64,000 bases of DNA from Paraglaciecola sp. (GTDB lineage Bacteria; Pseudomonadota; Gammaproteobacteria; Enterobacterales; Alteromonadaceae). Position 1 is the first letter of the stretch, and every line of letters starts with the position of its first letter. Made by a program: the position numbers and the translations under genes. A model generated the notes under the pieces. That model ran no database searches and was not told the DNA's origin. It was given only the letters and a program-made list of their open reading frames with translations. The DNA lies in the NCBI GenBank assembly GCA_009993955.1, contig JAACSL010000005.1, positions 62,001-126,000 of the forward strand, in the 5' to 3' direction. Of this stretch, positions 1-64,000 are shown piece after piece.

Positions 1-1
1 T

Positions 2-229
2 GCAAGCTCCTTACCTCGACCCAAAATGCTCAGTAAAATGCTTGAACTAGTGGCAACCTTGGCTGCAGATTTTGTTTATGTGAGGGTGGACTTATATGCC
101 ACAGACGATGCCATTTATTTTGGTGAGCTTACCTTTACCCCTGGCGCTGGTTTTGAAAAATTTTCACCACTTCAAATTGATGAAGAATGGGGTAAGCTAT
201 ACCAACTTAACATTTATCCTGGCGTATGA
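2..229 (+). CDS. TupA-like ATP-grasp protein, C-terminal fragment
   Basis: This is the 3' end of a gene that enters from the left edge; the reading frame is open from base 2 to the TGA at 227-229. The visible 75 residues contain the segment YVRVDLYATDD followed by IYFGELTFTPGAGFEKF, which is the characteristic end of the TupA-like ATP-grasp family found in capsule and EPS clusters (family knowledge). Such proteins are thought to ligate amino acids or similar groups to a sugar polymer; the actual substrate here is unknown. It converges on the sulfotransferase that ends at 234, leaving four bases between them. The catalytic N-terminal part is outside the window. Confidence 0.75.
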   Translation, partial: ASSLPRPKMLSKMLELVATLAADFVYVRVDLYATDDAIYFGELTFTPGAGFEKFSPLQIDEEWGKLYQLNIYPGV

Positions 230-233
230 AAGG

Positions 234-1043
234 TCAGATTTGTGTACTCCGAGGGAAGTTGCTGGGCAACAATTTAAAACGCACCAAACAACGCCTCAAC
301 GCCTCCACATAACGATATTTTTTGCGACTTCGTAATTCATTTTCAGAGAAATACTCAGGCAGATGACTACGCGTTGTAGATGCCTCAATCCCCGTAAGTG
401 CAGACAACCAAGCTTTATCTGTTTCGTAACCGAATTCAATCAAACTGCCACTAATATCACCATGCGCCTGCAACTGTTGAACGATTCTTGGCAAATGGTG
501 TTTCCAAGCACCAATCCCAGCGCCGCTGATTGGTCTTAGTTGTTTCAGGGCGTGTTGCGACTCAACGGAAGGCTTAGCAACTAAATGATAGTCACTGAAC
601 TTGTAACGCTGTTCTAATGCTGGGATGCGATTAATCAGTAGCCGTTGAATTTTGTCAGGCTCACACGCAAAGTCTTCATAGCGAATCACAATAAATCTAG
701 GATGATGTTGATAAGCTTTAATCAGTGGCGTAAATGCCTGCCAATAACGCAGTGTGCTCCAATACTGTTCTTTATCTTTGCCGTGCTGACTTACCACAGC
801 ATCACGAGGATCACGTAACAAACAAATCACGTACAAACGCGGGTCAACCCGCAGTGAAGGCCAAACGACAAACAAATCGGAAGGATATTTAGTTAAGAAC
901 ATGTCTACCGGTTGACGTGGTCTAGCAAATAATTTGTCTTCGTGTTCCGAAGCATAATCTATGTTGCAGCAAAATTTCATCGCCTCAGCGAGTAAGGTAG
1001 TACCGGTGCGAGGCCCAGAACCAACGATGTGAATGTGCACCAT
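234..1043 (-). CDS. Sulfotransferase family protein
   Basis: Predicted 269-residue sulfotransferase that would transfer sulfate from PAPS to a sugar hydroxyl. The N-terminus carries the PAPS 5'-phosphosulfate loop GSGPRTGTTLL at residues 8-18, and LLRDPRDAVVS at about residues 75-85 resembles the 3'-phosphate loop. I chose the ATG at 1043 because the P-loop strand starts there and because the frame extended to 1136 would run through the end of the upstream gene (stop at 1072). It lies 28 bases downstream of the glycosyltransferase-like gene and is probably co-transcribed with it. In an EPS locus it most likely sulfates the polymer or its precursor; that role is inferred from context. Confidence 0.8.
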   Translation of the reverse strand: MVHIHIVGSGPRTGTTLLAEAMKFCCNIDYASEHEDKLFARPRQPVDMFLTKYPSDLFVVWPSLRVDPRLYVICLLRDPRDAVVSQHGKDKEQYWSTLRYWQAFTPLIKAYQHHPRFIVIRYEDFACEPDKIQRLLINRIPALEQRYKFSDYHLVAKPSVESQHALKQLRPISGAGIGAWKHHLPRIVQQLQAHGDISGSLIEFGYETDKAWLSALTGIEASTTRSHLPEYFSENELRSRKKYRYVEALRRCLVRFKLLPSNFPRSTQI

Positions 1044-1071
1044 AATTAATTCGCCAAACCATTCATCTTCT

Positions 1072-1956
1072 TCAAAAGACCTTATTGCCAGTAATTTTTG
1101 AATACTGCCATTTAGCAAGTGATTGCATGTGGGCAAAAAAATCGCGCAATTTTAGTGCTAAATTTTGTTTGTGCTCAGGAATAAAACTGTAAGGAACATG
1201 GAAGGTATCGCAAAACTTTTTGTCGATTGGCAAGCCCGCATCACCACCCGCCGTTTGAGACACGTTTTCCCCTGTTCCTTGGATCCAGCAAGCAGCACGC
1301 AAAGGAATGGGCTTGGGTTTGCTACCCATATTTTTATAATGCTGATAATTGATCAAATGATTTGAGAGTAAATTGATCACAAAAAACTCTGAAGTAGCAG
1401 CAATTAACGCTTGTTGAGTTGAGGCAGCATCAATGTTGTTTTTGATGTCAGCCACCTTCATTAGAAAATGGTAGTCATAAACAAAAGTAGAACCACAATA
1501 GCGTAATAAGCCCGCGCGTTTTTTATACTCATTTGTTTCTAAATTAACAAAACATCCAGCATCTACATACCAAACCGGTGCAGGTTTACATTGTTCGAAA
1601 AATTTGACGATATCAACATTAACCCAATCATCAGAGTCAACAATGTATACGTAACTAGGATTAAACTGCTTGGCAAAAAGTAAACCAGACAAATATTTGC
1701 TGCCTTTATCGGTAAATTTTTCCACAGGATGGAGCTTGCCATTTACTTTGCTCACGGGTGGAAAGGCAACATGATGAAAATGAATGCGTGGATCTTTCGG
1801 CTCAATATCCGGCACTCGATTACACACCACCACTATTTTAAAGTGCTCGCTCGTTTGTCCGAGTAAGGAGTGCAAGGTCGTACTCAGCAGACGCTCTACA
1901 GTGGCGTAGTCATTTGCTGTGTCTGGATGTTTTAAGGCCAATAAAAAAACAAACAT
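1072..1956 (-). CDS. Glycosyltransferase family 2-like protein
   Basis: 294-residue protein with a GT-A style N-terminal fold: an FVFLLALKHP strand, a second strand IVVVCN at 41-46, and the metal-binding acidic motif VDSDDW at 106-111, typical of GT2-like enzymes. It lacks the usual VSVIIPTYN opening, so it is a divergent member. A relative with the same layout (strand, charged loop, DADD, CGST segment) is encoded at 23314-24093; both share a YCGS motif and a late GDN or GEN-VS segment, so they look like paralogues in one locus. Start is the ATG at 1956. It is first in a minus-strand pair with the sulfotransferase. The transferred sugar cannot be told from sequence. Confidence 0.7.
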   Translation of the reverse strand: MFVFLLALKHPDTANDYATVERLLSTTLHSLLGQTSEHFKIVVVCNRVPDIEPKDPRIHFHHVAFPPVSKVNGKLHPVEKFTDKGSKYLSGLLFAKQFNPSYVYIVDSDDWVNVDIVKFFEQCKPAPVWYVDAGCFVNLETNEYKKRAGLLRYCGSTFVYDYHFLMKVADIKNNIDAASTQQALIAATSEFFVINLLSNHLINYQHYKNMGSKPKPIPLRAACWIQGTGENVSQTAGGDAGLPIDKKFCDTFHVPYSFIPEHKQNLALKLRDFFAHMQSLAKWQYSKITGNKVF

Positions 1957-2179
1957 GAGTTCCCCAGTTGAAAGTTCATTTAAAATGAATTTCAGTGATT
2001 GCTGCTTTGTGCTTAAGTTGTATTTAATGATAAAAGCTCAGCACTTACAATAAATTGCGCCGGTGCTCAGAGTTTTTTTGTATTTCCATTCAGTATGTTA
2101 AGGAATGATGTAATAATCTTGGCAAGAGTCGTGGTGGTCAGCCCTTGCCGAATCAAGCAGAAGCACAGTAAGTACATAC
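1957..2179. promoter_or_regulatory. Divergent promoter region
   Basis: 223-base AT-rich gap between the minus-strand glycosyltransferase-like gene and the plus-strand GNAT gene. It must hold promoters for both directions. I see no clear sigma70 pair, operator repeat or RNA gene in it. Confidence 0.4.
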
Positions 2180-3289
2180 ATGGAATCTACGCAGAAAGTC
2201 GTCACGCAGTTCGACAGCCATTTTTCAATTGATGAGCTCCAACACCAGTGGGAAAAATTAAGTCTTCAAACTAAACCCAATGTTTATTTGGATTGGCGCT
2301 GGATAAAGACTTGGCTCACTGTGTTTGCCAGCAAACCACTGTTACTGCGCTGTCAACTCAACGATGAAACAATTGGTCTCGCCCTCTTTGATCAAACAAG
2401 CGCTAGGGTATTTAAATGTCAAAATATTCAACAGTTGTGGTTACACCGTTGCGGGAACGAGCGGGCTGATCAAATCTGGATCGAACAGAACGACTTTTTA
2501 CTGAGTCAGGCTCACCGCAGTCTTGCATTAAACAGCATGTTGCAGGCTTTGGATTCAAGCACTGATATGTGGCAGGAGATCTACATAGGCCTGAGTGATG
2601 AGCAAACGCTGCAGCCTTGGCTAGAAGTGTTCCCCCACTATCGTTGTGACGTTTCAGCCATGAGTTACCTAGCTGACTTACAAAATATTGATGATATCGA
2701 CGCCTACAAAACACAATTGTCAAAAAATACCCGTGCACAAATCAATCGCTCAATCAAACTGTTGTCACAGCATGGCAAGATCAACCTTGAGTTAGCCGGT
2801 GATCTCGATAGTAAAAAAAGTTATTTTGCCGACATGGCAAGCTTACACAAACGACGTTGGGCCAATACTGAATTTGGCAGTGGCTTTGATAACCCCCTCT
2901 TTACACAATTTCACCAAGAATTAATCTACAACGACCTCGATAATAGCTTTACTCATCTTTATCGCTTGTCATTAGAACAAACTACATTAGGATATGTTTA
3001 CTTGCTTTTGGATAGTCATGGTTGGAATTTTTACTTATCTGCCCTTGAACTGAATAATGATAATAAAATTAAAGTAGGCATGGTCGTTCATATAATGTTA
3101 ATCGAAAAAGCCATTACCGCAGGGCAAAAGTACTACAACTTCTTGGCGGGTGATGCGCAATATAAACAATCGCTCAGTAATACCCTTGCCACCTCAGAGC
3201 AACTTCTATGCTTTTATCGGCCCACTGTACTCTTGCGTTTGCGTGAAAAGCTGCGTCAACTCAAACACGTATTCACACGTTCAAGTTGA
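2180..3289 (+). CDS. GNAT/FemAB-like acetyltransferase (CelD/BcsL type)
   Basis: 369-residue protein resembling the Acetyltransf_6 (CelD/BcsL, FemAB-like) group. The first half has the W-R-W-I-K-T-W segment near residues 40-48 typical of this family, and the second half carries the GNAT-like core (SIKLLSQHGKINLELA, HKRRW, YNFLAGDAQYKQSLS). Such enzymes acylate or aminoacylate sugars in EPS biosynthesis. It begins a long plus-strand run of EPS genes; the next gene begins 18 bases later. The ribosome binding site is weak. A second FemAB-like protein at 8998-10038 belongs to a different subfamily. Confidence 0.7.
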   Translation: MESTQKVVTQFDSHFSIDELQHQWEKLSLQTKPNVYLDWRWIKTWLTVFASKPLLLRCQLNDETIGLALFDQTSARVFKCQNIQQLWLHRCGNERADQIWIEQNDFLLSQAHRSLALNSMLQALDSSTDMWQEIYIGLSDEQTLQPWLEVFPHYRCDVSAMSYLADLQNIDDIDAYKTQLSKNTRAQINRSIKLLSQHGKINLELAGDLDSKKSYFADMASLHKRRWANTEFGSGFDNPLFTQFHQELIYNDLDNSFTHLYRLSLEQTTLGYVYLLLDSHGWNFYLSALELNNDNKIKVGMVVHIMLIEKAITAGQKYYNFLAGDAQYKQSLSNTLATSEQLLCFYRPTVLLRLREKLRQLKHVFTRSS

Positions 3290-3307
3290 TTGGAGTAGCA
3301 AGCAAAG

Positions 3308-5908
3308 ATGCAAGCAACCTTTAGTATTCCTTTAGACCTGAACATTGAACAACAAGACGCAGAATACTTGTGCGAAACAGGCGTAGCATTACCCTTTGGC
3401 TTGGTTAAAACGATCAAGCAAGTGCGGTTGAGCAATGATCAAACAACACTAGATTGTTTTGTAAGACCACTGAGTTATTGGCCAGATAAATCAATAAAGT
3501 GGTTGTATGTGGGCCACCTTACGCCACACATGTCCTCGCAGACATTACGTTTGTTGGTGATGAAAGATGAGGTTGAGGTCACTGAGCCTGCAAAATACGA
3601 GGGTATTCGCTTCAACAAACAAGCCGATATGTTTGGTATCGAGTTTGGCAAAATTAAACAACAAGTCGCGCTGAGTCCCTTCAATTTTGTTTCTAGCCTA
3701 AATGTTGATGGCCAGCCACTGAGCATTGAAAATGGCCAACTCGTAGTCGAAGATAGCGAAGGAAAGGTGCTTAGTGCCCAAGTAGAACAAGTAAATTGCG
3801 AAGAATACTTGTGCCCAAACTCCGGCAACATCATGGCGCTCGACGTGGTGTTTTCCGGTATTTTAGCCACAAGCCAAGCCACAAACACCCTGCAATTTTG
3901 TATTACCGCAAGGTATTTTGCACAATCCTCAGCCATTAAACTAAGCTGCAGTTTGCACAATACTCAAGCTGCACATCACCCTGCCGGTAAATGGGACTTA
4001 GGCGACCCTGGCTCAGTATTACTGGGCAAATTTGCCTTACGTTTCTCAATCACCCACCACACAACAATTTGCTACCAAAGTGAAATTGGTACTGAATGCC
4101 ATGATGCAAAGAGTATTCACATTCAGCAAAACAGCAGCGCCGGTAAAAACTGGCAGAGCCCCGTGCATGTTGACAAACAAAACCGCCCCTCGCTTGGGTT
4201 AAAGGGTTATGTTTTGCAGCACAACGCCGAGCGTACTGAGGTTGCAAAACGCGCCAACCCACTCATTTCCGTAGGTTTTGCACAACACACTCTCTGCGCC
4301 TACATGGATAATTTTTGGCAGGCTTTCCCAAGTGCATTAGAGGTGAATCACGAAACCCTTGAACTGAGTTTTTTACCAACCATGCATGCCGGTTTGTTGC
4401 ACGAGCTGCAAGGTGGCGAAAAAATAGGTAAAAGCGCTACCCTGCGCTTTTCGAGCAATGGCAAAACGCTGAAACGCTTGGTGTCTGTGCCTATGCGACC
4501 TGAACCACAGTGGCTTGCTAAAACCAAGTGTTTACCTTGGTTTGGCCCGGCTCTACCAGAATCCGATATCATGCAGTTAGTTTCTGCAGGTTTAAAGGGC
4601 AAGACTAACTTCATAGAAAAACGCGAAATAGCCGACGAATTTGGCTGGCGTAATTTTGGCGATTTATGGGCAGACCATGAAGCCGACGGCAGCAAAAGCG
4701 ATAGTCTGTTTGTCTCACATTACAATAATCAATATGACCCCATATACGGGTTTTTACGCCAGTATTTGTTGACGGGAGAGGCCGCTTGGTTTGCGTTGGG
4801 TCACGAGTTGGCTGAACACGTTAAACATGTCGATATCTACCACACACAAGCCGATAAAGCAGAATATAACGGCGGGTTGTTCTGGCATACCGATCATTAT
4901 TTGCAGGCTTTCACTGCCACACATCGCTCCTACTCTAAACATCAAGAGAGTAATGCCTATCAAGATCATGCTGGGGGCGGTGGGCCAGGCGGACAACATT
5001 GTTATACCACGGGTTTGATGTTGCATTATTTTCTCACCGGTTCACCATCCAGCCGACAGGCCGTGATGACCCTTGCTGATTGGATCACACATGTGTACGA
5101 GGGAAGCGGCTGCCTATTAGAAGTTTTATTAGCCTTTAAAAATCGATATCAAGCCGGAATTAAAGACATCTTTTGTGAACGCTATCCCCTTGATCGTGGC
5201 ACAGCAAATTACATGGTTGCCTTGATGGATTGTTATGAACTCAGCGCTGAACCAACCTACCTACAGCGTGTTAATCATATTATTCAACATACTGTGCACC
5301 CAAATGATGACATTGAGACACGCAATCTTGCCAATGTTGAAGCAACGTGGTTTTACACGGTATTTCTGCAAGGTATTTGTCGCTTTTTAGGCATTAAAGA
5401 AGCCTTGCAACAATTTGATGCGTCGTTTTTTTATGCGCGGGACGCTTTATTGCATTACGCAAACTGGATGCTGCACAACGAATACCCCTATTTAGAAAAA
5501 CCCAGCATTCTCGAATATCCCAACCAAACCTGGACTGCGCAGGATATGCGCAAGGTCCACATATTTGCGGCTGCCTACTATTATGATCCCGAGCATAACC
5601 AGGCTTTTTTAGACCAAGCGACGCACTTTCAAAGCTATGTGGTTGGGCAGCTTAGTACTGATGAAACACGAGAATATACTCGGATCTTAGCGTTGTTGAT
5701 GCAAAACCAAGGGCCAGTAGAATATTACTCAACTCAACAATGCCAGGCCCCAAACAAAGCGTTTTATCAAACTTGGCCTCGTTCAGCAGAGCAACAGCGA
5801 AGCCAGCTGAAAGGGCTTTTTGTGGTGTTTTGCCAACGTTTATTGCGTTTATCCATCCGTCAAGAATTGACCTGGCTAAAAACGCGTTTGCCCAAACGTA
5901 ACCATTAA
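3308..5908 (+). CDS. Large YetA/PcRGLX-like putative polysaccharide lyase
   Basis: 866-residue protein. The N-terminal region (about 1-110) resembles the RIFT-barrel domain of exo-rhamnogalacturonan lyase-like proteins (YetA/PcRGLX): the family signature 'WPDGSIKW' appears as WPDKSIKW at 58-65. The middle is beta-rich, and from about residue 400 the protein is helical with many aromatic, His and Asp residues (for example WADHEADG, HTDHYLQAF, a Gly-rich GGGGPGGQH stretch), consistent with an (alpha/alpha) barrel catalytic module. No signal peptide is visible, so it may act in the cytoplasm or leave by another route. In an EPS cluster it could trim or degrade the polymer. The activity is inferred from distant resemblance only. 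Confidence 0.55.
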   Translation: MQATFSIPLDLNIEQQDAEYLCETGVALPFGLVKTIKQVRLSNDQTTLDCFVRPLSYWPDKSIKWLYVGHLTPHMSSQTLRLLVMKDEVEVTEPAKYEGIRFNKQADMFGIEFGKIKQQVALSPFNFVSSLNVDGQPLSIENGQLVVEDSEGKVLSAQVEQVNCEEYLCPNSGNIMALDVVFSGILATSQATNTLQFCITARYFAQSSAIKLSCSLHNTQAAHHPAGKWDLGDPGSVLLGKFALRFSITHHTTICYQSEIGTECHDAKSIHIQQNSSAGKNWQSPVHVDKQNRPSLGLKGYVLQHNAERTEVAKRANPLISVGFAQHTLCAYMDNFWQAFPSALEVNHETLELSFLPTMHAGLLHELQGGEKIGKSATLRFSSNGKTLKRLVSVPMRPEPQWLAKTKCLPWFGPALPESDIMQLVSAGLKGKTNFIEKREIADEFGWRNFGDLWADHEADGSKSDSLFVSHYNNQYDPIYGFLRQYLLTGEAAWFALGHELAEHVKHVDIYHTQADKAEYNGGLFWHTDHYLQAFTATHRSYSKHQESNAYQDHAGGGGPGGQHCYTTGLMLHYFLTGSPSSRQAVMTLADWITHVYEGSGCLLEVLLAFKNRYQAGIKDIFCERYPLDRGTANYMVALMDCYELSAEPTYLQRVNHIIQHTVHPNDDIETRNLANVEATWFYTVFLQGICRFLGIKEALQQFDASFFYARDALLHYANWMLHNEYPYLEKPSILEYPNQTWTAQDMRKVHIFAAAYYYDPEHNQAFLDQATHFQSYVVGQLSTDETREYTRILALLMQNQGPVEYYSTQQCQAPNKAFYQTWPRSAEQQRSQLKGLFVVFCQRLLRLSIRQELTWLKTRLPKRNH

Positions 5909-5921
5909 AAAAGGATTGAAG

Positions 5922-6887
5922 GTGAGCATACAGGTTTCTTTCATCATCCCGCACAAAGGCAGATTCGAGATGTTAATCGCGACACTTGAGTCCATTGCGC
6001 GGCAGGATTTTGAGCCTTACAAGATGGAAGTGGTGGTGGTTAGTCAAACCCCTGAAATCCAACAAGCACAGTTAAGCACACATGATTCGTTGAATTTAAG
6101 CGTACAGGTAGCCGAGCAAAGTCTGACCATTTCGGCACTGCGTAATTTAGGCGCAAAAACAGCCAAGGGCGAGTACTTGGCTTTTTTAGATGCCGACGTA
6201 GCCCTCTCAGATAACTGGATACATGCCATGTTGTCCTTACTCAATCAGCAAGGCACGCAACGCGCCATCGCAAGTGCCGTGCAGATAAGTGGTGACAACC
6301 CGCCGCCACTGGAATTAATTCGTACTCACCTCAGTAATGCGGAAACAGACTGCAATGTGGCTTTTTTACCGGGTCGAAATTTGTTTATGCGCCGCACAAC
6401 CTTTGACCAAGTTGGCGGATTCCCCGAACACTTGATCACCTGTGAAGATTATTACTTTACCGATCAAGCCGCTAAATTAGGCGAACTTTATTACAGTTCA
6501 ACCGCCAGTTATGTGCATCTGGGAGAGGACAAAATATTCAAAGACATGTTCAAAAAAGAAATTTGGCGTGGTCAGTCTAATTTGCAATCATTGCAAGGAC
6601 GCACAGTACCGCTGCGAGAAATTCCAAGCTTAGTGGTACCCATCGCCATTTTTGGTGCTTTGCTGGCCAGTCTGTTGTGTTTGTTGTTAGCTTGGCACCA
6701 ACTTGCTGCTGTGATGTTTGGTCTGGCCTTGTTGCCTGTTGTAGTATACAGCTTACGGCTTTATGGTTTGGCGCGTAATGAAGTCAGTTTATGGCAAATC
6801 ATCAAATTTTATGCCTTGTATTTTCCAGCCAGAGCAATTGGTACGATTGCTGGTCTGTTCCAATCTATCCAAACTAGAAGCCATTAA
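5922..6887 (+). CDS. Glycosyltransferase family 2 with C-terminal membrane segments
   Basis: 321-residue inverting glycosyltransferase of the GT2 type. It opens with the GT-A strand VSFIIPHKGR, has the nucleotide-sugar/metal motif FLDADVAL at about 88-95, and ends with two or three hydrophobic segments (about residues 235-300) that would anchor it in the inner membrane. I prefer the GTG at 5922 to the TTG at 5916, because the AGGA at 5912-5915 then sits six bases upstream; for the TTG it would be immediately adjacent. It is part of a tightly packed run, with the next ATG starting on the base after its stop codon. Confidence 0.8.
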   Translation: MSIQVSFIIPHKGRFEMLIATLESIARQDFEPYKMEVVVVSQTPEIQQAQLSTHDSLNLSVQVAEQSLTISALRNLGAKTAKGEYLAFLDADVALSDNWIHAMLSLLNQQGTQRAIASAVQISGDNPPPLELIRTHLSNAETDCNVAFLPGRNLFMRRTTFDQVGGFPEHLITCEDYYFTDQAAKLGELYYSSTASYVHLGEDKIFKDMFKKEIWRGQSNLQSLQGRTVPLREIPSLVVPIAIFGALLASLLCLLLAWHQLAAVMFGLALLPVVVYSLRLYGLARNEVSLWQIIKFYALYFPARAIGTIAGLFQSIQTRSH

Positions 6888-8009
6888 ATGAAACAAGCCA
6901 CCACAATCAATGTTTTACAGTTTATCTGCCCGACGGGATTTTATGGCGCAGAGCGTTGGATCTTGGCCTTGGCCAAACACCTGCCAGCAGACGTGCGCTG
7001 TGATCTCGCGGTTACCCAAGAAAACGATAGAGAAACACTGGAGATAGTCAAACACTACCAACAACTTGGTCTAACAACCCACGAATTGCCTATGGCGGGC
7101 CGCTTTGATTGGCGTGTCGTCAACAAACTTGTGACCTTAATAAAAAGTCAAAATATTCATCTCATTCACACCCATGGTTATAAATCAGATATTTTAGGGG
7201 TGTTAGCCGCCAGAAAAGCCGGTATTCCCTGTATTGTCACCCCACATGGCTTTGAAAACTCCAGCGATCTGAAATTAAGGTTATTTATTTGGCTGGGTAA
7301 TCAGGCCATGCGTTTTGCCACCAAAGTTGTCCCCCTCTCGGAACAATTATGTGAAGACGTCAAGCGCTTCGGTGTACCTGCGAATAAAGTAATGTTAATT
7401 CGCAATGGTGTGGATTTGTCTGAGGTTGAAGCAGCAGCCAAGCAACCTAACGAGCAAAGCTACCCAGAAAAACGCATTGGTTTTATCGGGCAAATGATCA
7501 GTCGTAAGAATATTCGCCACATCTTGGACATATTTCAAAACGTACACCGAAAGTTTCCTGCCACCCGGCTAATTTTGTTGGGCGATGGCGAATCAAGAGC
7601 AGAACTGGAAGACTACGCCAAGACCTTGGATTGTCACAGCCATATTGAATTTTTGGGCTTTCGCGATGACAGACTTGCGTTATTGAAGTCCTTTGATCTA
7701 TTTGTGATGACATCCACTTTAGAAGGAATTCCGCGCTGCCTAATGGAAGCCACCGCAATGGGCATACCCGTTGCGGCCTACGACATTCCTGGTATCGATA
7801 AACTCATTGAGCACCAAAAGACGGGCTTGCTGGCCCCCTTAAATGATAAAGATACCTTACAACAATATTGGGAAAAATTATTGTTCAACGATGAATATGC
7901 CCAGCAGATTGCTGAAGCAGCCAAAGCTTTTGTCAATCAGCATTATTCTGGGCAAAGGATGGCAGACGAATATGCTGTATTGTTTAACCAGATGTTGGGT
8001 ACTGCCTAA
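6888..8009 (+). CDS. Glycosyltransferase family 4 protein
   Basis: 373-residue GT-B fold retaining glycosyltransferase. The N-terminal Rossmann domain has LQFICPTGFYGAERW and IHTHGYKSD, and the C-terminal GT1/GT4 domain has RKNIRHILDIF, LLGDGESRAELE, the donor-binding VMTSTLEGIPRCLMEA segment and a GLLAPLND loop. It begins directly after the GT2 stop codon, and its own stop overlaps the start of the deacetylase gene by one base, so translation is probably coupled. Acceptor and donor sugars are unknown. Confidence 0.85.
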   Translation: MKQATTINVLQFICPTGFYGAERWILALAKHLPADVRCDLAVTQENDRETLEIVKHYQQLGLTTHELPMAGRFDWRVVNKLVTLIKSQNIHLIHTHGYKSDILGVLAARKAGIPCIVTPHGFENSSDLKLRLFIWLGNQAMRFATKVVPLSEQLCEDVKRFGVPANKVMLIRNGVDLSEVEAAAKQPNEQSYPEKRIGFIGQMISRKNIRHILDIFQNVHRKFPATRLILLGDGESRAELEDYAKTLDCHSHIEFLGFRDDRLALLKSFDLFVMTSTLEGIPRCLMEATAMGIPVAAYDIPGIDKLIEHQKTGLLAPLNDKDTLQQYWEKLLFNDEYAQQIAEAAKAFVNQHYSGQRMADEYAVLFNQMLGTA

Positions 8010-9001
8010 TGGCTAAGGCAGCGACACAACCTGTGCTGTTTGTTTTGTCTGTGGATACAGAAGAGCAATGGGATTGGTCTGGCCCCTTTCCGCAGAAAAA
8101 CTTCAATGTATCTAACGTTGAACAGTTGCCTGCCTTTCAAGAAATTTGTGCCAGTAGTGGCATAAAACCCACGTATTTTGTTGATTATGCGGTGGCTGAA
8201 AGTCAGCAATGTAGCCAAATACTAAAACAAATATTGGCCACGGAGCAGGCTGAAATAGGTGCACATTTGCATCCTTGGTGTAACCCGCCGTATTTTGGTG
8301 ACACCGACGAAGCTAGCTCGCATGTGGTTAATCTTCCAGTAGAGCAGGTCAGACAAAAACTGCAAAGCCTAGTGACCTTGCTTAGCGAAAAATTTGGGCA
8401 AGCACCTAAAGCGTTTCGTACCGGTCGTTGGGGTATTGACGCAAATGTCATGCAACTGTTGGTTGAACAAGGATTCACGGTAGATTCCAGTGTTTATCCG
8501 TATTACAAAAACGAATACTTTTCGTGTCACGGCGCACCCGAACTGCCCTATTGGCCAGATTTAAGCAATCCTTTACTAGCGGCGAACCAACAGCACATTT
8601 TTGAATTACCCATTACCGCTGGTTTTAATTGGCATAACCAGCAACTCGCCAATCGCGTTCATCAATGTCTGTCTCATCCTTGGATAAATTGGTGCCATTT
8701 AATCGGCCTTGCCTGGCATACCAAGTTATTACGCAAGACTTATTTGAGTCCTGAATTGAGCAGCTTAACGGATATGCAAAATTTGGTAGATGTGCGTATG
8801 CGTAATGGGGTGCCGGTGTTGCATGTATTTTTACATAGCTCTTCGTTGGTGGATAACCCCAATAGTTTGGTAGGCAATAACAATGCCTTTCACTATCTCA
8901 CCTCAACGCTTCAAGAGTTATTTGCATATGTGCAAGACCGTTACGACGTGAAATGCTGCACGATTTCTGAAGCCAGCCTACTGTTGAATAAGGCCTTATG
9001 A
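8009..9001 (+). CDS. Polysaccharide deacetylase-like protein
   Basis: 330-residue protein of the carbohydrate esterase 4/NodB superfamily. Features visible are the metal and catalytic motif SVDTEEQWDW (14-23), the His-containing motif AHLHPW, and FRTGRWG, which fits the third NodB motif. No signal peptide is seen, so it is likely cytoplasmic and could act on lipid-linked or nucleotide-linked sugars. It overlaps both neighbours (TAATG at 8007-8011 and ATGA at 8998-9001), which argues for one operon. It differs from the XrtA-type deacetylase encoded at 33165-34007. Confidence 0.75.
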   Translation: MAKAATQPVLFVLSVDTEEQWDWSGPFPQKNFNVSNVEQLPAFQEICASSGIKPTYFVDYAVAESQQCSQILKQILATEQAEIGAHLHPWCNPPYFGDTDEASSHVVNLPVEQVRQKLQSLVTLLSEKFGQAPKAFRTGRWGIDANVMQLLVEQGFTVDSSVYPYYKNEYFSCHGAPELPYWPDLSNPLLAANQQHIFELPITAGFNWHNQQLANRVHQCLSHPWINWCHLIGLAWHTKLLRKTYLSPELSSLTDMQNLVDVRMRNGVPVLHVFLHSSSLVDNPNSLVGNNNAFHYLTSTLQELFAYVQDRYDVKCCTISEASLLLNKAL

Positions 9002-10038
9002 CATTTCGTATTGAATCCGCCAGCCAGCTTAGCGCTAAAGTATGGGACGACTATGTTGCTCAGCACAACATGGCGTCGGCCTATCATAAAAAAGCTTGGG
9101 TACAGAGTGTGGTCAGTGCCTATGGCCATCAAGATGTCAGTTTAGTGGCGATGCAGGGAGAACAGGTAGTTGGCCTGCTACCCTGCATTAAACTTGTACG
9201 CCCGTTGCTTGGTGCCACCTTTTGTAGTCTGCCATTTTGTGATCTGGGTGCGGCTTTAGCTGACAATGAACCCATCAAACAAGCCTTGGTGGACGAACTA
9301 TGCGCACGCGCAAAAGGCCAACATTTTGAACACCGCGAAACAGCGCATGAGGTTGTAGCAGCCGATGCTGACATGCTGGCCGACCAAAAAGTCCGCATGG
9401 TAATGCCCTTACCCGCCACAGCTGAAGCATTGTTTGACGGATTCAAATCAAAACTACGCAGTCAGATCCGCAAGGCGCAAAAAAATGGCTTGACAGTGTC
9501 ATTGGGAAATTCTGCTCAGCTTATTGATGCGTTTTACCAAATATTTGCCGAAAACATGCGCAAACTGGGCTCACCCGTGCATGGAAAAAAGTGGTTTTTA
9601 GCACTGAGTCAGTATTATGCAGAGCATATGACCTTAGCGGTGGTTTACAGTGATGACCTGCCGATTGGCGCTGGTATTGTCTTACGTCAGGGCAATAACA
9701 TGGTAATCCCTTGGGCCTCAACATTGGCCTCACACAACCGTTTAGCGCCCAACATGCTGTTGTATTGGTCATTACTGGAACATGCCTGTGTCAGTGGTTG
9801 CCAACAATTTGATTTTGGCCGCTCTACGTTTGGTGAGGGCACCTTTAAATTTAAGCAGCAATGGGGAGCAGAACCCATCGCTTTGCGTTGGCATACATAC
9901 AATGACGTTGCTACGGCACAAGCAGTAACAACAAATCCAGGGCGACTGCGCCACATCGTCGAACAAATTTGGGCAAGATTACCCCTTTCGGTAACGGTTG
10001 CACTGGGTCCCAAGATAAGGAAATATATCAGTTTGTAA
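8998..10038 (+). CDS. FemAB-family protein, XrtA/PEP-CTERM associated
   Basis: 346-residue protein of the FemAB/GNAT type that resembles the PEP-CTERM-system FemAB family (TIGR03019-like): N-terminal SAYHKKAWVQSV, LPCIKLVRPLLGATFCSLPFCDLG, then the RSQIRKAQKNGL helix, a substrate loop with KLGSPVHGKKWF, and FDFGRSTFGEGTFKFKQQWG near the C-terminus. Members are found beside exosortase A EPS clusters and are thought to add an amino acid or acyl group to a precursor. It overlaps the deacetylase gene by four bases. The exact acyl donor is unknown. Confidence 0.85.
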   Translation: MTFRIESASQLSAKVWDDYVAQHNMASAYHKKAWVQSVVSAYGHQDVSLVAMQGEQVVGLLPCIKLVRPLLGATFCSLPFCDLGAALADNEPIKQALVDELCARAKGQHFEHRETAHEVVAADADMLADQKVRMVMPLPATAEALFDGFKSKLRSQIRKAQKNGLTVSLGNSAQLIDAFYQIFAENMRKLGSPVHGKKWFLALSQYYAEHMTLAVVYSDDLPIGAGIVLRQGNNMVIPWASTLASHNRLAPNMLLYWSLLEHACVSGCQQFDFGRSTFGEGTFKFKQQWGAEPIALRWHTYNDVATAQAVTTNPGRLRHIVEQIWARLPLSVTVALGPKIRKYISL

Positions 10039-10084
10039 TGGCTGGTGTTTTTAGTTAATAAGCTTCACTTTTTAGGAATAGGCT

Positions 10085-11965
10085 ATGTGTGGTATTGCAG
10101 GATTTACTCAGTTTAACCAGCCTGAAGGGGACCAAAACACCCTCAAAATGATGGGCAATGCCATTTTTCATCGCGGTCCCGACGCAGGCGGCGAATTTCT
10201 CGACAACTACGTTGGCCTTTCCCATCGACGCCTAAGCATTATTGATTTATCTCCAGCGGGCAATCAGCCTATGCACTCGGCTGATGGGCAATGTGTCATT
10301 GTATTTAACGGTGAGATTTATAATTTTCTGGAATTACGCGAGGCGTGTATTGCCAAAGGTTATCAATTCACTAGCCACTCCGATACGGAAGTTATCTTAG
10401 CCCTTTACCAACAAGATGGGCTTAAACTCCTCGATAAAATAAATGGCATGTTTACCTTCGCGCTTTGGGATAAAAACCAACAACGTTTATTTATCGCCCG
10501 CGACCGTATGGGCAAGAAGCCGCTGTATTATTTCGCCAGTGATGGGCGTTTTGCGTTTGCCTCCGAAATCAAAGCCTTGTTGACACTACGCGATATTCCC
10601 CGTGACATTCGTGCTGATGCAGTATACGACTTCTTCGCTTACCAATACGTACCCGACCCCAAAAGCATTTTCAGCCATATTCATAAATTGCCCCCAGGTC
10701 ATTACATGACGGTGGATAAAAACGGTCTTAATATCGCCCAATACTGGGATGTATCCTTTAAAAATACCAGCACAGAAAGCGAGCAAGTACTGACTGACAA
10801 GCTCAGAAAATTAACTGAGCATTGTACCACTCAAAGGATGATCAGCGATGTCCCCTTAGGGGCGTTTTTAAGTGGCGGCGTCGACTCCAGTGGCGTAGTG
10901 GCCATGATGGCGAATAACAGTAAAAACCCTGTAAAAACCTGTTCGATTGGCTTTGACGAAAAGAAATTTAACGAAACTGAGTTTGCCAAAGAAGTGGCTG
11001 AAAAATACCACACCGAGCATCATGAATTTACGGTACATCAAAATGTCGCAGATAACCTTGAGAAAATTGTCAGTTATTTCGACGAACCCTTTGCCGATCC
11101 TTCTTTAGTGCCAACGTTTTTTGTGTCTGAACTTGCTCGCCAAGAAGTCACCGTGGCGATTGCCGGAGATGGAGGCGATGAAGTATTTGCCGGTTACGAA
11201 AAATACACCATCGATGCCCAAGAAAATGCTCTACGCCAATGGTTCCCTGACGTCTTGCGCCATAAGATTTTCCCCTCTTTGGCTAACCTAATGGCGAAGA
11301 GCAACGCCACCGTCATGCGCAAAGGCAAGTCATTATTAACCAGTTTAAGTCAGTCCCCTGCTATGGGTTTTTACACCACTAACGCACAACTTGATGACCG
11401 TGATTGGGCTAAACTGGCCAAAGCTGAATTCAAAGCAGCGCTGGGCGACTATCATCCTTGCCAAATAACTATCGATGCCTACAACCGAGCAGATGGCCCA
11501 GACCATCTCGCAAAAATATTGTATACCGATATGAAAACGTATTTGCCTGGCGGAATACTAGTCAAAGTAGATCGAATGAGCATGGCTAACTCATTGGAAG
11601 TTAGAGCCCCGCTACTCGATAAAGAAGTAGTTGAATTCGCTGCGACTCTGCCTTCCTCGCTAAAATTCAAACAAGGGGAAAAGAAACACATCCTCAAAGA
11701 GGCATTTAAACCCTTGCTGCCCTATGGCATTTTATACCGTAAAAAAATGGGGTTTTCTGTGCCGTTGGCCAGTTGGTTACGCAGTGAAATTAAAGAACTC
11801 GCGGCACAACACATTCTGGTGGATAACGGTGGATTAAAAACCTATTTCAACATGGACTACGTAGAAAAATTGTGGCAACAGCATCAAAGTGAAAAGGCCG
11901 ACCACAGTGCCCTATTGTGGAGCATGTTGATGTTTCAGCTTTGGTGGAAACGCTATGCAGTATAA
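10085..11965 (+). CDS. Asparagine synthase-like amidotransferase, XrtA-associated
   Basis: 626-residue glutamine-hydrolysing amidotransferase. The N-terminal nucleophile Cys2 follows the initiator Met (MCGIAGFTQF), the class II glutaminase motifs FHRGPDAGG and RLSIIDLSPAG are present, and the synthetase half has the PP-loop SGGVDSSGV at about residues 264-272. Length and motifs fit the exosortase A system-associated amidotransferase 1 family (TIGR03108-like) rather than housekeeping AsnB, although the two are close relatives. It probably amidates a uronic acid or other carboxylate in the EPS. A GGA at 10076-10078 precedes the ATG at a suitable distance. Confidence 0.88.
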   Translation: MCGIAGFTQFNQPEGDQNTLKMMGNAIFHRGPDAGGEFLDNYVGLSHRRLSIIDLSPAGNQPMHSADGQCVIVFNGEIYNFLELREACIAKGYQFTSHSDTEVILALYQQDGLKLLDKINGMFTFALWDKNQQRLFIARDRMGKKPLYYFASDGRFAFASEIKALLTLRDIPRDIRADAVYDFFAYQYVPDPKSIFSHIHKLPPGHYMTVDKNGLNIAQYWDVSFKNTSTESEQVLTDKLRKLTEHCTTQRMISDVPLGAFLSGGVDSSGVVAMMANNSKNPVKTCSIGFDEKKFNETEFAKEVAEKYHTEHHEFTVHQNVADNLEKIVSYFDEPFADPSLVPTFFVSELARQEVTVAIAGDGGDEVFAGYEKYTIDAQENALRQWFPDVLRHKIFPSLANLMAKSNATVMRKGKSLLTSLSQSPAMGFYTTNAQLDDRDWAKLAKAEFKAALGDYHPCQITIDAYNRADGPDHLAKILYTDMKTYLPGGILVKVDRMSMANSLEVRAPLLDKEVVEFAATLPSSLKFKQGEKKHILKEAFKPLLPYGILYRKKMGFSVPLASWLRSEIKELAAQHILVDNGGLKTYFNMDYVEKLWQQHQSEKADHSALLWSMLMFQLWWKRYAV

Positions 11966-12013
11966 GCACTTAGTTGAGTCACAAGCTTGGTCGGTCAGTT
12001 TGAGTGGGCAGCG

Positions 12014-13135
12014 ATGCCAGCCTTAAAAATTCTACACATTACCTACGACATGCGCATTGGTGGTACCGAAATGGTGATTAAAAATATCATCGAAGGTGCT
12101 GACAAACAGCGATTTGTCATGTCGATTTTTTGTATTGAAGAAACCATTGGCCCTTGGGGTGTGGAGTTACATGAGGCTGGTGTGAACGTGACTAGCACTC
12201 AGCGACAAAGTGGCTTTGATGTCGGTCTGATTAGCAAGATACGTAAACATATAAAGCAACAACATATCGATATTGTGCAGTGCCATCAATACACGCCGTG
12301 GGTCTATGGTGTGCTGGCGGCGCTTGGCACAAATGCAAAGGTTATTTTTACCGAGCATGGTCGCTTTTATCCAGATTTCAGTACCTGGAAACGCAAGCTG
12401 ATTAATCCCCTATTAGGCGTTATGACCCATAGCATCACCGCCATATCGGCGGCCACTAAACAAGCCCTCGCAGACTTTGAAAACTTACCCTTAAAACGCA
12501 TTCAAGTGATTTATAACGGCATTGCAGAGCTAGTGGTTGACCCTAGCAAAACCAATACACTGCGTGCTGACTTAGGGATAGACCAAGCATGCCTTTGTTT
12601 TGGTACCGTTGCGCGCCTTGATCCCATCAAAAATCACAAGATGATGCTGCATGCCTTCAAGCAAGTTGTTGACCGTGGTTTGCCATGTAAATTACTGATT
12701 GTGGGCGATGGTGACGAGCGTCAGGCGATTGAACAACAAATCACCGACCTAAAACTCAGTGACCATGTGATCATGACAGGCTATGAAAGTAAGCCGCAGC
12801 ATCATCTTGATTTGATGGATGTATACTTACTTTCTTCTTTTAGTGAAGGCACGTCCATGACATTGCTGGAAGCAATGTCATTGGCAAAACCTTGTGTGGT
12901 CACTCATGCCGGGGGAAACCCTGAAATTGTGGAAGACAATATTAATGGTTTGGTTACACCTAATGACGATGCTAAGGCCTTCGCCAACGCCATGTTAGAT
13001 CTGAGCGATAAAGCGTTGATCAAGACAATGGGTAATGCCGCCAGACAACGATTCAACGAACACTTCAGTCTGCACCATATGATCGAGGCTTACCAAGCGC
13101 TTTACTTAAATTTGGCCGCTACTCGGCGACCATAA
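12014..13135 (+). CDS. Glycosyltransferase family 4 protein
   Basis: 373-residue GT4 enzyme. The N-terminal segment LKILHITYDMRIGGTEMVI is close to that of XrtA-associated sugar transferases of the Stp2 kind. The C-terminal domain has GTVARLDPIKNHKMML, LLIVGDGDERQAIE, LLSSFSEGTSMTLLEAM and the VTPNDD donor loop. I chose the ATG at 12014, which has a GAGTGG element upstream; a TTG at 11987 is an in-frame alternative without a good ribosome site. Its 3' end overlaps the convergent acyltransferase gene by 34 bases. Confidence 0.85.
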   Translation: MPALKILHITYDMRIGGTEMVIKNIIEGADKQRFVMSIFCIEETIGPWGVELHEAGVNVTSTQRQSGFDVGLISKIRKHIKQQHIDIVQCHQYTPWVYGVLAALGTNAKVIFTEHGRFYPDFSTWKRKLINPLLGVMTHSITAISAATKQALADFENLPLKRIQVIYNGIAELVVDPSKTNTLRADLGIDQACLCFGTVARLDPIKNHKMMLHAFKQVVDRGLPCKLLIVGDGDERQAIEQQITDLKLSDHVIMTGYESKPQHHLDLMDVYLLSSFSEGTSMTLLEAMSLAKPCVVTHAGGNPEIVEDNINGLVTPNDDAKAFANAMLDLSDKALIKTMGNAARQRFNEHFSLHHMIEAYQALYLNLAATRRP

Positions 13136-14235
13136 TTAATAAAGACCTTCTCTACTTGGTTAAATGACAACAGGGCGACAAAATAGGTCAGCACTGTGCT
13201 GGCCAACAATACCACAGCAAAACGCAGCCAAGCATGTTGGATATCGAACTGGATAAGGGCACATACTGCCACTGCAATCAATAGATTATGGTAAAGGTAT
13301 ACGCTGTAGGAAATCTCACCATAACGCATTAAGCCTCGTTTTAGCGCGGCAGGTAATTGAATATTGGCACTCAACACGATCAATACGCTTGCTGCTGCCA
13401 ATACGCCTAAACAAATCCAAACGTTGGATATCACCGGTAAATCCGGCAGGCTTATCCAAGCATTGGAAATAGCCGCACTGAGTACCACACCAAAGACCAA
13501 TAACCATGCGCCAAGCCAGGCAGGCAATTTATGTCGCAACCAATTGTGTTGCTGCAAATAGCCAATGGCCACACCAAAACAAAAGGTGAAACCCAGCATG
13601 AACACCTTACTGTCATGAAAGGGATGTACGTCCCAGCGAAATATTGCATAAAGTATTGCCGCTGCCATGACAGGGCCAAAAGCGCCGATATAGCGTGAAC
13701 TCAAAGCCAGTAAGGGAAATATCAAATAGTATTGAAATTCAACCGGTAAACTCCAATAGGCATTGTTAATCAGACTATTAGGGCCAGTAATATTAAAAGT
13801 CAAACTCACGTAACTCAGCAGTGTTTCCATACTGAGCGGCGCAAAAAATTGTTTTTCAATCCACAAGCCTTGTGGTTCAACATACCAATGCATAAACAGC
13901 GGGGCAAACGCGACGTAAACCACCAGTGACACTACATACGCTGGCCAAATGCGAAAAAAGCGCTTCAGGTAAAAACCACTTAAACCCAACTTTTTATGAT
14001 CTTTCACGTTGCTGATGTAGAGCGTTGTGCCACTTAAGGTAAAAAATAACAGAACACCGAAGGTACCTAAATCAAGTATCGACAATACATTGAATGCCAA
14101 TACACTGTCCTGACCGGTGTAGCTCACTTCAGTGGCTCGCAGCGTATGCGAAATAATGACAAAAAAAGCGGCTAGGCCACGCAGCCATGTCAGTGCTTCC
14201 AAATGAGCGCCATGATTAATGGTTGTTTGATTCAT
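13102..14235 (-). CDS. Acyltransferase family 3 (OafA/YrhL-like) membrane protein
   Basis: 377-residue integral membrane acyltransferase with about ten hydrophobic segments. It has the family signature of the first loop (LTWLRGLAAFFVIISHTL, with the catalytic-region His) and the LFFTLSG motif. These enzymes move an acetyl or other acyl group from the cytoplasm to an extracytoplasmic sugar. Its start lies 20 bases inside the end of the upstream SGNH gene, so the two are translationally coupled; in many bacteria the same two activities are fused in one OafA-type polypeptide. The 3' end runs into the convergent GT4 gene. Confidence 0.85.
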   Translation of the reverse strand: MNQTTINHGAHLEALTWLRGLAAFFVIISHTLRATEVSYTGQDSVLAFNVLSILDLGTFGVLLFFTLSGTTLYISNVKDHKKLGLSGFYLKRFFRIWPAYVVSLVVYVAFAPLFMHWYVEPQGLWIEKQFFAPLSMETLLSYVSLTFNITGPNSLINNAYWSLPVEFQYYLIFPLLALSSRYIGAFGPVMAAAILYAIFRWDVHPFHDSKVFMLGFTFCFGVAIGYLQQHNWLRHKLPAWLGAWLLVFGVVLSAAISNAWISLPDLPVISNVWICLGVLAAASVLIVLSANIQLPAALKRGLMRYGEISYSVYLYHNLLIAVAVCALIQFDIQHAWLRFAVVLLASTVLTYFVALLSFNQVEKVFINYGRRVAAKFK

Positions 14236-14959
14236 TCTGCTGCTCGCTTGTAAACAGGGTTTGCTTAAGCTTGGTGATCATTAATTCATATCCTGTTGGA
14301 TTAAGATGTAAACCATCGATTAAAAAAGGATTGCTTGGCGTCTTGGTGTCTGCTTCCACAAAATCAGCATAATAATCAACAAAATATACATTTGCATATT
14401 GTGCGCTTAACGTTTGCAACGCTGCATTTTGCTTTTTAATCCGAGCGTCGAACGTGGAAAAATGTTTGGATGTCATAGCTAAAGGCAGGATCGCTCCAAT
14501 ATAAATTGCTGTTGTACTGGGCACCATTGCAATGAGGCTTGCCATGTTGTTCACCAAATTCTCATCTTGTGATTGAAATAAATCATTGATACCCACTGCC
14601 ACGAAGATAAGCTTGGCGTTTTGCAGGGATTGATAATTCGGCCACCTCTCAAGCAGTGTAGTGCTTGTATCACCACCAATACCAAGGTTGATGGCATGGC
14701 GGCCTAAACGCGAAACAGCCAGACCTTGCACCTGGCTATCGCCAATGAAAACCAAGGCTTGATCTAGCATATTGGCATCCTGTCGCAGGGTAAATGCCAG
14801 CATAGATTGATAAAAATACGCGCGTTTTTGTGCAGCAATATTTTGCTCACTCCACTGCTTGGTTAGCCACGCAGTCAAGACTACTGCACCAGCAAGCAGT
14901 GCCACAAGCATAGATACTTTAGCCATACTCAAGCCATGGTTTTGCTTGCGGTCTGTCAT
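14216..14959 (-). CDS. SGNH/GDSL hydrolase with N-terminal membrane anchor
   Basis: 247-residue (from the chosen ATG) SGNH-family esterase or acyltransferase. A transmembrane anchor (about residues 13-32) is followed by an extracytoplasmic domain with the block I serine motif FIGDSQVQG (Ser75), block II GIGGDTS, block III VGINDL and the catalytic Asp-His motif DGLHLNPTGYE near the C-terminus. It sits upstream of, and overlaps, the acyltransferase-3 gene, so the pair probably handles O-acylation of the polymer in the periplasm. A GTG at 14983 is an alternative start; neither has an ideal ribosome binding site. Confidence 0.85.
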   Translation of the reverse strand: MTDRKQNHGLSMAKVSMLVALLAGAVVLTAWLTKQWSEQNIAAQKRAYFYQSMLAFTLRQDANMLDQALVFIGDSQVQGLAVSRLGRHAINLGIGGDTSTTLLERWPNYQSLQNAKLIFVAVGINDLFQSQDENLVNNMASLIAMVPSTTAIYIGAILPLAMTSKHFSTFDARIKKQNAALQTLSAQYANVYFVDYYADFVEADTKTPSNPFLIDGLHLNPTGYELMITKLKQTLFTSEQQNESNNH

Positions 14960-15112
14960 AGTGTAATCTGCTCGCCCATTCACCCTCGACTCATTCTCTG
15001 CGAATACTGGTTTCTAACATCGGCAGTGTAGCGGAAATGACTTAAAAAACATACGCTTGACTATCTATTGTGCGACATTTTTAACAGTACGAATTTGATA
15101 AAAATATTCTTT

Positions 15113-15160
15113 AACTAAGTGTTTACATGTACACTGTTAACACGTCAACGTGACTTAGTT
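15113..15160. repeat. Inverted repeat upstream of sulfotransferase gene
   Basis: An 8-base perfect inverted repeat, AACTAAGT at 15113-15120 and ACTTAGTT at 15153-15160, encloses 32 bases. Just inside it GTGTT and AACAC form a second nested complementary pair. The element ends about ten bases before the ATG at 15170, so it could be an operator or a 5' leader hairpin. No family of element is recognised. Confidence 0.4.
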
Positions 15161-15169
15161 TTGAAGAGT

Positions 15170-16039
15170 ATGAAAGCGCCGATTTTTATCATGGGCACAC
15201 AACGTGCAGGCACCACCTTATTAACGCGAATCATGTCAGCTCACCCACAAATGTTTGTGCAAAACGAGCTAGATCTGCCTGAAATTTTTGGTCACCAACG
15301 CTCGAAGGCAGAGTTGATCAGTGCCATGGAAAAACGCATCTTCATCGAAGAAGGTTTGGTACTCAAAGATATCTTAGCGAGTCAACCCGACATGCTATGG
15401 GGCTTAAAAGACCCGCAACTGACAGAATACATTGATGAACTTCGCGCGTTTCTCCCTGATACAAAATTCATTATTATCGTGCGCGATGGTCGCGGTGTAA
15501 CCAATTCTTATATCGAAAACAAATGGGGCTTAGGCACCAACGTATACACGGGGGCGCAGCGCTGGCAGCGTGAAGTAAATCAGCAAAGAGCCTTCATGCA
15601 GGAAGCCCCTGAACAATTTTTATACATCCGCTACGAGGACTTGGTGGACGACCTAGAGTCAACAATCAAACAAGTTTGCAGTCATATTGGCCTGCCCTTC
15701 CATGAAGACTTGTTAAATTACGACCAAAAACAAAGCTACTACCAGAAAAAACGTGAGAATATTCATACCGACAAAAAACCCCAGAAGTCACTGGCTGAAA
15801 AATGGCGAAAACAGCTCACACCAAGACAAATAAGTGTCATTGAGCATGTGGCAGGTGACACCTTACGCGCCAATAATTACCCTATTGTCGGCGAAGCCAT
15901 AACCCTTAATAAGTGGCAAGTTGCCTACTATCAGTTACATCAAAAAATTGTCGGTGAATTCCAAATTCAATATCGTTGGCGAAAAGCTAAAATTAACGCC
16001 TATTTTGAACAACGTGAGCGAATTAAGAAAAGTGCGTAA
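15170..16039 (+). CDS. Sulfotransferase family protein
   Basis: 289-residue PAPS-dependent sulfotransferase. The first residues form the phosphosulfate loop FIMGTQRAGTTLLTRIM, and FIIIVRDGRGVTNSYIENK fits the 3'-phosphate-binding strand-helix. I used the ATG at 15170, where similarity to the family begins; a GTG at 15119 would add 17 residues of unlikely sequence. It is distinct in sequence from the sulfotransferase at 234-1043, so the locus encodes two. It stands first in a plus-strand run followed by the O-ligase-like gene. A sulfated polysaccharide product is inferred. Confidence 0.8.
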   Translation: MKAPIFIMGTQRAGTTLLTRIMSAHPQMFVQNELDLPEIFGHQRSKAELISAMEKRIFIEEGLVLKDILASQPDMLWGLKDPQLTEYIDELRAFLPDTKFIIIVRDGRGVTNSYIENKWGLGTNVYTGAQRWQREVNQQRAFMQEAPEQFLYIRYEDLVDDLESTIKQVCSHIGLPFHEDLLNYDQKQSYYQKKRENIHTDKKPQKSLAEKWRKQLTPRQISVIEHVAGDTLRANNYPIVGEAITLNKWQVAYYQLHQKIVGEFQIQYRWRKAKINAYFEQRERIKKSA

Positions 16040-16083
16040 ATTTAGTGCCCTGAGGTTAATAAAATAAGCGTGTTTATCATCCT

Positions 16084-17442
16084 ATGCTGAACCTCATACT
16101 CTTTTACGTCTCCTACCTTGGTGGCATATTTGCGAGTTTGCTGCTCAGTCCTATCTTTGCTTTTGTCTTATATGAAGCAGTCTACTTTTTTAACCCGCAA
16201 CGGCGTTGGTGGGGTTATATGGTGCCGAACCTCAGCTATTCGTTTTACGTAGTGTTGCTGATGCTAGGGTTAATGGTACTAAATTGGAAAAAGACCTCAC
16301 ACAATAAACCCTTCTCAGTACCAATATTTCGCTGGATGTATGTGGTTGTCGGGCTGTATGGATTTGCCTATGTTTATGCGGTTTTTCCTGATGCTCACGC
16401 GGAATATTTTGGTTACTTTCTGAATACCATTGTTATCGTCACCATTGCCTTTAAGTTATGTGACTCGGATAAACAACTTGATTACATCTTGCAAGGTTAC
16501 ATCTTTGGCTCTTGGTATATCGGTTTTGTGGCTTTTCAAACTGGACGTAACGCTGGGGGCGACCGAGTAGAAGGTATTGGCACAGTTGATTCACCCGATG
16601 CCAACGGTATCGCCGCAGTAATTGCGCCATCTTTGGTATTGTGCCTGTATTATTTTTGGACTCACCCCAAGTGGCTGAATAAAGGTTTGATGGTGGTCGC
16701 AGGGGCATTTATTGCCAACGGCCTAGTGTTGATAAATAGCCGAGGTGCTTTTTTAGCCGTTGGCGCAAGTATTGGTTTTTTCATGTTGCACATGTACTTT
16801 TCTTCGTTTCAACGCAAGATGCAAAAAGCCACCGCCGTTTTTATTACCCTGTTTGGCTTAGTTGGTGTGGCCAGCATTGTTGACCAATCGACAATCCAAC
16901 GTTTTTTGAGTATTGCTGATACTGAGGTGAGAACTGACCGCGAGACAGGTGCCACTCGCACCATTTTCTGGAAGGCTGCAGTAACCATGTCCAAAGACCA
17001 TCCCCTTGGCTCAGGGTTTAAAGGTTTCAACTACTATGCCCCATTCTACATTCCAGAGGATGTTGATACCGGCGGGAGTCGTAGTCGAGCCGTGCATTCG
17101 TCTTGGTTTGAGACCCTCACTGAAATTGGCTATCCTGGGCTGTTTGCCTTTTTAATGATGATGTATGCGACACATCGCTGTCTCACACAAGCCAAAATTA
17201 AACTGCGAGAGAACAATCAAGTTGATCAATATTTTAAGGTGCTTGCTATTCAGGGGGCATTTTTGGCTTTTGTTGTGGCGATGACGTTTATCAACCGAAT
17301 GCGCGCTGAAATATTATATTGGTGTTTGTTGTACGCGGCTGTGGCGTATAATATTTACGTGCTAAGGCCCGCTAAAGAAGCCTTAGATGCCAAAAGTGCA
17401 TTAGCCGTTAATACCAAAACCAAAACTCGAATTGCCCTATGA
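16084..17442 (+). CDS. O-antigen ligase/polymerase-like protein, XrtA-associated
   Basis: 452-residue polytopic membrane protein with ten or more hydrophobic segments. The N-terminal segment with FNPQRRWWGYM resembles the exosortase A-associated O-glycosylation ligase family (TIGR03097-like). The second half has the Wzy_C hallmarks: INSRGAFLAV, a periplasmic loop with GSGFKGFNYYAP and RAVHSSWFETLTEIGYPGLFAFL. It would polymerise repeat units or transfer glycan from a lipid carrier in the inner membrane. The following gene overlaps it by four bases (ATGA at 17439-17442). Confidence 0.8.
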   Translation: MLNLILFYVSYLGGIFASLLLSPIFAFVLYEAVYFFNPQRRWWGYMVPNLSYSFYVVLLMLGLMVLNWKKTSHNKPFSVPIFRWMYVVVGLYGFAYVYAVFPDAHAEYFGYFLNTIVIVTIAFKLCDSDKQLDYILQGYIFGSWYIGFVAFQTGRNAGGDRVEGIGTVDSPDANGIAAVIAPSLVLCLYYFWTHPKWLNKGLMVVAGAFIANGLVLINSRGAFLAVGASIGFFMLHMYFSSFQRKMQKATAVFITLFGLVGVASIVDQSTIQRFLSIADTEVRTDRETGATRTIFWKAAVTMSKDHPLGSGFKGFNYYAPFYIPEDVDTGGSRSRAVHSSWFETLTEIGYPGLFAFLMMMYATHRCLTQAKIKLRENNQVDQYFKVLAIQGAFLAFVVAMTFINRMRAEILYWCLLYAAVAYNIYVLRPAKEALDAKSALAVNTKTKTRIAL

Positions 17443-18263
17443 AGATCAAACAAACTCTCACCAAAGTCAGTGCCCTAGTATGTATTGGTGTTGGTATCAC
17501 GCTGACCGCGATTAATTTGTATGGTTTGAGCCAAGATATTAGGCCACAGGGATTGTTCGAAGAAGATCTGCGGTTTGAAAATGATATTTCCCTCGATTAT
17601 CAACAAACCATGCAGCAACTTGTTCGACTACCCGATGAAACAGACAGCGAATTTGCAGCCAGAGCCAGTTTTGTCATATCCCAAGGCCTCGCACATATCC
17701 ACTGGGAAGATGAGGCAGACACCCGACGTTACAACCAATTGGTGCCCATTTGGGAAAACTATTTCCTCTATTTTATGGGCATTGCGTCCAATATTCCTGA
17801 GTATCAAAAATACCATTTTGCTGATTATGACCGCAGCATTAAGCGTGGTATTGGCATTTGTGGCGATGCATCCATGATCCTTTCTCAAGTCTTAGATAAG
17901 CAGGGCATTCCCAATCAGTTGCTCAGTTTCCCTGGACACGTTGTATTGGCCGCAAAAGTTGCTGATAAGGAGTTTGTATTCGACCCTGATTTTGGTGTGT
18001 CGCTGCCCTTCTCACCTGATGAAATTGCGCAAGCGCCCTCTTTAGTGAACAACTATTATCGTGACGCTGGCTATACCACCAACGATTTAATAGGTTTAAA
18101 TCGTATTTATCACAATAACTATGAACGGTGGAACGGAGTAAAACACTTCATCACCAAAAAATACTACTTCGAAAAAGTCTCGTATTGGCTCAAATGGCCC
18201 TTACCCTTGGCAATGCTGGTGTTTGGTGGCTGGCTATATACACGTCAGCGCCAATCAGTTTAG
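17439..18263 (+). CDS. Membrane-anchored transglutaminase-like protein
   Basis: 274-residue protein with an N-terminal transmembrane segment (about 9-28) and a C-terminal one (about 248-266). Between them is a transglutaminase/cysteine-protease-like core: Cys141 in GICGDAS, His167 in FPGHVVLAA and Asp182/Asp184 in FDPDFGV give a complete Cys-His-Asp set in the right order and spacing. It is coupled by a four-base overlap to the O-ligase-like gene and so probably works on the periplasmic face with it. The substrate is not known. The 3' end overlaps the convergent beta-helix gene by nine bases. Confidence 0.65.
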   Translation: MKIKQTLTKVSALVCIGVGITLTAINLYGLSQDIRPQGLFEEDLRFENDISLDYQQTMQQLVRLPDETDSEFAARASFVISQGLAHIHWEDEADTRRYNQLVPIWENYFLYFMGIASNIPEYQKYHFADYDRSIKRGIGICGDASMILSQVLDKQGIPNQLLSFPGHVVLAAKVADKEFVFDPDFGVSLPFSPDEIAQAPSLVNNYYRDAGYTTNDLIGLNRIYHNNYERWNGVKHFITKKYYFEKVSYWLKWPLPLAMLVFGGWLYTRQRQSV

Positions 18264-19604
18264 GCCTAATTGCCCCAATCTTGCGCTTAACTCTTTAGTG
18301 ATAAGCTCTAAGCTCAAGTCTTCCCTGTTGTTGCTCAGTTCTGCTTGTCCGCCGTCACGGGCAGCAATTGTTTTATTGGTGTGATTGTTGCTGATTTTGA
18401 CATTTTTTGTTGAGGGGTAACGGTATTCAATTGCTCTTGGATAAGGGTTAGCCAAGTAGACCATGTTGTTGTCGATAATTGTGCCTGGACTGTCTTCGAT
18501 GATAATCCCCGTGTCTGCGCTTTTATCACCATTATCACTATGATAAATAAGATTATTGCGGATCACCCCAGCTAAATTGCTGTAACGAATATTAGGGTGT
18601 CGTGTTTTGTTGACTAGGCCAAAACCAATCCCACGATCAGAATCAACGATAATATTACCCTCTACCACATTATTCGAGGTGTTATTCCAAATATGGATGG
18701 CGTGTTCCGCTATACGGGCAGAAGGACTGGCAATATCTTTGAACAAATTGAAACGTATGTGCCAGTTGCGAATGCCATGCGCATCTAAACCACCAATGTA
18801 AAAATTAGGTCCAATGCCAGCGCTGTATTCAAAGCGGCAATATTCAATCAGTCCCGCATCGGAAAAAACATTTGGTGTATTTTTTTCATAACTGACTTTG
18901 ATTAACTGCTCATAGGCATCGCGCAAAATACAATTGCGCAATATTGGTAAGTCAGCATTTTTTTCGGCGGCTATTTGAATCAGATGATTGCCAGCCTGCT
19001 GCAAGGTGATGCCTTCTAAAACAAAACCAGAGGCATTAATTCTGAAAATATTCTCGACTCGACTGGCTTTTCGCATACCCGAGCCATTAATGATGACTTT
19101 ATTGGGATCGTTAGACGCCGATACGATCATCACATTCGGCACCTTAATAGTGAGTCCCCACTTAATTTGATAACTGCCATCATTTAATACGATCGCCCCA
19201 TTGCCACCAGCCTCAGCAATCTTTGCATAGGCCTTTAACAAGGCCTCGGAATTATTAACTTGATGAATGGTATAAGCAGCAGGAATCGGAACCCGAGCGT
19301 TACGAGGAATGTCCATGTGGGGATTAACGGGAATGTCAGTGTCATCAAAAGGCACAACATCGGGTAAGGCGGGGCCTGCAAGCGCCTGGTACACACGGGT
19401 GTTTTTTACCATTTCTGCAGCATCGGCGAGGGCTGGAGGCGTCGTTGTCACCGGCTGTGGCATAGACGACAAACCTGTCATGCCTGCGCTATTCGCCACG
19501 AAGTACAGCAGGGGCACCATGCCCAAGGTAAACCCCAACCCCCATAATGCCCCGTGTATGATCGTTTTTAATGACCAAAACAGCGGTCGCCATAGCCATT
19601 TCAT
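18255..19604 (-). CDS. Right-handed beta-helix protein with N-terminal membrane anchor
   Basis: 449-residue protein. An N-terminal hydrophobic region (about residues 5-40) would anchor it in the inner membrane. The body has repeating short beta-strand turns with Asn/Gly ladders (VIINGSGM, FVLEGITLQQAGNHLIQI, NVVEGNIIVDSD, GVIRNNLIYHSDNG, IIDNNMVYLANP), the pattern of pectate-lyase-like or chondroitinase-B-like beta-helices. It may be a lyase, epimerase or binding protein acting on the EPS; no catalytic set can be assigned. I use the ATG at 19604, four bases after the upstream stop; a longer form from 19661 would overlap the ligase gene. Confidence 0.65.
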   Translation of the reverse strand: MKWLWRPLFWSLKTIIHGALWGLGFTLGMVPLLYFVANSAGMTGLSSMPQPVTTTPPALADAAEMVKNTRVYQALAGPALPDVVPFDDTDIPVNPHMDIPRNARVPIPAAYTIHQVNNSEALLKAYAKIAEAGGNGAIVLNDGSYQIKWGLTIKVPNVMIVSASNDPNKVIINGSGMRKASRVENIFRINASGFVLEGITLQQAGNHLIQIAAEKNADLPILRNCILRDAYEQLIKVSYEKNTPNVFSDAGLIEYCRFEYSAGIGPNFYIGGLDAHGIRNWHIRFNLFKDIASPSARIAEHAIHIWNNTSNNVVEGNIIVDSDRGIGFGLVNKTRHPNIRYSNLAGVIRNNLIYHSDNGDKSADTGIIIEDSPGTIIDNNMVYLANPYPRAIEYRYPSTKNVKISNNHTNKTIAARDGGQAELSNNREDLSLELITKELSARLGQLGLN

Positions 19605-19608
19605 GGTG

Positions 19609-21897
19609 CTAAGCCTGGTGCACAGGTTGTGTTCTACGAGGCATTTTGGCCCTTGGAGCAATGGCTACAAATAATAGCGTGTAGAATAACCAACTGACGC
19701 GAGGTGAATCCAAGGGATCGCCAAACATGCCAAAAGATAAATAACCCGCTAACATGGCTGCCACACAAATGGTCAATTGGGGCGCGGTATTATCCTGTTT
19801 AACGATTCTTTTACCCACCACGAGTAACATCAGGAAAAAGAGCAATGATCCAAGCACGCCGAGCTGGTAGAAAACCGATAAATAGATGTTTTTAATGTGC
19901 CATTGTAAATGCTTAAAATCATGATAGAAAAACCAATGATCAAAACCCCGTTCAAATCCGGTGTTTTTCATGTACTCCAAACCAAGTTCATCCCGCAGAC
20001 CCACGTCATTGATATCTACTACATCGCCCCCCGTATTGTAGCGTATTGTCAGAGTCAGAGGGTGAGCTAAGGGACTGGAGGCTTGAATAAAATCGTGTAA
20101 TGGGTAAGAAACGCTATAGTCCTGCCAGACTGATGAAGCGTCGATATTCACCCAGGCGTTTTTACATGGCGTTTCCCAGCGATCGAATACAATAAGGTTT
20201 CGTCGACAAACCGATACATTTACTCTGACTTTTTTCTCAGCCTTGGCTTGCATATGCAGGATGTAAGTTCGCGCGGAGTTGAGCTGAATACGTTGACCAA
20301 TAATCAGATCACGTCCTGAGCCAATAGTTAAGAAGCTGCTGTCAGCTCCTTGTTTGATGGCAAAACTACCGATGCCCAATTGTATGTCTGGATGACGGAT
20401 TAAATTATTTTTTGGGAAACTTCCCCAGCCATTGCCCAACAATAGTTGTGTTGTGTCCCAGTCTGACGAGTCAAACACCCCCTGCCAATGATCCAAACGG
20501 ATTTGCCAGTCACTGCTCACTGTTTCTAAGCGATTTTGGATGCGATAACCACCGAGTACAACTGACGAAATCGCTGTGACAATTAATAGGCCAGTGACTG
20601 CGTAGAGTTGCACGGGATAATGTTTGACGGGTTGATAAACAAAGCGATAGGTGGCAATGCCTGCAATCAGCGCGGAAAGCCCTATCACCGCCACCAAACT
20701 TGCCGTGGAGTGGTCAACCCATTGGCTATCCAAATAACCATCAGTGGCAATGTAAACACACAAGGCCATCGATAAAGCGGCCCCAAACCAAATCGCCTTT
20801 GCGAGTTTTTGCCGATAAAAACTGAACAATAACATTGAAAACATAACAAAACTGCTTGCTACGACAGCATTAAAACCGGCAAAACGATACAAAACCACCG
20901 TTAAGCCAGCAATGAAGATATACAGTAGAATATCGGTATAGCTGAGACTTACAGCCCTCGCGCCGTCACGCCGTGCCTGTCGCCAATAAAGCCAAGCACA
21001 AACCACGAGACTGATACCACTGGCAAAATACGTAGCGCGAGTAAAACCAACCAAGACGGCGTATAACACTAAAGCAACAGCCAATAAGGCCAAGAGCTTA
21101 GGGATACTGCGTATAAAAATGAAAAAGCCCATTAAATTAAGCGGCAACAGCAACAAGTACCAGCCGTCAATACTTTCTCCACCAGTGTGCATATCTGCCA
21201 ATATGCCCGTGGTACGATAACTGGTGGCGAAGTCGAGAAATGAATTAACAACCTTGTAAAAACCCGCGCCACTGAAGAGCAGGTTAAGGGTATTCCTTTC
21301 CCACAGTACAATCACAAACAATAACAGACTAGCTATCCAAGCACCGATACTTAGGGTTTTTAATACCGCTTGGCTGTCCCTCTGCAATTCAAGGTTAAGA
21401 AATACCGCCAATAACAACGCTAACAGAATACCTTTGCCCACATACACACCAAAGGAGGCACTAAAATAGGGGTTACCCAAGCTAACACCGAGGGTTTCTT
21501 GCCATGACATAGCAACAAACGATAGGCAGGTTAAGGCACAAAACAACAGCGCCAGCCATGATGGTCGATTTATCTTGTCAGTCTGATACGCATAGTGCCC
21601 CAGCCAACCCAAGACACTGGTGAAGATGAAAAAATCAAATTCATTAAATAGAAAGCGTCCCGACCAAGGCGCAAGGTTTAGGCTCACACACAGCGCCGGC
21701 ATCACCAGCAACCACAACAGCGGAAAACGCAGTAATACTAAAAAATATATAATCAATCCAGCGGTCAGCAAAACTGGGCTTACCGGAAAGAGCCAAGCTT
21801 GATATGCAAGGCAAGCCATGCCAATGAGACAAAAAATCGACAGGGATGACAAACGGAATAAGTGAATAGGCTTTGTTGTCGCGATGCTAGCAGACAT
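19609..21897 (-). CDS. O-antigen ligase/polymerase-like protein with large inserted extracytoplasmic domain
   Basis: 762-residue membrane protein with about twelve hydrophobic segments. The Wzy-type loop begins with LLGNGWGSFP (about residue 500) and resumes with IKNIYLSVFYQLGVLGSLLFFLMLL (about 695-720). Between these, roughly 180 residues of soluble, beta-rich sequence are inserted, with RIQLNSARTYILHMQAK and VWQDYSVSYPL segments like those of carbohydrate-binding beta-sandwiches. The family is assigned from topology and these two loop motifs; the insert is unusual for the family as I know it. It is followed four bases later by the beta-helix gene, so they form an operon. Confidence 0.7.
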   Translation of the reverse strand: MSASIATTKPIHLFRLSSLSIFCLIGMACLAYQAWLFPVSPVLLTAGLIIYFLVLLRFPLLWLLVMPALCVSLNLAPWSGRFLFNEFDFFIFTSVLGWLGHYAYQTDKINRPSWLALLFCALTCLSFVAMSWQETLGVSLGNPYFSASFGVYVGKGILLALLLAVFLNLELQRDSQAVLKTLSIGAWIASLLLFVIVLWERNTLNLLFSGAGFYKVVNSFLDFATSYRTTGILADMHTGGESIDGWYLLLLPLNLMGFFIFIRSIPKLLALLAVALVLYAVLVGFTRATYFASGISLVVCAWLYWRQARRDGARAVSLSYTDILLYIFIAGLTVVLYRFAGFNAVVASSFVMFSMLLFSFYRQKLAKAIWFGAALSMALCVYIATDGYLDSQWVDHSTASLVAVIGLSALIAGIATYRFVYQPVKHYPVQLYAVTGLLIVTAISSVVLGGYRIQNRLETVSSDWQIRLDHWQGVFDSSDWDTTQLLLGNGWGSFPKNNLIRHPDIQLGIGSFAIKQGADSSFLTIGSGRDLIIGQRIQLNSARTYILHMQAKAEKKVRVNVSVCRRNLIVFDRWETPCKNAWVNIDASSVWQDYSVSYPLHDFIQASSPLAHPLTLTIRYNTGGDVVDINDVGLRDELGLEYMKNTGFERGFDHWFFYHDFKHLQWHIKNIYLSVFYQLGVLGSLLFFLMLLVVGKRIVKQDNTAPQLTICVAAMLAGYLSFGMFGDPLDSPRVSWLFYTLLFVAIAPRAKMPRRTQPVHQA

Positions 21898-22235
21898 GCT
21901 AACTCCCTCTGTTAGTTTTTAATTTACACTTTTTAGGATTAATTTAGCCGATTACGATGCACCAAGCGCAAGCACAATAGCATTTTTTAAAACAGTATGG
22001 CTAGGCTGCAATGCAGGGCACGGGTTTCTAATTTTGCAAGCTCAAGCATCTCAGCTGTCGTTGCAAAGGCAGTCATATAATGTTTTGATTGCTAGGCTTT
22101 TTTCGCCAAAAGCGCTACTCTTAGGCACGTTTTTTTGGGGTAGGCAAACGCTTCGAAACAACGTGGCTCGTTGGCAAGTACTGATGGAGCCTCGTCGTGT
22201 TTGTGGCACAGTTTAATTGAAAGAATACGGATCTT
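21898..22235. promoter_or_regulatory. Divergent intergenic region
   Basis: 338 bases between the minus-strand ligase operon and the plus-strand acyltransferase gene. The part next to 21900-21960 is AT-rich and suits promoters. A 60-codon open frame lies at 22034-22216, but it has no recognisable similarity, no good ribosome site and a poor composition, so I do not call it a gene. No RNA gene or repeat is apparent. Confidence 0.4.
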
Positions 22236-23269
22236 ATGACTCATCGAATAGCTTCAATGGATTTCTTGCGCGCAATCGCCATTTTGTCAGTGATGTTGGC
22301 TCATACGGTTTTATCTTATGGCGCCCCAGAAAGTCTCTCTATGTTGCAATTTGGTGGCACCGGAGTTGATCTCTTTTTTGTTTTGTCTGGATGGCTATTA
22401 GGCGGGCAACTATTCAAAGAGCTTAATCGCAGCCAAAGCATAGACGTCAAAAGATTTTGGATCAGGCGTTGGATGCGCACACTACCTGCTTATTACGCCG
22501 TGCTTTGCCTAACTATCGTGCAGTTGTACTTAACTAAAAACAATTTTAGCTTCCCCTTTGCCTATCTGTTCTTCCTGCAAAATTATGATGCTCCTTTGCA
22601 TTTTTTCAGTATCAGCTGGTCGCTGTGTGTCGAAGAACAATTTTATTTATGTGTCGCCCCTTTACTCTTATTCTCTAGAAAATTAGGCAAACACCCCACC
22701 ACTTTGCTGCTGGTATTACTTTTAATTATGCCAGAAGTCTTTCGGCAACTAGAATGGTATGGACATAAAAACGAAACACACGTGCGCCTTGATGGTTGTG
22801 TAATGGGTGTGATGTTAGCCAATCTAAAATACAACTATGTACGCGGCTGGCAGTGGCTGACCAAGCACATCACACCGATATTTGTGTTCAGTGTCTTTTA
22901 TTATTTGTTTACGTATTACGCTAAAACCAATAGTGCATTGACATTCCTCATTCCCGGCAAATTCATACTGGCCTGTATGTTTGGTATTTGGGTGGTGTTT
23001 GCTAACGCGGATCACCCTGCGCTCAAATACTCTAAAGTGTGGGGGCAAACTATATCGCCACGCGGGCGTATTCGTTATATTTATTACATCCAGAAGCCTT
23101 GGCCGCGATGCGTAAATTTTTATCAGACATCCATTTTATCGGGTATTTCTGTGGCTGTTTACTACTCTCTATGCTGCTCGCTGAATGTTTGTATCGGATT
23201 ATTGAAAAGCCCTTTATGGATATGCGCGAGAAAGTCAGTGCAGCGAAAAGTTCTGAGGTTTTGGTTTAG
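22236..23269 (+). pseudogene. Acyltransferase family 3 gene with a one-base frameshift
   Basis: The first 268 codons encode an acyltransferase-3 membrane protein (MDFLRAIAILSVMLAHTV, LFFVLSGWLLGG, SWSLCVEEQFYL). At the G-run 23041-23045 the natural C-terminus continues in another frame: bases 23042-23269 encode GANYIATRAYSLYLLHPEA and a last membrane segment LLSMLLAECLYRIIEKPF, exactly what the family has there. The undisturbed frame instead runs into unrelated sequence to 23312. Restoring a sixth G joins the halves as VWGANYIATRAYSLYL. It is either an inactivated gene, a phase-variable tract or a sequencing error. The first codons and the other three membrane acyltransferases of the locus are intact. 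Confidence 0.85.
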
Positions 23270-23313
23270 TTTCGACATCAAGCCATCGAGTTTAGACATA
23301 AGTGAAGAATAAT

Positions 23314-24093
23314 ATGCAACTAGGTATCGTCCTGCCTCTCAAATCGAAACAGATATCCAAAAGCTGGGATACCACGTGTGCCGCTTTAAAGCGGACCTTG
23401 GATTCATTATTACAGCAGAGTAATCAGCAATTCCGCATTGCCATTGGCGGCCACGAAAAACCTGAATTTTTATCGTCAGCACCCTACCAACATATTGTGT
23501 TTGTTACCGTGCCTATTGCGCCGCCAGACCGATCTCATCCAGAGTTCAGTCACAAACATCTTATTCGGGATAAAAATTTTAAAATTGCCTTTGCTATCGA
23601 CGCCTTGAAAAAGACCGGAGACATAGACTACTGGTATCAACTTGATGCTGATGACGTTTTGCACATTGATTTTGTTAATAAAATTCAAGTGGTTGACGGA
23701 CATGCCGGTGCCGTTATTGAGGGTGGCTTTATCTTTTACCCTCACCAGAAACGCGCAATCGGCACGCAACAGATGTCACAATATTGTGGCTCGACTTCAA
23801 TTATTGCTGATCAATACATGACACTGCCTGCTATGCTTGACGACACAACATTGACGCAAATTCCTTGGGCACGGTATCCGCACATGGCCATGGCAAATTT
23901 TTTTAAAGATGAATTAAACACCACTTATTTGACGTTAAAGGAACCTTTGATTGGCTATATGCTCGCCACGGGTGACAATATCAGTGACAAGTGGCGAGAC
24001 AGCCCGCTGAAAGTTTTAAAAGCAGCATTGCGACCCTACTTGAAAGGTAAGATAATTTCCAAACAAATGTATCAAGAATTTGGAATACGCTAG
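23314..24093 (+). CDS. Glycosyltransferase family 2-like protein
   Basis: 259-residue GT-A-like protein with the opening strand LGIVLPLKSKQ, an LDSLLQQSNQQFRIAIGGHE segment and the metal motif LDADDVLHID at about residues 108-117. It resembles the protein encoded at 1072-1956 in layout (YCGST motif, late GDNISDKWR segment), so the two are probably paralogues. I chose the ATG at 23314, with GAAGAA upstream; a GTG at 23302 is also in frame. It begins 45 bases after the end of the disrupted acyltransferase. Sugar specificity is unknown. Confidence 0.65.
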   Translation: MQLGIVLPLKSKQISKSWDTTCAALKRTLDSLLQQSNQQFRIAIGGHEKPEFLSSAPYQHIVFVTVPIAPPDRSHPEFSHKHLIRDKNFKIAFAIDALKKTGDIDYWYQLDADDVLHIDFVNKIQVVDGHAGAVIEGGFIFYPHQKRAIGTQQMSQYCGSTSIIADQYMTLPAMLDDTTLTQIPWARYPHMAMANFFKDELNTTYLTLKEPLIGYMLATGDNISDKWRDSPLKVLKAALRPYLKGKIISKQMYQEFGIR

Positions 24094-24107
24094 ACCCACA
24101 GAAATCG

Positions 24108-24134
24108 TTGCCGCCAACACGTCATCGGCGGCAA
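24108..24134 (+). terminator. Stem-loop after GT2-like gene
   Basis: A perfect 8-bp stem, TTGCCGCC at 24108-24115 and GGCGGCAA at 24127-24134, with an 11-base loop lies 15 bases after the stop codon. It has no long T-run behind it, so it is either a weak terminator or an mRNA-stabilising hairpin between two genes of the same run. Confidence 0.4.
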
Positions 24135-24189
24135 GTTCTTGTTCAGGTTGGTTTGAGTCAGCAATAAACAGTATGGAAAAACAAAACGC

Positions 24190-25230
24190 ATGACAATGTG
24201 GGCAATTCCCCGACACGGCGCCTATACCGACCCTCTGTATCAGGGCATGGAAGCAAAAGGAGTCTCAGTTAAGAGTGGTCAATTCTCTTTTGCTTGGGTC
24301 AAAAACAAAGTGCTACGTGGCGACATTGTGCATATTCATTGGCCCTCATACGGCTATCCAGATAAAGGATCGACGTGGTATATTGCTGTTGGTTTTTTTA
24401 AATTTTGTTTATTGCTTAGCTTCATCAAGTTAAAAGGCGCGCGCCTGTGGTGGACTGCGCATAACTTGTTGCCACATGAACCTTGTCGTTTTCCTTTTGT
24501 TGATAAGCTTGGACGGCATGTAGTGATTTTTTTCAGTGAAAAAATATTTGTGCACGGTGAAGAAGCCAAAGCCGTGTTAAGTCAGAATTTTCATCGCGTC
24601 ATTGGTAAAACCACTAGCCTGCCACATGGCCATTGGATCGGGTACTACGGTGACCTGGTAGACAAACAACAGGCGAAACTTGCATTAGGTATCGCCGCGT
24701 ACAAACATGTATTTTTATTGTTTGGTCAATTAAAACCCTACAAAAACGTAGAAGGTTTGATTCGTGCTTTTGCTTTGTTGCAACGCGAGGACAGCTTATT
24801 GCTGATCGCTGGGCGGTTTACCGATCCTGATTATCAACAAGGCATTGTTGAACTGACATCCACACAGCCGCATATACGCTTAGACGCGGGTTTTATTGAT
24901 GATGATAAAGTGCCCTACTATTTCGCCAGCGCTGATGCGATGTGCATGCCGTACACGGAAATTCTCACCTCTGGTACAGCCATGTTGTCCATGAGTTATG
25001 GCCGGCCGATTATCTCCATTAACAAAGGTTATTTGCGGGATGTCATCATACCGGACACGGGTATGTTGCTCGAATCCATTGCCCCCGAGCAACTTGCCGA
25101 TGCGATGCAAAAAACCGTTGGCCTTGCATGGAACGAACAAAAGATCGTCGAACATGTCAGACAGTTTACCTTTGCTGATGCTGCTCAAACATTGCTGAAT
25201 GCCCATAATGAACACGGTCAAGGGATTTAA
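24190..25230 (+). CDS. Glycosyltransferase (GT4-like)
   Basis: 346-residue GT-B type glycosyltransferase. The N-terminal domain has DIVHIHWPSYGYPD and WWTAHNLLPHEP, and the C-terminal domain has FGQLKPYKNVEGLIRAF, LLIAGRFTDPDYQ, ASADAMCMPYTEILTSGTAML and ISINKGYLRDVI, the donor-site order of GT4 enzymes. The TS-G-TAML segment in place of the usual EG-PL is like beta-mannosyl or related transferases in EPS clusters. Its stop overlaps the flippase start (TAATG). The ATG at 24190 is used. Confidence 0.78.
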   Translation: MTMWAIPRHGAYTDPLYQGMEAKGVSVKSGQFSFAWVKNKVLRGDIVHIHWPSYGYPDKGSTWYIAVGFFKFCLLLSFIKLKGARLWWTAHNLLPHEPCRFPFVDKLGRHVVIFFSEKIFVHGEEAKAVLSQNFHRVIGKTTSLPHGHWIGYYGDLVDKQQAKLALGIAAYKHVFLLFGQLKPYKNVEGLIRAFALLQREDSLLLIAGRFTDPDYQQGIVELTSTQPHIRLDAGFIDDDKVPYYFASADAMCMPYTEILTSGTAMLSMSYGRPIISINKGYLRDVIIPDTGMLLESIAPEQLADAMQKTVGLAWNEQKIVEHVRQFTFADAAQTLLNAHNEHGQGI

Positions 25231-26681
25231 TGAGTAACATCCGCAAAGCCTTGGGGTTTTCGTTAGTTTCAAAGTATCTAAATCAAGCTGTCACAATGCT
25301 TTCCATTGTGTTTGTGGCGCGCATGTTAACCCCTGCAGAACTGGGCATTTTTTCCATTGCTAGTGCCATAGCTCTGATTATCGCTGAATTTAAAAGCTTT
25401 GGAGTGGGCGCTTATTTAATTCGCTCTGATCATCTTGATGAGAGTCTGGTGGCTCGAGCGTTGGGCTTGAATGGTTTAATTTCTTGGTCAGCCGGCTTGG
25501 CGGTATTTTTTGGTGCATGGGCCATCGAAAGTTTCTATCAAAAGCCAGATATTGCCATTTTATTGCAAATCCTCTCCATCAGTTTCTTTTTGAACCCTCA
25601 TGCTGGCACGGCTCGCTCCCTGATGGAGCGTAATTTCATGTTCGACCGTTTATTGATCGTGGATACAGTGACCAATTTAGTGCGCTTTGGGCTGACCATT
25701 GGCCTTATCTTTGCCGATTTAAGCTATTTCGCTCTCGCCATTGCGACCTCGGCCGGTTATGTCTGTGAAATACTTTTACTGTTGTATTTTAAACCGCCTT
25801 TTTTTGTATTTATGCCACATTTCAGGCAACTTTCAGGGCTCGCCAAATTTGGTGTATTTGTGACCGTTGCCCAATTTTTCCGCACCTTAAACAACAATGT
25901 GCCCGAGTTGATCATTGGTAAGTTGGGCAGCTCGGCCCAGGTTGCTTATTTTTCTCGCGCACTGGGTTTATTGAGTTTTTTAAACATGACCATCACCAGT
26001 GGGATTCGCCCAGTCATCATCCCGTATTTAGCCAGTAAAAAACGTGAAGGTCAGAGCCCAGGCACCGCATACCTGCACGCCTCGCAACTAATCGCCTGTA
26101 TCGTTATTCCCATTATTGCTGTTTTCAGTTATGCCAGTACAAGTGTGATTATTTTTATGTTTGGTGATCAGTGGCAGGCCAGTACCAGCATATTAAGTAT
26201 CCTCGCTTGCGCTTATGGCCTGCGTATTGTTCACACACTAAGTCCACAATTACTTGTTACCAGCGGCCTTGAAAAACACTTATTAGTCAAGGATTCTTGC
26301 ATTTTGCTGCTGACTATTGGCCTTGCAACGTTTGCCTACCCTTATGGTTTGGATATGGTGGCTTGGTCGGTAGTGTGCTCAGCCACCACCAATATCATTG
26401 TACTGACAATTATGTTGCACATTTTTCTCGATATTCCCGTGTTAGCTCAGTTGAAAAATCAAGTGCCCAACGCCCTACTTACTGGCGTTGTTTTATGTGC
26501 TACTTTTTTGCTTGACCATTTTGTCATGCGTTTAAATGCCAGCCAGCCCTTTGTAGAGGTGTTGGTATTGGGTATGTATTGTGCCGTGGTTTGGTTTGCC
26601 ACTATTTTTGTCATCAGGCACCCTTTGCGCCTGGAAATTTCTGGTTTAGCCAACAATTTAATGAAACGATTTAACAGGTAG
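25230..26681 (+). CDS. Wzx-like lipopolysaccharide/EPS flippase
   Basis: 483-residue protein with about twelve to fourteen membrane segments, of the polysaccharide transporter (PST/MATE-like) family. The N-terminus KALGFSLVSKYLNQAVTMLSIVFVARMLTPAELGIFSIA is typical. Such proteins flip undecaprenyl-linked oligosaccharide across the inner membrane. It is the only flippase in the window, so it is probably the one serving the whole locus. It overlaps the GT by one base, and the next GT begins six bases after its stop. Confidence 0.88.
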   Translation: MSNIRKALGFSLVSKYLNQAVTMLSIVFVARMLTPAELGIFSIASAIALIIAEFKSFGVGAYLIRSDHLDESLVARALGLNGLISWSAGLAVFFGAWAIESFYQKPDIAILLQILSISFFLNPHAGTARSLMERNFMFDRLLIVDTVTNLVRFGLTIGLIFADLSYFALAIATSAGYVCEILLLLYFKPPFFVFMPHFRQLSGLAKFGVFVTVAQFFRTLNNNVPELIIGKLGSSAQVAYFSRALGLLSFLNMTITSGIRPVIIPYLASKKREGQSPGTAYLHASQLIACIVIPIIAVFSYASTSVIIFMFGDQWQASTSILSILACAYGLRIVHTLSPQLLVTSGLEKHLLVKDSCILLLTIGLATFAYPYGLDMVAWSVVCSATTNIIVLTIMLHIFLDIPVLAQLKNQVPNALLTGVVLCATFLLDHFVMRLNASQPFVEVLVLGMYCAVVWFATIFVIRHPLRLEISGLANNLMKRFNR

Positions 26682-26687
26682 CTAACA

Positions 26688-27911
26688 TTGAATATTCTTG
26701 TTTTGGCACATCGCATACCATTTCCTCCAAACAAGGGGGAGAAGATCCGCACCTTCCACCAGATAAAATATTTGCACGAGTTAGGCCACCAAATAACGGT
26801 AGTCTGCCCCTTTGATGATGTAAAAGACCCAGAGTACGCCAAAGCCCTACAGAGTCGTTATTGTCAGCAAGCGCATGGAGAAAAGTTAGGTTCCAAGTAT
26901 CCGCGCTTATTAAGCGGCCTATTGCGTGGGCAAGCACTGAGTGTGGCTAATTTTTATCAAGCTACATTGCAAACTAAAGTCGACGCGCTATTGCAACAAA
27001 ACCCAGATGCCGTGTTGTGCACGGCATCGAGCATGGCAGCCTATATTTTTAACTCGTCCGTTTATGCAAGCCTAAAAAAGCCGCCACGTTTATACATGGA
27101 CTTTATGGACTTAGACTCAGACAAATGGCGGCAGTACGCGGCTAAGGCATCGGGTCTTAAACGTTGGATTTTTAGCCGTGAAGCTCGACTAGTTGGCAAC
27201 TTTGAAAAACGTATTGCTGAACAGTTTTCAGCTTGCTTCTTTATTACAGAAACCGAGTGCCAAATGTTCAGGCAACAAAACGGCGATATCGGGCAGATTT
27301 ATGCGGTGGAGAATGGTTTGGACACCGATGCGTTTCATCCACCGTTGCAGGCATCGAATCATGACAAACCCGTATTTTTATTCACAGGTGTGATGGATTA
27401 TGCCCCGAATATCGATGCGGCTCTGTGGTTTGTTGACAATGTTTGGCAAAGCATCCGATCGCGGTGGCCAAATGCTGAATTCATTATTGCAGGTATGAAC
27501 CCTTCAGCAAAAATCCAATCATTCCATCAAAAAGATGGCGTTCTAGTCACTGGCTTCGTCGACGATATACTGCCGTATTATCATCAGGCGACTATTTTTG
27601 TCGCGCCGTTTCGCATCGCTCGTGGTGTGCAGAATAAAATTTTGCAAGCGTTTGCCTGTGGCCTGCCGGTGGTCACAACGCCCATGGGGGCAGAGGGTAT
27701 AAAATGTGCTGACGGATTCAGTATTTTAATTGCTGAATCGCCTCAACAGTTTTTTGCGCAGATTGAAAGGCTGATAGTCGATGCCGAACACCATCGTAAG
27801 ATTACCGAGCAAGCCTTGCACGTCATCGACTCTCAGTACAAGTGGGAAGCACTGCTGGATCCCATGGTGAACGTCTTGCAAGGCTGCCATCCAACAAGTA
27901 AACAATCCTGA
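26688..27911 (+). CDS. GT4 sugar transferase, XrtA/PEP-CTERM associated (Stp1-like)
   Basis: 407-residue GT4 enzyme with the signature N-terminus LVLAHRIPFPPNKGEKIRTFH of the PEP-CTERM/EpsH1-associated sugar transferase family 1 (TIGR03087-like). The C-terminal domain has FTGVMDYAPNIDAALWF, FIIAGMNPSAKI and APFRIARGVQNKILQAFACGLPVV, the conserved donor site. It begins with a TTG codon preceded by AGGTAG, and no better start exists in frame. It strengthens the assignment of the locus to the exosortase A class. Confidence 0.85.
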   Translation: MNILVLAHRIPFPPNKGEKIRTFHQIKYLHELGHQITVVCPFDDVKDPEYAKALQSRYCQQAHGEKLGSKYPRLLSGLLRGQALSVANFYQATLQTKVDALLQQNPDAVLCTASSMAAYIFNSSVYASLKKPPRLYMDFMDLDSDKWRQYAAKASGLKRWIFSREARLVGNFEKRIAEQFSACFFITETECQMFRQQNGDIGQIYAVENGLDTDAFHPPLQASNHDKPVFLFTGVMDYAPNIDAALWFVDNVWQSIRSRWPNAEFIIAGMNPSAKIQSFHQKDGVLVTGFVDDILPYYHQATIFVAPFRIARGVQNKILQAFACGLPVVTTPMGAEGIKCADGFSILIAESPQQFFAQIERLIVDAEHHRKITEQALHVIDSQYKWEALLDPMVNVLQGCHPTSKQS

Positions 27912-27924
27912 TAACGAGAGCATC

Positions 27925-28497
27925 ATGTTAAAACGTTGTGTGTTTCTGATATTTGTTATTTTGGTCTTGCCGCTGTTTTGTGGCTTTTGGATCCTCAGTA
28001 AACTCGGGCGGAGCAATCAGGTTTTTGCTGCGTTTAGTCAGTTTTTAAGCTTATTTCCAGGCATAGTAGGCAGTTACCTTAGAGCCGCCTTTTATCGTTT
28101 AGCCATGGATCATTGTGATCAAGATTTGATTATCGGATTCGGTACCTTGTTTTCACAGAGCAATACTGAACTGTACAGCGGAGTATATATTGGACCGCAG
28201 TGCAATATTGGCGCGTGTAAGCTGGAACAGGACTGTCTGTTAGGCAGTGGGGTGCATATTATGAGTGGCAAAGGCCAACACAATTTTGAAGACCTCAACA
28301 CCCCTTTGCGCATGCAAGGTGGCAGCTACAATCAAATCGTAGTCGGTCAAGACAGTTGGATTGGCAACGGCGCGTTAGTCATGGCAAACATCGGCAAGAA
28401 GTGCATTATTGGTGCAGGCTCCGTTGTGATAAGTGATATTCCAGACTTTGCCATTGCCGCTGGCAACCCCGCAAAAATCATTAAATATCGTCAATAA
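27925..28497 (+). CDS. Left-handed beta-helix acyltransferase
   Basis: 190-residue protein with a hydrophobic N-terminus (about residues 6-27) and a hexapeptide-repeat domain: repeats such as IGFGTL, IGPQCNIGA, LLGSGVHI, IVVGQDSWIGNGA, IGKKCIIGAGSVV, ending in AAGNPAKIIKYR. This is the WbbJ/serine-acetyltransferase-like fold, which O- or N-acetylates sugars with acetyl-CoA. It follows the GT4 gene by 13 bases in the same operon. The membrane anchor suggests action on a lipid-linked precursor, which is inference. Confidence 0.82.
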   Translation: MLKRCVFLIFVILVLPLFCGFWILSKLGRSNQVFAAFSQFLSLFPGIVGSYLRAAFYRLAMDHCDQDLIIGFGTLFSQSNTELYSGVYIGPQCNIGACKLEQDCLLGSGVHIMSGKGQHNFEDLNTPLRMQGGSYNQIVVGQDSWIGNGALVMANIGKKCIIGAGSVVISDIPDFAIAAGNPAKIIKYRQ

Positions 28498-28635
28498 ACA
28501 TCGCCTTTTTTCTGGCAGGCCAACAATTCATCAAATGGTAACTAGGACATTCACCGCTTACCTGTGTATTATTTAACCATCTTTTTTAATGCTGACTAAA
28601 TATTGATTTTCTTTCAGCAAAAGGCTTGCGAAATC

Positions 28636-31548
28636 ATGTTTCACTTTTTTACCTCTCTACTGCTGTGTTTTGTTGTTGTTTTTACCCCCGTTGTTGCCAG
28701 CAAAACCGCACCCGTAAATTACGACATTGTTTATGTCAGGCAGCCTCGTGCTGGTGATGATCAACACATCAAATGGCCCGAAGCGTTTCGACCAGCACAG
28801 ATACAAGCTGGGGCTGATTTAATCCTGTTACATCCAGACGGTAGTGAGGAGGTCTTAGTTGATGCTAAACACGGAGCCGTCACCGACCCCTTTATCTCTT
28901 TTGACGCCAAATGGGTGTATTACAGCTACTTCCCCGACTTGAGGCAAAAATCGTTAAATCGTCAGCGTTTCTATTTGCCTGAACTTGGGGCTGATATCTA
29001 TAAAATTAACTTAAAAACACGCAAAAAACAGCGACTGACTCGTCAAGAGTTTACCCCCAATACCGGCAGTGGTGACTGGGATGAAAACGATCCTGTTGCC
29101 CCCAAAGGCAATAAAAACTACTTGGGATACGGTATTTTAAATCTATCACCGGCCCCTATTGCTGGGGGAAAAATAGTGTTTACCAGCAATCGAAATGGTT
29201 TTATTCCTCCCAAAAATTACACCTATCCCACCATGCAATTGTTTGTGATGGATGAAAACGGTGAGAACGTAAGCCCCATTGCACCGATGACACTGAGTTC
29301 AGTATTACACCCCGTTCCATTGAAAAACGGTACAATTATGTTTAGCAGTTACGAATCGCAAGGGCTCAGAGACGAACGCTTGTGGGGACTGTGGAGTATT
29401 TATCCGGATGGCCGCCATTGGAATCCAATTTTAAGCGCTTTCAACCACGCGTCGGTGTTTCACTTTTCAACCCAACTCAGCGATGAAACCATCGTTGTAG
29501 AAGATTACTACAACAAAAACAACTTTGGTTTCGGCACGCTGTATGGCATTCCTGCCTTGCACGGAAACAATTACCCCGCTTTTAACAGTGCTATACGCTC
29601 AGAAAACCCCAAGGTTGAACAAACCATTCACGGTGAATTATCTACCTTCAGTGCGGCGTTTTCCCCAAAAGGACTATACGCGCTAACACCCTCATCGACC
29701 GCCTCAGATCAGGCTGCCACACCTGGATTAGGGAAATATACACACCCCTCTGCGGCACCCAACAACGATCTGTTAGTGGTCTGGTCTGATGGCCCAGTCA
29801 ATGCTTTAAAACGCCCTTGGCCCTTTCCTGCGGTGGATTCTGGCATTTATATGATTGACGGTGCTGATCCAGTCTATGATCCCCGCAAACTCATCTTAGT
29901 AAAAAATGACCCCAACTATAACGAAGCATGGCCAAGAGCAGTGGTGCCGTACTCGGCGATTTATGGCGTTGACGAACCACAAAAACTCGACTGGTTACCC
30001 GATGCCAAAAACGTTAATTTACCTGCTGGTACTGCTTACGGATTGATCGGTACAGCAAGCTTTTATAACCGTGAAACCGCCCCTGGGGTGTCAACGCCAG
30101 ATATGTCTTCTGACAACGCGATGGACGTTTTTAATACCAGTGCAAACAATCAAAGTGCCAATTGGGTATTGCAAGGGGCCGATGCGGGGCTTTATGCAGA
30201 TGATGATATCTGGGCAGTGCGTATTCTGGCTATGGAACCTTTCACTAACAAAGGTTATGGTCCAGGTTCACATTATTACCGCCCGATGTTTTTTTACAAC
30301 CATGCCAATGAGCGCTTGCGAATTTTAGGTGAAATCCCCTTACGTAAATGGAATCAACAGGGGAAACCGATCCTTGATTATACGGGTAAGCCCGATACCA
30401 GCTTCTTAGCCAAAATCCCCGCCGATACCCCTTTTACCTTTCAAACCATTGACAAAAATGGCAGTGTGTTAAACATGGCGCAAACATGGCACCAAGTGAG
30501 ACCAGGGGAAGTTCGCACCGATTGTGGTGGTTGTCACGCTCACAGTAAAACGCCTGTTGATTTCAGCCAAACCGCTGCTGCACAAGCAGATTACAAAGTA
30601 TGGGATTTAGCCAACACTACACCCTTGATAAGTGCTGACAAAAACGGGCACCCCTCGGTGAAAACCAAGCCAAGCCCGTTAATCAACATAGAGTTCTACC
30701 AAGACATCAGACCCTTGTTGCAACAACATTGCAGTGCTTGTCACACCTCAGAAAATGCTGAAAAGAATGGGCACTTGGTATTAAACGATACGTCTTACAC
30801 AACAAGTAGTGTGTTTCCCCAAGACTACATTAATCTTTGCCTCGATGAGAGCGCCAAAAACGGCATCACCCCTTTGATTAAAACCGAAGACTGGCGTCAA
30901 AATAATGCAAGCCGCTATGTTCGCAAATTCCAAAGTCGGCGTAGTTTGCTTGTATGGAAATTGTTTGGTAAACGCATGGATGGCTGGGCGAATCATGATT
31001 TTCCCACTGAGTCTGAACCGGGTGTGCGTGCATCTTTGCCGGAGGGAGCAAAAGTCAATGAAGCAGATCTGGATTATGTAGGCAGTATCATGCCCCCTAT
31101 TGCAGCTGGAAAATTATCCATGGATGAAAAAATGACCTTTGTCAGATGGATAGACATCGGTTGTCCCATCGATACATCGAGCACCACAGAACAACAAGGC
31201 TTTGGATGGTTCTTGGATGAAACAAGGCCTACCTTGCATCTGAGCATCCCTGAAGCTGGCGCGAATACCAGTGCCCTGCAAACCATTCGTTTTTCAGTCG
31301 CTGACGCGTACACAGGCATAGATGACGAGAGCTTGATAGTGACAGCTGACTTTACTGTCAATGGGATTAAAGCGGGTAGGAATCTTGCCAATCAATTTAA
31401 GTTGGTGGATGAAGGCATCTATGAATTGCCCTTGCAACGAGCCATACAGCAACTCAACAAGGGTGAACTGTTTATTTCCATCGCTGATAAACAAGGCAAT
31501 ATTACGAAGCTGAAGCGAGTCTTTAGTATTAACAAGACCTTATATTAG
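28636..31548 (+). CDS. Secreted dihaem HzsA-like protein
   Basis: 970-residue exported protein. A signal peptide ends near residue 22 (VVAS). The first half has TolB/PD40-like propeller segments (IVFTSNRNGF, FDAKWVYYSYFPD), and two c-type haem motifs follow: CGGCH at 630-634 and CSACH at 699-703. The combination (RAGDDQHIKWPE at the start, propeller, then haem motifs) resembles the hydrazine synthase alpha subunit-like family (HzsA-related). A role in hydrazine formation is not implied, as no other such gene is present. Its position at the end of the EPS run is puzzling. The start is the ATG at 28636; a TTG at 28603 would give a poor signal peptide. Confidence 0.6.
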   Translation: MFHFFTSLLLCFVVVFTPVVASKTAPVNYDIVYVRQPRAGDDQHIKWPEAFRPAQIQAGADLILLHPDGSEEVLVDAKHGAVTDPFISFDAKWVYYSYFPDLRQKSLNRQRFYLPELGADIYKINLKTRKKQRLTRQEFTPNTGSGDWDENDPVAPKGNKNYLGYGILNLSPAPIAGGKIVFTSNRNGFIPPKNYTYPTMQLFVMDENGENVSPIAPMTLSSVLHPVPLKNGTIMFSSYESQGLRDERLWGLWSIYPDGRHWNPILSAFNHASVFHFSTQLSDETIVVEDYYNKNNFGFGTLYGIPALHGNNYPAFNSAIRSENPKVEQTIHGELSTFSAAFSPKGLYALTPSSTASDQAATPGLGKYTHPSAAPNNDLLVVWSDGPVNALKRPWPFPAVDSGIYMIDGADPVYDPRKLILVKNDPNYNEAWPRAVVPYSAIYGVDEPQKLDWLPDAKNVNLPAGTAYGLIGTASFYNRETAPGVSTPDMSSDNAMDVFNTSANNQSANWVLQGADAGLYADDDIWAVRILAMEPFTNKGYGPGSHYYRPMFFYNHANERLRILGEIPLRKWNQQGKPILDYTGKPDTSFLAKIPADTPFTFQTIDKNGSVLNMAQTWHQVRPGEVRTDCGGCHAHSKTPVDFSQTAAAQADYKVWDLANTTPLISADKNGHPSVKTKPSPLINIEFYQDIRPLLQQHCSACHTSENAEKNGHLVLNDTSYTTSSVFPQDYINLCLDESAKNGITPLIKTEDWRQNNASRYVRKFQSRRSLLVWKLFGKRMDGWANHDFPTESEPGVRASLPEGAKVNEADLDYVGSIMPPIAAGKLSMDEKMTFVRWIDIGCPIDTSSTTEQQGFGWFLDETRPTLHLSIPEAGANTSALQTIRFSVADAYTGIDDESLIVTADFTVNGIKAGRNLANQFKLVDEGIYELPLQRAIQQLNKGELFISIADKQGNITKLKRVFSINKTLY

Positions 31549-31594
31549 GCGCTGAGCTTTGCAGGGAAAGAGAAAGCCACGGGTGTGGGAGACC

Positions 31595-31627
31595 GCCTGA
31601 AGTACCGCTGCCCCAGCGACTTCAGGC
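31595..31627. terminator. Hairpin between convergent genes
   Basis: GCCTGAAGT at 31595-31603 pairs with ACTTCAGGC at 31619-31627; an inner CGCT/AGCG pair (31606-31609 with 31615-31618) is separated by a two-base bulge and closes a short C-rich loop. It lies between the convergent dihaem gene (end 31548) and xrtA (end 31637), so it could end transcription from both sides. There is no clean T-run, so efficiency is uncertain. Confidence 0.5.
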
Positions 31628-31636
31628 TGCTTATGC

Positions 31637-33139
31637 TTATTTTAAGCTTAGACTTAATCCCTCAATATTGTTTGCGATGAGTTTGCCGTAATACACACGT
31701 TCTTCTTCTTTGTTGTCCGCGGTTATGGGAACCGATAAGGCAATCAGTCCGCTACCACGATGATTGCCCAACATAATCCGATAGATCTCATACAATTTCG
31801 CCACACGCTCATCAAAAAATATTTTTTCATCGATGACATACCAATGCGTCAGCAATCTGGCGTCAGATGGACTGACCAACATTTGCATGGTCGCCCCTTG
31901 TGCATCCGAGTGAGTTAACTCAGTACTCGACTCTAAGGTCCAAGAACGTTGGTTGTACAGGCGATTCAGGGATGTAATTAGTTCGCCCTTACCCAGAGGA
32001 TACCAAGCGATAAAAATAGAAAACGAGGTGTCGTTAAGCATTATGTGACCGAATTCTCGATCAGAGGCTTGTTTAAAACTAGGCTGCCAAACTTGGTCAG
32101 CGTCTTCACTGTACTTAAACTGCTCAACCAAGACCTGACGATTGATAGAGGTCGGGGTGTCTAAAGGGACTTTTGCCTGAGAGATAAGTTGAAACCACCC
32201 AAACGCCGCTAACATCATGACTAAGGTTAACGCCAATGTTGGGGCATGCACGGCCTTAATTTGATTGGCAGCAACACCAGACGTATCAGCAGCAGAGGTA
32301 TCAACAGCTTTAGCAGGTATTTTTTCTCTGAATAATTCACCAATACCCAACAGACAAATAATCACAAAGAGGAAGAAAAACCAACCATAGATTAAATGGT
32401 CAGCCCCGACAGCATGCTCCATGTTGCTCAGATAACCAATCACAATGATACCAAAGACCCGCACAGCATTAGCCACGATTGGTACTAACGCTGAAATTGA
32501 CATAAACGCGACACGGCGCAGACCCGATTGCATATTTAAGTAGGAGTACAATGAGCCAATAACGATGGATGCGATAAAAAAGCTAATGCCTGAACAGGCC
32601 TCTGCCACTAAAAAACGCCCTTGGGGAATTTCAATATATAAGCCGCTGCGATAAATCGGAATACTGGTCCATTTCAACATCATCACCGATAAATCGGCCG
32701 TGATTTCTTGGAGCATGGGTACTAACTCTTCACCAATCGGAATACAGAACAACATAAACAATAAAGGAAAGAGGATCTTTTTGCTTTCTCGGTGCCCGAG
32801 TACCGCCCAAATCAAACAAGGTAGAAAGGAGAACGTGGCAATGTGCATGAACAATTTCACATCACCTGCCAAACCAAAGGCATAAACCAATAACCAGCCA
32901 AGGCAACACAAATAAGCGAAATAAGCCGGCTGCAACGCTGAGAAATCCAATTCTTTACGTTTTAAATAAATGAGATAGAAGGCCCCAGGCAGCACAAACA
33001 GGCAATGGTTAAAAATATCGGATATCAGCCATATTTCCACGGCAGTATGAATACCCTGCCAAAATACCAGCAGCCAAAGGCTAAACAGTAGGGCAAAACT
33101 TAGAAATAAACTTCGTGATGTGCTCAATCCATATGCCAT
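31637..33139 (-). CDS. xrtA: Exosortase A fused to EpsI domain
   Basis: 500-residue inner-membrane protein. The N-terminal 275 residues are an eight-segment exosortase with the catalytic triad in place: Cys182 in AEACSGISFF, Arg227 in NAVRVFG and His248 in ADHLIYGWFFF. After a linker and one more membrane helix (about 304-322), the C-terminal 170 residues match the EpsI/DUF3485 type (FSIFIAWYPLGKGELI, WYVIDEKIF). In related species EpsI is often a separate gene; here it is fused. The enzyme is expected to cleave PEP-CTERM proteins and assist their attachment or export with the EPS. It is last in a three-gene minus-strand operon. Confidence 0.92.
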   Translation of the reverse strand: MAYGLSTSRSLFLSFALLFSLWLLVFWQGIHTAVEIWLISDIFNHCLFVLPGAFYLIYLKRKELDFSALQPAYFAYLCCLGWLLVYAFGLAGDVKLFMHIATFSFLPCLIWAVLGHRESKKILFPLLFMLFCIPIGEELVPMLQEITADLSVMMLKWTSIPIYRSGLYIEIPQGRFLVAEACSGISFFIASIVIGSLYSYLNMQSGLRRVAFMSISALVPIVANAVRVFGIIVIGYLSNMEHAVGADHLIYGWFFFLFVIICLLGIGELFREKIPAKAVDTSAADTSGVAANQIKAVHAPTLALTLVMMLAAFGWFQLISQAKVPLDTPTSINRQVLVEQFKYSEDADQVWQPSFKQASDREFGHIMLNDTSFSIFIAWYPLGKGELITSLNRLYNQRSWTLESSTELTHSDAQGATMQMLVSPSDARLLTHWYVIDEKIFFDERVAKLYEIYRIMLGNHRGSGLIALSVPITADNKEEERVYYGKLIANNIEGLSLSLK

Positions 33140-33164
33140 TGACGCAACTCCCCTGAACAGCTAA

Positions 33165-34007
33165 TCAGTTGCTATCTATGTTGTAAACGTCTTTCATGGT
33201 TCCCCAAGAAAAATCCGTGAGTAAGCGGTCTAGCTTGCCGTAGGTTTTATCAAGATTAACATAATGACGGAAACGCGATTTTAACGGTGCATGGTTTAGG
33301 CGCGGCTGCTCACTGTCAATTTCCCAAGGGTGGAAATAAAACGAGTAGGGTTGTTGCTCAGTACGCAAGTATTTGCTGACAAGTTGTTTGGTCAGCGCAT
33401 AGGGATAAAGTCTGAAATAACCACCACCACCGATGGGGGTTTGCTTACCTAAGACTTTTAAGGTGGGGATGGGGATTTCAATAATGCCTTCTTTGCGTTT
33501 GTAGGCAAAACGCGGCCAATCCGGGGTACCGTACAAATCATGTTTTACCGGATAGGTACTGGAACTGTAATTAAAACCAAGGTCAGCAAGTTCTTCGAAG
33601 GCCCATTCGTTGTTGTAACCAATGGAAAAACTGGGGGCTCGGTATCCGGTCAATTTAATACCAAGCAAATCTTCTAAATGGTTTTTTGAGCGCAGCACAT
33701 CGGCTCTAAATACCTCTCGAGTTTGTTCAGTCGCACGACGATGAGCATAACCGTGGCTGGCGACCTCATGGCCTTGTGCATGAATTTCTTTAATCAGATC
33801 GGGATACCTTTCTGCCACCCAACCCAGTACAAAAAAAGTAGATTTGATGTTGTGTTTGGCAAACAACTCCAACAATCGACGAGTATTGACATCAACCCTT
33901 GGCTGATAGTCCTGCCATTGATCGGGCTTAATGATTGATTCAAAAGCTGACACGTGGAAGAAGTCTTCCACATCTACTGTCATTGCATTGAGTACCTTGT
34001 GGCGCAT
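33165..34007 (-). CDS. XrtA-system polysaccharide deacetylase
   Basis: 280-residue NodB-type deacetylase of the PEP-CTERM locus type (TIGR03006-like, with DUF3473 C-terminus). It has VDVEDFFHV at residues 11-19 (catalytic Asp and metal Asp), the His motif EVASHGYAHRRAT, YRAPSFSIG, a Gly-rich GGGGYFRLYP and the family end motif FYFHPWEID. No signal peptide is evident, as in other members. It begins four bases after the sugar transferase stop and ends 26 bases before xrtA begins. Confidence 0.92.
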   Translation of the reverse strand: MRHKVLNAMTVDVEDFFHVSAFESIIKPDQWQDYQPRVDVNTRRLLELFAKHNIKSTFFVLGWVAERYPDLIKEIHAQGHEVASHGYAHRRATEQTREVFRADVLRSKNHLEDLLGIKLTGYRAPSFSIGYNNEWAFEELADLGFNYSSSTYPVKHDLYGTPDWPRFAYKRKEGIIEIPIPTLKVLGKQTPIGGGGYFRLYPYALTKQLVSKYLRTEQQPYSFYFHPWEIDSEQPRLNHAPLKSRFRHYVNLDKTYGKLDRLLTDFSWGTMKDVYNIDSN

Positions 34008-34010
34008 TCT

Positions 34011-35423
34011 TTACCTTCCTTTACCAAACAACACCACCTCAACCGTGCGGATTAAAATGAGGATATCGAGCATTAGGCTTTGATGTTTAACGTAGTAAAG
34101 ATCAAATTTGAGTTTTTCCATGGAGTCTTCCACGCTCGCACCATAGGGGTAGTTCAACTGCGCCCATCCAGCTAAGCCTGGTTTAACGTTATGACGTTGA
34201 TTGTAATAAGGAATTTCGCGAATCAGTTGTTCAACAAACTCTGGTCTTTCCGGGCGAGGGCCAATAAATGACATCTCACCGCGAAACACGTTAATGAGCT
34301 GCGGCAGTTCGTCAATTCGGTATTTACGAATGAAATGCCCTACCCGTGTTACTCGATTATCGTTAGTGGTTGCCCACTTTGCGCCATCTTTTTCGGCGTC
34401 AGGGCGCATGGATCGGAATTTGATAATTTTGAACAGTTTGCCGTTTAAACCAACCCGTTCTTGTTTATAAAAAATGGAAGCATTGGGACTTTTGGTATCT
34501 TCGAAATAGATGATCAGTGCCGTAAGCAGCATAAATGGCCAGGCAAAAAACAACACGATGGCGGCCACTAAACAATTCATTGTGTAATCCAAGGCATCAC
34601 GCAGATAATTTTGCGAATTGAAGCCGTTGGAATAAATCACCCAACTTGGGTACATCAGGTTCACAACAATCTGGCCGGTTTCACGTTCCATGAAATCCAG
34701 CAAATCGGTGACCTCAACCCCGCGTAAGCGACAGTCAAATAAGACTTCCACCGGCAACGTACCACGGCGTTGATCACAGGCAATGACAACTTCATCGATG
34801 TCATTGTCTTCAATAAAGTTGCGAAAATTTTCATCTATCTTAACGTGCAGTAGTTTTTCGTTTTGGATACCTTCTTCGCGATTGTCCCCGGGAATAGGAA
34901 TAAAGCCCAGCAATTCAAAGCCGAAGCGATCAACCTCACGACGCATGCGTTTTTCGATGATTGAAGCGCGTTCCCCTGCACCAATCACCACAATTTTGGT
35001 TTGACCGAGGCCGAGTATCCCCAAACGCGTAATGAAATATCGAAAGATAACAATGGCAACAATAGTGAGCATTGCGTAAAGCGGCAAGAAATACTGATGA
35101 ACACTGATGTTAGTCAGTAAGGTATTCCTGAGTACTTCCATAATGAAGTATCCCAAGGCGACGCTGACAAAAATACGTCTGATGATGCCACGGAAGGTTT
35201 CACGCAGTTTGGTTTCGTACAAACCCACTGACAACGCAGAAATGACCACAAGAAAAGTGAATAATCCGATGATAGTAAAAAGTTCACTGATGCTGACTGG
35301 TGACTCACCAAAGAAACCCGTCACGATATCGAAAGACAAATAACCCAAATACCCGACAAAAAGTACTTCCATCGACATCATAAAATTTGAGCGTCGCGTT
35401 TCTTTGCGATTAACAAAACTCAT
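34011..35423 (-). CDS. Undecaprenyl-phosphate sugar phosphotransferase, XrtA system (EpsB2-like)
   Basis: 470-residue polyisoprenyl-phosphate hexose-1-phosphate transferase that starts EPS repeat-unit assembly at the inner membrane. Four or five N-terminal membrane segments are followed by a CoA-binding-like domain (IVVIGAGERASIIEKRM), another membrane helix and the catalytic C-terminal domain with FKIIKFRSMRPDAE, RIDELPQLINVFRGEMSFIGPRPERPEF and GLAGWAQLNYPYGASVED. It matches the TIGR03013-like exosortase-associated group. It is first in the minus-strand operon and divergent from the export gene at 35608. Confidence 0.92.
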   Translation of the reverse strand: MSFVNRKETRRSNFMMSMEVLFVGYLGYLSFDIVTGFFGESPVSISELFTIIGLFTFLVVISALSVGLYETKLRETFRGIIRRIFVSVALGYFIMEVLRNTLLTNISVHQYFLPLYAMLTIVAIVIFRYFITRLGILGLGQTKIVVIGAGERASIIEKRMRREVDRFGFELLGFIPIPGDNREEGIQNEKLLHVKIDENFRNFIEDNDIDEVVIACDQRRGTLPVEVLFDCRLRGVEVTDLLDFMERETGQIVVNLMYPSWVIYSNGFNSQNYLRDALDYTMNCLVAAIVLFFAWPFMLLTALIIYFEDTKSPNASIFYKQERVGLNGKLFKIIKFRSMRPDAEKDGAKWATTNDNRVTRVGHFIRKYRIDELPQLINVFRGEMSFIGPRPERPEFVEQLIREIPYYNQRHNVKPGLAGWAQLNYPYGASVEDSMEKLKFDLYYVKHQSLMLDILILIRTVEVVLFGKGR

Positions 35424-35607
35424 TCACTTCTCCCATGTGTAGTGAGACCCTTTCCGATATTGTTTGTGAAACATATTTTTATTGTATATCGATACATGCA
35501 ATGGCCAGACTTTTTTATTACAAATCATTATATTATTGTTGTAGAACAAGTCTAAATCTTGTTACATTGGCGCTAATTGAGCTCAGACATTAGGGACCTT
35601 AATTTAC
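35424..35607. promoter_or_regulatory. Divergent EPS promoter region with inverted repeat
   Basis: 184 bases, strongly AT-rich, between the two divergent core EPS operons. AACAAG at 35545-35550 and CTTGTT at 35558-35563 form a perfect 6-bp inverted repeat separated by seven bases, a plausible regulator site for one or both operons. An AGGGA at 35592-35596 is the likely ribosome site of the export gene. I cannot place -35/-10 boxes with confidence. Confidence 0.45.
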
Positions 35608-36243
35608 ATGAAGACTCACAAAATAGCATTGTACAATTTAATATTTTTGATGATTTTTAGCGTCTCGGGTTGTACCTCCAAAAAGGGCGTACTACCACAA
35701 GCTTCCACCTATCCTTCACTGACAACCTCGGTTGATGATTATCAGTATTTAATCGGACCGGGTGACAGTGTATCGATCTTCGTCTGGCGTAACCCAGATA
35801 TTTCAGGCAGTTTTATTGTCAGACCAGACGGGAAAGTGACCACTTCATTAGTTGAAGACGTTGTGGTGTCAGGCAAAACCCCTACACAACTGGCACGTGA
35901 AGTGGAAGAACAACTGTCAAAATACATCAACAACCCGCGTGTCACCGTCAGTGTAACTAATTTTTCTGGTCCATTGAGCGAGCAAGTGCGTGTGATCGGC
36001 GAAGCCGCTAAACCCAGTGCCATCAACTATGTCGAGAAAATGACATTGCTTGATCTGATGATTGCCGTGGGTGGTTTAACCGAATTTGCCGCAGGCAATA
36101 ACGCTAAGCTTGTAAGAACCGTATCTGGTCAGCAACAAACCTTTAAAATCAAAATAGATGACTTAATTAATGATGGGGATATCAAACAAAACATCGATAT
36201 CCTGCCTGGCGACATCATTATTATTCCTGAAGCATGGTTTTAA
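35608..36243 (+). CDS. XrtA-system EPS export lipoprotein (Wza/EpsE-like)
   Basis: 211-residue outer-membrane polysaccharide export protein. A lipoprotein signal has its lipobox at VSGC, with Cys22. The periplasmic part has the Poly_export domain (YLIGPGDSVSIFVWRNPDISGSF) and a SLBB region (VRVIGEAAKPSAINY, LLDLMIAVGGLTEFAAGN). Length and the final GDIIIIPEAWF fit the PEP-CTERM family (TIGR03027-like). It begins the four-gene core operon and starts with an ATG preceded by AGGGA. Confidence 0.93.
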   Translation: MKTHKIALYNLIFLMIFSVSGCTSKKGVLPQASTYPSLTTSVDDYQYLIGPGDSVSIFVWRNPDISGSFIVRPDGKVTTSLVEDVVVSGKTPTQLAREVEEQLSKYINNPRVTVSVTNFSGPLSEQVRVIGEAAKPSAINYVEKMTLLDLMIAVGGLTEFAAGNNAKLVRTVSGQQQTFKIKIDDLINDGDIKQNIDILPGDIIIIPEAWF

Positions 36244-36267
36244 TTGATTTAATAAGCGGATAGCTAG

Positions 36268-37830
36268 ATGCAAGATTTTCAGAAGACCATTGAGCTTTTT
36301 ATCGACTACTTAAAAGGAGTATGGGTAAAAAAGCGCTATGTGATGTTGTGTTCGTGGTTAATATGTCCCATTGGATTTATTTATATTGCATCTCTTCCCG
36401 ACGAATATGAGTCCAAAGCCAGAGTGTACGTGGATACACGTTCAGTATTACAGCCTCTACTAAGAGGCTTAGCCATTCAAAATAATCCGCAAGAAGAGAT
36501 TAGCATGATGGTCAAGACCCTTCTCAGCCGGCCAAATATTGAAGCCATCGCCAGAGAAGCAGACTTGGACATCAAAGCCACAACCCCTGCTGAATATGAA
36601 AAGTTAATAACTGACCTAAGTGCCAATATAAAGTTGCGCTCCGCGGGTCGAGACAACTTATATACGATTTCTTACACGCATACCGAGCCGAATATGGCGC
36701 GCACGATCGTGCAGGAAACATTAGATTTATTTGTCGAAGGTACGAAAGGCAATTCGCGTAAAGGTACTGACACAGCCAACCAGTTTATTGATGACCAAAT
36801 CGCGGAATACGAAAGCCGCCTCGTGACTAGTGAGCAACGTTTAGCTGATTTCAAACGCAAATATGCAGATTTATTACCAAATAAAGGCTCTTTTTATCAA
36901 AATTATGAACAGCTCGAACAGTCACTGGAAGAAACCAATCTAACCATCAAAGAAACCGAGCAGAAAATTAAAGCGTTAACGGGTGACTTAAGTAAATCCA
37001 ATGGTGACTCGTCAGTGCGCTCCGAAAATTCAGCGGGTTTAGTGACAAGGTATGACAGCCGCATAGAATCACTTGAGTCAACCCTTGACCAATTGATGCT
37101 GAAATACACCGAACTGCATCCCGATGTCATTGAAACAACCAATCTTTTAAACTCGTTAAAAGCGGCTCGTAAAAAAGAAGTGGATGAATATCTGGCCAGT
37201 GGCAATACCAGCACCGACCAAATTGGTTCTATTGCTAGTGAACTGAAACTAGAGGTTACACGCCTCGAAAGTGTGATAGCGTCATTACAAGTTCGCAAAA
37301 CTGACTATGAAAACAAAATAGCTGACTTAAAACAGAAAATTGATTTAGTGCCGCAAGTTGAAGCCGAACTCACGGCACTTAACCGAGATTACGGCATCAC
37401 CAAAAACAAACACTTAGAATTATTGTCACGTAAAGACTCAGCGGAGTTGGCGCAAAAAGCAGACGTATCATCTGAAGATGTGCAGTTCAGGGTTATCGAT
37501 CCTCCCCTCGCCCCCCAGGCACCCAGTGGTCCAAATCGTTTGATGAGTTACACCGCGATTTTGTTTGTCGGTTTTGCAGCAGGTTTGGGGTTAGCATTCT
37601 TAATCAGCCAATTGAATCCAGTATTAGTGCGTGGTCAACAACTGACTAATTTAACCGGTTTCCCTGTTTTGGGTGCGGTGAGTCACTTAAATAAAGAACA
37701 TTTGCGCAAGGTCAACAGAACACGCCTATTAGTGTTTTTGTTATCATCAGGCACTATATTTGCCTTGTACCTAGGCCTAGTCACGGCAGATTTGATGCAC
37801 GTGAATATCTACACGAGGTTTTTCTCATGA
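36268..37830 (+). CDS. XrtA-system polysaccharide chain-length determinant (Wzz-like)
   Basis: 520-residue inner-membrane protein of the Wzz/PCP family (TIGR03007-like). A transmembrane segment at about 26-42 is followed by YESKARVYVDTRSVLQPLLRG, a long coiled-coil periplasmic region (about 150-400), the proline-rich DPPLAPQAPSGPNR, and a second membrane segment at about 428-446; a third lies near the C-terminus. It controls polymer length and partners with the autokinase, whose start codon overlaps its stop (ATGA at 37827-37830). Confidence 0.92.
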   Translation: MQDFQKTIELFIDYLKGVWVKKRYVMLCSWLICPIGFIYIASLPDEYESKARVYVDTRSVLQPLLRGLAIQNNPQEEISMMVKTLLSRPNIEAIAREADLDIKATTPAEYEKLITDLSANIKLRSAGRDNLYTISYTHTEPNMARTIVQETLDLFVEGTKGNSRKGTDTANQFIDDQIAEYESRLVTSEQRLADFKRKYADLLPNKGSFYQNYEQLEQSLEETNLTIKETEQKIKALTGDLSKSNGDSSVRSENSAGLVTRYDSRIESLESTLDQLMLKYTELHPDVIETTNLLNSLKAARKKEVDEYLASGNTSTDQIGSIASELKLEVTRLESVIASLQVRKTDYENKIADLKQKIDLVPQVEAELTALNRDYGITKNKHLELLSRKDSAELAQKADVSSEDVQFRVIDPPLAPQAPSGPNRLMSYTAILFVGFAAGLGLAFLISQLNPVLVRGQQLTNLTGFPVLGAVSHLNKEHLRKVNRTRLLVFLLSSGTIFALYLGLVTADLMHVNIYTRFFS

Positions 37831-38798
37831 ATACCATAGAGAAAGCACTGCAAAAACAACAGCAGAAGCTGGCTGACGAACAAAACAACGATGCAGTGTC
37901 ATCGACACCAGAAAACACTGCCGCAGCGGCTGAAGAACAGCAAAGTAGTATCGAAAAAGCGGCGGCATGGCCAAGCCCAGAAAAGAGCGCTGACGTTAAG
38001 GCCAAAGCCAAGTTGGAAGACGACAGTGATGACGCTGCAGACCTTACCAATGTGCAAGGTCACAGTCAGTATATTGAGTTGGATTTGGCCTTATTAGAGG
38101 CCAAAGGCTTTGTATCCACCAACGAACAGCGTCAGCTGATTAATGAAGAGTTTCGGGCCATAAAACGTAAGGTCTTAGAAAATGCTTTTGGGCCTTTATC
38201 TAGCTCACTCAATAATAGCAATATTATTATGGTCACCAGTTCTAATCCTGGTGAGGGAAAAACCTTTACCGCCATCAATTTAGCCTTGAGCATTGCCTTA
38301 GAGAAAAATAAAACGGTGTTACTTGTAGACGCCGATGTATTGCGCCCCAATGTCATGCGCACCCTTGAATGTACAAATCAACAAGGTTTAATGGAGTATT
38401 TACTGGGTGAAAAGTCAGATATTTCTGAGGTGATGTACAAAACCAGTTTACCCAAGTTACGCATTATTCCGGCGGGTAAATCGCATCACTTGTCTACTGA
38501 GCTACTGGCCAGTGAAAAAATGTATGAAGCAGTAGAAGAGTTTGCCAATCGTTATACTGACCGGGTTGTTATCGTTGATACTCCTCCGTTGTTGGGCATT
38601 AACGAAACAGCGGTATTAGCCAATTTAGCCGGTCAGGCGGTGGTAGTGACTGAAGAGGGTAAAACCCGTCTTGTCGACATACAAAATGCGGTTGCTCAGC
38701 TTAATCCTGAGATGGCTATTGGTTTTATTGTGAATAAAGCACAAAAAGTCAACGGTGCCACGGGTGGCTACGGTTATTATTATGCGAGTGCCAATTAG
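37827..38798 (+). CDS. XrtA-associated tyrosine autokinase (BY-kinase)
   Basis: 323-residue cytoplasmic kinase. After a low-complexity Ala/Glu-rich N-terminus (about 20-70) comes the BY-kinase core: Walker A in SSNPGEGKTFTAIN (about 138-151), Walker A' in VLLVDADVLRPN and Walker B in VVIVDTPPLLG. The C-terminus ends with a tyrosine-rich tail, GGYGYYYASAN, the usual autophosphorylation cluster. It acts with the Wzz-like protein to control polymerisation and export. It is translationally coupled on both sides (ATGA upstream, TAGTG downstream). Confidence 0.92.
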   Translation: MNTIEKALQKQQQKLADEQNNDAVSSTPENTAAAAEEQQSSIEKAAAWPSPEKSADVKAKAKLEDDSDDAADLTNVQGHSQYIELDLALLEAKGFVSTNEQRQLINEEFRAIKRKVLENAFGPLSSSLNNSNIIMVTSSNPGEGKTFTAINLALSIALEKNKTVLLVDADVLRPNVMRTLECTNQQGLMEYLLGEKSDISEVMYKTSLPKLRIIPAGKSHHLSTELLASEKMYEAVEEFANRYTDRVVIVDTPPLLGINETAVLANLAGQAVVVTEEGKTRLVDIQNAVAQLNPEMAIGFIVNKAQKVNGATGGYGYYYASAN

Positions 38799-40411
38799 TG
38801 CTAATAAGGAATAACCTCAGGTTAAAGCGCACAACCACCACGCTAAGCTGTTTTTTGGCTTCATTGACACCAACTGTTTATGCAGGTGAGTTAGTACTTA
38901 AACCCAATGTAGCTGCCTCAACGTATTATTATCAAACCGAAATCGGTACTCAACCCGCTAGCAGCAATCAAGCTGCCGTATTAGAGCCATCAATTATCGC
39001 CAGCTTTGACAGTCAAAAACTCAAGTCTAGTGTCTATGTTAAACACACCAGCATCGCGCAAACCGGTGACAGTGAATCTTCAACCAACAGTTATAATGAC
39101 ATTAAGGTCGATGCCAATTTGTCTGTCATTGACAAATTTCTAAGTGTCGGTGCATCCGTAGGGCAAAACTATCGGGCAGCCAGCGAGAGTCAGGCCTTAG
39201 TCAGTGATAAATTATTAAACAGTGGTAATTTAGCCAAGTCTCAACAGTCCTCAGCCAATGTCTCGTTACAATCACCCAACCCGCAATATATCGGTTATGC
39301 CTTCAATGGCTCACGCAGCGAGACAAAGACTAACCGTACTACCGATAATTTACTCAGTGACCTTAACAACAGCGTAACCTCTCTGACTGGCCGCCTGTAT
39401 CAGGGTAGAGCATTAGAAAACATCGCATGGGATGTACAATACCAACAGACACAAACCGATCGCACCAACCTGATAGACGTTGAATCCAGTATGCTCAATG
39501 GCCGGGTTAGTTTCGGCTTGTTTTCTAAAATCCGCTTTTTAATGGTCGGCAACGAAGAGCGCAATACCATTGACACCACCAGTGAAGGTACCTTGCCCAG
39601 AAATACCGGATTAGATACAACCAGTTACGGTGCAGGCTTAGAGTGGTTTGAAAAAGATAACAGAAGTATTGCCTTAACCTTTAATCGTTTAGAAGAAGAC
39701 GTAAATGTCACAAACTATGTGGGATTGCAAGCCAACTGGGCCTTCACTTCACGTACCTCGGTGCAGCTAGATTTAGGCAAACGCTTTTATGGCGACAGTG
39801 TAAGTTTCAGTTTCAACCATGCCACCAAACACCTGCGTACAAAGTTTAAGTACTCTGAAGACGTCACCTCCTTTGCTCAGCAAACACAAGGGTTAGAATC
39901 GCTAGGGGTATTTGTATGTGAAATAGGTAACACCGAGTTTAGCAGTTGTTTCCAGCCAGATTCTCTGCAGTACGAATTGCAACCCGGCGAGCAGTTTGTC
40001 AGCTTTAGTCAGTCGGTTTTTGACATTACCGAGCGGGTGTTTTTCCGCAAGGGCGGTACCCTTAACCTCGGTTATACCAATAAGAAGTTTAAAATCGACC
40101 TGGTTTACGACCACAGTGATATTGATTATTTAGAGTCAGACGTGCAGCGCACCACCGAACGAGTGAATCTGAAAGTATCCTATCAATTGCGGAAAAATAG
40201 CTCAGTAAACGTGGGTATTATTAATACCGCACGTAGTTCTAATGAGTTTGCTAGAGATAACACCCTGAATTTGACTGCTGGCTACAATAATAAGTTAAGT
40301 GAGCGTTTAGACGTAGGCGTAGCGTTTCGTTATTTATTTAGAAATGCAAATGTTGACGCATCTGACTTTAAAGACAGCCGCGCTACAGTCAGCCTCAGGT
40401 ATGCGTTTTAA
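38798..40411 (+). CDS. XrtA/PEP-CTERM-associated outer-membrane beta-barrel protein
   Basis: 537-residue exported protein. A signal sequence ends near VYAG (about residue 29). The rest has alternating amphipathic strands and a C-terminus ending in aromatic residues (VSLRYAF), the pattern of an outer-membrane barrel; it fits the PEP-CTERM-associated family TIGR03016. It is probably part of the secretion route across the outer membrane. The start is a GTG that overlaps the stop of the kinase gene, and no other start codon lies before the signal sequence. Confidence 0.85.
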   Translation: MLIRNNLRLKRTTTTLSCFLASLTPTVYAGELVLKPNVAASTYYYQTEIGTQPASSNQAAVLEPSIIASFDSQKLKSSVYVKHTSIAQTGDSESSTNSYNDIKVDANLSVIDKFLSVGASVGQNYRAASESQALVSDKLLNSGNLAKSQQSSANVSLQSPNPQYIGYAFNGSRSETKTNRTTDNLLSDLNNSVTSLTGRLYQGRALENIAWDVQYQQTQTDRTNLIDVESSMLNGRVSFGLFSKIRFLMVGNEERNTIDTTSEGTLPRNTGLDTTSYGAGLEWFEKDNRSIALTFNRLEEDVNVTNYVGLQANWAFTSRTSVQLDLGKRFYGDSVSFSFNHATKHLRTKFKYSEDVTSFAQQTQGLESLGVFVCEIGNTEFSSCFQPDSLQYELQPGEQFVSFSQSVFDITERVFFRKGGTLNLGYTNKKFKIDLVYDHSDIDYLESDVQRTTERVNLKVSYQLRKNSSVNVGIINTARSSNEFARDNTLNLTAGYNNKLSERLDVGVAFRYLFRNANVDASDFKDSRATVSLRYAF

Positions 40412-40436
40412 TAAAACGATTATCTAATTGATTAAG

Positions 40437-41507
40437 TTATCTTAAAAGCAATTTGTTAATAGGTATTTGCAGGAGTGCAACCACCCTGTACAACGTTAAC
40501 ATGAACAAAGATTTCCAAACATTAGACAAACGTATTTCTATGATTTTGTTCATAAAATAAGACACTGAAATAACAGCCATAATTATCAAAATATAAAGAA
40601 TCACTTTGTTTTCTTCTGTGGCATATTCAGACAACATCATATAACCGAAATGAGCGTGAATAAGATATACAGGAAAGGTTAGAGCACCCAGTACTTTTGA
40701 ATAAGGTAATGATAATTTCTGAGCAAAGTGTGTATTTTGGATAATAAAAAACACAAAAAATAAAGATACTAAAAAGCCGACCACTTGCTCAGAAAAATAA
40801 ACGTTCATAGCGTTTGTCTTTGAAACTGCTTCGCTTGTTGAAAAAACTACACACATAAAATATGCAACGCCAAGCGCTATCACATTTCTGATTGTTTTAT
40901 CACTTTGTAATAAAGCGAATAGAGCACCAGCTGAAAAATACGAAAAATATCCCCCCAACAATGGAAAGTTTTGGACATTCAAAACATAGGCTGTGAGCAT
41001 AAAAAACGGCCACAACAGAAAAAATAAATTTAACTTCTGTTGAAAACCCAACAATAAAAGTACAAATACAAGTGCATAAAATTGAATTTCATAAACTAGT
41101 GTCCAGTAGACACCGTCAACATGACCGACAGCAAAATAGTTTTGCAACAACGTCATATTCATCACTATCTGTGCCGGATAAACAGACATTAAGTCACCAC
41201 CATAAACCAGAGCAAAGATAGAGGTGAAAATAACCGCAAACCAATATGAGGGGTATAATCTGAGGGCTCTTGAGACGGCAAACTGTGCGGCTGTTCTATT
41301 TTTGGAAGAGTAGAAAATGACGAAACCACTAATCATGAAAAATAGCTCAACACCGAGATAACCATATTTTGTTATTTCGATAAGCCAAGGAATGTGTTCG
41401 ATTGAATCAATCTTTCCATTTTGTATGCCGTTAAATGTGTAGTGAAACAAAACAACAACGATAGCCGCAAAAAACCTCGCGTAGTCTAACAATTCCAATC
41501 TTTTCAT
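40437..41507 (-). CDS. Acyltransferase family 3 membrane protein
   Basis: 356-residue integral membrane acyltransferase with about ten hydrophobic segments. Family motifs are ELLDYARFFAAIVVVLFHYTF near the N-terminus and ELFFMISGFVIFYSSKNRTA. It differs from those at 13102 and 22236 and is richer in A and T than its neighbours. It lies downstream of the pyruvyl transferase gene on the minus strand and converges on the core EPS operon. The likely job is O-acylation of the EPS, inferred from location. Confidence 0.85.
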   Translation of the reverse strand: MKRLELLDYARFFAAIVVVLFHYTFNGIQNGKIDSIEHIPWLIEITKYGYLGVELFFMISGFVIFYSSKNRTAAQFAVSRALRLYPSYWFAVIFTSIFALVYGGDLMSVYPAQIVMNMTLLQNYFAVGHVDGVYWTLVYEIQFYALVFVLLLLGFQQKLNLFFLLWPFFMLTAYVLNVQNFPLLGGYFSYFSAGALFALLQSDKTIRNVIALGVAYFMCVVFSTSEAVSKTNAMNVYFSEQVVGFLVSLFFVFFIIQNTHFAQKLSLPYSKVLGALTFPVYLIHAHFGYMMLSEYATEENKVILYILIIMAVISVSYFMNKIIEIRLSNVWKSLFMLTLYRVVALLQIPINKLLLR

Positions 41508-41576
41508 TTTAACCGCATACCTTGGCTTCCATTCTTTTTGATGAAAAATTCGTTTGAAATAACGTGATGGTTACTG

Positions 41577-42407
41577 TTACTCGATCATATCCAGCTCTTT
41601 TTCAACTTCGGCCAGCTTATTTGTAAAAACGCTGTCCTTACTCAAATACGTTTTACCTTGATCCACAAGTTTTTTTAGTGTGTGCACAATGTATTTTTGC
41701 TTCGCGATGCGGGCTAAACCCGACAACAATGGAAACTTGTTGTTCGGCCACAAAATCGGCAGCTTAGTATCTACAAATTCTAACTCCATTGAGCGGCACC
41801 AATCTGTCCATTTAAATACGTGTGTGCTTTGCTCGTGGGCGAGGGTAAAGGAACTGTAGGGTATCCAAGGAATACGCATCGAATCAGCAATAATGGCACC
41901 GTGCATGGCTTCTGTTAACACCAACTTGCATTGCGCCAATTTTTCAGTAAAGGCTTCAACTGAGAGTGTTGGCGAAATCAACTCTGCACCCAGTGCATCA
42001 GCAACGTTTTGCCAGTGGCCATGATCGGTTCTGAAATATGGGATCAGGCCTAATTTCTGAGGCTTGTCCACTTGTTTGAAGTACTTGGCAGCCAGAATGG
42101 CGGGATCAGTAATGTACTTGCTCACCTGCCCTTTGGCGGCCAATGCTTCACAGGTTAATGGCCCACGTACAAAACGAATGTTCCACGAAGTATCAATAGT
42201 TGGCAGTAAGTGTGCCCCTCTTGCTCCGGTGCCAAACACTACTTTTTTAGCGTATTTATCAAAGCGTCCATCTAACACTGAACCGATACCGATGAATACG
42301 CTGTCTTGGTTTGGAGTTAGCTTGTCTCCCAACAATCTTGTCCACAAGAAATAATTTAGATCATCGCCCACATTATTGATGTTGCCTTTAAAATAACCTA
42401 GTTCCAA
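41577..42407 (-). CDS. Polysaccharide pyruvyl transferase family protein
   Basis: 276-residue protein of the CsaB/pyruvyl-transferase family (PF04230-like). It has NVGDDLNYFLWTRLLG near the N-terminus, FIGIGSVL, VVFGTGARGAH, RFVRGPLTCEAL, YITDPAIL and the late LVLTEAMHGAIIADSMRIPW, in the family's order. It would add a ketal-linked pyruvate to a sugar or is a related sugar-modifying enzyme. It is followed by the acyltransferase gene 69 bases downstream. Confidence 0.85.
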   Translation of the reverse strand: MELGYFKGNINNVGDDLNYFLWTRLLGDKLTPNQDSVFIGIGSVLDGRFDKYAKKVVFGTGARGAHLLPTIDTSWNIRFVRGPLTCEALAAKGQVSKYITDPAILAAKYFKQVDKPQKLGLIPYFRTDHGHWQNVADALGAELISPTLSVEAFTEKLAQCKLVLTEAMHGAIIADSMRIPWIPYSSFTLAHEQSTHVFKWTDWCRSMELEFVDTKLPILWPNNKFPLLSGLARIAKQKYIVHTLKKLVDQGKTYLSKDSVFTNKLAEVEKELDMIE

Positions 42408-42563
42408 TTTTTCTCTCCATGTTCTGCGCTACGTTCACTTGTTACCAAAGCCACGTGAATAGTGACAGAAGTGCTAAATAGTACTTAAAAATGGTATAGT
42501 TAGTGTATTTCAAAGCTCCCACAAATAACAGGCTAGGCTGCTTCAGTCGGGCAAAATGAAGGT

Positions 42564-44330
42564 TTAATTATCTTTCACCAAACTTTGTTTGTCTTTGGTG
42601 AACAAGGTTTGCAACTCTTCTCTGCCCTGGCGACTACTTTCAATCAATTGCTCTATGTTCATTTGTTGTTTAAAGGTTTTTGCCAGTAAGGTGCGGTTAT
42701 GCTCAGCAAAGATATCTACCATGTGTTTCGCTTGTTCAGCTGTCACACCAAGCTCTTTTAATACTAACTCGGCGGCCTCTAAGCCGCTGGCAAACATTTC
42801 TCGTACATATAACTCAACCCCTAATTCGGCGTAACGTGTTACCGTCATCCGGTTGCGTGCGCGCGCAATGATCCTAACGTGGGGGAAGTGCAAACGCGCC
42901 AGTTCAGCGATTTTAATGCAATCGTCTTCACCGTCTACGGCAATCAGTAAGATCTTAGCGTGACCTAGCCCCGCAGTAACCAGTAAATCTAAGCGGCTGG
43001 CGTCGCCATAAAACACTTTGTTGCCAAACTTCTTCACAAACTCAATGTGTTTAGCGTCTTTGTCTAGTGCGGTAAACGGAATGTCGTTTGCCGCTAAAAT
43101 CCTCGCACTTAATTGACCAAAACGCCCAAAGCCAGCGATGAGCACTTGCGGTTCACTGGTATCACTTTTTGAATCATACACGGCTGGACAATTACGCGAG
43201 GTGAACCACAGGCTGTGCAGTATCACCAAGGGTGCCGTGAGCGCCATGGATATGCCCACAATCAAGGTGACTTCGGCAGAGACATTAGCCGGCAGAATCC
43301 CGTTTGCGGTGCTTTGCTGCATCACCACAAAAGCAAATTCTCCGCCTTGGGACAACATCAAACCCACACGCATGGCATCCGTGGTCAATTGTTTAGTGCC
43401 CTTCAGAATGGCAAAAATCAGCAGGGTTTTTAACAAGACTAAACACAGACTGGCGCAGATAATAAACAGTGGCTCACTGATAAACAGGCTCAAGTCCAAG
43501 TTCATGCCAATGGCCATAAAAAACAAACCTAATAATAGCCCTTTAAAGGGTTCGATTTCGGTTTCTAATTGATGACGAAAACTGGAGTTTGCCAACAAAA
43601 TACCGGCAATAAAGGCCCCCATGCCCATGGATAAACCGGCAGCTTGCATGCCCAAAGCCGTGGCAATCACAATTAACAAGGCGGCCGAAGTCATAACTTC
43701 GGCACTGCCGTAAGACGAGATCAAACGTAAAAATGGATTGGTCAAATAACGCCCCACCACTAACACCCCCACTACCGCCCCAAGACTCACCCACCACTGC
43801 GGGGCATCGACATTCTGAGTCACCGAGTAACTCTCAACCAAAATAAGAATGGGGATAACCGCCAAGTCTTGCATCAGCAAAATAGCAAAACCCTGTTGCC
43901 CTGGTGGTGACTTAAGAATTTTGTGCTCGCTCATTAATTGCACCGCAAACGCCGTAGACGACAAGGCCAGCGACAAACCAATGATCAACGACGCAATAAA
44001 GCTAAAACCCAAGGTAAAATGCAAAATAAGCGTAATCAGCGCAGCACAAGTGCTCAACTGCAGGCCGCCGGTCAATACGATGTGATTGCGCATGCGCCAG
44101 AGTTTTTGCGGTTCGAGTTCAAGGCCAATGACAAACAGCAACAACACCACACCAAGCTCAGCAACATGCAAGATGGTTTGTGAATCGTTTACCCAATCCA
44201 TCACCTGTGGGCCAATGATCAAACCTGCCACTAAATACCCTAAAATGGCCCCTAACTTGAGGCGTTTAAACATGGGCACAGCAATCACCGTTGCAACCAA
44301 AAATATTAAGGCTGTGGCAAATCCGCTCAT
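42564..44330 (-). CDS. CPA2 family monovalent cation:proton antiporter (KefB/KefC-like)
   Basis: 588-residue antiporter with about twelve membrane segments and a C-terminal RCK/TrkA-N domain (LIAGFGRFGQLSARILAANDI, a Rossmann NAD-binding loop). The membrane part has ELGVVLLLFVIGLELEPQ and SSTAFAVQLMSEHK, typical of KefB/KefC. It would exchange K+ or Na+ for protons across the inner membrane. I chose the ATG at 44330, preceded by AAGGA at a good distance, instead of one at 44366. Confidence 0.88.
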   Translation of the reverse strand: MSGFATALIFLVATVIAVPMFKRLKLGAILGYLVAGLIIGPQVMDWVNDSQTILHVAELGVVLLLFVIGLELEPQKLWRMRNHIVLTGGLQLSTCAALITLILHFTLGFSFIASLIIGLSLALSSTAFAVQLMSEHKILKSPPGQQGFAILLMQDLAVIPILILVESYSVTQNVDAPQWWVSLGAVVGVLVVGRYLTNPFLRLISSYGSAEVMTSAALLIVIATALGMQAAGLSMGMGAFIAGILLANSSFRHQLETEIEPFKGLLLGLFFMAIGMNLDLSLFISEPLFIICASLCLVLLKTLLIFAILKGTKQLTTDAMRVGLMLSQGGEFAFVVMQQSTANGILPANVSAEVTLIVGISMALTAPLVILHSLWFTSRNCPAVYDSKSDTSEPQVLIAGFGRFGQLSARILAANDIPFTALDKDAKHIEFVKKFGNKVFYGDASRLDLLVTAGLGHAKILLIAVDGEDDCIKIAELARLHFPHVRIIARARNRMTVTRYAELGVELYVREMFASGLEAAELVLKELGVTAEQAKHMVDIFAEHNRTLLAKTFKQQMNIEQLIESSRQGREELQTLFTKDKQSLVKDN

Positions 44331-44425
44331 AAAAAAATTTTCCTTGCTGTTGAGTGCAACCATCATATCAGCTTTGTTTTGCTTGCAAAGTCACGCTTAT
44401 GCCAGCTAAGGAATATAGGTAGTCA

Positions 44426-44452
44426 TTTACATTTTTTTAACACTGCTATACT
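44426..44452 (+). promoter_or_regulatory. Putative sigma70 promoter for the 185-residue membrane protein
   Basis: TTTACA at 44426-44431 and TATACT at 44447-44452 resemble -35 and -10 boxes, with a spacer of 15 bases, which is shorter than the usual 17. They lie 57 bases upstream of the ATG at 44509, before a strong GGAGGG ribosome site. Tentative. Confidence 0.35.
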
Positions 44453-44508
44453 TCTTAGGCGAGCTGACACAAGGTCAAATCGTATTTCCCTTGTAGGAGG
44501 GTTGAAAC

Positions 44509-45066
44509 ATGTTAAGACACTATTACGTCAGCGATGACTTGCAAGAACTAGAAGCGGTGGAAAACGAATTGCAGAATCAAGGCGTTACCACCCCGCAAAT
44601 TCATGTCCTCAGTGAAAATGATGCCGAGGTAGAACAACACCATCTGCACGCCATTGAACCCGTTTTAAAAAAAGACGTGGTGCGTTCCACTAAACGTGGC
44701 GCCTTAATTGGCTTGTTGGGTGCAGCATTATTACTGGTGGTCACGTATGTGATGCAATGGCACGTTAGTGCAGTCGGTTGGGTGCCGTTTATTTTTTGTG
44801 CCTTAGTCACCTTGGGTTTTTGCACCTGGCAAGGGGGCTTGATCGGCATTCAAATACCTAATCATCAATTTGCGCGCTTTCAAGCCCTGCTTAAACAAGG
44901 TAAACATATCTTTTTTGTCGATTTTGACAAAACACAAGAAACCGTGGTGCAAGGGGTGTTGAGCCGTCATCCTAAACTTGAATTTGCCGGCACCGGACCA
45001 GCCACTCCCGCATGGGTGGTGCGAGGCCAAGACAAATTTAGTCATATGATGAAAGTGATGCCCTAA
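44509..45066 (+). CDS. Conserved small membrane protein of unknown function
   Basis: 185-residue protein with an N-terminal soluble part that looks like a ferredoxin-like regulatory fold (RHYYVSDDLQELEAVENEL, then TPQIHVLSEND), two membrane segments at about 68-83 and 90-115 separated by a WHVSAVGW turn, and a C-terminal soluble tail. Proteins of this kind are widespread in Gammaproteobacteria, with uncertain names and no proven role. A strong GGAGGG ribosome site precedes the ATG. A short tandem repeat follows the gene at 45074-45136. Confidence 0.65.
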   Translation: MLRHYYVSDDLQELEAVENELQNQGVTTPQIHVLSENDAEVEQHHLHAIEPVLKKDVVRSTKRGALIGLLGAALLLVVTYVMQWHVSAVGWVPFIFCALVTLGFCTWQGGLIGIQIPNHQFARFQALLKQGKHIFFVDFDKTQETVVQGVLSRHPKLEFAGTGPATPAWVVRGQDKFSHMMKVMP

Positions 45067-45073
45067 CACCAAG

Positions 45074-45136
45074 CTGTGAGCTCCAAACCTTGGGCTCCAA
45101 ACTGTGAGTTCCAAGCCTTGGGCTCCAAGCAGTGAG
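45074..45136. repeat. 28-base tandem repeat, 2.3 copies
   Basis: Units at 45074-45101 and 45102-45129 differ at only a few bases; a partial third copy begins at 45130. The unit contains CTGTGAG, then CTCCAA or TTCCAA, then CCTTGGGCTCCAA. It follows the stop codon by seven bases. A recent duplication by slippage is likely. Confidence 0.7.
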
Positions 45137-45161
45137 CAACATATCACTCACCAAGTACTTC

Positions 45162-45187
45162 AACGCTGGTTTATGTCGGCGTTTTTT
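45162..45187 (+). terminator. Putative rho-independent terminator
   Basis: AACGC at 45162-45166 pairs with GCGTT at 45179-45183, followed by a T-run to 45187. The stem is short (5 bp) and the loop is 12 bases. It would end transcripts from the small membrane protein gene. Confidence 0.45.
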
Positions 45188-45309
45188 ATATTTGCTTGTA
45201 CGCGATGCGCCCTGTTAAACCCACAATAGACATTTTTAGCTGTGCATAGCTTGGCAGCAAGCCACGACTTCGCCACAATACGTGTACTGCAAATTTACCA
45301 AGCAAGCTC

Positions 45310-45939
45310 ATGGAATACGGCGCACTTTTTTTATTCACCCTAGCCACCAGCATAACTCCTGGGCCAAACAACCTAATGATCATGAGTTCTGGGGTAAATT
45401 TTGGTTTTAAACGCAGCTTGCCCCACTTACTTGGCATTGATGTTGGTTTTGCCCTGATGATTGTGGCGGTAGGCTTGGGCATGAGCCAAGTTTTTGTGCA
45501 AGTACCTGCTTTACTGCTGTGGTTAAAACTAGCCGGTGTGGTTTATCTGAGTTATCTCGCTTTTCGCATCGCCACAACCCCCACCGATGTGAATGCCAAA
45601 ACGGCTAAAAAGACGCCAGCTCAGCCCTTCAGTTTTATGCAGGCTGCATTATTTCAGTGGGTTAACCCAAAGGCATGGATCATGATCGTGGGTGCGGTAG
45701 TGACCTACACGGCAGTGGACATGAATTACCCGCTACAAGTGGCCATTATTGCTTTGTTCTTTTTGTTGTTTGGCACGCCCTGCACCTTTGCATGGTTGGG
45801 TTTTGGCACAGCGTTAAAACAGTGGTTAGCCAGCCCCACAAAACTTAAGGTATTCAACATCAGCATGGCGAGTTTACTGATGTTATCGTTGTTACCTGTG
45901 ATACTTGAACTAGTAGAACTCGGTGAGCGTTTATTGTAG
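45310..45939 (+). CDS. LysE/RhtB family amino-acid exporter
   Basis: 209-residue inner-membrane exporter with about six hydrophobic segments. The family's N-terminal signature is visible in TPGPNNLMIMSSGVNFGFKRSLPHLLGI, and QWVNPKAWIMIVGA is the conserved later motif. It would export an amino acid or a related metabolite; the substrate cannot be inferred. It is a single gene, converging on the condensin operon's last gene with only 16 bases between them. Confidence 0.9.
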   Translation: MEYGALFLFTLATSITPGPNNLMIMSSGVNFGFKRSLPHLLGIDVGFALMIVAVGLGMSQVFVQVPALLLWLKLAGVVYLSYLAFRIATTPTDVNAKTAKKTPAQPFSFMQAALFQWVNPKAWIMIVGAVVTYTAVDMNYPLQVAIIALFFLLFGTPCTFAWLGFGTALKQWLASPTKLKVFNISMASLLMLSLLPVILELVELGERLL

Positions 45940-45955
45940 TGCCCCTTTGTATTGG

Positions 45956-47176
45956 CTAACGTAACCCTAATTCAACATCACGAATGATGTAATTGCCTGA
46001 GTATTGTGGGTGGTTTTCGCCACTGGTGTCCAAGGCAAAATAACTTTGTTCTTCTTGGCTTAAACCCTGATACCCCCCCACCACTTGATAAATCCATACT
46101 TCAGGGTCGAAATCTAGGGCCTGCTGCTGAAAATACTGCAAGGCGGTAATGCGCTCGCCACTATCAATCACCTGACAAAAATACGCTTCCACTGCTTGAC
46201 GCAACTTGTCTTCGGCAAACTGCGCATCACTTTGTTGTTCAACTTTGATTTTTTGTGCGGCACGCTCTGGCTGTTGACGTATTTGGTTGCGACTAAAGGC
46301 TTTAATCGCCCCCACCAGTTGCTGCAATTCTGCTTCATGTTCTAGTCGATGCACATCCACTGCCGCTGGTTTAATGAGTGCCGCAGCCTGATTAAACAAC
46401 ATAGGCACTTGGCTGAGCTGCGCGTAGTTGCTGGGGCTAAAGTCGGGCTTGTGCTCCATGTGTAGCAAAAAGCCCTTAAGTAGCTGGGTACGCCCTTTAA
46501 ATTGGCGAAAACGACCGATTAACTCCAGTAAACGGGCCTGCACAATAGACAACTCTTGGATCACTTTGGCAAAACACTGTTGTAAGGTTACCACCAACAA
46601 ATGTCGCAATTCTCGGTGGCTGCCAGCTTGCTCACTGAGTTCATCAAAGCGCAACATCTCCAGTTGCTTCAGTAAGTCACTCACTTGGGATTGTGCCAAT
46701 TCGTTTTCGCGGATTTTGGCATCAATGGATGACACGTAACCAAATTCATTGTTGATGCGACTGAATAACACCCGCACATTGTTGGCGAGAGATTCGGTTA
46801 AAGCGTAAACATGCTCGGTTAAATCCGCCAAATGTGCTTCCGATTCGGCATAACGCCCATGATGCAGGGCTTCTTTATAGTGCACCGACAAGGATTTAAA
46901 GCTCGCCAAAGCAGAGGCGATATTGGCGTCCAGTTGGCGATTGCGCTCATCATGCAAACTGCCTTCGAGTAAATTACGCACCGCAGATTTCAAGCGTAAT
47001 TGCGTATCCGCTTCGGGGCGCCACAAGATCCCCAAGTGACAGAGTTTTTCGATGGTTTTAGGATTATGTTTGGCTTCGTCTAATACCCCCGCAATGTAGA
47101 CCTGCATAATCAGGTCGGCATGGCGACTTAAGGCATTAAGCAGGGTAATACCCGCTTGCTGTAAGTGTTGGTTCAT
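45956..47176 (-). CDS. Condensin kleisin-like subunit (MksF/JetA-like)
   Basis: 406-residue mostly helical protein with no membrane segment. The N-terminal part looks like a winged-helix/helical region, the middle (about 150-290) is coiled-coil rich, and the C-terminal end has an acidic-aromatic stretch (DPEVWIYQVVGGYQGL). It is the third gene of an operon with a small winged-helix partner and an SMC-type ATPase, which fits a kleisin of the MukF/MksF/JetA kind. I chose the ATG at 47176, with GAGG eight bases upstream; a TTG at 47206 extends the frame by ten codons. Assignment rests mainly on operon context. Confidence 0.6.
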   Translation of the reverse strand: MNQHLQQAGITLLNALSRHADLIMQVYIAGVLDEAKHNPKTIEKLCHLGILWRPEADTQLRLKSAVRNLLEGSLHDERNRQLDANIASALASFKSLSVHYKEALHHGRYAESEAHLADLTEHVYALTESLANNVRVLFSRINNEFGYVSSIDAKIRENELAQSQVSDLLKQLEMLRFDELSEQAGSHRELRHLLVVTLQQCFAKVIQELSIVQARLLELIGRFRQFKGRTQLLKGFLLHMEHKPDFSPSNYAQLSQVPMLFNQAAALIKPAAVDVHRLEHEAELQQLVGAIKAFSRNQIRQQPERAAQKIKVEQQSDAQFAEDKLRQAVEAYFCQVIDSGERITALQYFQQQALDFDPEVWIYQVVGGYQGLSQEEQSYFALDTSGENHPQYSGNYIIRDVELGLR

Positions 47177-47243
47177 TACCCTAGCCTCACCCCAGTCAAA
47201 AACCAAACTTGGCTGCTAGCTGTCATTACATACGGCCAAGGCA

Positions 47244-47879
47244 TCATAACAAACTACCTTGTTGCACCGCTTGCTCAGCTTGCGCGGTAAGCGACAAGGC
47301 TTCTGTTTCGTCAATAAATTTAAGTACATCGTATAAGTACTCAATTTTACCAGTGGCGATGTATATCTGTTTTTCAGCATTAGGGCGCAGCAAATACCCC
47401 AGTTCTGTTAAGCGCTTGAACACCTGCTTTAATTGCCCATCGAGCTGAGTGCTGGTTGAGCCAAACAAACGATTGCGTGAAATTTTTTCAATTTGTTCGG
47501 CAAAAGCGGGAGTATCTTCAATGATGGTTTGCAGTTCATTTAAGCGCAGGGCCGTGCCTTGGCTAACCGGAACATCCGAGCCATTGGCTTGTTGTACCAG
47601 TATCAACCATTCCACCAAGGGCATTAAATGACTGGTAATGTCTTGAAATTGACTGCCCAACTGCTTGCGTTCGTTGTCATATAAACTTTGGTAGGCAGCA
47701 AAAAATACCTCACCGTCGGCGGCACTGGCCAAGGTACGATTAAGCACGTTGAGTTGGCTTTCAATTTTATCACCGTTACCGGCGGTTTTTAGAAAACGCC
47801 ACGCTTCCTCGTCACTCACCTGACAAACAAAACAGCCCGATAACAACAGTTCTAATACGCGACCCTGTTCGGTGATCAT
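47244..47879 (-). CDS. Condensin small subunit (MksE/JetB-like)
   Basis: 211-residue helical protein predicted to be the MukE/MksE/JetB partner: it is short, has winged-helix-like segments near the C-terminus (FKRLTELGYLLRPNAEKQIYIA), and sits between the SMC gene and the kleisin-like gene. Its ATG overlaps the stop of the SMC gene (ATGA at 47876-47879), so stoichiometry is probably set by coupling. The family assignment is inferred from size, fold signs and neighbours. Confidence 0.6.
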   Translation of the reverse strand: MITEQGRVLELLLSGCFVCQVSDEEAWRFLKTAGNGDKIESQLNVLNRTLASAADGEVFFAAYQSLYDNERKQLGSQFQDITSHLMPLVEWLILVQQANGSDVPVSQGTALRLNELQTIIEDTPAFAEQIEKISRNRLFGSTSTQLDGQLKQVFKRLTELGYLLRPNAEKQIYIATGKIEYLYDVLKFIDETEALSLTAQAEQAVQQGSLL

Positions 47880-50800
47880 ACTTCCACCTCATTTTGCTTG
47901 GCTTGGTGCATAGCGTGCTGTTTGGCTAATTTAAGGCGTTGGGTGATGGCACTCACCTTGGGTTGCACAACCTGCAACTTACGTGTGGTTTTATCAATCA
48001 AATAGCGGTTTTCAAACAAGGTCAGCACTTCTGATTCAGGATTAGGGAAGGCACCCACCACAGAGATATTGTTATTGTGGCACGCGTCAAAAATCTTCTT
48101 CACGTTACTTTGGTGTAAGGTACCAAGTTCATCAATTGGCCAATGGATGGTGGCATCGGCTTTACCCCGCAACAAACGAGTAAAGGCCAACAAGAACTTA
48201 CACAAAATTAAGTAGGCCATACCGTGACTAGACGACTCATTTAATTGGCGGTCGGTGCGAATGATCAAATCACTGTTGCCCTCTCGCAAATGCAGTTCTA
48301 TATCCAACAGCTTACTGATGCCACCGGTGAGTGCAGCTCTGCCAAGTATGTCCAAGACTTTACGCATGCTGTGCGCGTAGTCATCGTCAGGCAATTCATT
48401 GGCACCTTCACTCATCCACGTTTGATAAAGCTTGTTGAACTGTGCCAGTTCTGGCCAAAACTCCAATTCGCTGATGCGCGAACGGATCTTCACGGCAGAC
48501 TCCGATACGCCTTCTAAAAATAGCTCTTCGTCCACTTCTTTACTGATGCGTTTACTTTGACTTTCGATGCGCCGGTCAATGTCTTCCAATACCTTGTAAT
48601 ACTGCGTCAGGTCAGCGCCAAAAATGCGCCCTTGTTCCCGTAAACCCTGTAGTTTTTGCGGCACGATCACATTCAGTAATTGGGCGAGATGCCCCACTAA
48701 ACGTCGATGATCAATGCCACGGATTCCCTGCTGATTCAACGTGGCACATTCTTCACGTGAACGCTCCCACGTATCCGACAGTCCTGTTCCCGCTTGTGCG
48801 GCAATCAATTGGTCGAAGTGCTCCACATAGGCTTTAATATCGGCCAGCAAATTCTCGCGGTTTTGCAATAAAGCCTGACCTTCGGTGATGCGCTGGGCGA
48901 TGTTTAGGCTGTTGCCACTGTTGTCTGCTTTTTCGGCCACTTCCGGCACCGTTAAGCTTAATTTGGCCAACTGACGTTTAATATTTTGCACCGCCAATTC
49001 TTGTTCTTTGTTGGTAGTTAAACTGACTTCAAATTGGCTTTGTTGCTCTTTAAATTGTTGGCGTTGGGTTTTGTACGCTGTTTGTTGTTTGTTCAACTCA
49101 CGTTCGGCCTGACTGGCGGCCTTTTTCGCTTTGGCGAGTTGTTGTTGCCAATTCAGCTTATGCCCGGTAAACACGGTTTTATACCAATGTTCATAGTCTT
49201 TCACGGTATGCCGATGGGTTTCGGTATGCAAAATATCCTGTTTAAGCTGTTTGATGTGTTTCTGTAAGGCACCTATTTCATCGACATCGACACCACGCTG
49301 AGCGAGTTCATCCGCCAACCATTGTTCGGATTTTTTCTTCTCGAGTGCCGCATTTTGTCGGGCTTTTTGCATGTGTTGTTCAATTTGATTCAACTGCTGT
49401 TGGGTATCACCCAATAACTGTTGCCAATGGAACTGATGCTCAGTTTGCGCTTCGCGTAATTGATCATGCAGAGCCGCTTGGGCACTTTGATGCTGCATCT
49501 GCTCTTTGTGTTGTTGGCTTTCATTGTCTTTGAGCAAGTGTTTATTTTGTTGTTTGCGCTCGCTTACGGCCTGAGCATATTCTTGCTGAATTTGCTCTTT
49601 GTCGGCTTGTAAACGTTTGCGATTTGCTTCTGCAGTGCGTGCATCGCTCTCGCGTTTGGCCTGTAATAATTCCTTGTTACGTACCTCTTCACTGGCTTTG
49701 GCCAGTTCAAGTTCCACTTCATTTTGACTCGCTAATAGTTCAGCTAAACGCTGCTGTGCAGCATGCAAACGCTGCTGTAAAGCATGTTCAGATTCTGCGT
49801 AGTCGGGTAAGGCCACATGGCTCAAATCCAAGCGCACGCCAAACATACTCGCCTCGGCCTGTGGCACAAACTGTGGTTTCAGATCATTACGTTTGAGCAA
49901 ATCTGGGTGAATGACTTTACCCAGATCGTGTTCCCAACCCGGTTGTTCTTTGCGTAAACTCTCCAACAAACTGTGGTGTCCGGGATACAGCAACGCTTCA
50001 ACATTGTTGACTTGTTGTTGTTGCAGTAAATACGCTTTGCGGGCCTGTTCGAGGCTTTCATTGGCTTTGCTGCGTTGCTGTTGACATTGTTGATGAGCCT
50101 GCTGGGCGGCACGTAGTTTGTCGCGGCTGTGATCTTCTAGGCCATTGGCCTCTTTGATACTGACATCTAACAAATCTAATTGGCTTTGTTCAAATTCGCT
50201 GAAGCCGGCATTTTTTAAACTGGCTTGTAAGCTGGCTTGTTGAATTTTTAATTCACCTAGGCGTTGCTGGTATTCGCTATCGAGCTGGTTTTGTTGTTGC
50301 TGGAAATCTTGTTTAATCTCCTGCAAGCGTGATTGTTCTTGGCTACGCTGCTCGGTCAATTTGTCTTGCAAACTTTGTTTTTGTTCGCCATAGGTATCCA
50401 GTTCCATGCGCAATCTGTCATTCAGATCCGCCACACGTTTGTTAAACGCAGACTCCACGTCTTGGTGTTTTTCGGTGAGCAAACTGTAACGAGCCGAGGC
50501 TGTAGTCAATTCACTTTGCCACTGCGGCAAGACTTGCAGATTAGCTTGCAGCGTTTCCACGTCTTGGTCTTGCCAGGCGTCAAACTCTTTTTCTACCTGC
50601 TCAAGGTCTTTTTCAATTTTTAAACTATCGGCTTTGGCGGCTGACAGGTGTTGATTCAATGCATCGCGAGCGCTCGACCAGTCATGTTCTTGTTTTTTCA
50701 GGCTTAACAAGGTGTCGTCTAATTGCCCTTGAGCACGGAGGATCCCCGCGGCTAACTTGCTCAAATCCATGTCAAACTGCTGCTTAAGCTGAGATAAACG

Positions 50801-51592
50801 TGACTCAGCTTGACTCAACTCATGATCTGCTCGCTCTAATTTGGCAAATTCAGGGCGAATTTCATCAAACTCTTTGATCAAATGGCATTCGCGGATCCAA
50901 TCTTCTACCCGATGGCGACTTAATCCTGACGTAGGCGGTTGCACGCCATCTTCTTCCAAAATAGCGGCAATCATGGCCTTGATGGTTTCCATTTTGCCTT
51001 CTTTACTGTGCACCGCTTTTGCCAGCTTTTCGATGTGCCGCAGTTGATGACTGCTGTCACACAAACTAAAAATTCTGGCATAACCCAACAGCTCACGACT
51101 ATTGGCACAACTGTTCAATACGCCACGATCATTTTGCAAAATGGCGCGATAGTCTTTGGTGTTTAGAAGATTAGTGACCAGCACGTTTGCGCGCTTTAAA
51201 TTTCGCGCCAATTCGTTCATCGATATGCTGGCGTGTTCTCCGGCTTTGTTCTGGTACAAATAATCACTGAGTTCAAAGGGTTTGCCGATTAAGCGATAAT
51301 TCACCCCACTGCCGCTGGATGCTAATACGACCTGACACAAATCTTCTTCGTTGCGAGCATATTCGTAGATGATAAAACTTGATTCACGGGGTAAATACCA
51401 ACGCTCGAAACTGTCACGTGTGGCAGGCACCACTCGGCTTGGATATTCACCATAAAATACCGGAATAAGGCGTTGCAAGGTGGTTTTACCTGAGGCATTG
51501 GTACCACAAATGTTGGTATGACCCTTGAGTTTTAATTCCACCACGCCGGGCAGATGGGTGTCGATAAGAATAATGCGATGTAAACCAGGCAT
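47876..51592 (-). CDS. SMC-type ATPase (MksB/JetC-like)
   Basis: 1238-residue SMC-like ATPase. Walker A is GTNASGKTT at 30-38 and Walker B is HWPIDEL near 1150-1156 (Asp1154, Glu1155), with SSHGMAYLILCKF upstream of it in the place of the ABC signature. Between them are long Gln/Glu/Lys-rich coiled coils with a gap that could be a hinge. It resembles the DUF3584-type condensin ATPases (MksB and Wadjet JetC). It is first in a coupled three-gene operon, and a good AAAGGG site precedes the ATG. It would compact or extrude DNA loops; a defence or chromosome-maintenance role is undecided. Confidence 0.72.
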   Translation of the reverse strand: MPGLHRIILIDTHLPGVVELKLKGHTNICGTNASGKTTLQRLIPVFYGEYPSRVVPATRDSFERWYLPRESSFIIYEYARNEEDLCQVVLASSGSGVNYRLIGKPFELSDYLYQNKAGEHASISMNELARNLKRANVLVTNLLNTKDYRAILQNDRGVLNSCANSRELLGYARIFSLCDSSHQLRHIEKLAKAVHSKEGKMETIKAMIAAILEEDGVQPPTSGLSRHRVEDWIRECHLIKEFDEIRPEFAKLERADHELSQAESRLSQLKQQFDMDLSKLAAGILRAQGQLDDTLLSLKKQEHDWSSARDALNQHLSAAKADSLKIEKDLEQVEKEFDAWQDQDVETLQANLQVLPQWQSELTTASARYSLLTEKHQDVESAFNKRVADLNDRLRMELDTYGEQKQSLQDKLTEQRSQEQSRLQEIKQDFQQQQNQLDSEYQQRLGELKIQQASLQASLKNAGFSEFEQSQLDLLDVSIKEANGLEDHSRDKLRAAQQAHQQCQQQRSKANESLEQARKAYLLQQQQVNNVEALLYPGHHSLLESLRKEQPGWEHDLGKVIHPDLLKRNDLKPQFVPQAEASMFGVRLDLSHVALPDYAESEHALQQRLHAAQQRLAELLASQNEVELELAKASEEVRNKELLQAKRESDARTAEANRKRLQADKEQIQQEYAQAVSERKQQNKHLLKDNESQQHKEQMQHQSAQAALHDQLREAQTEHQFHWQQLLGDTQQQLNQIEQHMQKARQNAALEKKKSEQWLADELAQRGVDVDEIGALQKHIKQLKQDILHTETHRHTVKDYEHWYKTVFTGHKLNWQQQLAKAKKAASQAERELNKQQTAYKTQRQQFKEQQSQFEVSLTTNKEQELAVQNIKRQLAKLSLTVPEVAEKADNSGNSLNIAQRITEGQALLQNRENLLADIKAYVEHFDQLIAAQAGTGLSDTWERSREECATLNQQGIRGIDHRRLVGHLAQLLNVIVPQKLQGLREQGRIFGADLTQYYKVLEDIDRRIESQSKRISKEVDEELFLEGVSESAVKIRSRISELEFWPELAQFNKLYQTWMSEGANELPDDDYAHSMRKVLDILGRAALTGGISKLLDIELHLREGNSDLIIRTDRQLNESSSHGMAYLILCKFLLAFTRLLRGKADATIHWPIDELGTLHQSNVKKIFDACHNNNISVVGAFPNPESEVLTLFENRYLIDKTTRKLQVVQPKVSAITQRLKLAKQHAMHQAKQNEVEV

Positions 51593-51978
51593 AACAACCC
51601 TTTAATTGGCGTAAAACAGTGTCAGTCGGCCGATGGTTTTGGCTGACATCGACAACGATAAAAGGCCGGAGTTTACCCAGATTTAGCCGCCTTGAACACC
51701 TTGAAAACGTGACTTTTTGCTGGTTTTCCTAAGTGCTTGATTTGGGCCGAATTTGTTGGCACTTCCTGTTGTTTAGTGCACACCTGATTGGTTAAATTAT
51801 CGCCGGCTTCGACCTATTACCAAGATCAATGCATGATCGATGTCCCTCAGCGCTGAGTTATGACGTTTTTTTGCACTACAGCTTAACATCCACAAAAAAC
51901 TGCGTATTATCATAAGCTTGCTGGAGTGTAGATATTTGCATGTCACGTTTTTGTCCATAACTAATAGAGAATGACTCC
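51593..51978. promoter_or_regulatory. Divergent intergenic region with two inverted repeats
   Basis: 386 bases between the condensin operon and the TolB/TPR gene. It contains CTCAGCGCTGAG at 51846-51857, a perfect 12-base palindrome, and GATCA/TGATC arms at 51824-51828 and 51834-51838. Both could be operator sites. No ORF, tRNA or clear promoter pair was recognised. Confidence 0.4.
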
Positions 51979-54114
51979 GTGTCAAAATTGCTTGCTGAAA
52001 TGCGTCGCCGCCGAGTATTGCAAACCTTTGTACCCTACTTGGGTTTTGTCTGGTTGGTGTTGCAAGTTGTCAGTGTGATCACCCCCATGCTTAACTGGTC
52101 ACCCTTGGTGAATACCTTTGTGGCCGTGTTATTGTTTGCTGGCATGCCGGTCATGTTATACCTGTCGTGGTATTTCGATTTTACCAGTGAGGGACTGATC
52201 GCGATTCCTGACAAACACACCAATGAAGTGACACCCTTTGGGGCGCTTCGCTGGTCGATTTTACTGCTGATCACCCTAGGCTCTGGTGTTTTCGCTTATC
52301 GCTATTATACGGATGTGGAAGTGGAGTTTGCCAAATCGCAGGAAGGCATTCAGGCCACGTTTATTGCCGATTCTATTGCGGTATTACCCTTCAAAGATGC
52401 CAGTGCAGATCAAGACCAAGGGTTTTTAGCTCAAGGTCTAGCCGAAGAAATCACTAGCTTGCTGGGGCGCACCGCAGGTTTAAAAGTCGCGGCTTCCAGC
52501 TCCACTCTGGTCTTAACTGAAAAAGGGCTTGACCCAGTCACCCTTGCTCGGCGCTTAAACGTCAAAACGGTATTAAGCGGCAGTGTCAGGGTCCCCGGCG
52601 ACCAACTTAAAATCCGCGTAGAGCTGATGAATGCGCAAGATGCCAAAGTATTGTGGAGTGAAACCTTCGCCCGCAAATTTAATGACATTTTTAATGTTGA
52701 AAGCGAAATTGCGCGCTCCACCGTGAACATGCTGCAAGACAGCTATATTGAAAGTGGCTCACTTAACAACAGCGCCAGCACCAAAAGCACTGATGCCTAT
52801 GTGATTTACCTCAAAGGCCGCGAGCAATACCGCAAACAAACCACTGAGGCCATGAAAGAGGCACGCAAGTTGTTTGAACAAGCTATTGGCCTCGACCCAG
52901 AATACACCCAAGCCTACGTGGGTTTAGCGGACACCATTCTCATGCTCGCCAAAGGTGAAACCCGCTTTGGTGTGTTGGATGTCGAGGTGGCGAATAGGCT
53001 TGCCGAACAATATCTAGAAAAGGTATTTGTGAGAAATTCCACTTTGGATTATGCCTTTGCTCTGCGCGGTAAAATTTTGGAACGCAGGCATGAAACAGAC
53101 GAGGCGCTTGCCGCCTATGACAAGGCCATAAGCTTAAATCCCAGTTTATCCATAGCCTACATGTGGCGTTATTTAGTGTTAAAAAGAGCGGAGCGCTTTA
53201 GTGAGTCGCTAGCCTCATTAAAAATGGCTAACGAACTGGACCCGCTTTCCGTTGCGAATATTTATAATTTGGGTTTTGAGTATAAAATCCGCGGCAAAAC
53301 AGACCAAGCGAGTAAGCAATATAAACTACTCATTGACGAATATCCTGCACTGCCCATGGGTTATGCGGGTTTGGCGGATCTTGCCTTTGCCCAAGGGAAC
53401 TATGCCCAGAGCTTAGAGTATTGGGCGCAAGCTAAACGCATATCACCTGAAAACCAAAGTTATGAAGAGAACTACAATGATGTCATTTTGGCCTTAAATC
53501 TAGGCGATTTGTTGCCCGAGGAAATGAAAAATAACCCCAGTTATCAAAACACCTATCTGTTGCAAACGGGTAAATATGAGGAATTATTTGCGCAAATCAA
53601 TTTTGACATGTTGGCCAACCCTGATGACCCTTGGTTGAAATTTGAGGCCGCGTGGTATCAAGCCTTGGTAGGTGATCGCACAATCGCTCAGATTCAGTTT
53701 GGCGAACTGCGTGATAAGTTTGTCTCAGCAGAGTTGTACAGTATGCCCTACTGCAGCCCTGCGATTGAGATTGCCTGGGCTGACCTGAATAATGCACCTG
53801 AAAGTGGCAAGGTTTTGTTAGCTAAGTGTGCTCAGTTGGCAGACATCGCCAAACAGAGCGAGATACGCAGCAATACCTTGCTTTATTTACAAGCAAGGAT
53901 AGCCAGTCTGCAAGGCAAAACCGACTTAGCCATAGATTTATTGGATAACGCCATTGCGTCGGGCTGGACAGAATGGTGGACAGCCCTCGATCCCTTACTT
54001 GACAATATTAAATCAGCGCCAAAAGCCCAAGCCTTGTTAAAAAAGCTAGACGCTAAGTTAACAGAGCAGCGCCAATTAACGCTGCCTGTGTTGGCGCCTG
54101 TACAACAAGAATAG
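51979..54114 (+). CDS. Membrane protein with TolB-like domain and TPR repeats
   Basis: 711-residue protein. Two membrane segments occupy about residues 17-60 and a third lies at about 91-108. Next comes a TolB-N/FlgO-like domain (SIAVLPFKDASADQDQGFLAQGLAEEITSLL, about 134-165), and from about 265 onward TPR repeats (EARKLFEQAIGLDPEYTQAYVGLAD and similar). Related proteins often carry an adenylate cyclase or CadC-like DNA-binding domain at the N-terminus; here that part is absent and membrane helices stand in its place. The start is a GTG. Function is unknown; it probably mediates protein interactions at the inner membrane. Its 3' end overlaps the convergent gene by 39 bases. Confidence 0.7.
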   Translation: MSKLLAEMRRRRVLQTFVPYLGFVWLVLQVVSVITPMLNWSPLVNTFVAVLLFAGMPVMLYLSWYFDFTSEGLIAIPDKHTNEVTPFGALRWSILLLITLGSGVFAYRYYTDVEVEFAKSQEGIQATFIADSIAVLPFKDASADQDQGFLAQGLAEEITSLLGRTAGLKVAASSSTLVLTEKGLDPVTLARRLNVKTVLSGSVRVPGDQLKIRVELMNAQDAKVLWSETFARKFNDIFNVESEIARSTVNMLQDSYIESGSLNNSASTKSTDAYVIYLKGREQYRKQTTEAMKEARKLFEQAIGLDPEYTQAYVGLADTILMLAKGETRFGVLDVEVANRLAEQYLEKVFVRNSTLDYAFALRGKILERRHETDEALAAYDKAISLNPSLSIAYMWRYLVLKRAERFSESLASLKMANELDPLSVANIYNLGFEYKIRGKTDQASKQYKLLIDEYPALPMGYAGLADLAFAQGNYAQSLEYWAQAKRISPENQSYEENYNDVILALNLGDLLPEEMKNNPSYQNTYLLQTGKYEELFAQINFDMLANPDDPWLKFEAAWYQALVGDRTIAQIQFGELRDKFVSAELYSMPYCSPAIEIAWADLNNAPESGKVLLAKCAQLADIAKQSEIRSNTLLYLQARIASLQGKTDLAIDLLDNAIASGWTEWWTALDPLLDNIKSAPKAQALLKKLDAKLTEQRQLTLPVLAPVQQE

Positions 54115-54963
54115 CCAACCGAGTCGCACCACCACACCGCCCGGAGCACTCACAACATTGGGGTCTTGAGGGCTTCTGGCCAAAATAGTCAATGAGGTGC
54201 TTGAAGAGAAACTTAACTCAGAGTAAAGTCCAGAATAGCCGCAGATAAATTCCTCAGGATCAGTGTTTGCAATGGGATCACAATCGGGTATGGGCGTTTC
54301 GTGAACATTGAGATCGTAAAACCTAAAGTTGTCGCCACTTTGCTGCGACACTGAAAAATCAACGCGATACTCGCCAGCACGCATATTGGTTGGCATTGGG
54401 GCATTTAAATAAACCGGCGTTGAACCGTTGGTGTTTGTATAGGAAATTTCACTGCCCGAAAACTGCCAAATGTTGCCATCGGTGAGTGAAGTGATGGTCC
54501 AGGCAAAATGTTGCAAACTATCGGTAAACAGCACTTCAAAAAAGCCCTCAATATCTAAGGCTTCACCCTCTTCAAATTCCCATTTGCAGGCAGTGCGTTG
54601 GCCACTTGGATACTCAGCAAAATAGCGCTCAATCAGGGCATTTCGTTCAGCATCATCAACGATGGCATCAAGGTCAACGCCATAAAACAAATCGCCAGTA
54701 TTAGCAAAACACTCACCGGTGGGCGTAGCATAAATATCTAAACGCTCACCTGCCTGACTGATAGCTGGTGTGCCATTAGGTCTGCCATTATTGGTAAAGT
54801 TGGCATCTAAACCCAGATAATTTGTATAGGCGATAGGTACAATGAAATAGGTATCTGAATTTGACTCGGTTTCGGCCCCACCACTTCGCACCAATCTTGC
54901 CTCAGCCACACAAGCCGACAGCACCAACGATACACCGATAAGTTTCCAGAAACGTTTCATCAT
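54076..54963 (-). CDS. Secreted protein with candidate VSAP-type exosortase sorting tail
   Basis: 295-residue exported protein of unknown function. The N-terminus is a signal peptide with a lipobox-like LSAC, ending near residue 18, although cleavage after AEA is also possible. The middle is acidic and rich in Asn/Thr/Tyr, as in surface proteins. The end matches a PEP-CTERM type tail: VSAP, then 14 mostly hydrophobic residues, then RR and further basic residues. VSAP is a variant of the PEP motif; one Arg sits inside the hydrophobic stretch, which is unusual. XrtA at 31637-33139 would be the matching enzyme. It is convergent with, and overlaps, the TPR gene. Confidence 0.6.
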   Translation of the reverse strand: MMKRFWKLIGVSLVLSACVAEARLVRSGGAETESNSDTYFIVPIAYTNYLGLDANFTNNGRPNGTPAISQAGERLDIYATPTGECFANTGDLFYGVDLDAIVDDAERNALIERYFAEYPSGQRTACKWEFEEGEALDIEGFFEVLFTDSLQHFAWTITSLTDGNIWQFSGSEISYTNTNGSTPVYLNAPMPTNMRAGEYRVDFSVSQQSGDNFRFYDLNVHETPIPDCDPIANTDPEEFICGYSGLYSELSFSSSTSLTILARSPQDPNVVSAPGGVVVRLGWLFLLYRRQHRQR

Positions 54964-55120
54964 CTTCCCTCTACCGTTATTAAAAATTGATTGTTACCAC
55001 CTTGTCGCACTTAAGCAGCAAAATCTGACTGTTTAATTTTTGCACAATCAGTGTGGCACTGCTGTTCTCACAAATCAATGCGTGTAAAGTAGCTACCCTA
55101 CCATGATCAGGATGGACAAC

Positions 55121-55774
55121 ATGTTAAAAAAAGCCTACTCAATACACGCTTTGCACTCAATCTTGTGTGCGGTCTTCATCACCCTAAGTGTAAATCTGTT
55201 TTTTACGCTGCAAAGTGCCACTGCCTCAGAAACCCCAGCCCCCGTCAAGGCCACTATCGAGACGAGCTTAGGTAATATCCAGATTGAACTGTATTCACAT
55301 CAAGCTCCCCTCACCGTAGCGAATTTTGTGCGTTATATACAGGCAAATGCCTTCACTGGCGGGCGTTTTTATCGCGTTGTACGGTTAGACAACGACAATG
55401 GCAGCCCAAAGATTGAGGTGGTGCAAGGAGGCGTTAATCCTGATTTTAAAGAGTTTGCCCCGATTGCGCTGGAAAGCACCCAGCAAACTGGCATTAAACA
55501 TCTCGACGGCACGCTCTCCATGGCACGCGGCGCACCTGATACCGCCACCTCTGAGTTTTTTATCTGCATAGGTGAACAACCTGCTCTGGACCATGGCGCG
55601 CTCCGTAACCCCGATGGTCAGGGTTTTGCCGCCTTTGGCCGTGTTGTATCTGGCATGGATGTTGTCAAAGCCATTCATCAAATTCGTGAGGCGCAGGAGG
55701 TGGAAGATGCCTATGTCAAGGGCCAGATGTTGGCCGAGCCTGTCAACATCATTAGGGTCTCACTCGATAAATAA
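55121..55774 (+). CDS. Periplasmic peptidyl-prolyl isomerase (cyclophilin type)
   Basis: 217-residue cyclophilin. An N-terminal signal sequence (about residues 10-36) is followed by the fold: TIETSLGNIQIELYSHQAPLTVANFVRYI, FTGGRFYRVVR, VVQGG, and TLSMARGAPDTATSEFFICIG with the conserved Phe-Phe. It would speed Xaa-Pro isomerisation in exported proteins. I chose the ATG at 55121, with AGGA eight bases upstream, rather than in-frame ATGs at 55103 or 55112. Confidence 0.9.
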   Translation: MLKKAYSIHALHSILCAVFITLSVNLFFTLQSATASETPAPVKATIETSLGNIQIELYSHQAPLTVANFVRYIQANAFTGGRFYRVVRLDNDNGSPKIEVVQGGVNPDFKEFAPIALESTQQTGIKHLDGTLSMARGAPDTATSEFFICIGEQPALDHGALRNPDGQGFAAFGRVVSGMDVVKAIHQIREAQEVEDAYVKGQMLAEPVNIIRVSLDK

Positions 55775-55840
55775 CTGAGGTTTGAATGAACTAAGCTGGT
55801 CTGTGTGACGTAGCCTAAGCTAAATAAATAAGGTGGCACT

Positions 55841-56023
55841 ATGTTCAATTTGTTTAAGTCTGACCCAACAAAAAAACTGCGCAAAAAATACGACGCTCTC
55901 TCGACCCAAGCCATGTTAGCTCAGCGTAAAGGGGATATTCGTTTATATTCGACGTTAACGGCTGAGGCAGAAGGCTTGTGGCAACAGATCAGAGATCTAG
56001 AGAATCATAAGCAAAGCAAATAA
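55841..56023 (+). CDS. Small DUF6435-like protein
   Basis: 60-residue, highly charged helical protein (FNLFKSDPTKKLRKKYDALSTQAMLAQRKGDIRLYSTLTAEAE). The pattern of short amphipathic helices with a GDIR turn matches a small family of uncharacterised proteins (DUF6435/Lacal_2735-like). It has an AAGGTGG ribosome site just upstream. A strong hairpin follows it. Function unknown. Confidence 0.7.
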   Translation: MFNLFKSDPTKKLRKKYDALSTQAMLAQRKGDIRLYSTLTAEAEGLWQQIRDLENHKQSK

Positions 56024-56028
56024 GCTCA

Positions 56029-56050
56029 AACTGGCGAATTCTCGCCAGTT
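56029..56050 (+). terminator. Strong stem-loop after the small protein gene
   Basis: AACTGGCGA at 56029-56037 and TCGCCAGTT at 56042-56050 form a perfect 9-bp stem with a four-base loop, six bases after the stop codon. There is no T-run, so it may stop transcription weakly or protect the mRNA end. Confidence 0.5.
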
Positions 56051-56091
56051 ATCTCACACTAGTAGTAGCCACCGTGTGAAGGGAGAAGGCA

Positions 56092-56649
56092 ATGCTTGAA
56101 CAAAGTGACAATACCAGCGCATATCGCAAGGTTTTTAGTGATTATCAACAAGGTTTCCTGCAAGCAATACAGCTATTTCGTCATCCCGCCGATTTAAAAC
56201 TTAGCCCCGTGCTGTCAGATGAAAGCATACTTAAGCTTAAAGACATCTTAGCCAAAACAGCAAAAAGGCAAAGCGTGAGTGTGGCCTTAGTGGGTCAATC
56301 GGCGCATAACCAAGCCCTGCTCATCAATCATATCGCGCACGCCCTGAAACAAACCATTGCGGTGGTTGATTGTTTACTGCTCACCAGCAAATACATTGGT
56401 GAAACCGAAAAAAACCTCGCCCACATTTTGGCTGAGGCAGAGAGTCAAAATTTAGTGCTATTATTCGACGAGGCGGATGCGCTGTTTGGCAAACGCACTG
56501 AAGTCAGCGGTGCAAACGACAAATACGCAAATCAAGAAGTCAGTTATATTTTTAAACTGCTGGGGCAAAGTAGTGGATTAAGCCTACTCAGTGTTCACAA
56601 TACGCCGCGTTTGAGCCTCCTGAAAACCCGCGTGAACTATGTCTTGTAG
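56092..56649 (+). CDS. AAA-like protein lacking the P-loop
   Basis: 185-residue protein whose second half is plainly an AAA+ module: KYIGETEKNLAHIL (99-112), Walker B LVLLFDEADALFGKR (121-135) and a following ANQEVSYIFKLL helix. The place of Walker A (about 66-77) reads ALVGQSAHNQAL, with no Gly-Lys-Thr, so ATP binding is probably lost. The protein ends soon after the sensor-like strand and lacks the lid domain. It may be a truncated or regulatory remnant. A GGGAGAAGG ribosome site suggests it is translated. Confidence 0.65.
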   Translation: MLEQSDNTSAYRKVFSDYQQGFLQAIQLFRHPADLKLSPVLSDESILKLKDILAKTAKRQSVSVALVGQSAHNQALLINHIAHALKQTIAVVDCLLLTSKYIGETEKNLAHILAEAESQNLVLLFDEADALFGKRTEVSGANDKYANQEVSYIFKLLGQSSGLSLLSVHNTPRLSLLKTRVNYVL

Positions 56650-56650
56650 C

Positions 56651-57547
56651 TCAGCGTTTTGAACCGATAGTTAACCCAACATTCTCAATTTCATCAAGAA
56701 TTGACAAGTTAGCAAGGGCTAACTGACATCCCAGTTGCAAACAACTTCCATCGGCGGAACAATCGACTTGCCATTGACGCAACACATAGGCCGCAATGGC
56801 CGCTCGCACGTGGATGCAAAGCTGGCCGTCGGTCATGGCATAATCCATTTCGATGGCTTTGGGTTGTTTTAAACCTGGGTGCGGTATGAGTATTAACTTA
56901 ACCAAACGTTGCCATTGTTCATCATAAGGACTGGCTTCATGCACATGCACTGGGCCGCTCAAAGCCTGCAGGTTAGTGAAGCGGCTGCAGACAAAATCTC
57001 GGAAACAGTTGCGCTTGCGATCGTAGGCGCGCACATGCCAACGATGCCCGTTATTAACAATGGAGTGGGGTACGATGGCCCGCTCAGTGTCGCCAGATGT
57101 GACTGACACATAGTGGCACTTCAACGCCTGTTTATTATGAATCGCTCGCATTAATCCAGCGATGATTTCGGCATTAGGATGAATAAGTCGCACTGCGTCA
57201 AAACAGTGTTCTGAAGGTTGGGTACCCGATGACATGCCATTGCCAAAACCACGGCTTAACGAAGCGAGGATCACTTCAGGATTGTGTTTAAACAAGGGTT
57301 TAAACGCAGCACAACGATGATAACTCTTGGTTTGATGCACAAGTTGCATATTTTCCGGCACCAATTCTTTGTAGGTAGCAAAGTCCCGAGTGCTGGCGGC
57401 TAAACCGGTACGAAATCGTTGAATGAGATCGTTGCGTGTTATCTGTCCAAAATACTGCAAACTAAAATCGATAAATGCGAGGCGGTCTTGCTGAGCATGA
57501 CTTAAAAGCGCCAATTGTTCGCGGATAACGGTTGCGTGTTGTGACAT
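56651..57547 (-). CDS. WYL-domain transcriptional regulator (BrxR/CapW-like layout)
   Basis: 298-residue predicted regulator. An N-terminal winged helix (RLAFIDFSLQYFGQITRNDLIQRF, then AASTRDFATYKEL as the recognition region, about 21-60) is followed by a WYL-type ligand domain (about 120-200, with HYVSVTSG and RWHVRAYDRKRNCFRDF) and a C-terminal extension. This layout is the one known for BrxR/CapW regulators that sit beside phage-defence operons, but no BREX or CBASS gene is visible here. It ends two bases beyond the convergent AAA-like gene. Confidence 0.7.
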   Translation of the reverse strand: MSQHATVIREQLALLSHAQQDRLAFIDFSLQYFGQITRNDLIQRFRTGLAASTRDFATYKELVPENMQLVHQTKSYHRCAAFKPLFKHNPEVILASLSRGFGNGMSSGTQPSEHCFDAVRLIHPNAEIIAGLMRAIHNKQALKCHYVSVTSGDTERAIVPHSIVNNGHRWHVRAYDRKRNCFRDFVCSRFTNLQALSGPVHVHEASPYDEQWQRLVKLILIPHPGLKQPKAIEMDYAMTDGQLCIHVRAAIAAYVLRQWQVDCSADGSCLQLGCQLALANLSILDEIENVGLTIGSKR

Positions 57548-57675
57548 AGCTGAATTCTCATCCTGATAGATGATGTCAGGCTACGCCAAAATTACCAAGG
57601 TTGCAATCATAATGATGACATCTTTTGTATTACTTCTAATGAAATAAACGTCGACATTGCCTCATCTGCGAATCT

Positions 57676-58437
57676 TCAAGCGGGCAATGGCAAGCTGCCA
57701 TCCACTAAAAAATCATCACGGTAGAAACTCAACGGTTTCCCTTGCCCAGCTTGATTAAAACTCACTTTGTCATGCTGGGTTAAACACCACCAGTTTTGTT
57801 GATTCAGCGGTTGTTTGCTGACGATCACCGAAGGCTGGGCAATCGCCACATTCATCGCCCCGAGAATCCTAGCCGATGGATAACGAATAAGATTGATACC
57901 TTGTTCAGCGCTCAGCCACCGCCCTATTGTTTGGCTAAAATGATAGCTGGTAGGACTGGTCAGCGCCTGTATCACCGGAGCAAAGTCGGCAAGGCTTAAA
58001 TCAGCGCAGTGCTCGCTGGAGACTTTGAGATTAAAGGACATGTGTTGAGATTTGATGCTGTGGGCGTAGGCCTGTTGCATGTGACTGAGAAATACAAAAC
58101 GATAATAGGCCACTTCACCTAGGGTAGGTTCCAGCGTTTCACCGGCATAAAAAAAGCTGGCGACCTGCCTGCTACCAAAACGAGAACCATATTTGAGTGG
58201 TGGATAACGAAAGGGGGTCTTGAGCAAATAATGCATGTGCTCACTGCCTGCCCGATAAGGGGGCTTTACTTCATCTAACAGTTGTTCGAGCAGAAACTGC
58301 TCGTCAAAATCGTCAACTAGCTGCAAGGTGGCCGCTACTTCTTGCGTTTCCACCACCCGACAGACCTGCGCCGCATAAACATTCGGGCAATCACTTTTAT
58401 CGTAGAGTCGAATAAAATCGTGCAGGCTTGGCATCAA
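57676..58437 (-). CDS. RES-domain toxin
   Basis: 253-residue protein with a RES domain (named for conserved Arg, Glu, Ser): CRVVET, YPPLKYGSRFGSRQVASFFYAGETLEPTLGEVAYYR and a later SPTSYHFSQTIGRWL segment. RES toxins are NAD+ phosphorylases or related NAD-consuming enzymes. It lies 20 bases downstream of an Xre-type antitoxin gene in the same operon, the standard order for this type II system. It has no frameshift, so it is likely functional. Confidence 0.85.
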   Translation of the reverse strand: MMPSLHDFIRLYDKSDCPNVYAAQVCRVVETQEVAATLQLVDDFDEQFLLEQLLDEVKPPYRAGSEHMHYLLKTPFRYPPLKYGSRFGSRQVASFFYAGETLEPTLGEVAYYRFVFLSHMQQAYAHSIKSQHMSFNLKVSSEHCADLSLADFAPVIQALTSPTSYHFSQTIGRWLSAEQGINLIRYPSARILGAMNVAIAQPSVIVSKQPLNQQNWWCLTQHDKVSFNQAGQGKPLSFYRDDFLVDGSLPLPA

Positions 58438-58457
58438 TAAATGTCGCGCTATCAGGT

Positions 58458-58832
58458 TTAAATCTTGCCGCGCATGGCATCGAGATAATCATTGGTCTGA
58501 ATCAAACCCGCGACAGACATCACCAACTCTCGGGGCACGCCGTGCAAAGCTGAATTGCTGCTACTAAACCATTGACGCATAAAACCTTGATCACCACCAG
58601 CAATGGCATAAAGCGAGCGGTACAGGCGGATAAAATGCAGAGACAACTCAGCAGATTTGGAGTCATGGCTAAAACCCACTGCTGCCTTGCGCGCAAGGGT
58701 TGAGCGATTGACACCAATAATTTTCGCCGCGTCAGCCTTGTTGACCCCTAGTTCAACACAGGCCCTATTAAACGCTTTTAGGATCACCGTGGCAGGATCA
58801 GGACTGTTTTGTGTTTGCGTGGCAGCAGACAT
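58458..58832 (-). CDS. MbcA/ParS/Xre antitoxin
   Basis: 124-residue antitoxin with an Xre-like helix-turn-helix near residues 25-50 (ACVELGVNKADAAKIIGVNRSTLARKA) and a C-terminal toxin-binding domain (DUF2384-like: FIRLYRSLYAIAGGD, NSALHGVPRELVMSVAGLIQTNDYLDAMRGKI). I chose the ATG at 58832, with GGAG seven bases upstream, instead of the longer frame to 58922 that runs through the promoter. It binds the RES toxin and represses its own operon at the repeats described upstream. Confidence 0.85.
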   Translation of the reverse strand: MSAATQTQNSPDPATVILKAFNRACVELGVNKADAAKIIGVNRSTLARKAAVGFSHDSKSAELSLHFIRLYRSLYAIAGGDQGFMRQWFSSSNSALHGVPRELVMSVAGLIQTNDYLDAMRGKI

Positions 58833-58871
58833 GAACAACTCCAAAAATACAAATAGAACGACACAAACAAG

Positions 58872-58928
58872 AGCATAATGGCATTTGCAGCAAATGTCAC
58901 TTTTTAGATTTATTTGATGCAAATGCCA
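58872..58928 (-). promoter_or_regulatory. Antitoxin promoter with operator repeats
   Basis: On the minus strand GTGACA (58895-58900) and TATGCT (58872-58877) make a -35/-10 pair with a 17-base spacer. A near-perfect inverted repeat of the ten-base element GCAAATGCCA spans 58879-58899 and fills this spacer, and a third copy in direct orientation lies at 58919-58928. The layout fits autorepression by the antitoxin. Confidence 0.65.
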
Positions 58929-58996
58929 CAGATAACAGCCTAACTATCAGCGCTGCCGTGGTGCTTTTTAGCGGATTCAAAAAGGTAAGCCTGGGC

Positions 58997-61900
58997 TTAC
59001 TGCAACTCACCTTTTTTATAGGGTACTTGAGCTTCTAACTCTTCTACTTTGTCAGCCAATTGATTGGGTGAACGGGTGTTTTTCGCTAGCCAAATATAGG
59101 CTGTTGGCACAATGTACAGAGTCATAAACGCTGACACCAATACTCCGGCGAAAATAACCATGCCAATCACTGTGCGGCTTTCTGCCCCTGGTCCACTCGC
59201 CAATACCAGAGGCAGGGAACTGAACACCGTGGTGAAACCTGTCATCATAATAGGTCTTAGGCGCTGGGCAGCGGCGCGTTTTAATGCATCTTCAAACGCA
59301 ATGCCCGCGTCACGTAACTGATTGGCAAATTCAACAATCAAGATGCCATTTTTGGCCGCTAAACCAATCAACATCACCAGGCCAATTTGGCTGTAAATAT
59401 TCATGGTCATGCCGGCAAAATACAAACCAATAAAAGCCCCAACTAAGGCCATAGGCACAGTGAGCATGATCACCAAGGGATGGATCCAACTCTCAAACTG
59501 CGCCGCCAAGACCAAATAGGTGATGGCCAATGCTAGGGCGAAGATGAACAGAATAGAATTCCCCGCTTCTTGGTAGAGTTGCGATTCACCTTTGTAATCA
59601 ATAGACACCTCGGCGGGCAACTCAGTCGCCACAATATTACGCAAGTAATCTAATGCTTCCCCAACGGTATAACCCTCGGCTAAATTGGCACTGATGGTGA
59701 TACTGCGCATGCGGTTGTAACGATTTAAAGTAGAAGACGTTGCTCGCTCTTGCACACTCAACAGGTTGTCTAATGGGATTAACTGATTAGTGGTGGCGGA
59801 GCGCACGTAGATATTGTCAATGCTTTGTGGGCTGCGGAAATCATCTTCCCAGCCTTCCAGTATCACGTCGTACTCCTGACCCCGGTCTAAGAAGGTCGAC
59901 ACCCGGCGCTGGCCCAACATGGTTTCTAAGGTTCGCCCAATATCACTAAACGATATACCCAAATCCGCCGCCCGGTTTTTATCAATATTAATCAAAAGCT
60001 GGGGTGAGGTTTCTTTGTAATCCGAATCAAGGCGAATAAGATTAGGATTTTCTCTGGCTTTGTTTATAACTGTGTCGCGCCATGCAACCAAGTCTTCGTA
60101 GGTATTACCCTGCAAAACAAATTGCACGGGGCGCCCTAAACCGCCGCCACCAATGCTGCTGCGCATAATAGCAAAGGCTTGCACATCAGGGATTTGCGCC
60201 ACTTTTGCACTGACTTCATCCATGAGCTCAAAGGTTGAGCGTTTTTTATCGTCGCCCATGGGCATGCCCACTATAGCGATACCCGCACTGCCACCAAAAC
60301 CCGGTGTGCGCACCAAGACCCGCTCCACTTGACCTTCTTCGAGGTACTCCAACAAAATAGCTTCGATTTTTTTCAAGTTAGCGGCATTGGCTTCGAAACT
60401 TGAACCCTCAGCACTTTGCACTTGAATAAAAAAATTACCACGATCTTCACGAGGTACAAATTCACTGGGGATCAGTTTGGCTAATTGAAATAAGGCCACA
60501 ATACTCAGTGCCACCAGCAACGCCATCAGCCAAGGTTGATGTAAGGTGGTATCCAATGAGCGGAAATAGGCCTGCTCTACTTGCTTAAATTTGCCGTCTA
60601 TCCAATGCGCAAATCCAGTGGTGGCTTCACGTTTTTTCAGCAGTGATGAGCACATCATTGGCGATAAGGTCAGGGCCGTGACACTGGAAAAGGCCACCGC
60701 AGCAGCAATGGCTAAGGCAAATTCGGTAAATAAACGGCCGATATTGCCCTGTAAAAATACTAAGGGTACAAATACGGCTATGAGAACTAAAGTGGTAGCG
60801 ATAACGGCAAACCCCACCTCTCTTGCACCACGATAAGCGGCCAATAAGGGCGGCTCGCCAAGTTCAATGCGCCGAGAGATATTTTCCAGTACCACGATGG
60901 CATCATCTACCACTAAACCGATGGCGAGCACCAAGGCTAGCAGAGTTAACAAGTTGATGGAAAACCCAAGGGCGTACATGACAATAAACGCTGCCACCAG
61001 CGACACAGGCACCGTCACGGCTGGTACCAGTGTCGCGCGAATGTTGCCCAAGAACACGTAAATCACCAAGACCACCATCAAAACCGCAATGGCCAAGGTT
61101 TCGTACACTTCGTTGATGGAGGCTTCGATAAAGATCGATGAATCATAGCTGGGTACAATAAAAATGTTGTCAGGCAGGGTTTCTTCGATTTGCTGAATAG
61201 CTTTTTTAGCCGCCCTAGCCACATCCAAGGTATTGGCTTTGGATTGTTTGGTAATACCCAAACCAATCATGTTCACGCCGCCACCACGAAACTCCGTTTC
61301 ATCGTCCTCTGCGCCTAGTTCTACTCGGGCAATTTCGCCCAGTTTGACCAAGTAACCATCGGCCCCGGCTTTGATGGTTAGCTTGGCAAAATCGTCTGGA
61401 CTTAAGAAACTGCGGGCCACTCGCACTTCAAAATCGCGACTCACAGATTCCACTTCACCGGCTGGCAATTCAACGTTTTCCGAGCGTATAACCCTTTCCA
61501 CGTCGGCGACGGTAATTTGTCGCGCTGCCATAGCATTGCGATCCAACCAGACTTTCATGGCATAACTGCGCCCGCCGCCAAGACGCACGTTAGCGACGCC
61601 CTCAGCAACCGATAAGCGGTCTACAACGTAGCGGTCGGCGTAGTCAGTTAACTCCATTACCGACAAGTTATCACTGCGCAGGTTGTACCATACGATGACG
61701 TCTTCATCGGAGTTGGTTTTAGATACTTCAGGTGGCTCGGCTTGGTCGGGTAAATTGTTTAAAGCTCGACTCACACGCTCGCGCACATCGTTAGAGGCCG
61801 CATCGATGTCTCGCGACAAATTAAACTCAATGCTAATCGAGGAGCGACCGTTGCGGCTGCTGGAACTGATGCTTTTAATGCCTTCAATGCCACTAATGCG

Positions 61901-62107
61901 ATCTTCTAACAGCTGCGTGATCCTGGTTTCAACAATAGCAGCGGATGCACCAGGGTAGTTGGTATTGATCGAAACAATGGGCGGATCGATATCGGGATAT
62001 TCGCGCAATGACAGCATGCTGATAGACACAATGCCAAACACCACTAAAATGAGGTTAACAACAGAGGCAAAGACCGGACGTTTAACCGAGAGATCAGATA
62101 GCAACAT
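58997..62107 (-). CDS. RND efflux permease (HAE1 type)
   Basis: 1036-residue inner-membrane pump of the HAE1/AcrB-MdtB class, about the usual length. It has the family opening VKRPVFASVVNLILVVFG, PDIDPPIVSINTNYPGA, the proton-relay Asp pair in GLVVDDAIVVLEN (within TM4) and a second half repeating the layout (QIGLVMLIGLAAKNGILIVEFA). It would export drugs or other hydrophobic molecules with the adaptor encoded three bases upstream. No outer-membrane channel gene is in the window. Confidence 0.93.
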   Translation of the reverse strand: MLLSDLSVKRPVFASVVNLILVVFGIVSISMLSLREYPDIDPPIVSINTNYPGASAAIVETRITQLLEDRISGIEGIKSISSSSRNGRSSISIEFNLSRDIDAASNDVRERVSRALNNLPDQAEPPEVSKTNSDEDVIVWYNLRSDNLSVMELTDYADRYVVDRLSVAEGVANVRLGGGRSYAMKVWLDRNAMAARQITVADVERVIRSENVELPAGEVESVSRDFEVRVARSFLSPDDFAKLTIKAGADGYLVKLGEIARVELGAEDDETEFRGGGVNMIGLGITKQSKANTLDVARAAKKAIQQIEETLPDNIFIVPSYDSSIFIEASINEVYETLAIAVLMVVLVIYVFLGNIRATLVPAVTVPVSLVAAFIVMYALGFSINLLTLLALVLAIGLVVDDAIVVLENISRRIELGEPPLLAAYRGAREVGFAVIATTLVLIAVFVPLVFLQGNIGRLFTEFALAIAAAVAFSSVTALTLSPMMCSSLLKKREATTGFAHWIDGKFKQVEQAYFRSLDTTLHQPWLMALLVALSIVALFQLAKLIPSEFVPREDRGNFFIQVQSAEGSSFEANAANLKKIEAILLEYLEEGQVERVLVRTPGFGGSAGIAIVGMPMGDDKKRSTFELMDEVSAKVAQIPDVQAFAIMRSSIGGGGLGRPVQFVLQGNTYEDLVAWRDTVINKARENPNLIRLDSDYKETSPQLLINIDKNRAADLGISFSDIGRTLETMLGQRRVSTFLDRGQEYDVILEGWEDDFRSPQSIDNIYVRSATTNQLIPLDNLLSVQERATSSTLNRYNRMRSITISANLAEGYTVGEALDYLRNIVATELPAEVSIDYKGESQLYQEAGNSILFIFALALAITYLVLAAQFESWIHPLVIMLTVPMALVGAFIGLYFAGMTMNIYSQIGLVMLIGLAAKNGILIVEFANQLRDAGIAFEDALKRAAAQRLRPIMMTGFTTVFSSLPLVLASGPGAESRTVIGMVIFAGVLVSAFMTLYIVPTAYIWLAKNTRSPNQLADKVEELEAQVPYKKGELQ

Positions 62108-62110
62108 GAC

Positions 62111-63175
62111 TTAACCCTGCCCTTGACCGCTGTTTAATACCTTGACTTTTGACCCTTCCCTGACCCGCAGCGTGCCCTCAACAACCACCTGCTCGCCACT
62201 TTGCAGACCTGATAAAATCTGCGCAAACCCCGGTTTTCTATAGCCAACTTTTACCTCTTTGCGCAGCACGGTATCTTGCTCAACCACAAAAACAAATTGT
62301 TTGTCATCCACCGGCACCAGAGCCGATTCTGGCAATACCAAAGTACTCAACAACTGTTTTTGCAGATTAATTTGCAACAACATGCCGGGGCGCAGTTTAA
62401 GATCGGGATTGGTCACCGTGGCGCGAATTTGGATAGAACGAGTATTGGGATCAACACGTGAAGCAATACTGCTGATGGTGCCAACAAAGGTTTCATCTGG
62501 ATAAGCCACGGATGTGGCGCGCACTGCTTGATCCAAGGCCACACTGGGCAAATGCGATTCTGAAATATTAAAATCTACCTTCACCGTGGATAAGTCATCC
62601 AAGGTGGTAATCACATCACCCGGCTTGACCAAGGCACCTAAACTGACTTGGCGAATACCCAGAATTCCCGCAAACGGCGCGCGCAATTCCAGTTCATTTA
62701 ATTGCGACTTGGCGATATCCATCTGGGCTTTAGTGGCTTTCACTTTGGCTTGTTGTTCATCCAACAATTGTTCAGAGGTGGCACTTTCTTTGGCCAAATT
62801 GGTTAGGCGTACTAATTGACGTTGCGCTTCTTGCAGGTTGATATCAAGGGCACGTAAACGCGCCAATTCTTCTTCGTTGTTAAGTTGCAGCAGCAATTGA
62901 CCTTGCTTAACCAGTTGCCCATCAGTGAAATCAATACTTTGCACCGTATCTGTGGTTTGCGCCGTTAAAAATACCGACTCGTTGGCTTTGGCGGTGCCTA
63001 GCGCTTCAATGATCACGGCAAACTCTTCTTCGGCGATCCGATGGGTAGTGACCGGTGTTACGCCAGCCTGTTGCTTGTTTTGCACTTCGTCTTTTGGCAA
63101 GTACAAGTAGCCAACCAATACGATGAACGCCAGCGCAGCAATCAACAGAGGAGAAATTTTTAGAGCTCGTGACAT
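62111..63175 (-). CDS. RND efflux periplasmic adaptor (MFP)
   Basis: 354-residue membrane fusion protein. An N-terminal membrane anchor (about 8-27) is followed by the lipoyl-like domain (SIDFTDGQLVKQGQLLLQLNNEE), a helical hairpin (about 100-150), the second lipoyl half (RAPFAGILGIRQVSLGALVKPGDVITTLDD) and beta-barrel domains ending in RKPGFAQILSGLQSGEQVVVEG. It links the permease to an outer-membrane channel. It is first in the pump operon. Confidence 0.93.
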   Translation of the reverse strand: MSRALKISPLLIAALAFIVLVGYLYLPKDEVQNKQQAGVTPVTTHRIAEEEFAVIIEALGTAKANESVFLTAQTTDTVQSIDFTDGQLVKQGQLLLQLNNEEELARLRALDINLQEAQRQLVRLTNLAKESATSEQLLDEQQAKVKATKAQMDIAKSQLNELELRAPFAGILGIRQVSLGALVKPGDVITTLDDLSTVKVDFNISESHLPSVALDQAVRATSVAYPDETFVGTISSIASRVDPNTRSIQIRATVTNPDLKLRPGMLLQINLQKQLLSTLVLPESALVPVDDKQFVFVVEQDTVLRKEVKVGYRKPGFAQILSGLQSGEQVVVEGTLRVREGSKVKVLNSGQGQG

Positions 63176-63245
63176 GAATAACCTTCTTGTTATGTAAATC
63201 TATCCACCAACATGCTTTTCATCACCCAAACAACAGGCGTGCTCA

Positions 63246-63902
63246 GTGGCTTCCATACAAAGTCAGCGTAAAATGAGTGGAAAACACAGCGTTAGCTGCA
63301 ATAATGCGCCCTTTAAAGCCCACATAGTACGGCAAATTTTGCAATTAAGATTATTAAATATCGTCTGGCTGTGCCTGCTCCTCGTCGCTTGCAGTAAAGA
63401 ACGACTCGACGCCCCCATGTGCCGGTATCAAGGCGAAGCACCTCATTTAGCCAGTGGCGCCGCCGCCTGCCTGGTGCGTATCGGCTCCAAGCTCCTTGCC
63501 ATCGAAACCGAACACAAGGCTTGGCACCTGCCCGCAGGCCAAGCACAACAGCCCCTCTCTCGCCAATGCACCGCACACTTAGCGGTTTGGCAACTCACCG
63601 GCTTTAATGTGGAAATAGGTGAGCTATTGGGTCAGCTAGAAGACGAAACCCCGGTCTTTGCCTGTGATTTACAGGCTGGTTTTGACGACTCTACCGACAC
63701 CCTACCTGTTCCAGCGTGGGCTGAGTATAAAGTGCGACAAATAGCCTTAATCGATCCCTTTGCCCTTACCCCGAGAGAATGGCAATCGCCAGACGAACTC
63801 ATTGTCATTCGCAGCTATTTTAACGCGGTGAAAGCGCCAAAAATCAGCGAGGGGCCAGCCCATGATGTGCCAAGGCCGGAACCTGAGCCCACAGCAGAAT
63901 GA
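63246..63902 (+). CDS. Lipoprotein with degenerate Nudix-like domain
   Basis: 218-residue protein with a lipobox VAC at about residue 49, after a long N-terminal stretch. The rest resembles a Nudix fold: ACLVRIGSKLLAIETEHKAWHLPAG, then a helix where the Nudix box should be. In that helix the box reads LAVWQLTGF in place of REUXEEXGU, so the catalytic Glu residues are missing. It is therefore probably not a hydrolase. The GTG at 63246 has an AGG eight bases upstream; an ATG at 63273 is an alternative. It is divergent from the efflux adaptor. Confidence 0.55.
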   Translation: MASIQSQRKMSGKHSVSCNNAPFKAHIVRQILQLRLLNIVWLCLLLVACSKERLDAPMCRYQGEAPHLASGAAACLVRIGSKLLAIETEHKAWHLPAGQAQQPLSRQCTAHLAVWQLTGFNVEIGELLGQLEDETPVFACDLQAGFDDSTDTLPVPAWAEYKVRQIALIDPFALTPREWQSPDELIVIRSYFNAVKAPKISEGPAHDVPRPEPEPTAE

Positions 63903-64000
63903 GGAACTGGCCTTATGACAAAAAAGCGCGGGTATATTAGGCTCTGGGGCCAACATTATCACGGTTGTTTATACCAAATATTGGTTAATTGACCGCAAGT
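63903..64000. other. Right edge, no gene identified
   Basis: The last 98 bases contain a 25-codon open frame beginning at 63915 and a TATATT motif, neither convincing. I see no tRNA or recognisable gene start. Confidence 0.4.

Follow-up and report, generated by a model that had tools for sequence, protein, structure and literature searches.

A nuclease-less, SMC-first condensin-like operon in Paraglaciecola and its four-gene relatives

A three-gene condensin-like operon

The window (the whole 64,000-nucleotide stretch of Paraglaciecola DNA that was analysed) carries on its minus strand, from 51592 down to 45956, an operon of three intact frames in the order SMC, KITE and kleisin-like, flanked by a LysE gene and a gene for a TPR protein; the initial annotation of this DNA had both the extent and the neighbours right. 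The first gene (47876..51592) encodes a protein of 1238 residues that had been described as an SMC-type ATPase with Walker motifs, and the description holds: Pfam DUF3584 (PF12128) matches it over its full length (residues 8-1201) at 1069 bits, against a cut-off of 31, and among 20 aligned SMCs, this one included, residues G30, N32, G35 and K36 of Walker A (GTNASGKT, residues 30-37) and P1152, D1154 and E1155 of Walker B (about residues 1150-1155) are invariant.

The second gene (47244..47879) is joined to the first, as also noted initially, its start overlapping the SMC stop by four bases, and encodes a protein of 211 residues. The MksE profile scores this protein at 22.4 bits, under the 27-bit cut-off, and matches 29 of 34 aligned family members, the window's included, at E 0.1 or better. 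The first 15 PDB matches of its AlphaFold model (pLDDT 88) are all JetABC and MukE chains, with TM-scores of 0.40-0.50; ten of them reach E 0.001 or better, the best being chain C of a JetABC entry (E 2.3e-5, probability 1.00, TM 0.50). From these fold matches we take the small protein to be a KITE subunit, MukE/MksE/JetB-like, in agreement with the MukE relationship first proposed for it.

The third gene (45956..47206) encodes 416 residues from a TTG start, or 406 from an ATG at 47176. Its proposed relationship to MukF is suggested by fold and not by sequence: the first ten fold matches of its model (pLDDT 79, pTM 0.40) are MukBEF, MukF and JetABC chains, but at modest significance (E 1.6e-3 to 2.1e-2, none at 0.001 or better) and with low TM-scores, and sequence and profile searches gave no relevant relatives of known function. 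On the fold matches and its place in the operon we call it kleisin-like (MukF/JetA-like). A sequence search of all three proteins against the PDB returned nothing relevant. PADLOC JetC models matched parts of the SMC protein at no more than 17.3 bits (E 2e-4), and the PADLOC Jet models matched neither of the other two.

Gene order and spread of the family

The SMC-first arrangement, which had been flagged as the reverse of known operons, proved constant when gene order was surveyed in relatives: counting the window, SMC, KITE and kleisin follow one another on one strand at all of the 147 distinct loci, even in relatives whose SMC is no more than 21-28% identical. The DUF3584 SMC is encoded in 75 of the 197 genomes of an order-level sample and carried by 71 of the 147 genomes of an Alteromonadaceae-type family sample. 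At least 397 relatives came up in the collection, and the sample draws on the best 80 of them. Most of those that have a name belong to Alteromonadaceae or Shewanella, and a few to Stutzerimonas, Pseudomonas, Thiocystis, Thiorhodococcus and Thiocapsa; because of the limit to the best 80, the sample of loci is tilted to the first two groups.

The window's SMC allele is 34-35% identical to the allele of its five congeners, 75% identical to that of a genome of another genus code, and 80% identical to that of L119 (Paraglaciecola sp. MAG_65), the closest relative found among those best 80. An allele so far from its congeners and so near a copy from another genus indicates horizontal exchange, as is seen for defence genes. 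Distant four-gene versions of the operon occur on plasmids of 40-910 kb (nine of nine examined, from 15 listed of 40 records). Patchy presence in the Alteromonadaceae-type family, a window allele unlike that of its congeners and plasmid-borne copies speak against a purely housekeeping view. Taken with the core status in other families described below, they place both mobile, defence-like operons and settled chromosomal ones within the lineage.

These same observations (horizontal exchange and patchy presence in the window's own family, and four-gene relatives on plasmids) speak for a reading in which the window complex is still directed against plasmids, either finding small circular DNA by extrusion and disabling it uncut, by silencing or mis-segregation, or borrowing an unrelated nuclease from another place in the genome.

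A fourth gene encoding a TOPRIM protein

Flank clustering brought out a recurrent gene directly 3' of the kleisin gene, encoding a TOPRIM protein of about 290 residues that belongs to Pfam DUF7281. Of the 144 loci scored for it, 61 have the gene (L049, L050 and L093 being the unscored members of the 147 tree loci, and L048 being counted as nuclease-bearing because its genome, G110, has the gene 5 kb further on). The DUF7281 profile gives 59-197 bits in the eight fourth-gene members scanned, and no match to the frame 3' of kleisin in L050. The protein shows a TOPRIM pattern, in which all 22 aligned rows share E141, D204 and D206. JetD models of Pfam and PADLOC match the nucleases scanned weakly, PADLOC at no more than 34 bits, and a profile comparison aligns the protein with three classical JetD sequences at 88.7% probability (E 2.6e-6) over the E...DxD region. 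Judging from these sequence comparisons, the DUF7281 protein is a remote relative of JetD, the nuclease of Wadjet.

The association of this putative nuclease gene with the operon is close. At the 60 loci where a strong match could be placed, it always lies on the operon strand, in 59 it is within 200 bp of the kleisin gene and in 37 it overlaps that gene (frames called from the first start codon); the exceptions in spacing are L104, where it is 482 bp off, and G110 (L048/L114), where several genes stand between. All strong DUF7281 matches fall in SMC-bearing genomes, which holds for all 42 genomes with such a match among the 197 of the order sample and for all 18 among the 147 of the family sample, weak matches of 20-34 bits in G101, G088, G325 and G237 being excluded, of which G101 and G325 lack an SMC match. 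SMC-bearing genomes without a strong nuclease match number 33 of 75 in the order sample and 53 of 71 in the family sample, a few of these being draft assemblies in which a contig ends at the locus (G017, G104). An open-access literature search found nothing on DUF7281, and nothing on an MksB condensin in Shewanella.

Absence of the nuclease at the Paraglaciecola locus

The initial annotation had seen no JetD gene beside the operon and had raised the possibility of a co-inherited one elsewhere. Neither the JetD_C nor the DUF7281 profile finds a match anywhere in the window genome, which is listed as 100% complete in 82 contigs, so that the first observation stands and the second possibility found no candidate. 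L119 is collinear with the window, having homologues of the window genes from 51979 to 58922 on one side and of LysE and KefB on the other. Its nuclease gene (L119 14269-15117; 149 bits to DUF7281) lies between kleisin and LysE, at the very site where in the window only 16 bp (45940..45955) separate the kleisin stop from the convergent LysE gene. A search for nuclease remnants at the window locus gave none that was clear; for the direction of the window's own change the evidence is the trees and the comparison with L119, from which we infer a loss. The nuclease gene appears to have been cleanly lost in the window lineage, with the motor kept.

The nuclease is present in three of the 38 named Alteromonadaceae-type loci, and contrasts between loci with and without it at a shared place occur also in families f2, f9, f11 and f16. 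In the Shewanella-type contrast the site precedes a putative dicarboxylate symporter gene; Shewanella sp. ANA-3 (locus L184) is one strain with all four genes. Gene labels here and for the flanks that follow come from reading the sequences. The nuclease-less loci examined have no common replacement effector 3' of kleisin. A single HNH-like frame was seen in that position, in L066.

The reading of continued action against plasmids is weakened at this point, because the window genome gave no DUF7281 or JetD_C match elsewhere, the nuclease-less loci examined share no replacement gene, and in Bacillus subtilis plasmid restriction by Wadjet requires all four subunits, according to PMC10586767. We consider that reading rather unlikely for the window. 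The suggestion of a distinct anti-plasmid system, made when the operon was first described, fits the four-gene relatives better than it fits the window itself.

Loss versus gain of the nuclease gene

Of 156 loci with an SMC match, nine were dropped (seven duplicates of named loci, and L074 and L114 with partial SMCs), leaving 147 for a FastTree phylogeny. Nuclease absence recurs across this tree, the state changing at least 22 times, a count blurred by horizontal SMC transfer and by uncertain long branches in a fast tree method. Among 500 shuffles of nuclease state the changes numbered at least 36, with a mean of 46; the trait is therefore labile, but not random.

Since the parsimony tree is unrooted, these counts do not tell gain from loss, and they would equally suit a history in which the three-gene condensin was ancestral and the nuclease a latecomer, gained repeatedly at the same spot. 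Such a history would accord with the fast evolution of the nuclease (median dN/dS 0.19 in 16 pairs), as of a module under different selection, and with a deep group (L045, L049, L050) that has no strong nuclease match. Yet all other deep branches have the nuclease, oriented alike and with almost no gap before it, and its tree, judged by eye, broadly tracks the SMC tree; the gene accordingly seems ancient, and loss is the best reading where it is missing. Three loci that still carry one end of the gene are direct evidence of loss rather than gain: L071 retains a fragment encoding the last 27 residues, 96% identical to L073, L192 keeps the first 30 residues, and in its sister L190 a stretch of 36 bp close to the start is left. 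The remaining nuclease-less loci showed no clear remnant; L168 has a weak nuclease-like stretch (E 8e-6, 70% over 110 bp), which was not counted as one. Repeated late gain is, on this evidence, an improbable account of the family.

Selection on the motor genes

Were the nuclease-less operons decaying remnants of a defence system that had lost its effector and with it any function, their motor genes should no longer be constrained. Selection was measured by a fast method in pairs with dS of 0.05-1.0, which are not independent of one another. Median dN/dS in nuclease-less pairs is 0.044 for SMC (42 pairs), 0.018 for KITE (54) and 0.040 for kleisin (38), denoting purifying selection and close to the values for nuclease-bearing pairs, which are 0.030 (27), 0.018 (28) and 0.036 (26) respectively; in mixed pairs the medians are 0.064 (29), 0.029 (45) and 0.049 (40). 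The maxima are 0.65 without the nuclease, 0.43 with it and 0.70 in mixed pairs, and the SMC value is somewhat above the nuclease-bearing one when the nuclease is absent (0.044 versus 0.030). Between the window and L119, pN is 0.08-0.13 while silent sites are saturated.

Alignment columns were also compared between 39 loci with the nuclease and 75 without. Those conserved only in its presence number one in SMC and none in KITE or kleisin, and those conserved only in its absence number two in SMC. A nuclease-dependent surface on any of the three subunits was considered and rejected, as this comparison gave no signal. Low dN/dS and unchanged column conservation together indicate that selection continues to maintain the three proteins where the nuclease is absent. 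The unchanged conservation of KITE and kleisin would fit as well with a preserved sensor, as continued anti-plasmid action would have it.

Decay is thereby largely refuted. The missing nuclease itself might be taken as a first sign of it, and core genes are indeed split in L227 (SMC and kleisin in pieces), L172 (kleisin) and L031 (SMC), yet all three of these loci retain the nuclease. The window genes, for their part, are intact with their catalytic motifs kept, and 19 Alteromonas-type loci form a clade in which no member has the nuclease and the frames are intact. We regard a functionless remnant as highly improbable.

Coexistence with other condensins

The window genome also encodes a canonical Smc (1035 bits) and ScpB, so the DUF3584 complex is an addition there and not the sole condensin; the MukB N-terminal domain (PF04310) has no match in that genome. 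A full MukB occurs in one of the 75 DUF3584-bearing genomes, G114. In families f2, f6, f9 and f16 the Smc-bearing genomes have the DUF3584 SMC as well in 45 of 45 cases, and in family f11, a single genus counted separately because 12 of its genomes had entered through the SMC search itself, the complex is found in 24 of 24 genomes. Searches of the 12 f11 genomes tested, which are 99-100% complete, gave no Smc match that reached E 1e-50 and neither ScpB nor a full MukB; in one of them (G125) there was a single 24-bit MukB match in a 544-residue frame. Their best SMC_N matches, among the matches listed, were in frames of what we take to be RecF and RecN size. Judged by these profile searches, the 12 genomes seem to have no condensin besides the DUF3584 complex. 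Eleven of the 12 keep the nuclease, which shows that core status does not need nuclease loss. JetD_C matches were found in 33 of the 197 order-sample genomes, some of them being DUF7281 genes or other TOPRIM proteins. The core status of the complex in f2, f6, f9, f16 and f11 is unlike the distribution of a patchy defence gene.

Discussion

The window operon resembles several known systems and coincides with none of them. It shares with Wadjet (JetABCD/MksBEFG) an SMC protein, a KITE and a kleisin-like subunit, the models of the latter two matching JetABC chains, that of the kleisin-like protein at modest significance, and its relatives' fourth protein is a TOPRIM protein with the E...DxD residues. 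The differences are as marked. The family order is SMC-KITE-kleisin with or without a nuclease gene at the end, against the kleisin-KITE-SMC-nuclease order of mksFEBG operons as given in PMC10123090; in the classical loci L115, L117 and L118 it is likewise a putative SMC end (a frame labelled from reading the sequence) that precedes JetD. The DUF7281 protein, at about 290 residues, is shorter than classical JetD, of which three frames found in this order have 393-413 residues. The window moreover lacks the nuclease, and its PADLOC matches are partial, at 17 bits. It is not Wadjet as defined, by absence of a nuclease, by gene order and by those scores.

A functional parallel would be MksBEF of Pseudomonas aeruginosa, a MukBEF-like complex that has no nuclease and stands beside Smc-ScpAB; according to PMC10586767, it likely arose from JetABCD through loss of JetD, and MukBEF too may derive from Wadjet. 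The order of MksBEF is F-E-B, whereas SMC comes first in 147 of 147 loci of the window family; the window's E subunit scores under the MksE cut-off; and the window family displays many separate nuclease changes at shared loci. MksB is also shorter than the window's SMC of 1238 residues. With its differing order and sub-threshold MksE score, the window system is not a clear member of MksBEF. MukBEF, a dedicated condensin, offers the same KITE fold and, at modest significance, the same kleisin fold, but the window operon differs from it in order and sequence and its genome lacks a MukB domain match. The window operon is best placed, as a member without the nuclease, in a separate Wadjet/MksBEFG-like lineage that has the SMC gene first, is marked by DUF3584 and DUF7281, and sheds its nuclease repeatedly.

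We think it probable that the window operon is a nuclease-less, chromosome-organising condensin descended from a four-gene SMC-KITE-kleisin-nuclease system. The complex of DUF3584 ATPase, KITE and kleisin, which resembles MukBEF and JetABC, would very probably act as an ATP-driven extruder of DNA loops. The ancestor would have been a four-gene system whose last gene encoded a JetD-like TOPRIM protein of DUF7281, that gene would have been removed cleanly in the window genome with the three-subunit motor retained, and the motor would most likely have been kept for chromosome organisation or segregation beside the canonical Smc-ScpAB. We infer the chromosomal role from the selection on the motor genes, from the core status of the complex in several families and from the f11 genomes in which no other condensin was found. 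The initial annotation had offered a nuclease-less, chromosome-organising form as one possibility, and this is upheld as the best reading, although not as MksBEF simply reversed: the operon belongs to a DUF7281 lineage of its own.

More tentatively, and at a little under an even chance, the family as a whole may be a separate SMC defence lineage caught in repeated domestication, the nuclease being a detachable, fast-evolving module. With that module the complex would serve in plasmid restriction and, in f11, also as sole condensin; without it, as a housekeeping condensin. One motor would then serve both immunity and chromosome folding.

The four-gene form combines an SMC-first gene order with a nuclease family, DUF7281, and the PADLOC 2023 models detect it weakly (SMC at no more than 17 bits, the nucleases scanned at no more than 34), so that surveys built on those models may miss it. 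The origin of MksBEF by loss of JetD, as proposed in PMC10586767, becomes testable in this family through its many pairs of loci with and without the nuclease, some near-identical, at shared places. In the f11 genus it could be tested directly whether a single complex that retains its nuclease can run both immunity and chromosome organisation. For the window operon, the apparent loss of the cutter with the motor kept suggests a turn to ordinary chromosome work in place of destroying foreign plasmids.

Probable allele replacement and divergence at the operon locus

The SMC of the window operon (the DUF3584 SMC, KITE and kleisin-like genes) shares 34-35% identity with those of five congeners, that is, genomes with the same genus code (G198, G240, G273, G300 and G324), four of which carry the nuclease, a JetD-like DUF7281 TOPRIM protein. 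The window allele is nearer to that of another genus code, at 75% identity, and this closer match in SMC sequence points to replacement by transfer. One locus has two highly divergent alleles: the operon version of L046, in a genome of family f6, is only 25% identical to the usual version of L059-L063, and adjoins the same symporter-like gene.

Genes in and beside the operon

Between the LysE and KefB genes downstream of the window kleisin lies a plus-strand gene for a 185-residue protein (44509-45066), which had no Pfam match and no counterpart in the otherwise collinear locus of Paraglaciecola sp. MAG_65 (L119). In another relative (L223) a 64% homologue flanks the operon at its opposite end. 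Insertions between kleisin and nuclease, with the nuclease kept, comprised four large frames in G110 (L048/L114) and a single frame in G036 (L104). At one nuclease-less locus (L066), a frame that reads as HNH-type (5437-5883) lies 54 bp after the kleisin; it could be a replacement for the nuclease, or be there by chance.

Plasmid versions and condensin complement

Distant four-gene versions were found on plasmids of 40 to 910 kb (L225-L233); the nuclease was present in all nine of these loci examined, and one (L227) had both its SMC and its kleisin split. In family f11, genus g21, the DUF3584 SMC occurred in 24 of 24 genomes. Smc, ScpB and full MukB were not found in the 12 of these that were tested, so that the DUF3584 complex is the sole condensin candidate seen in those 12.
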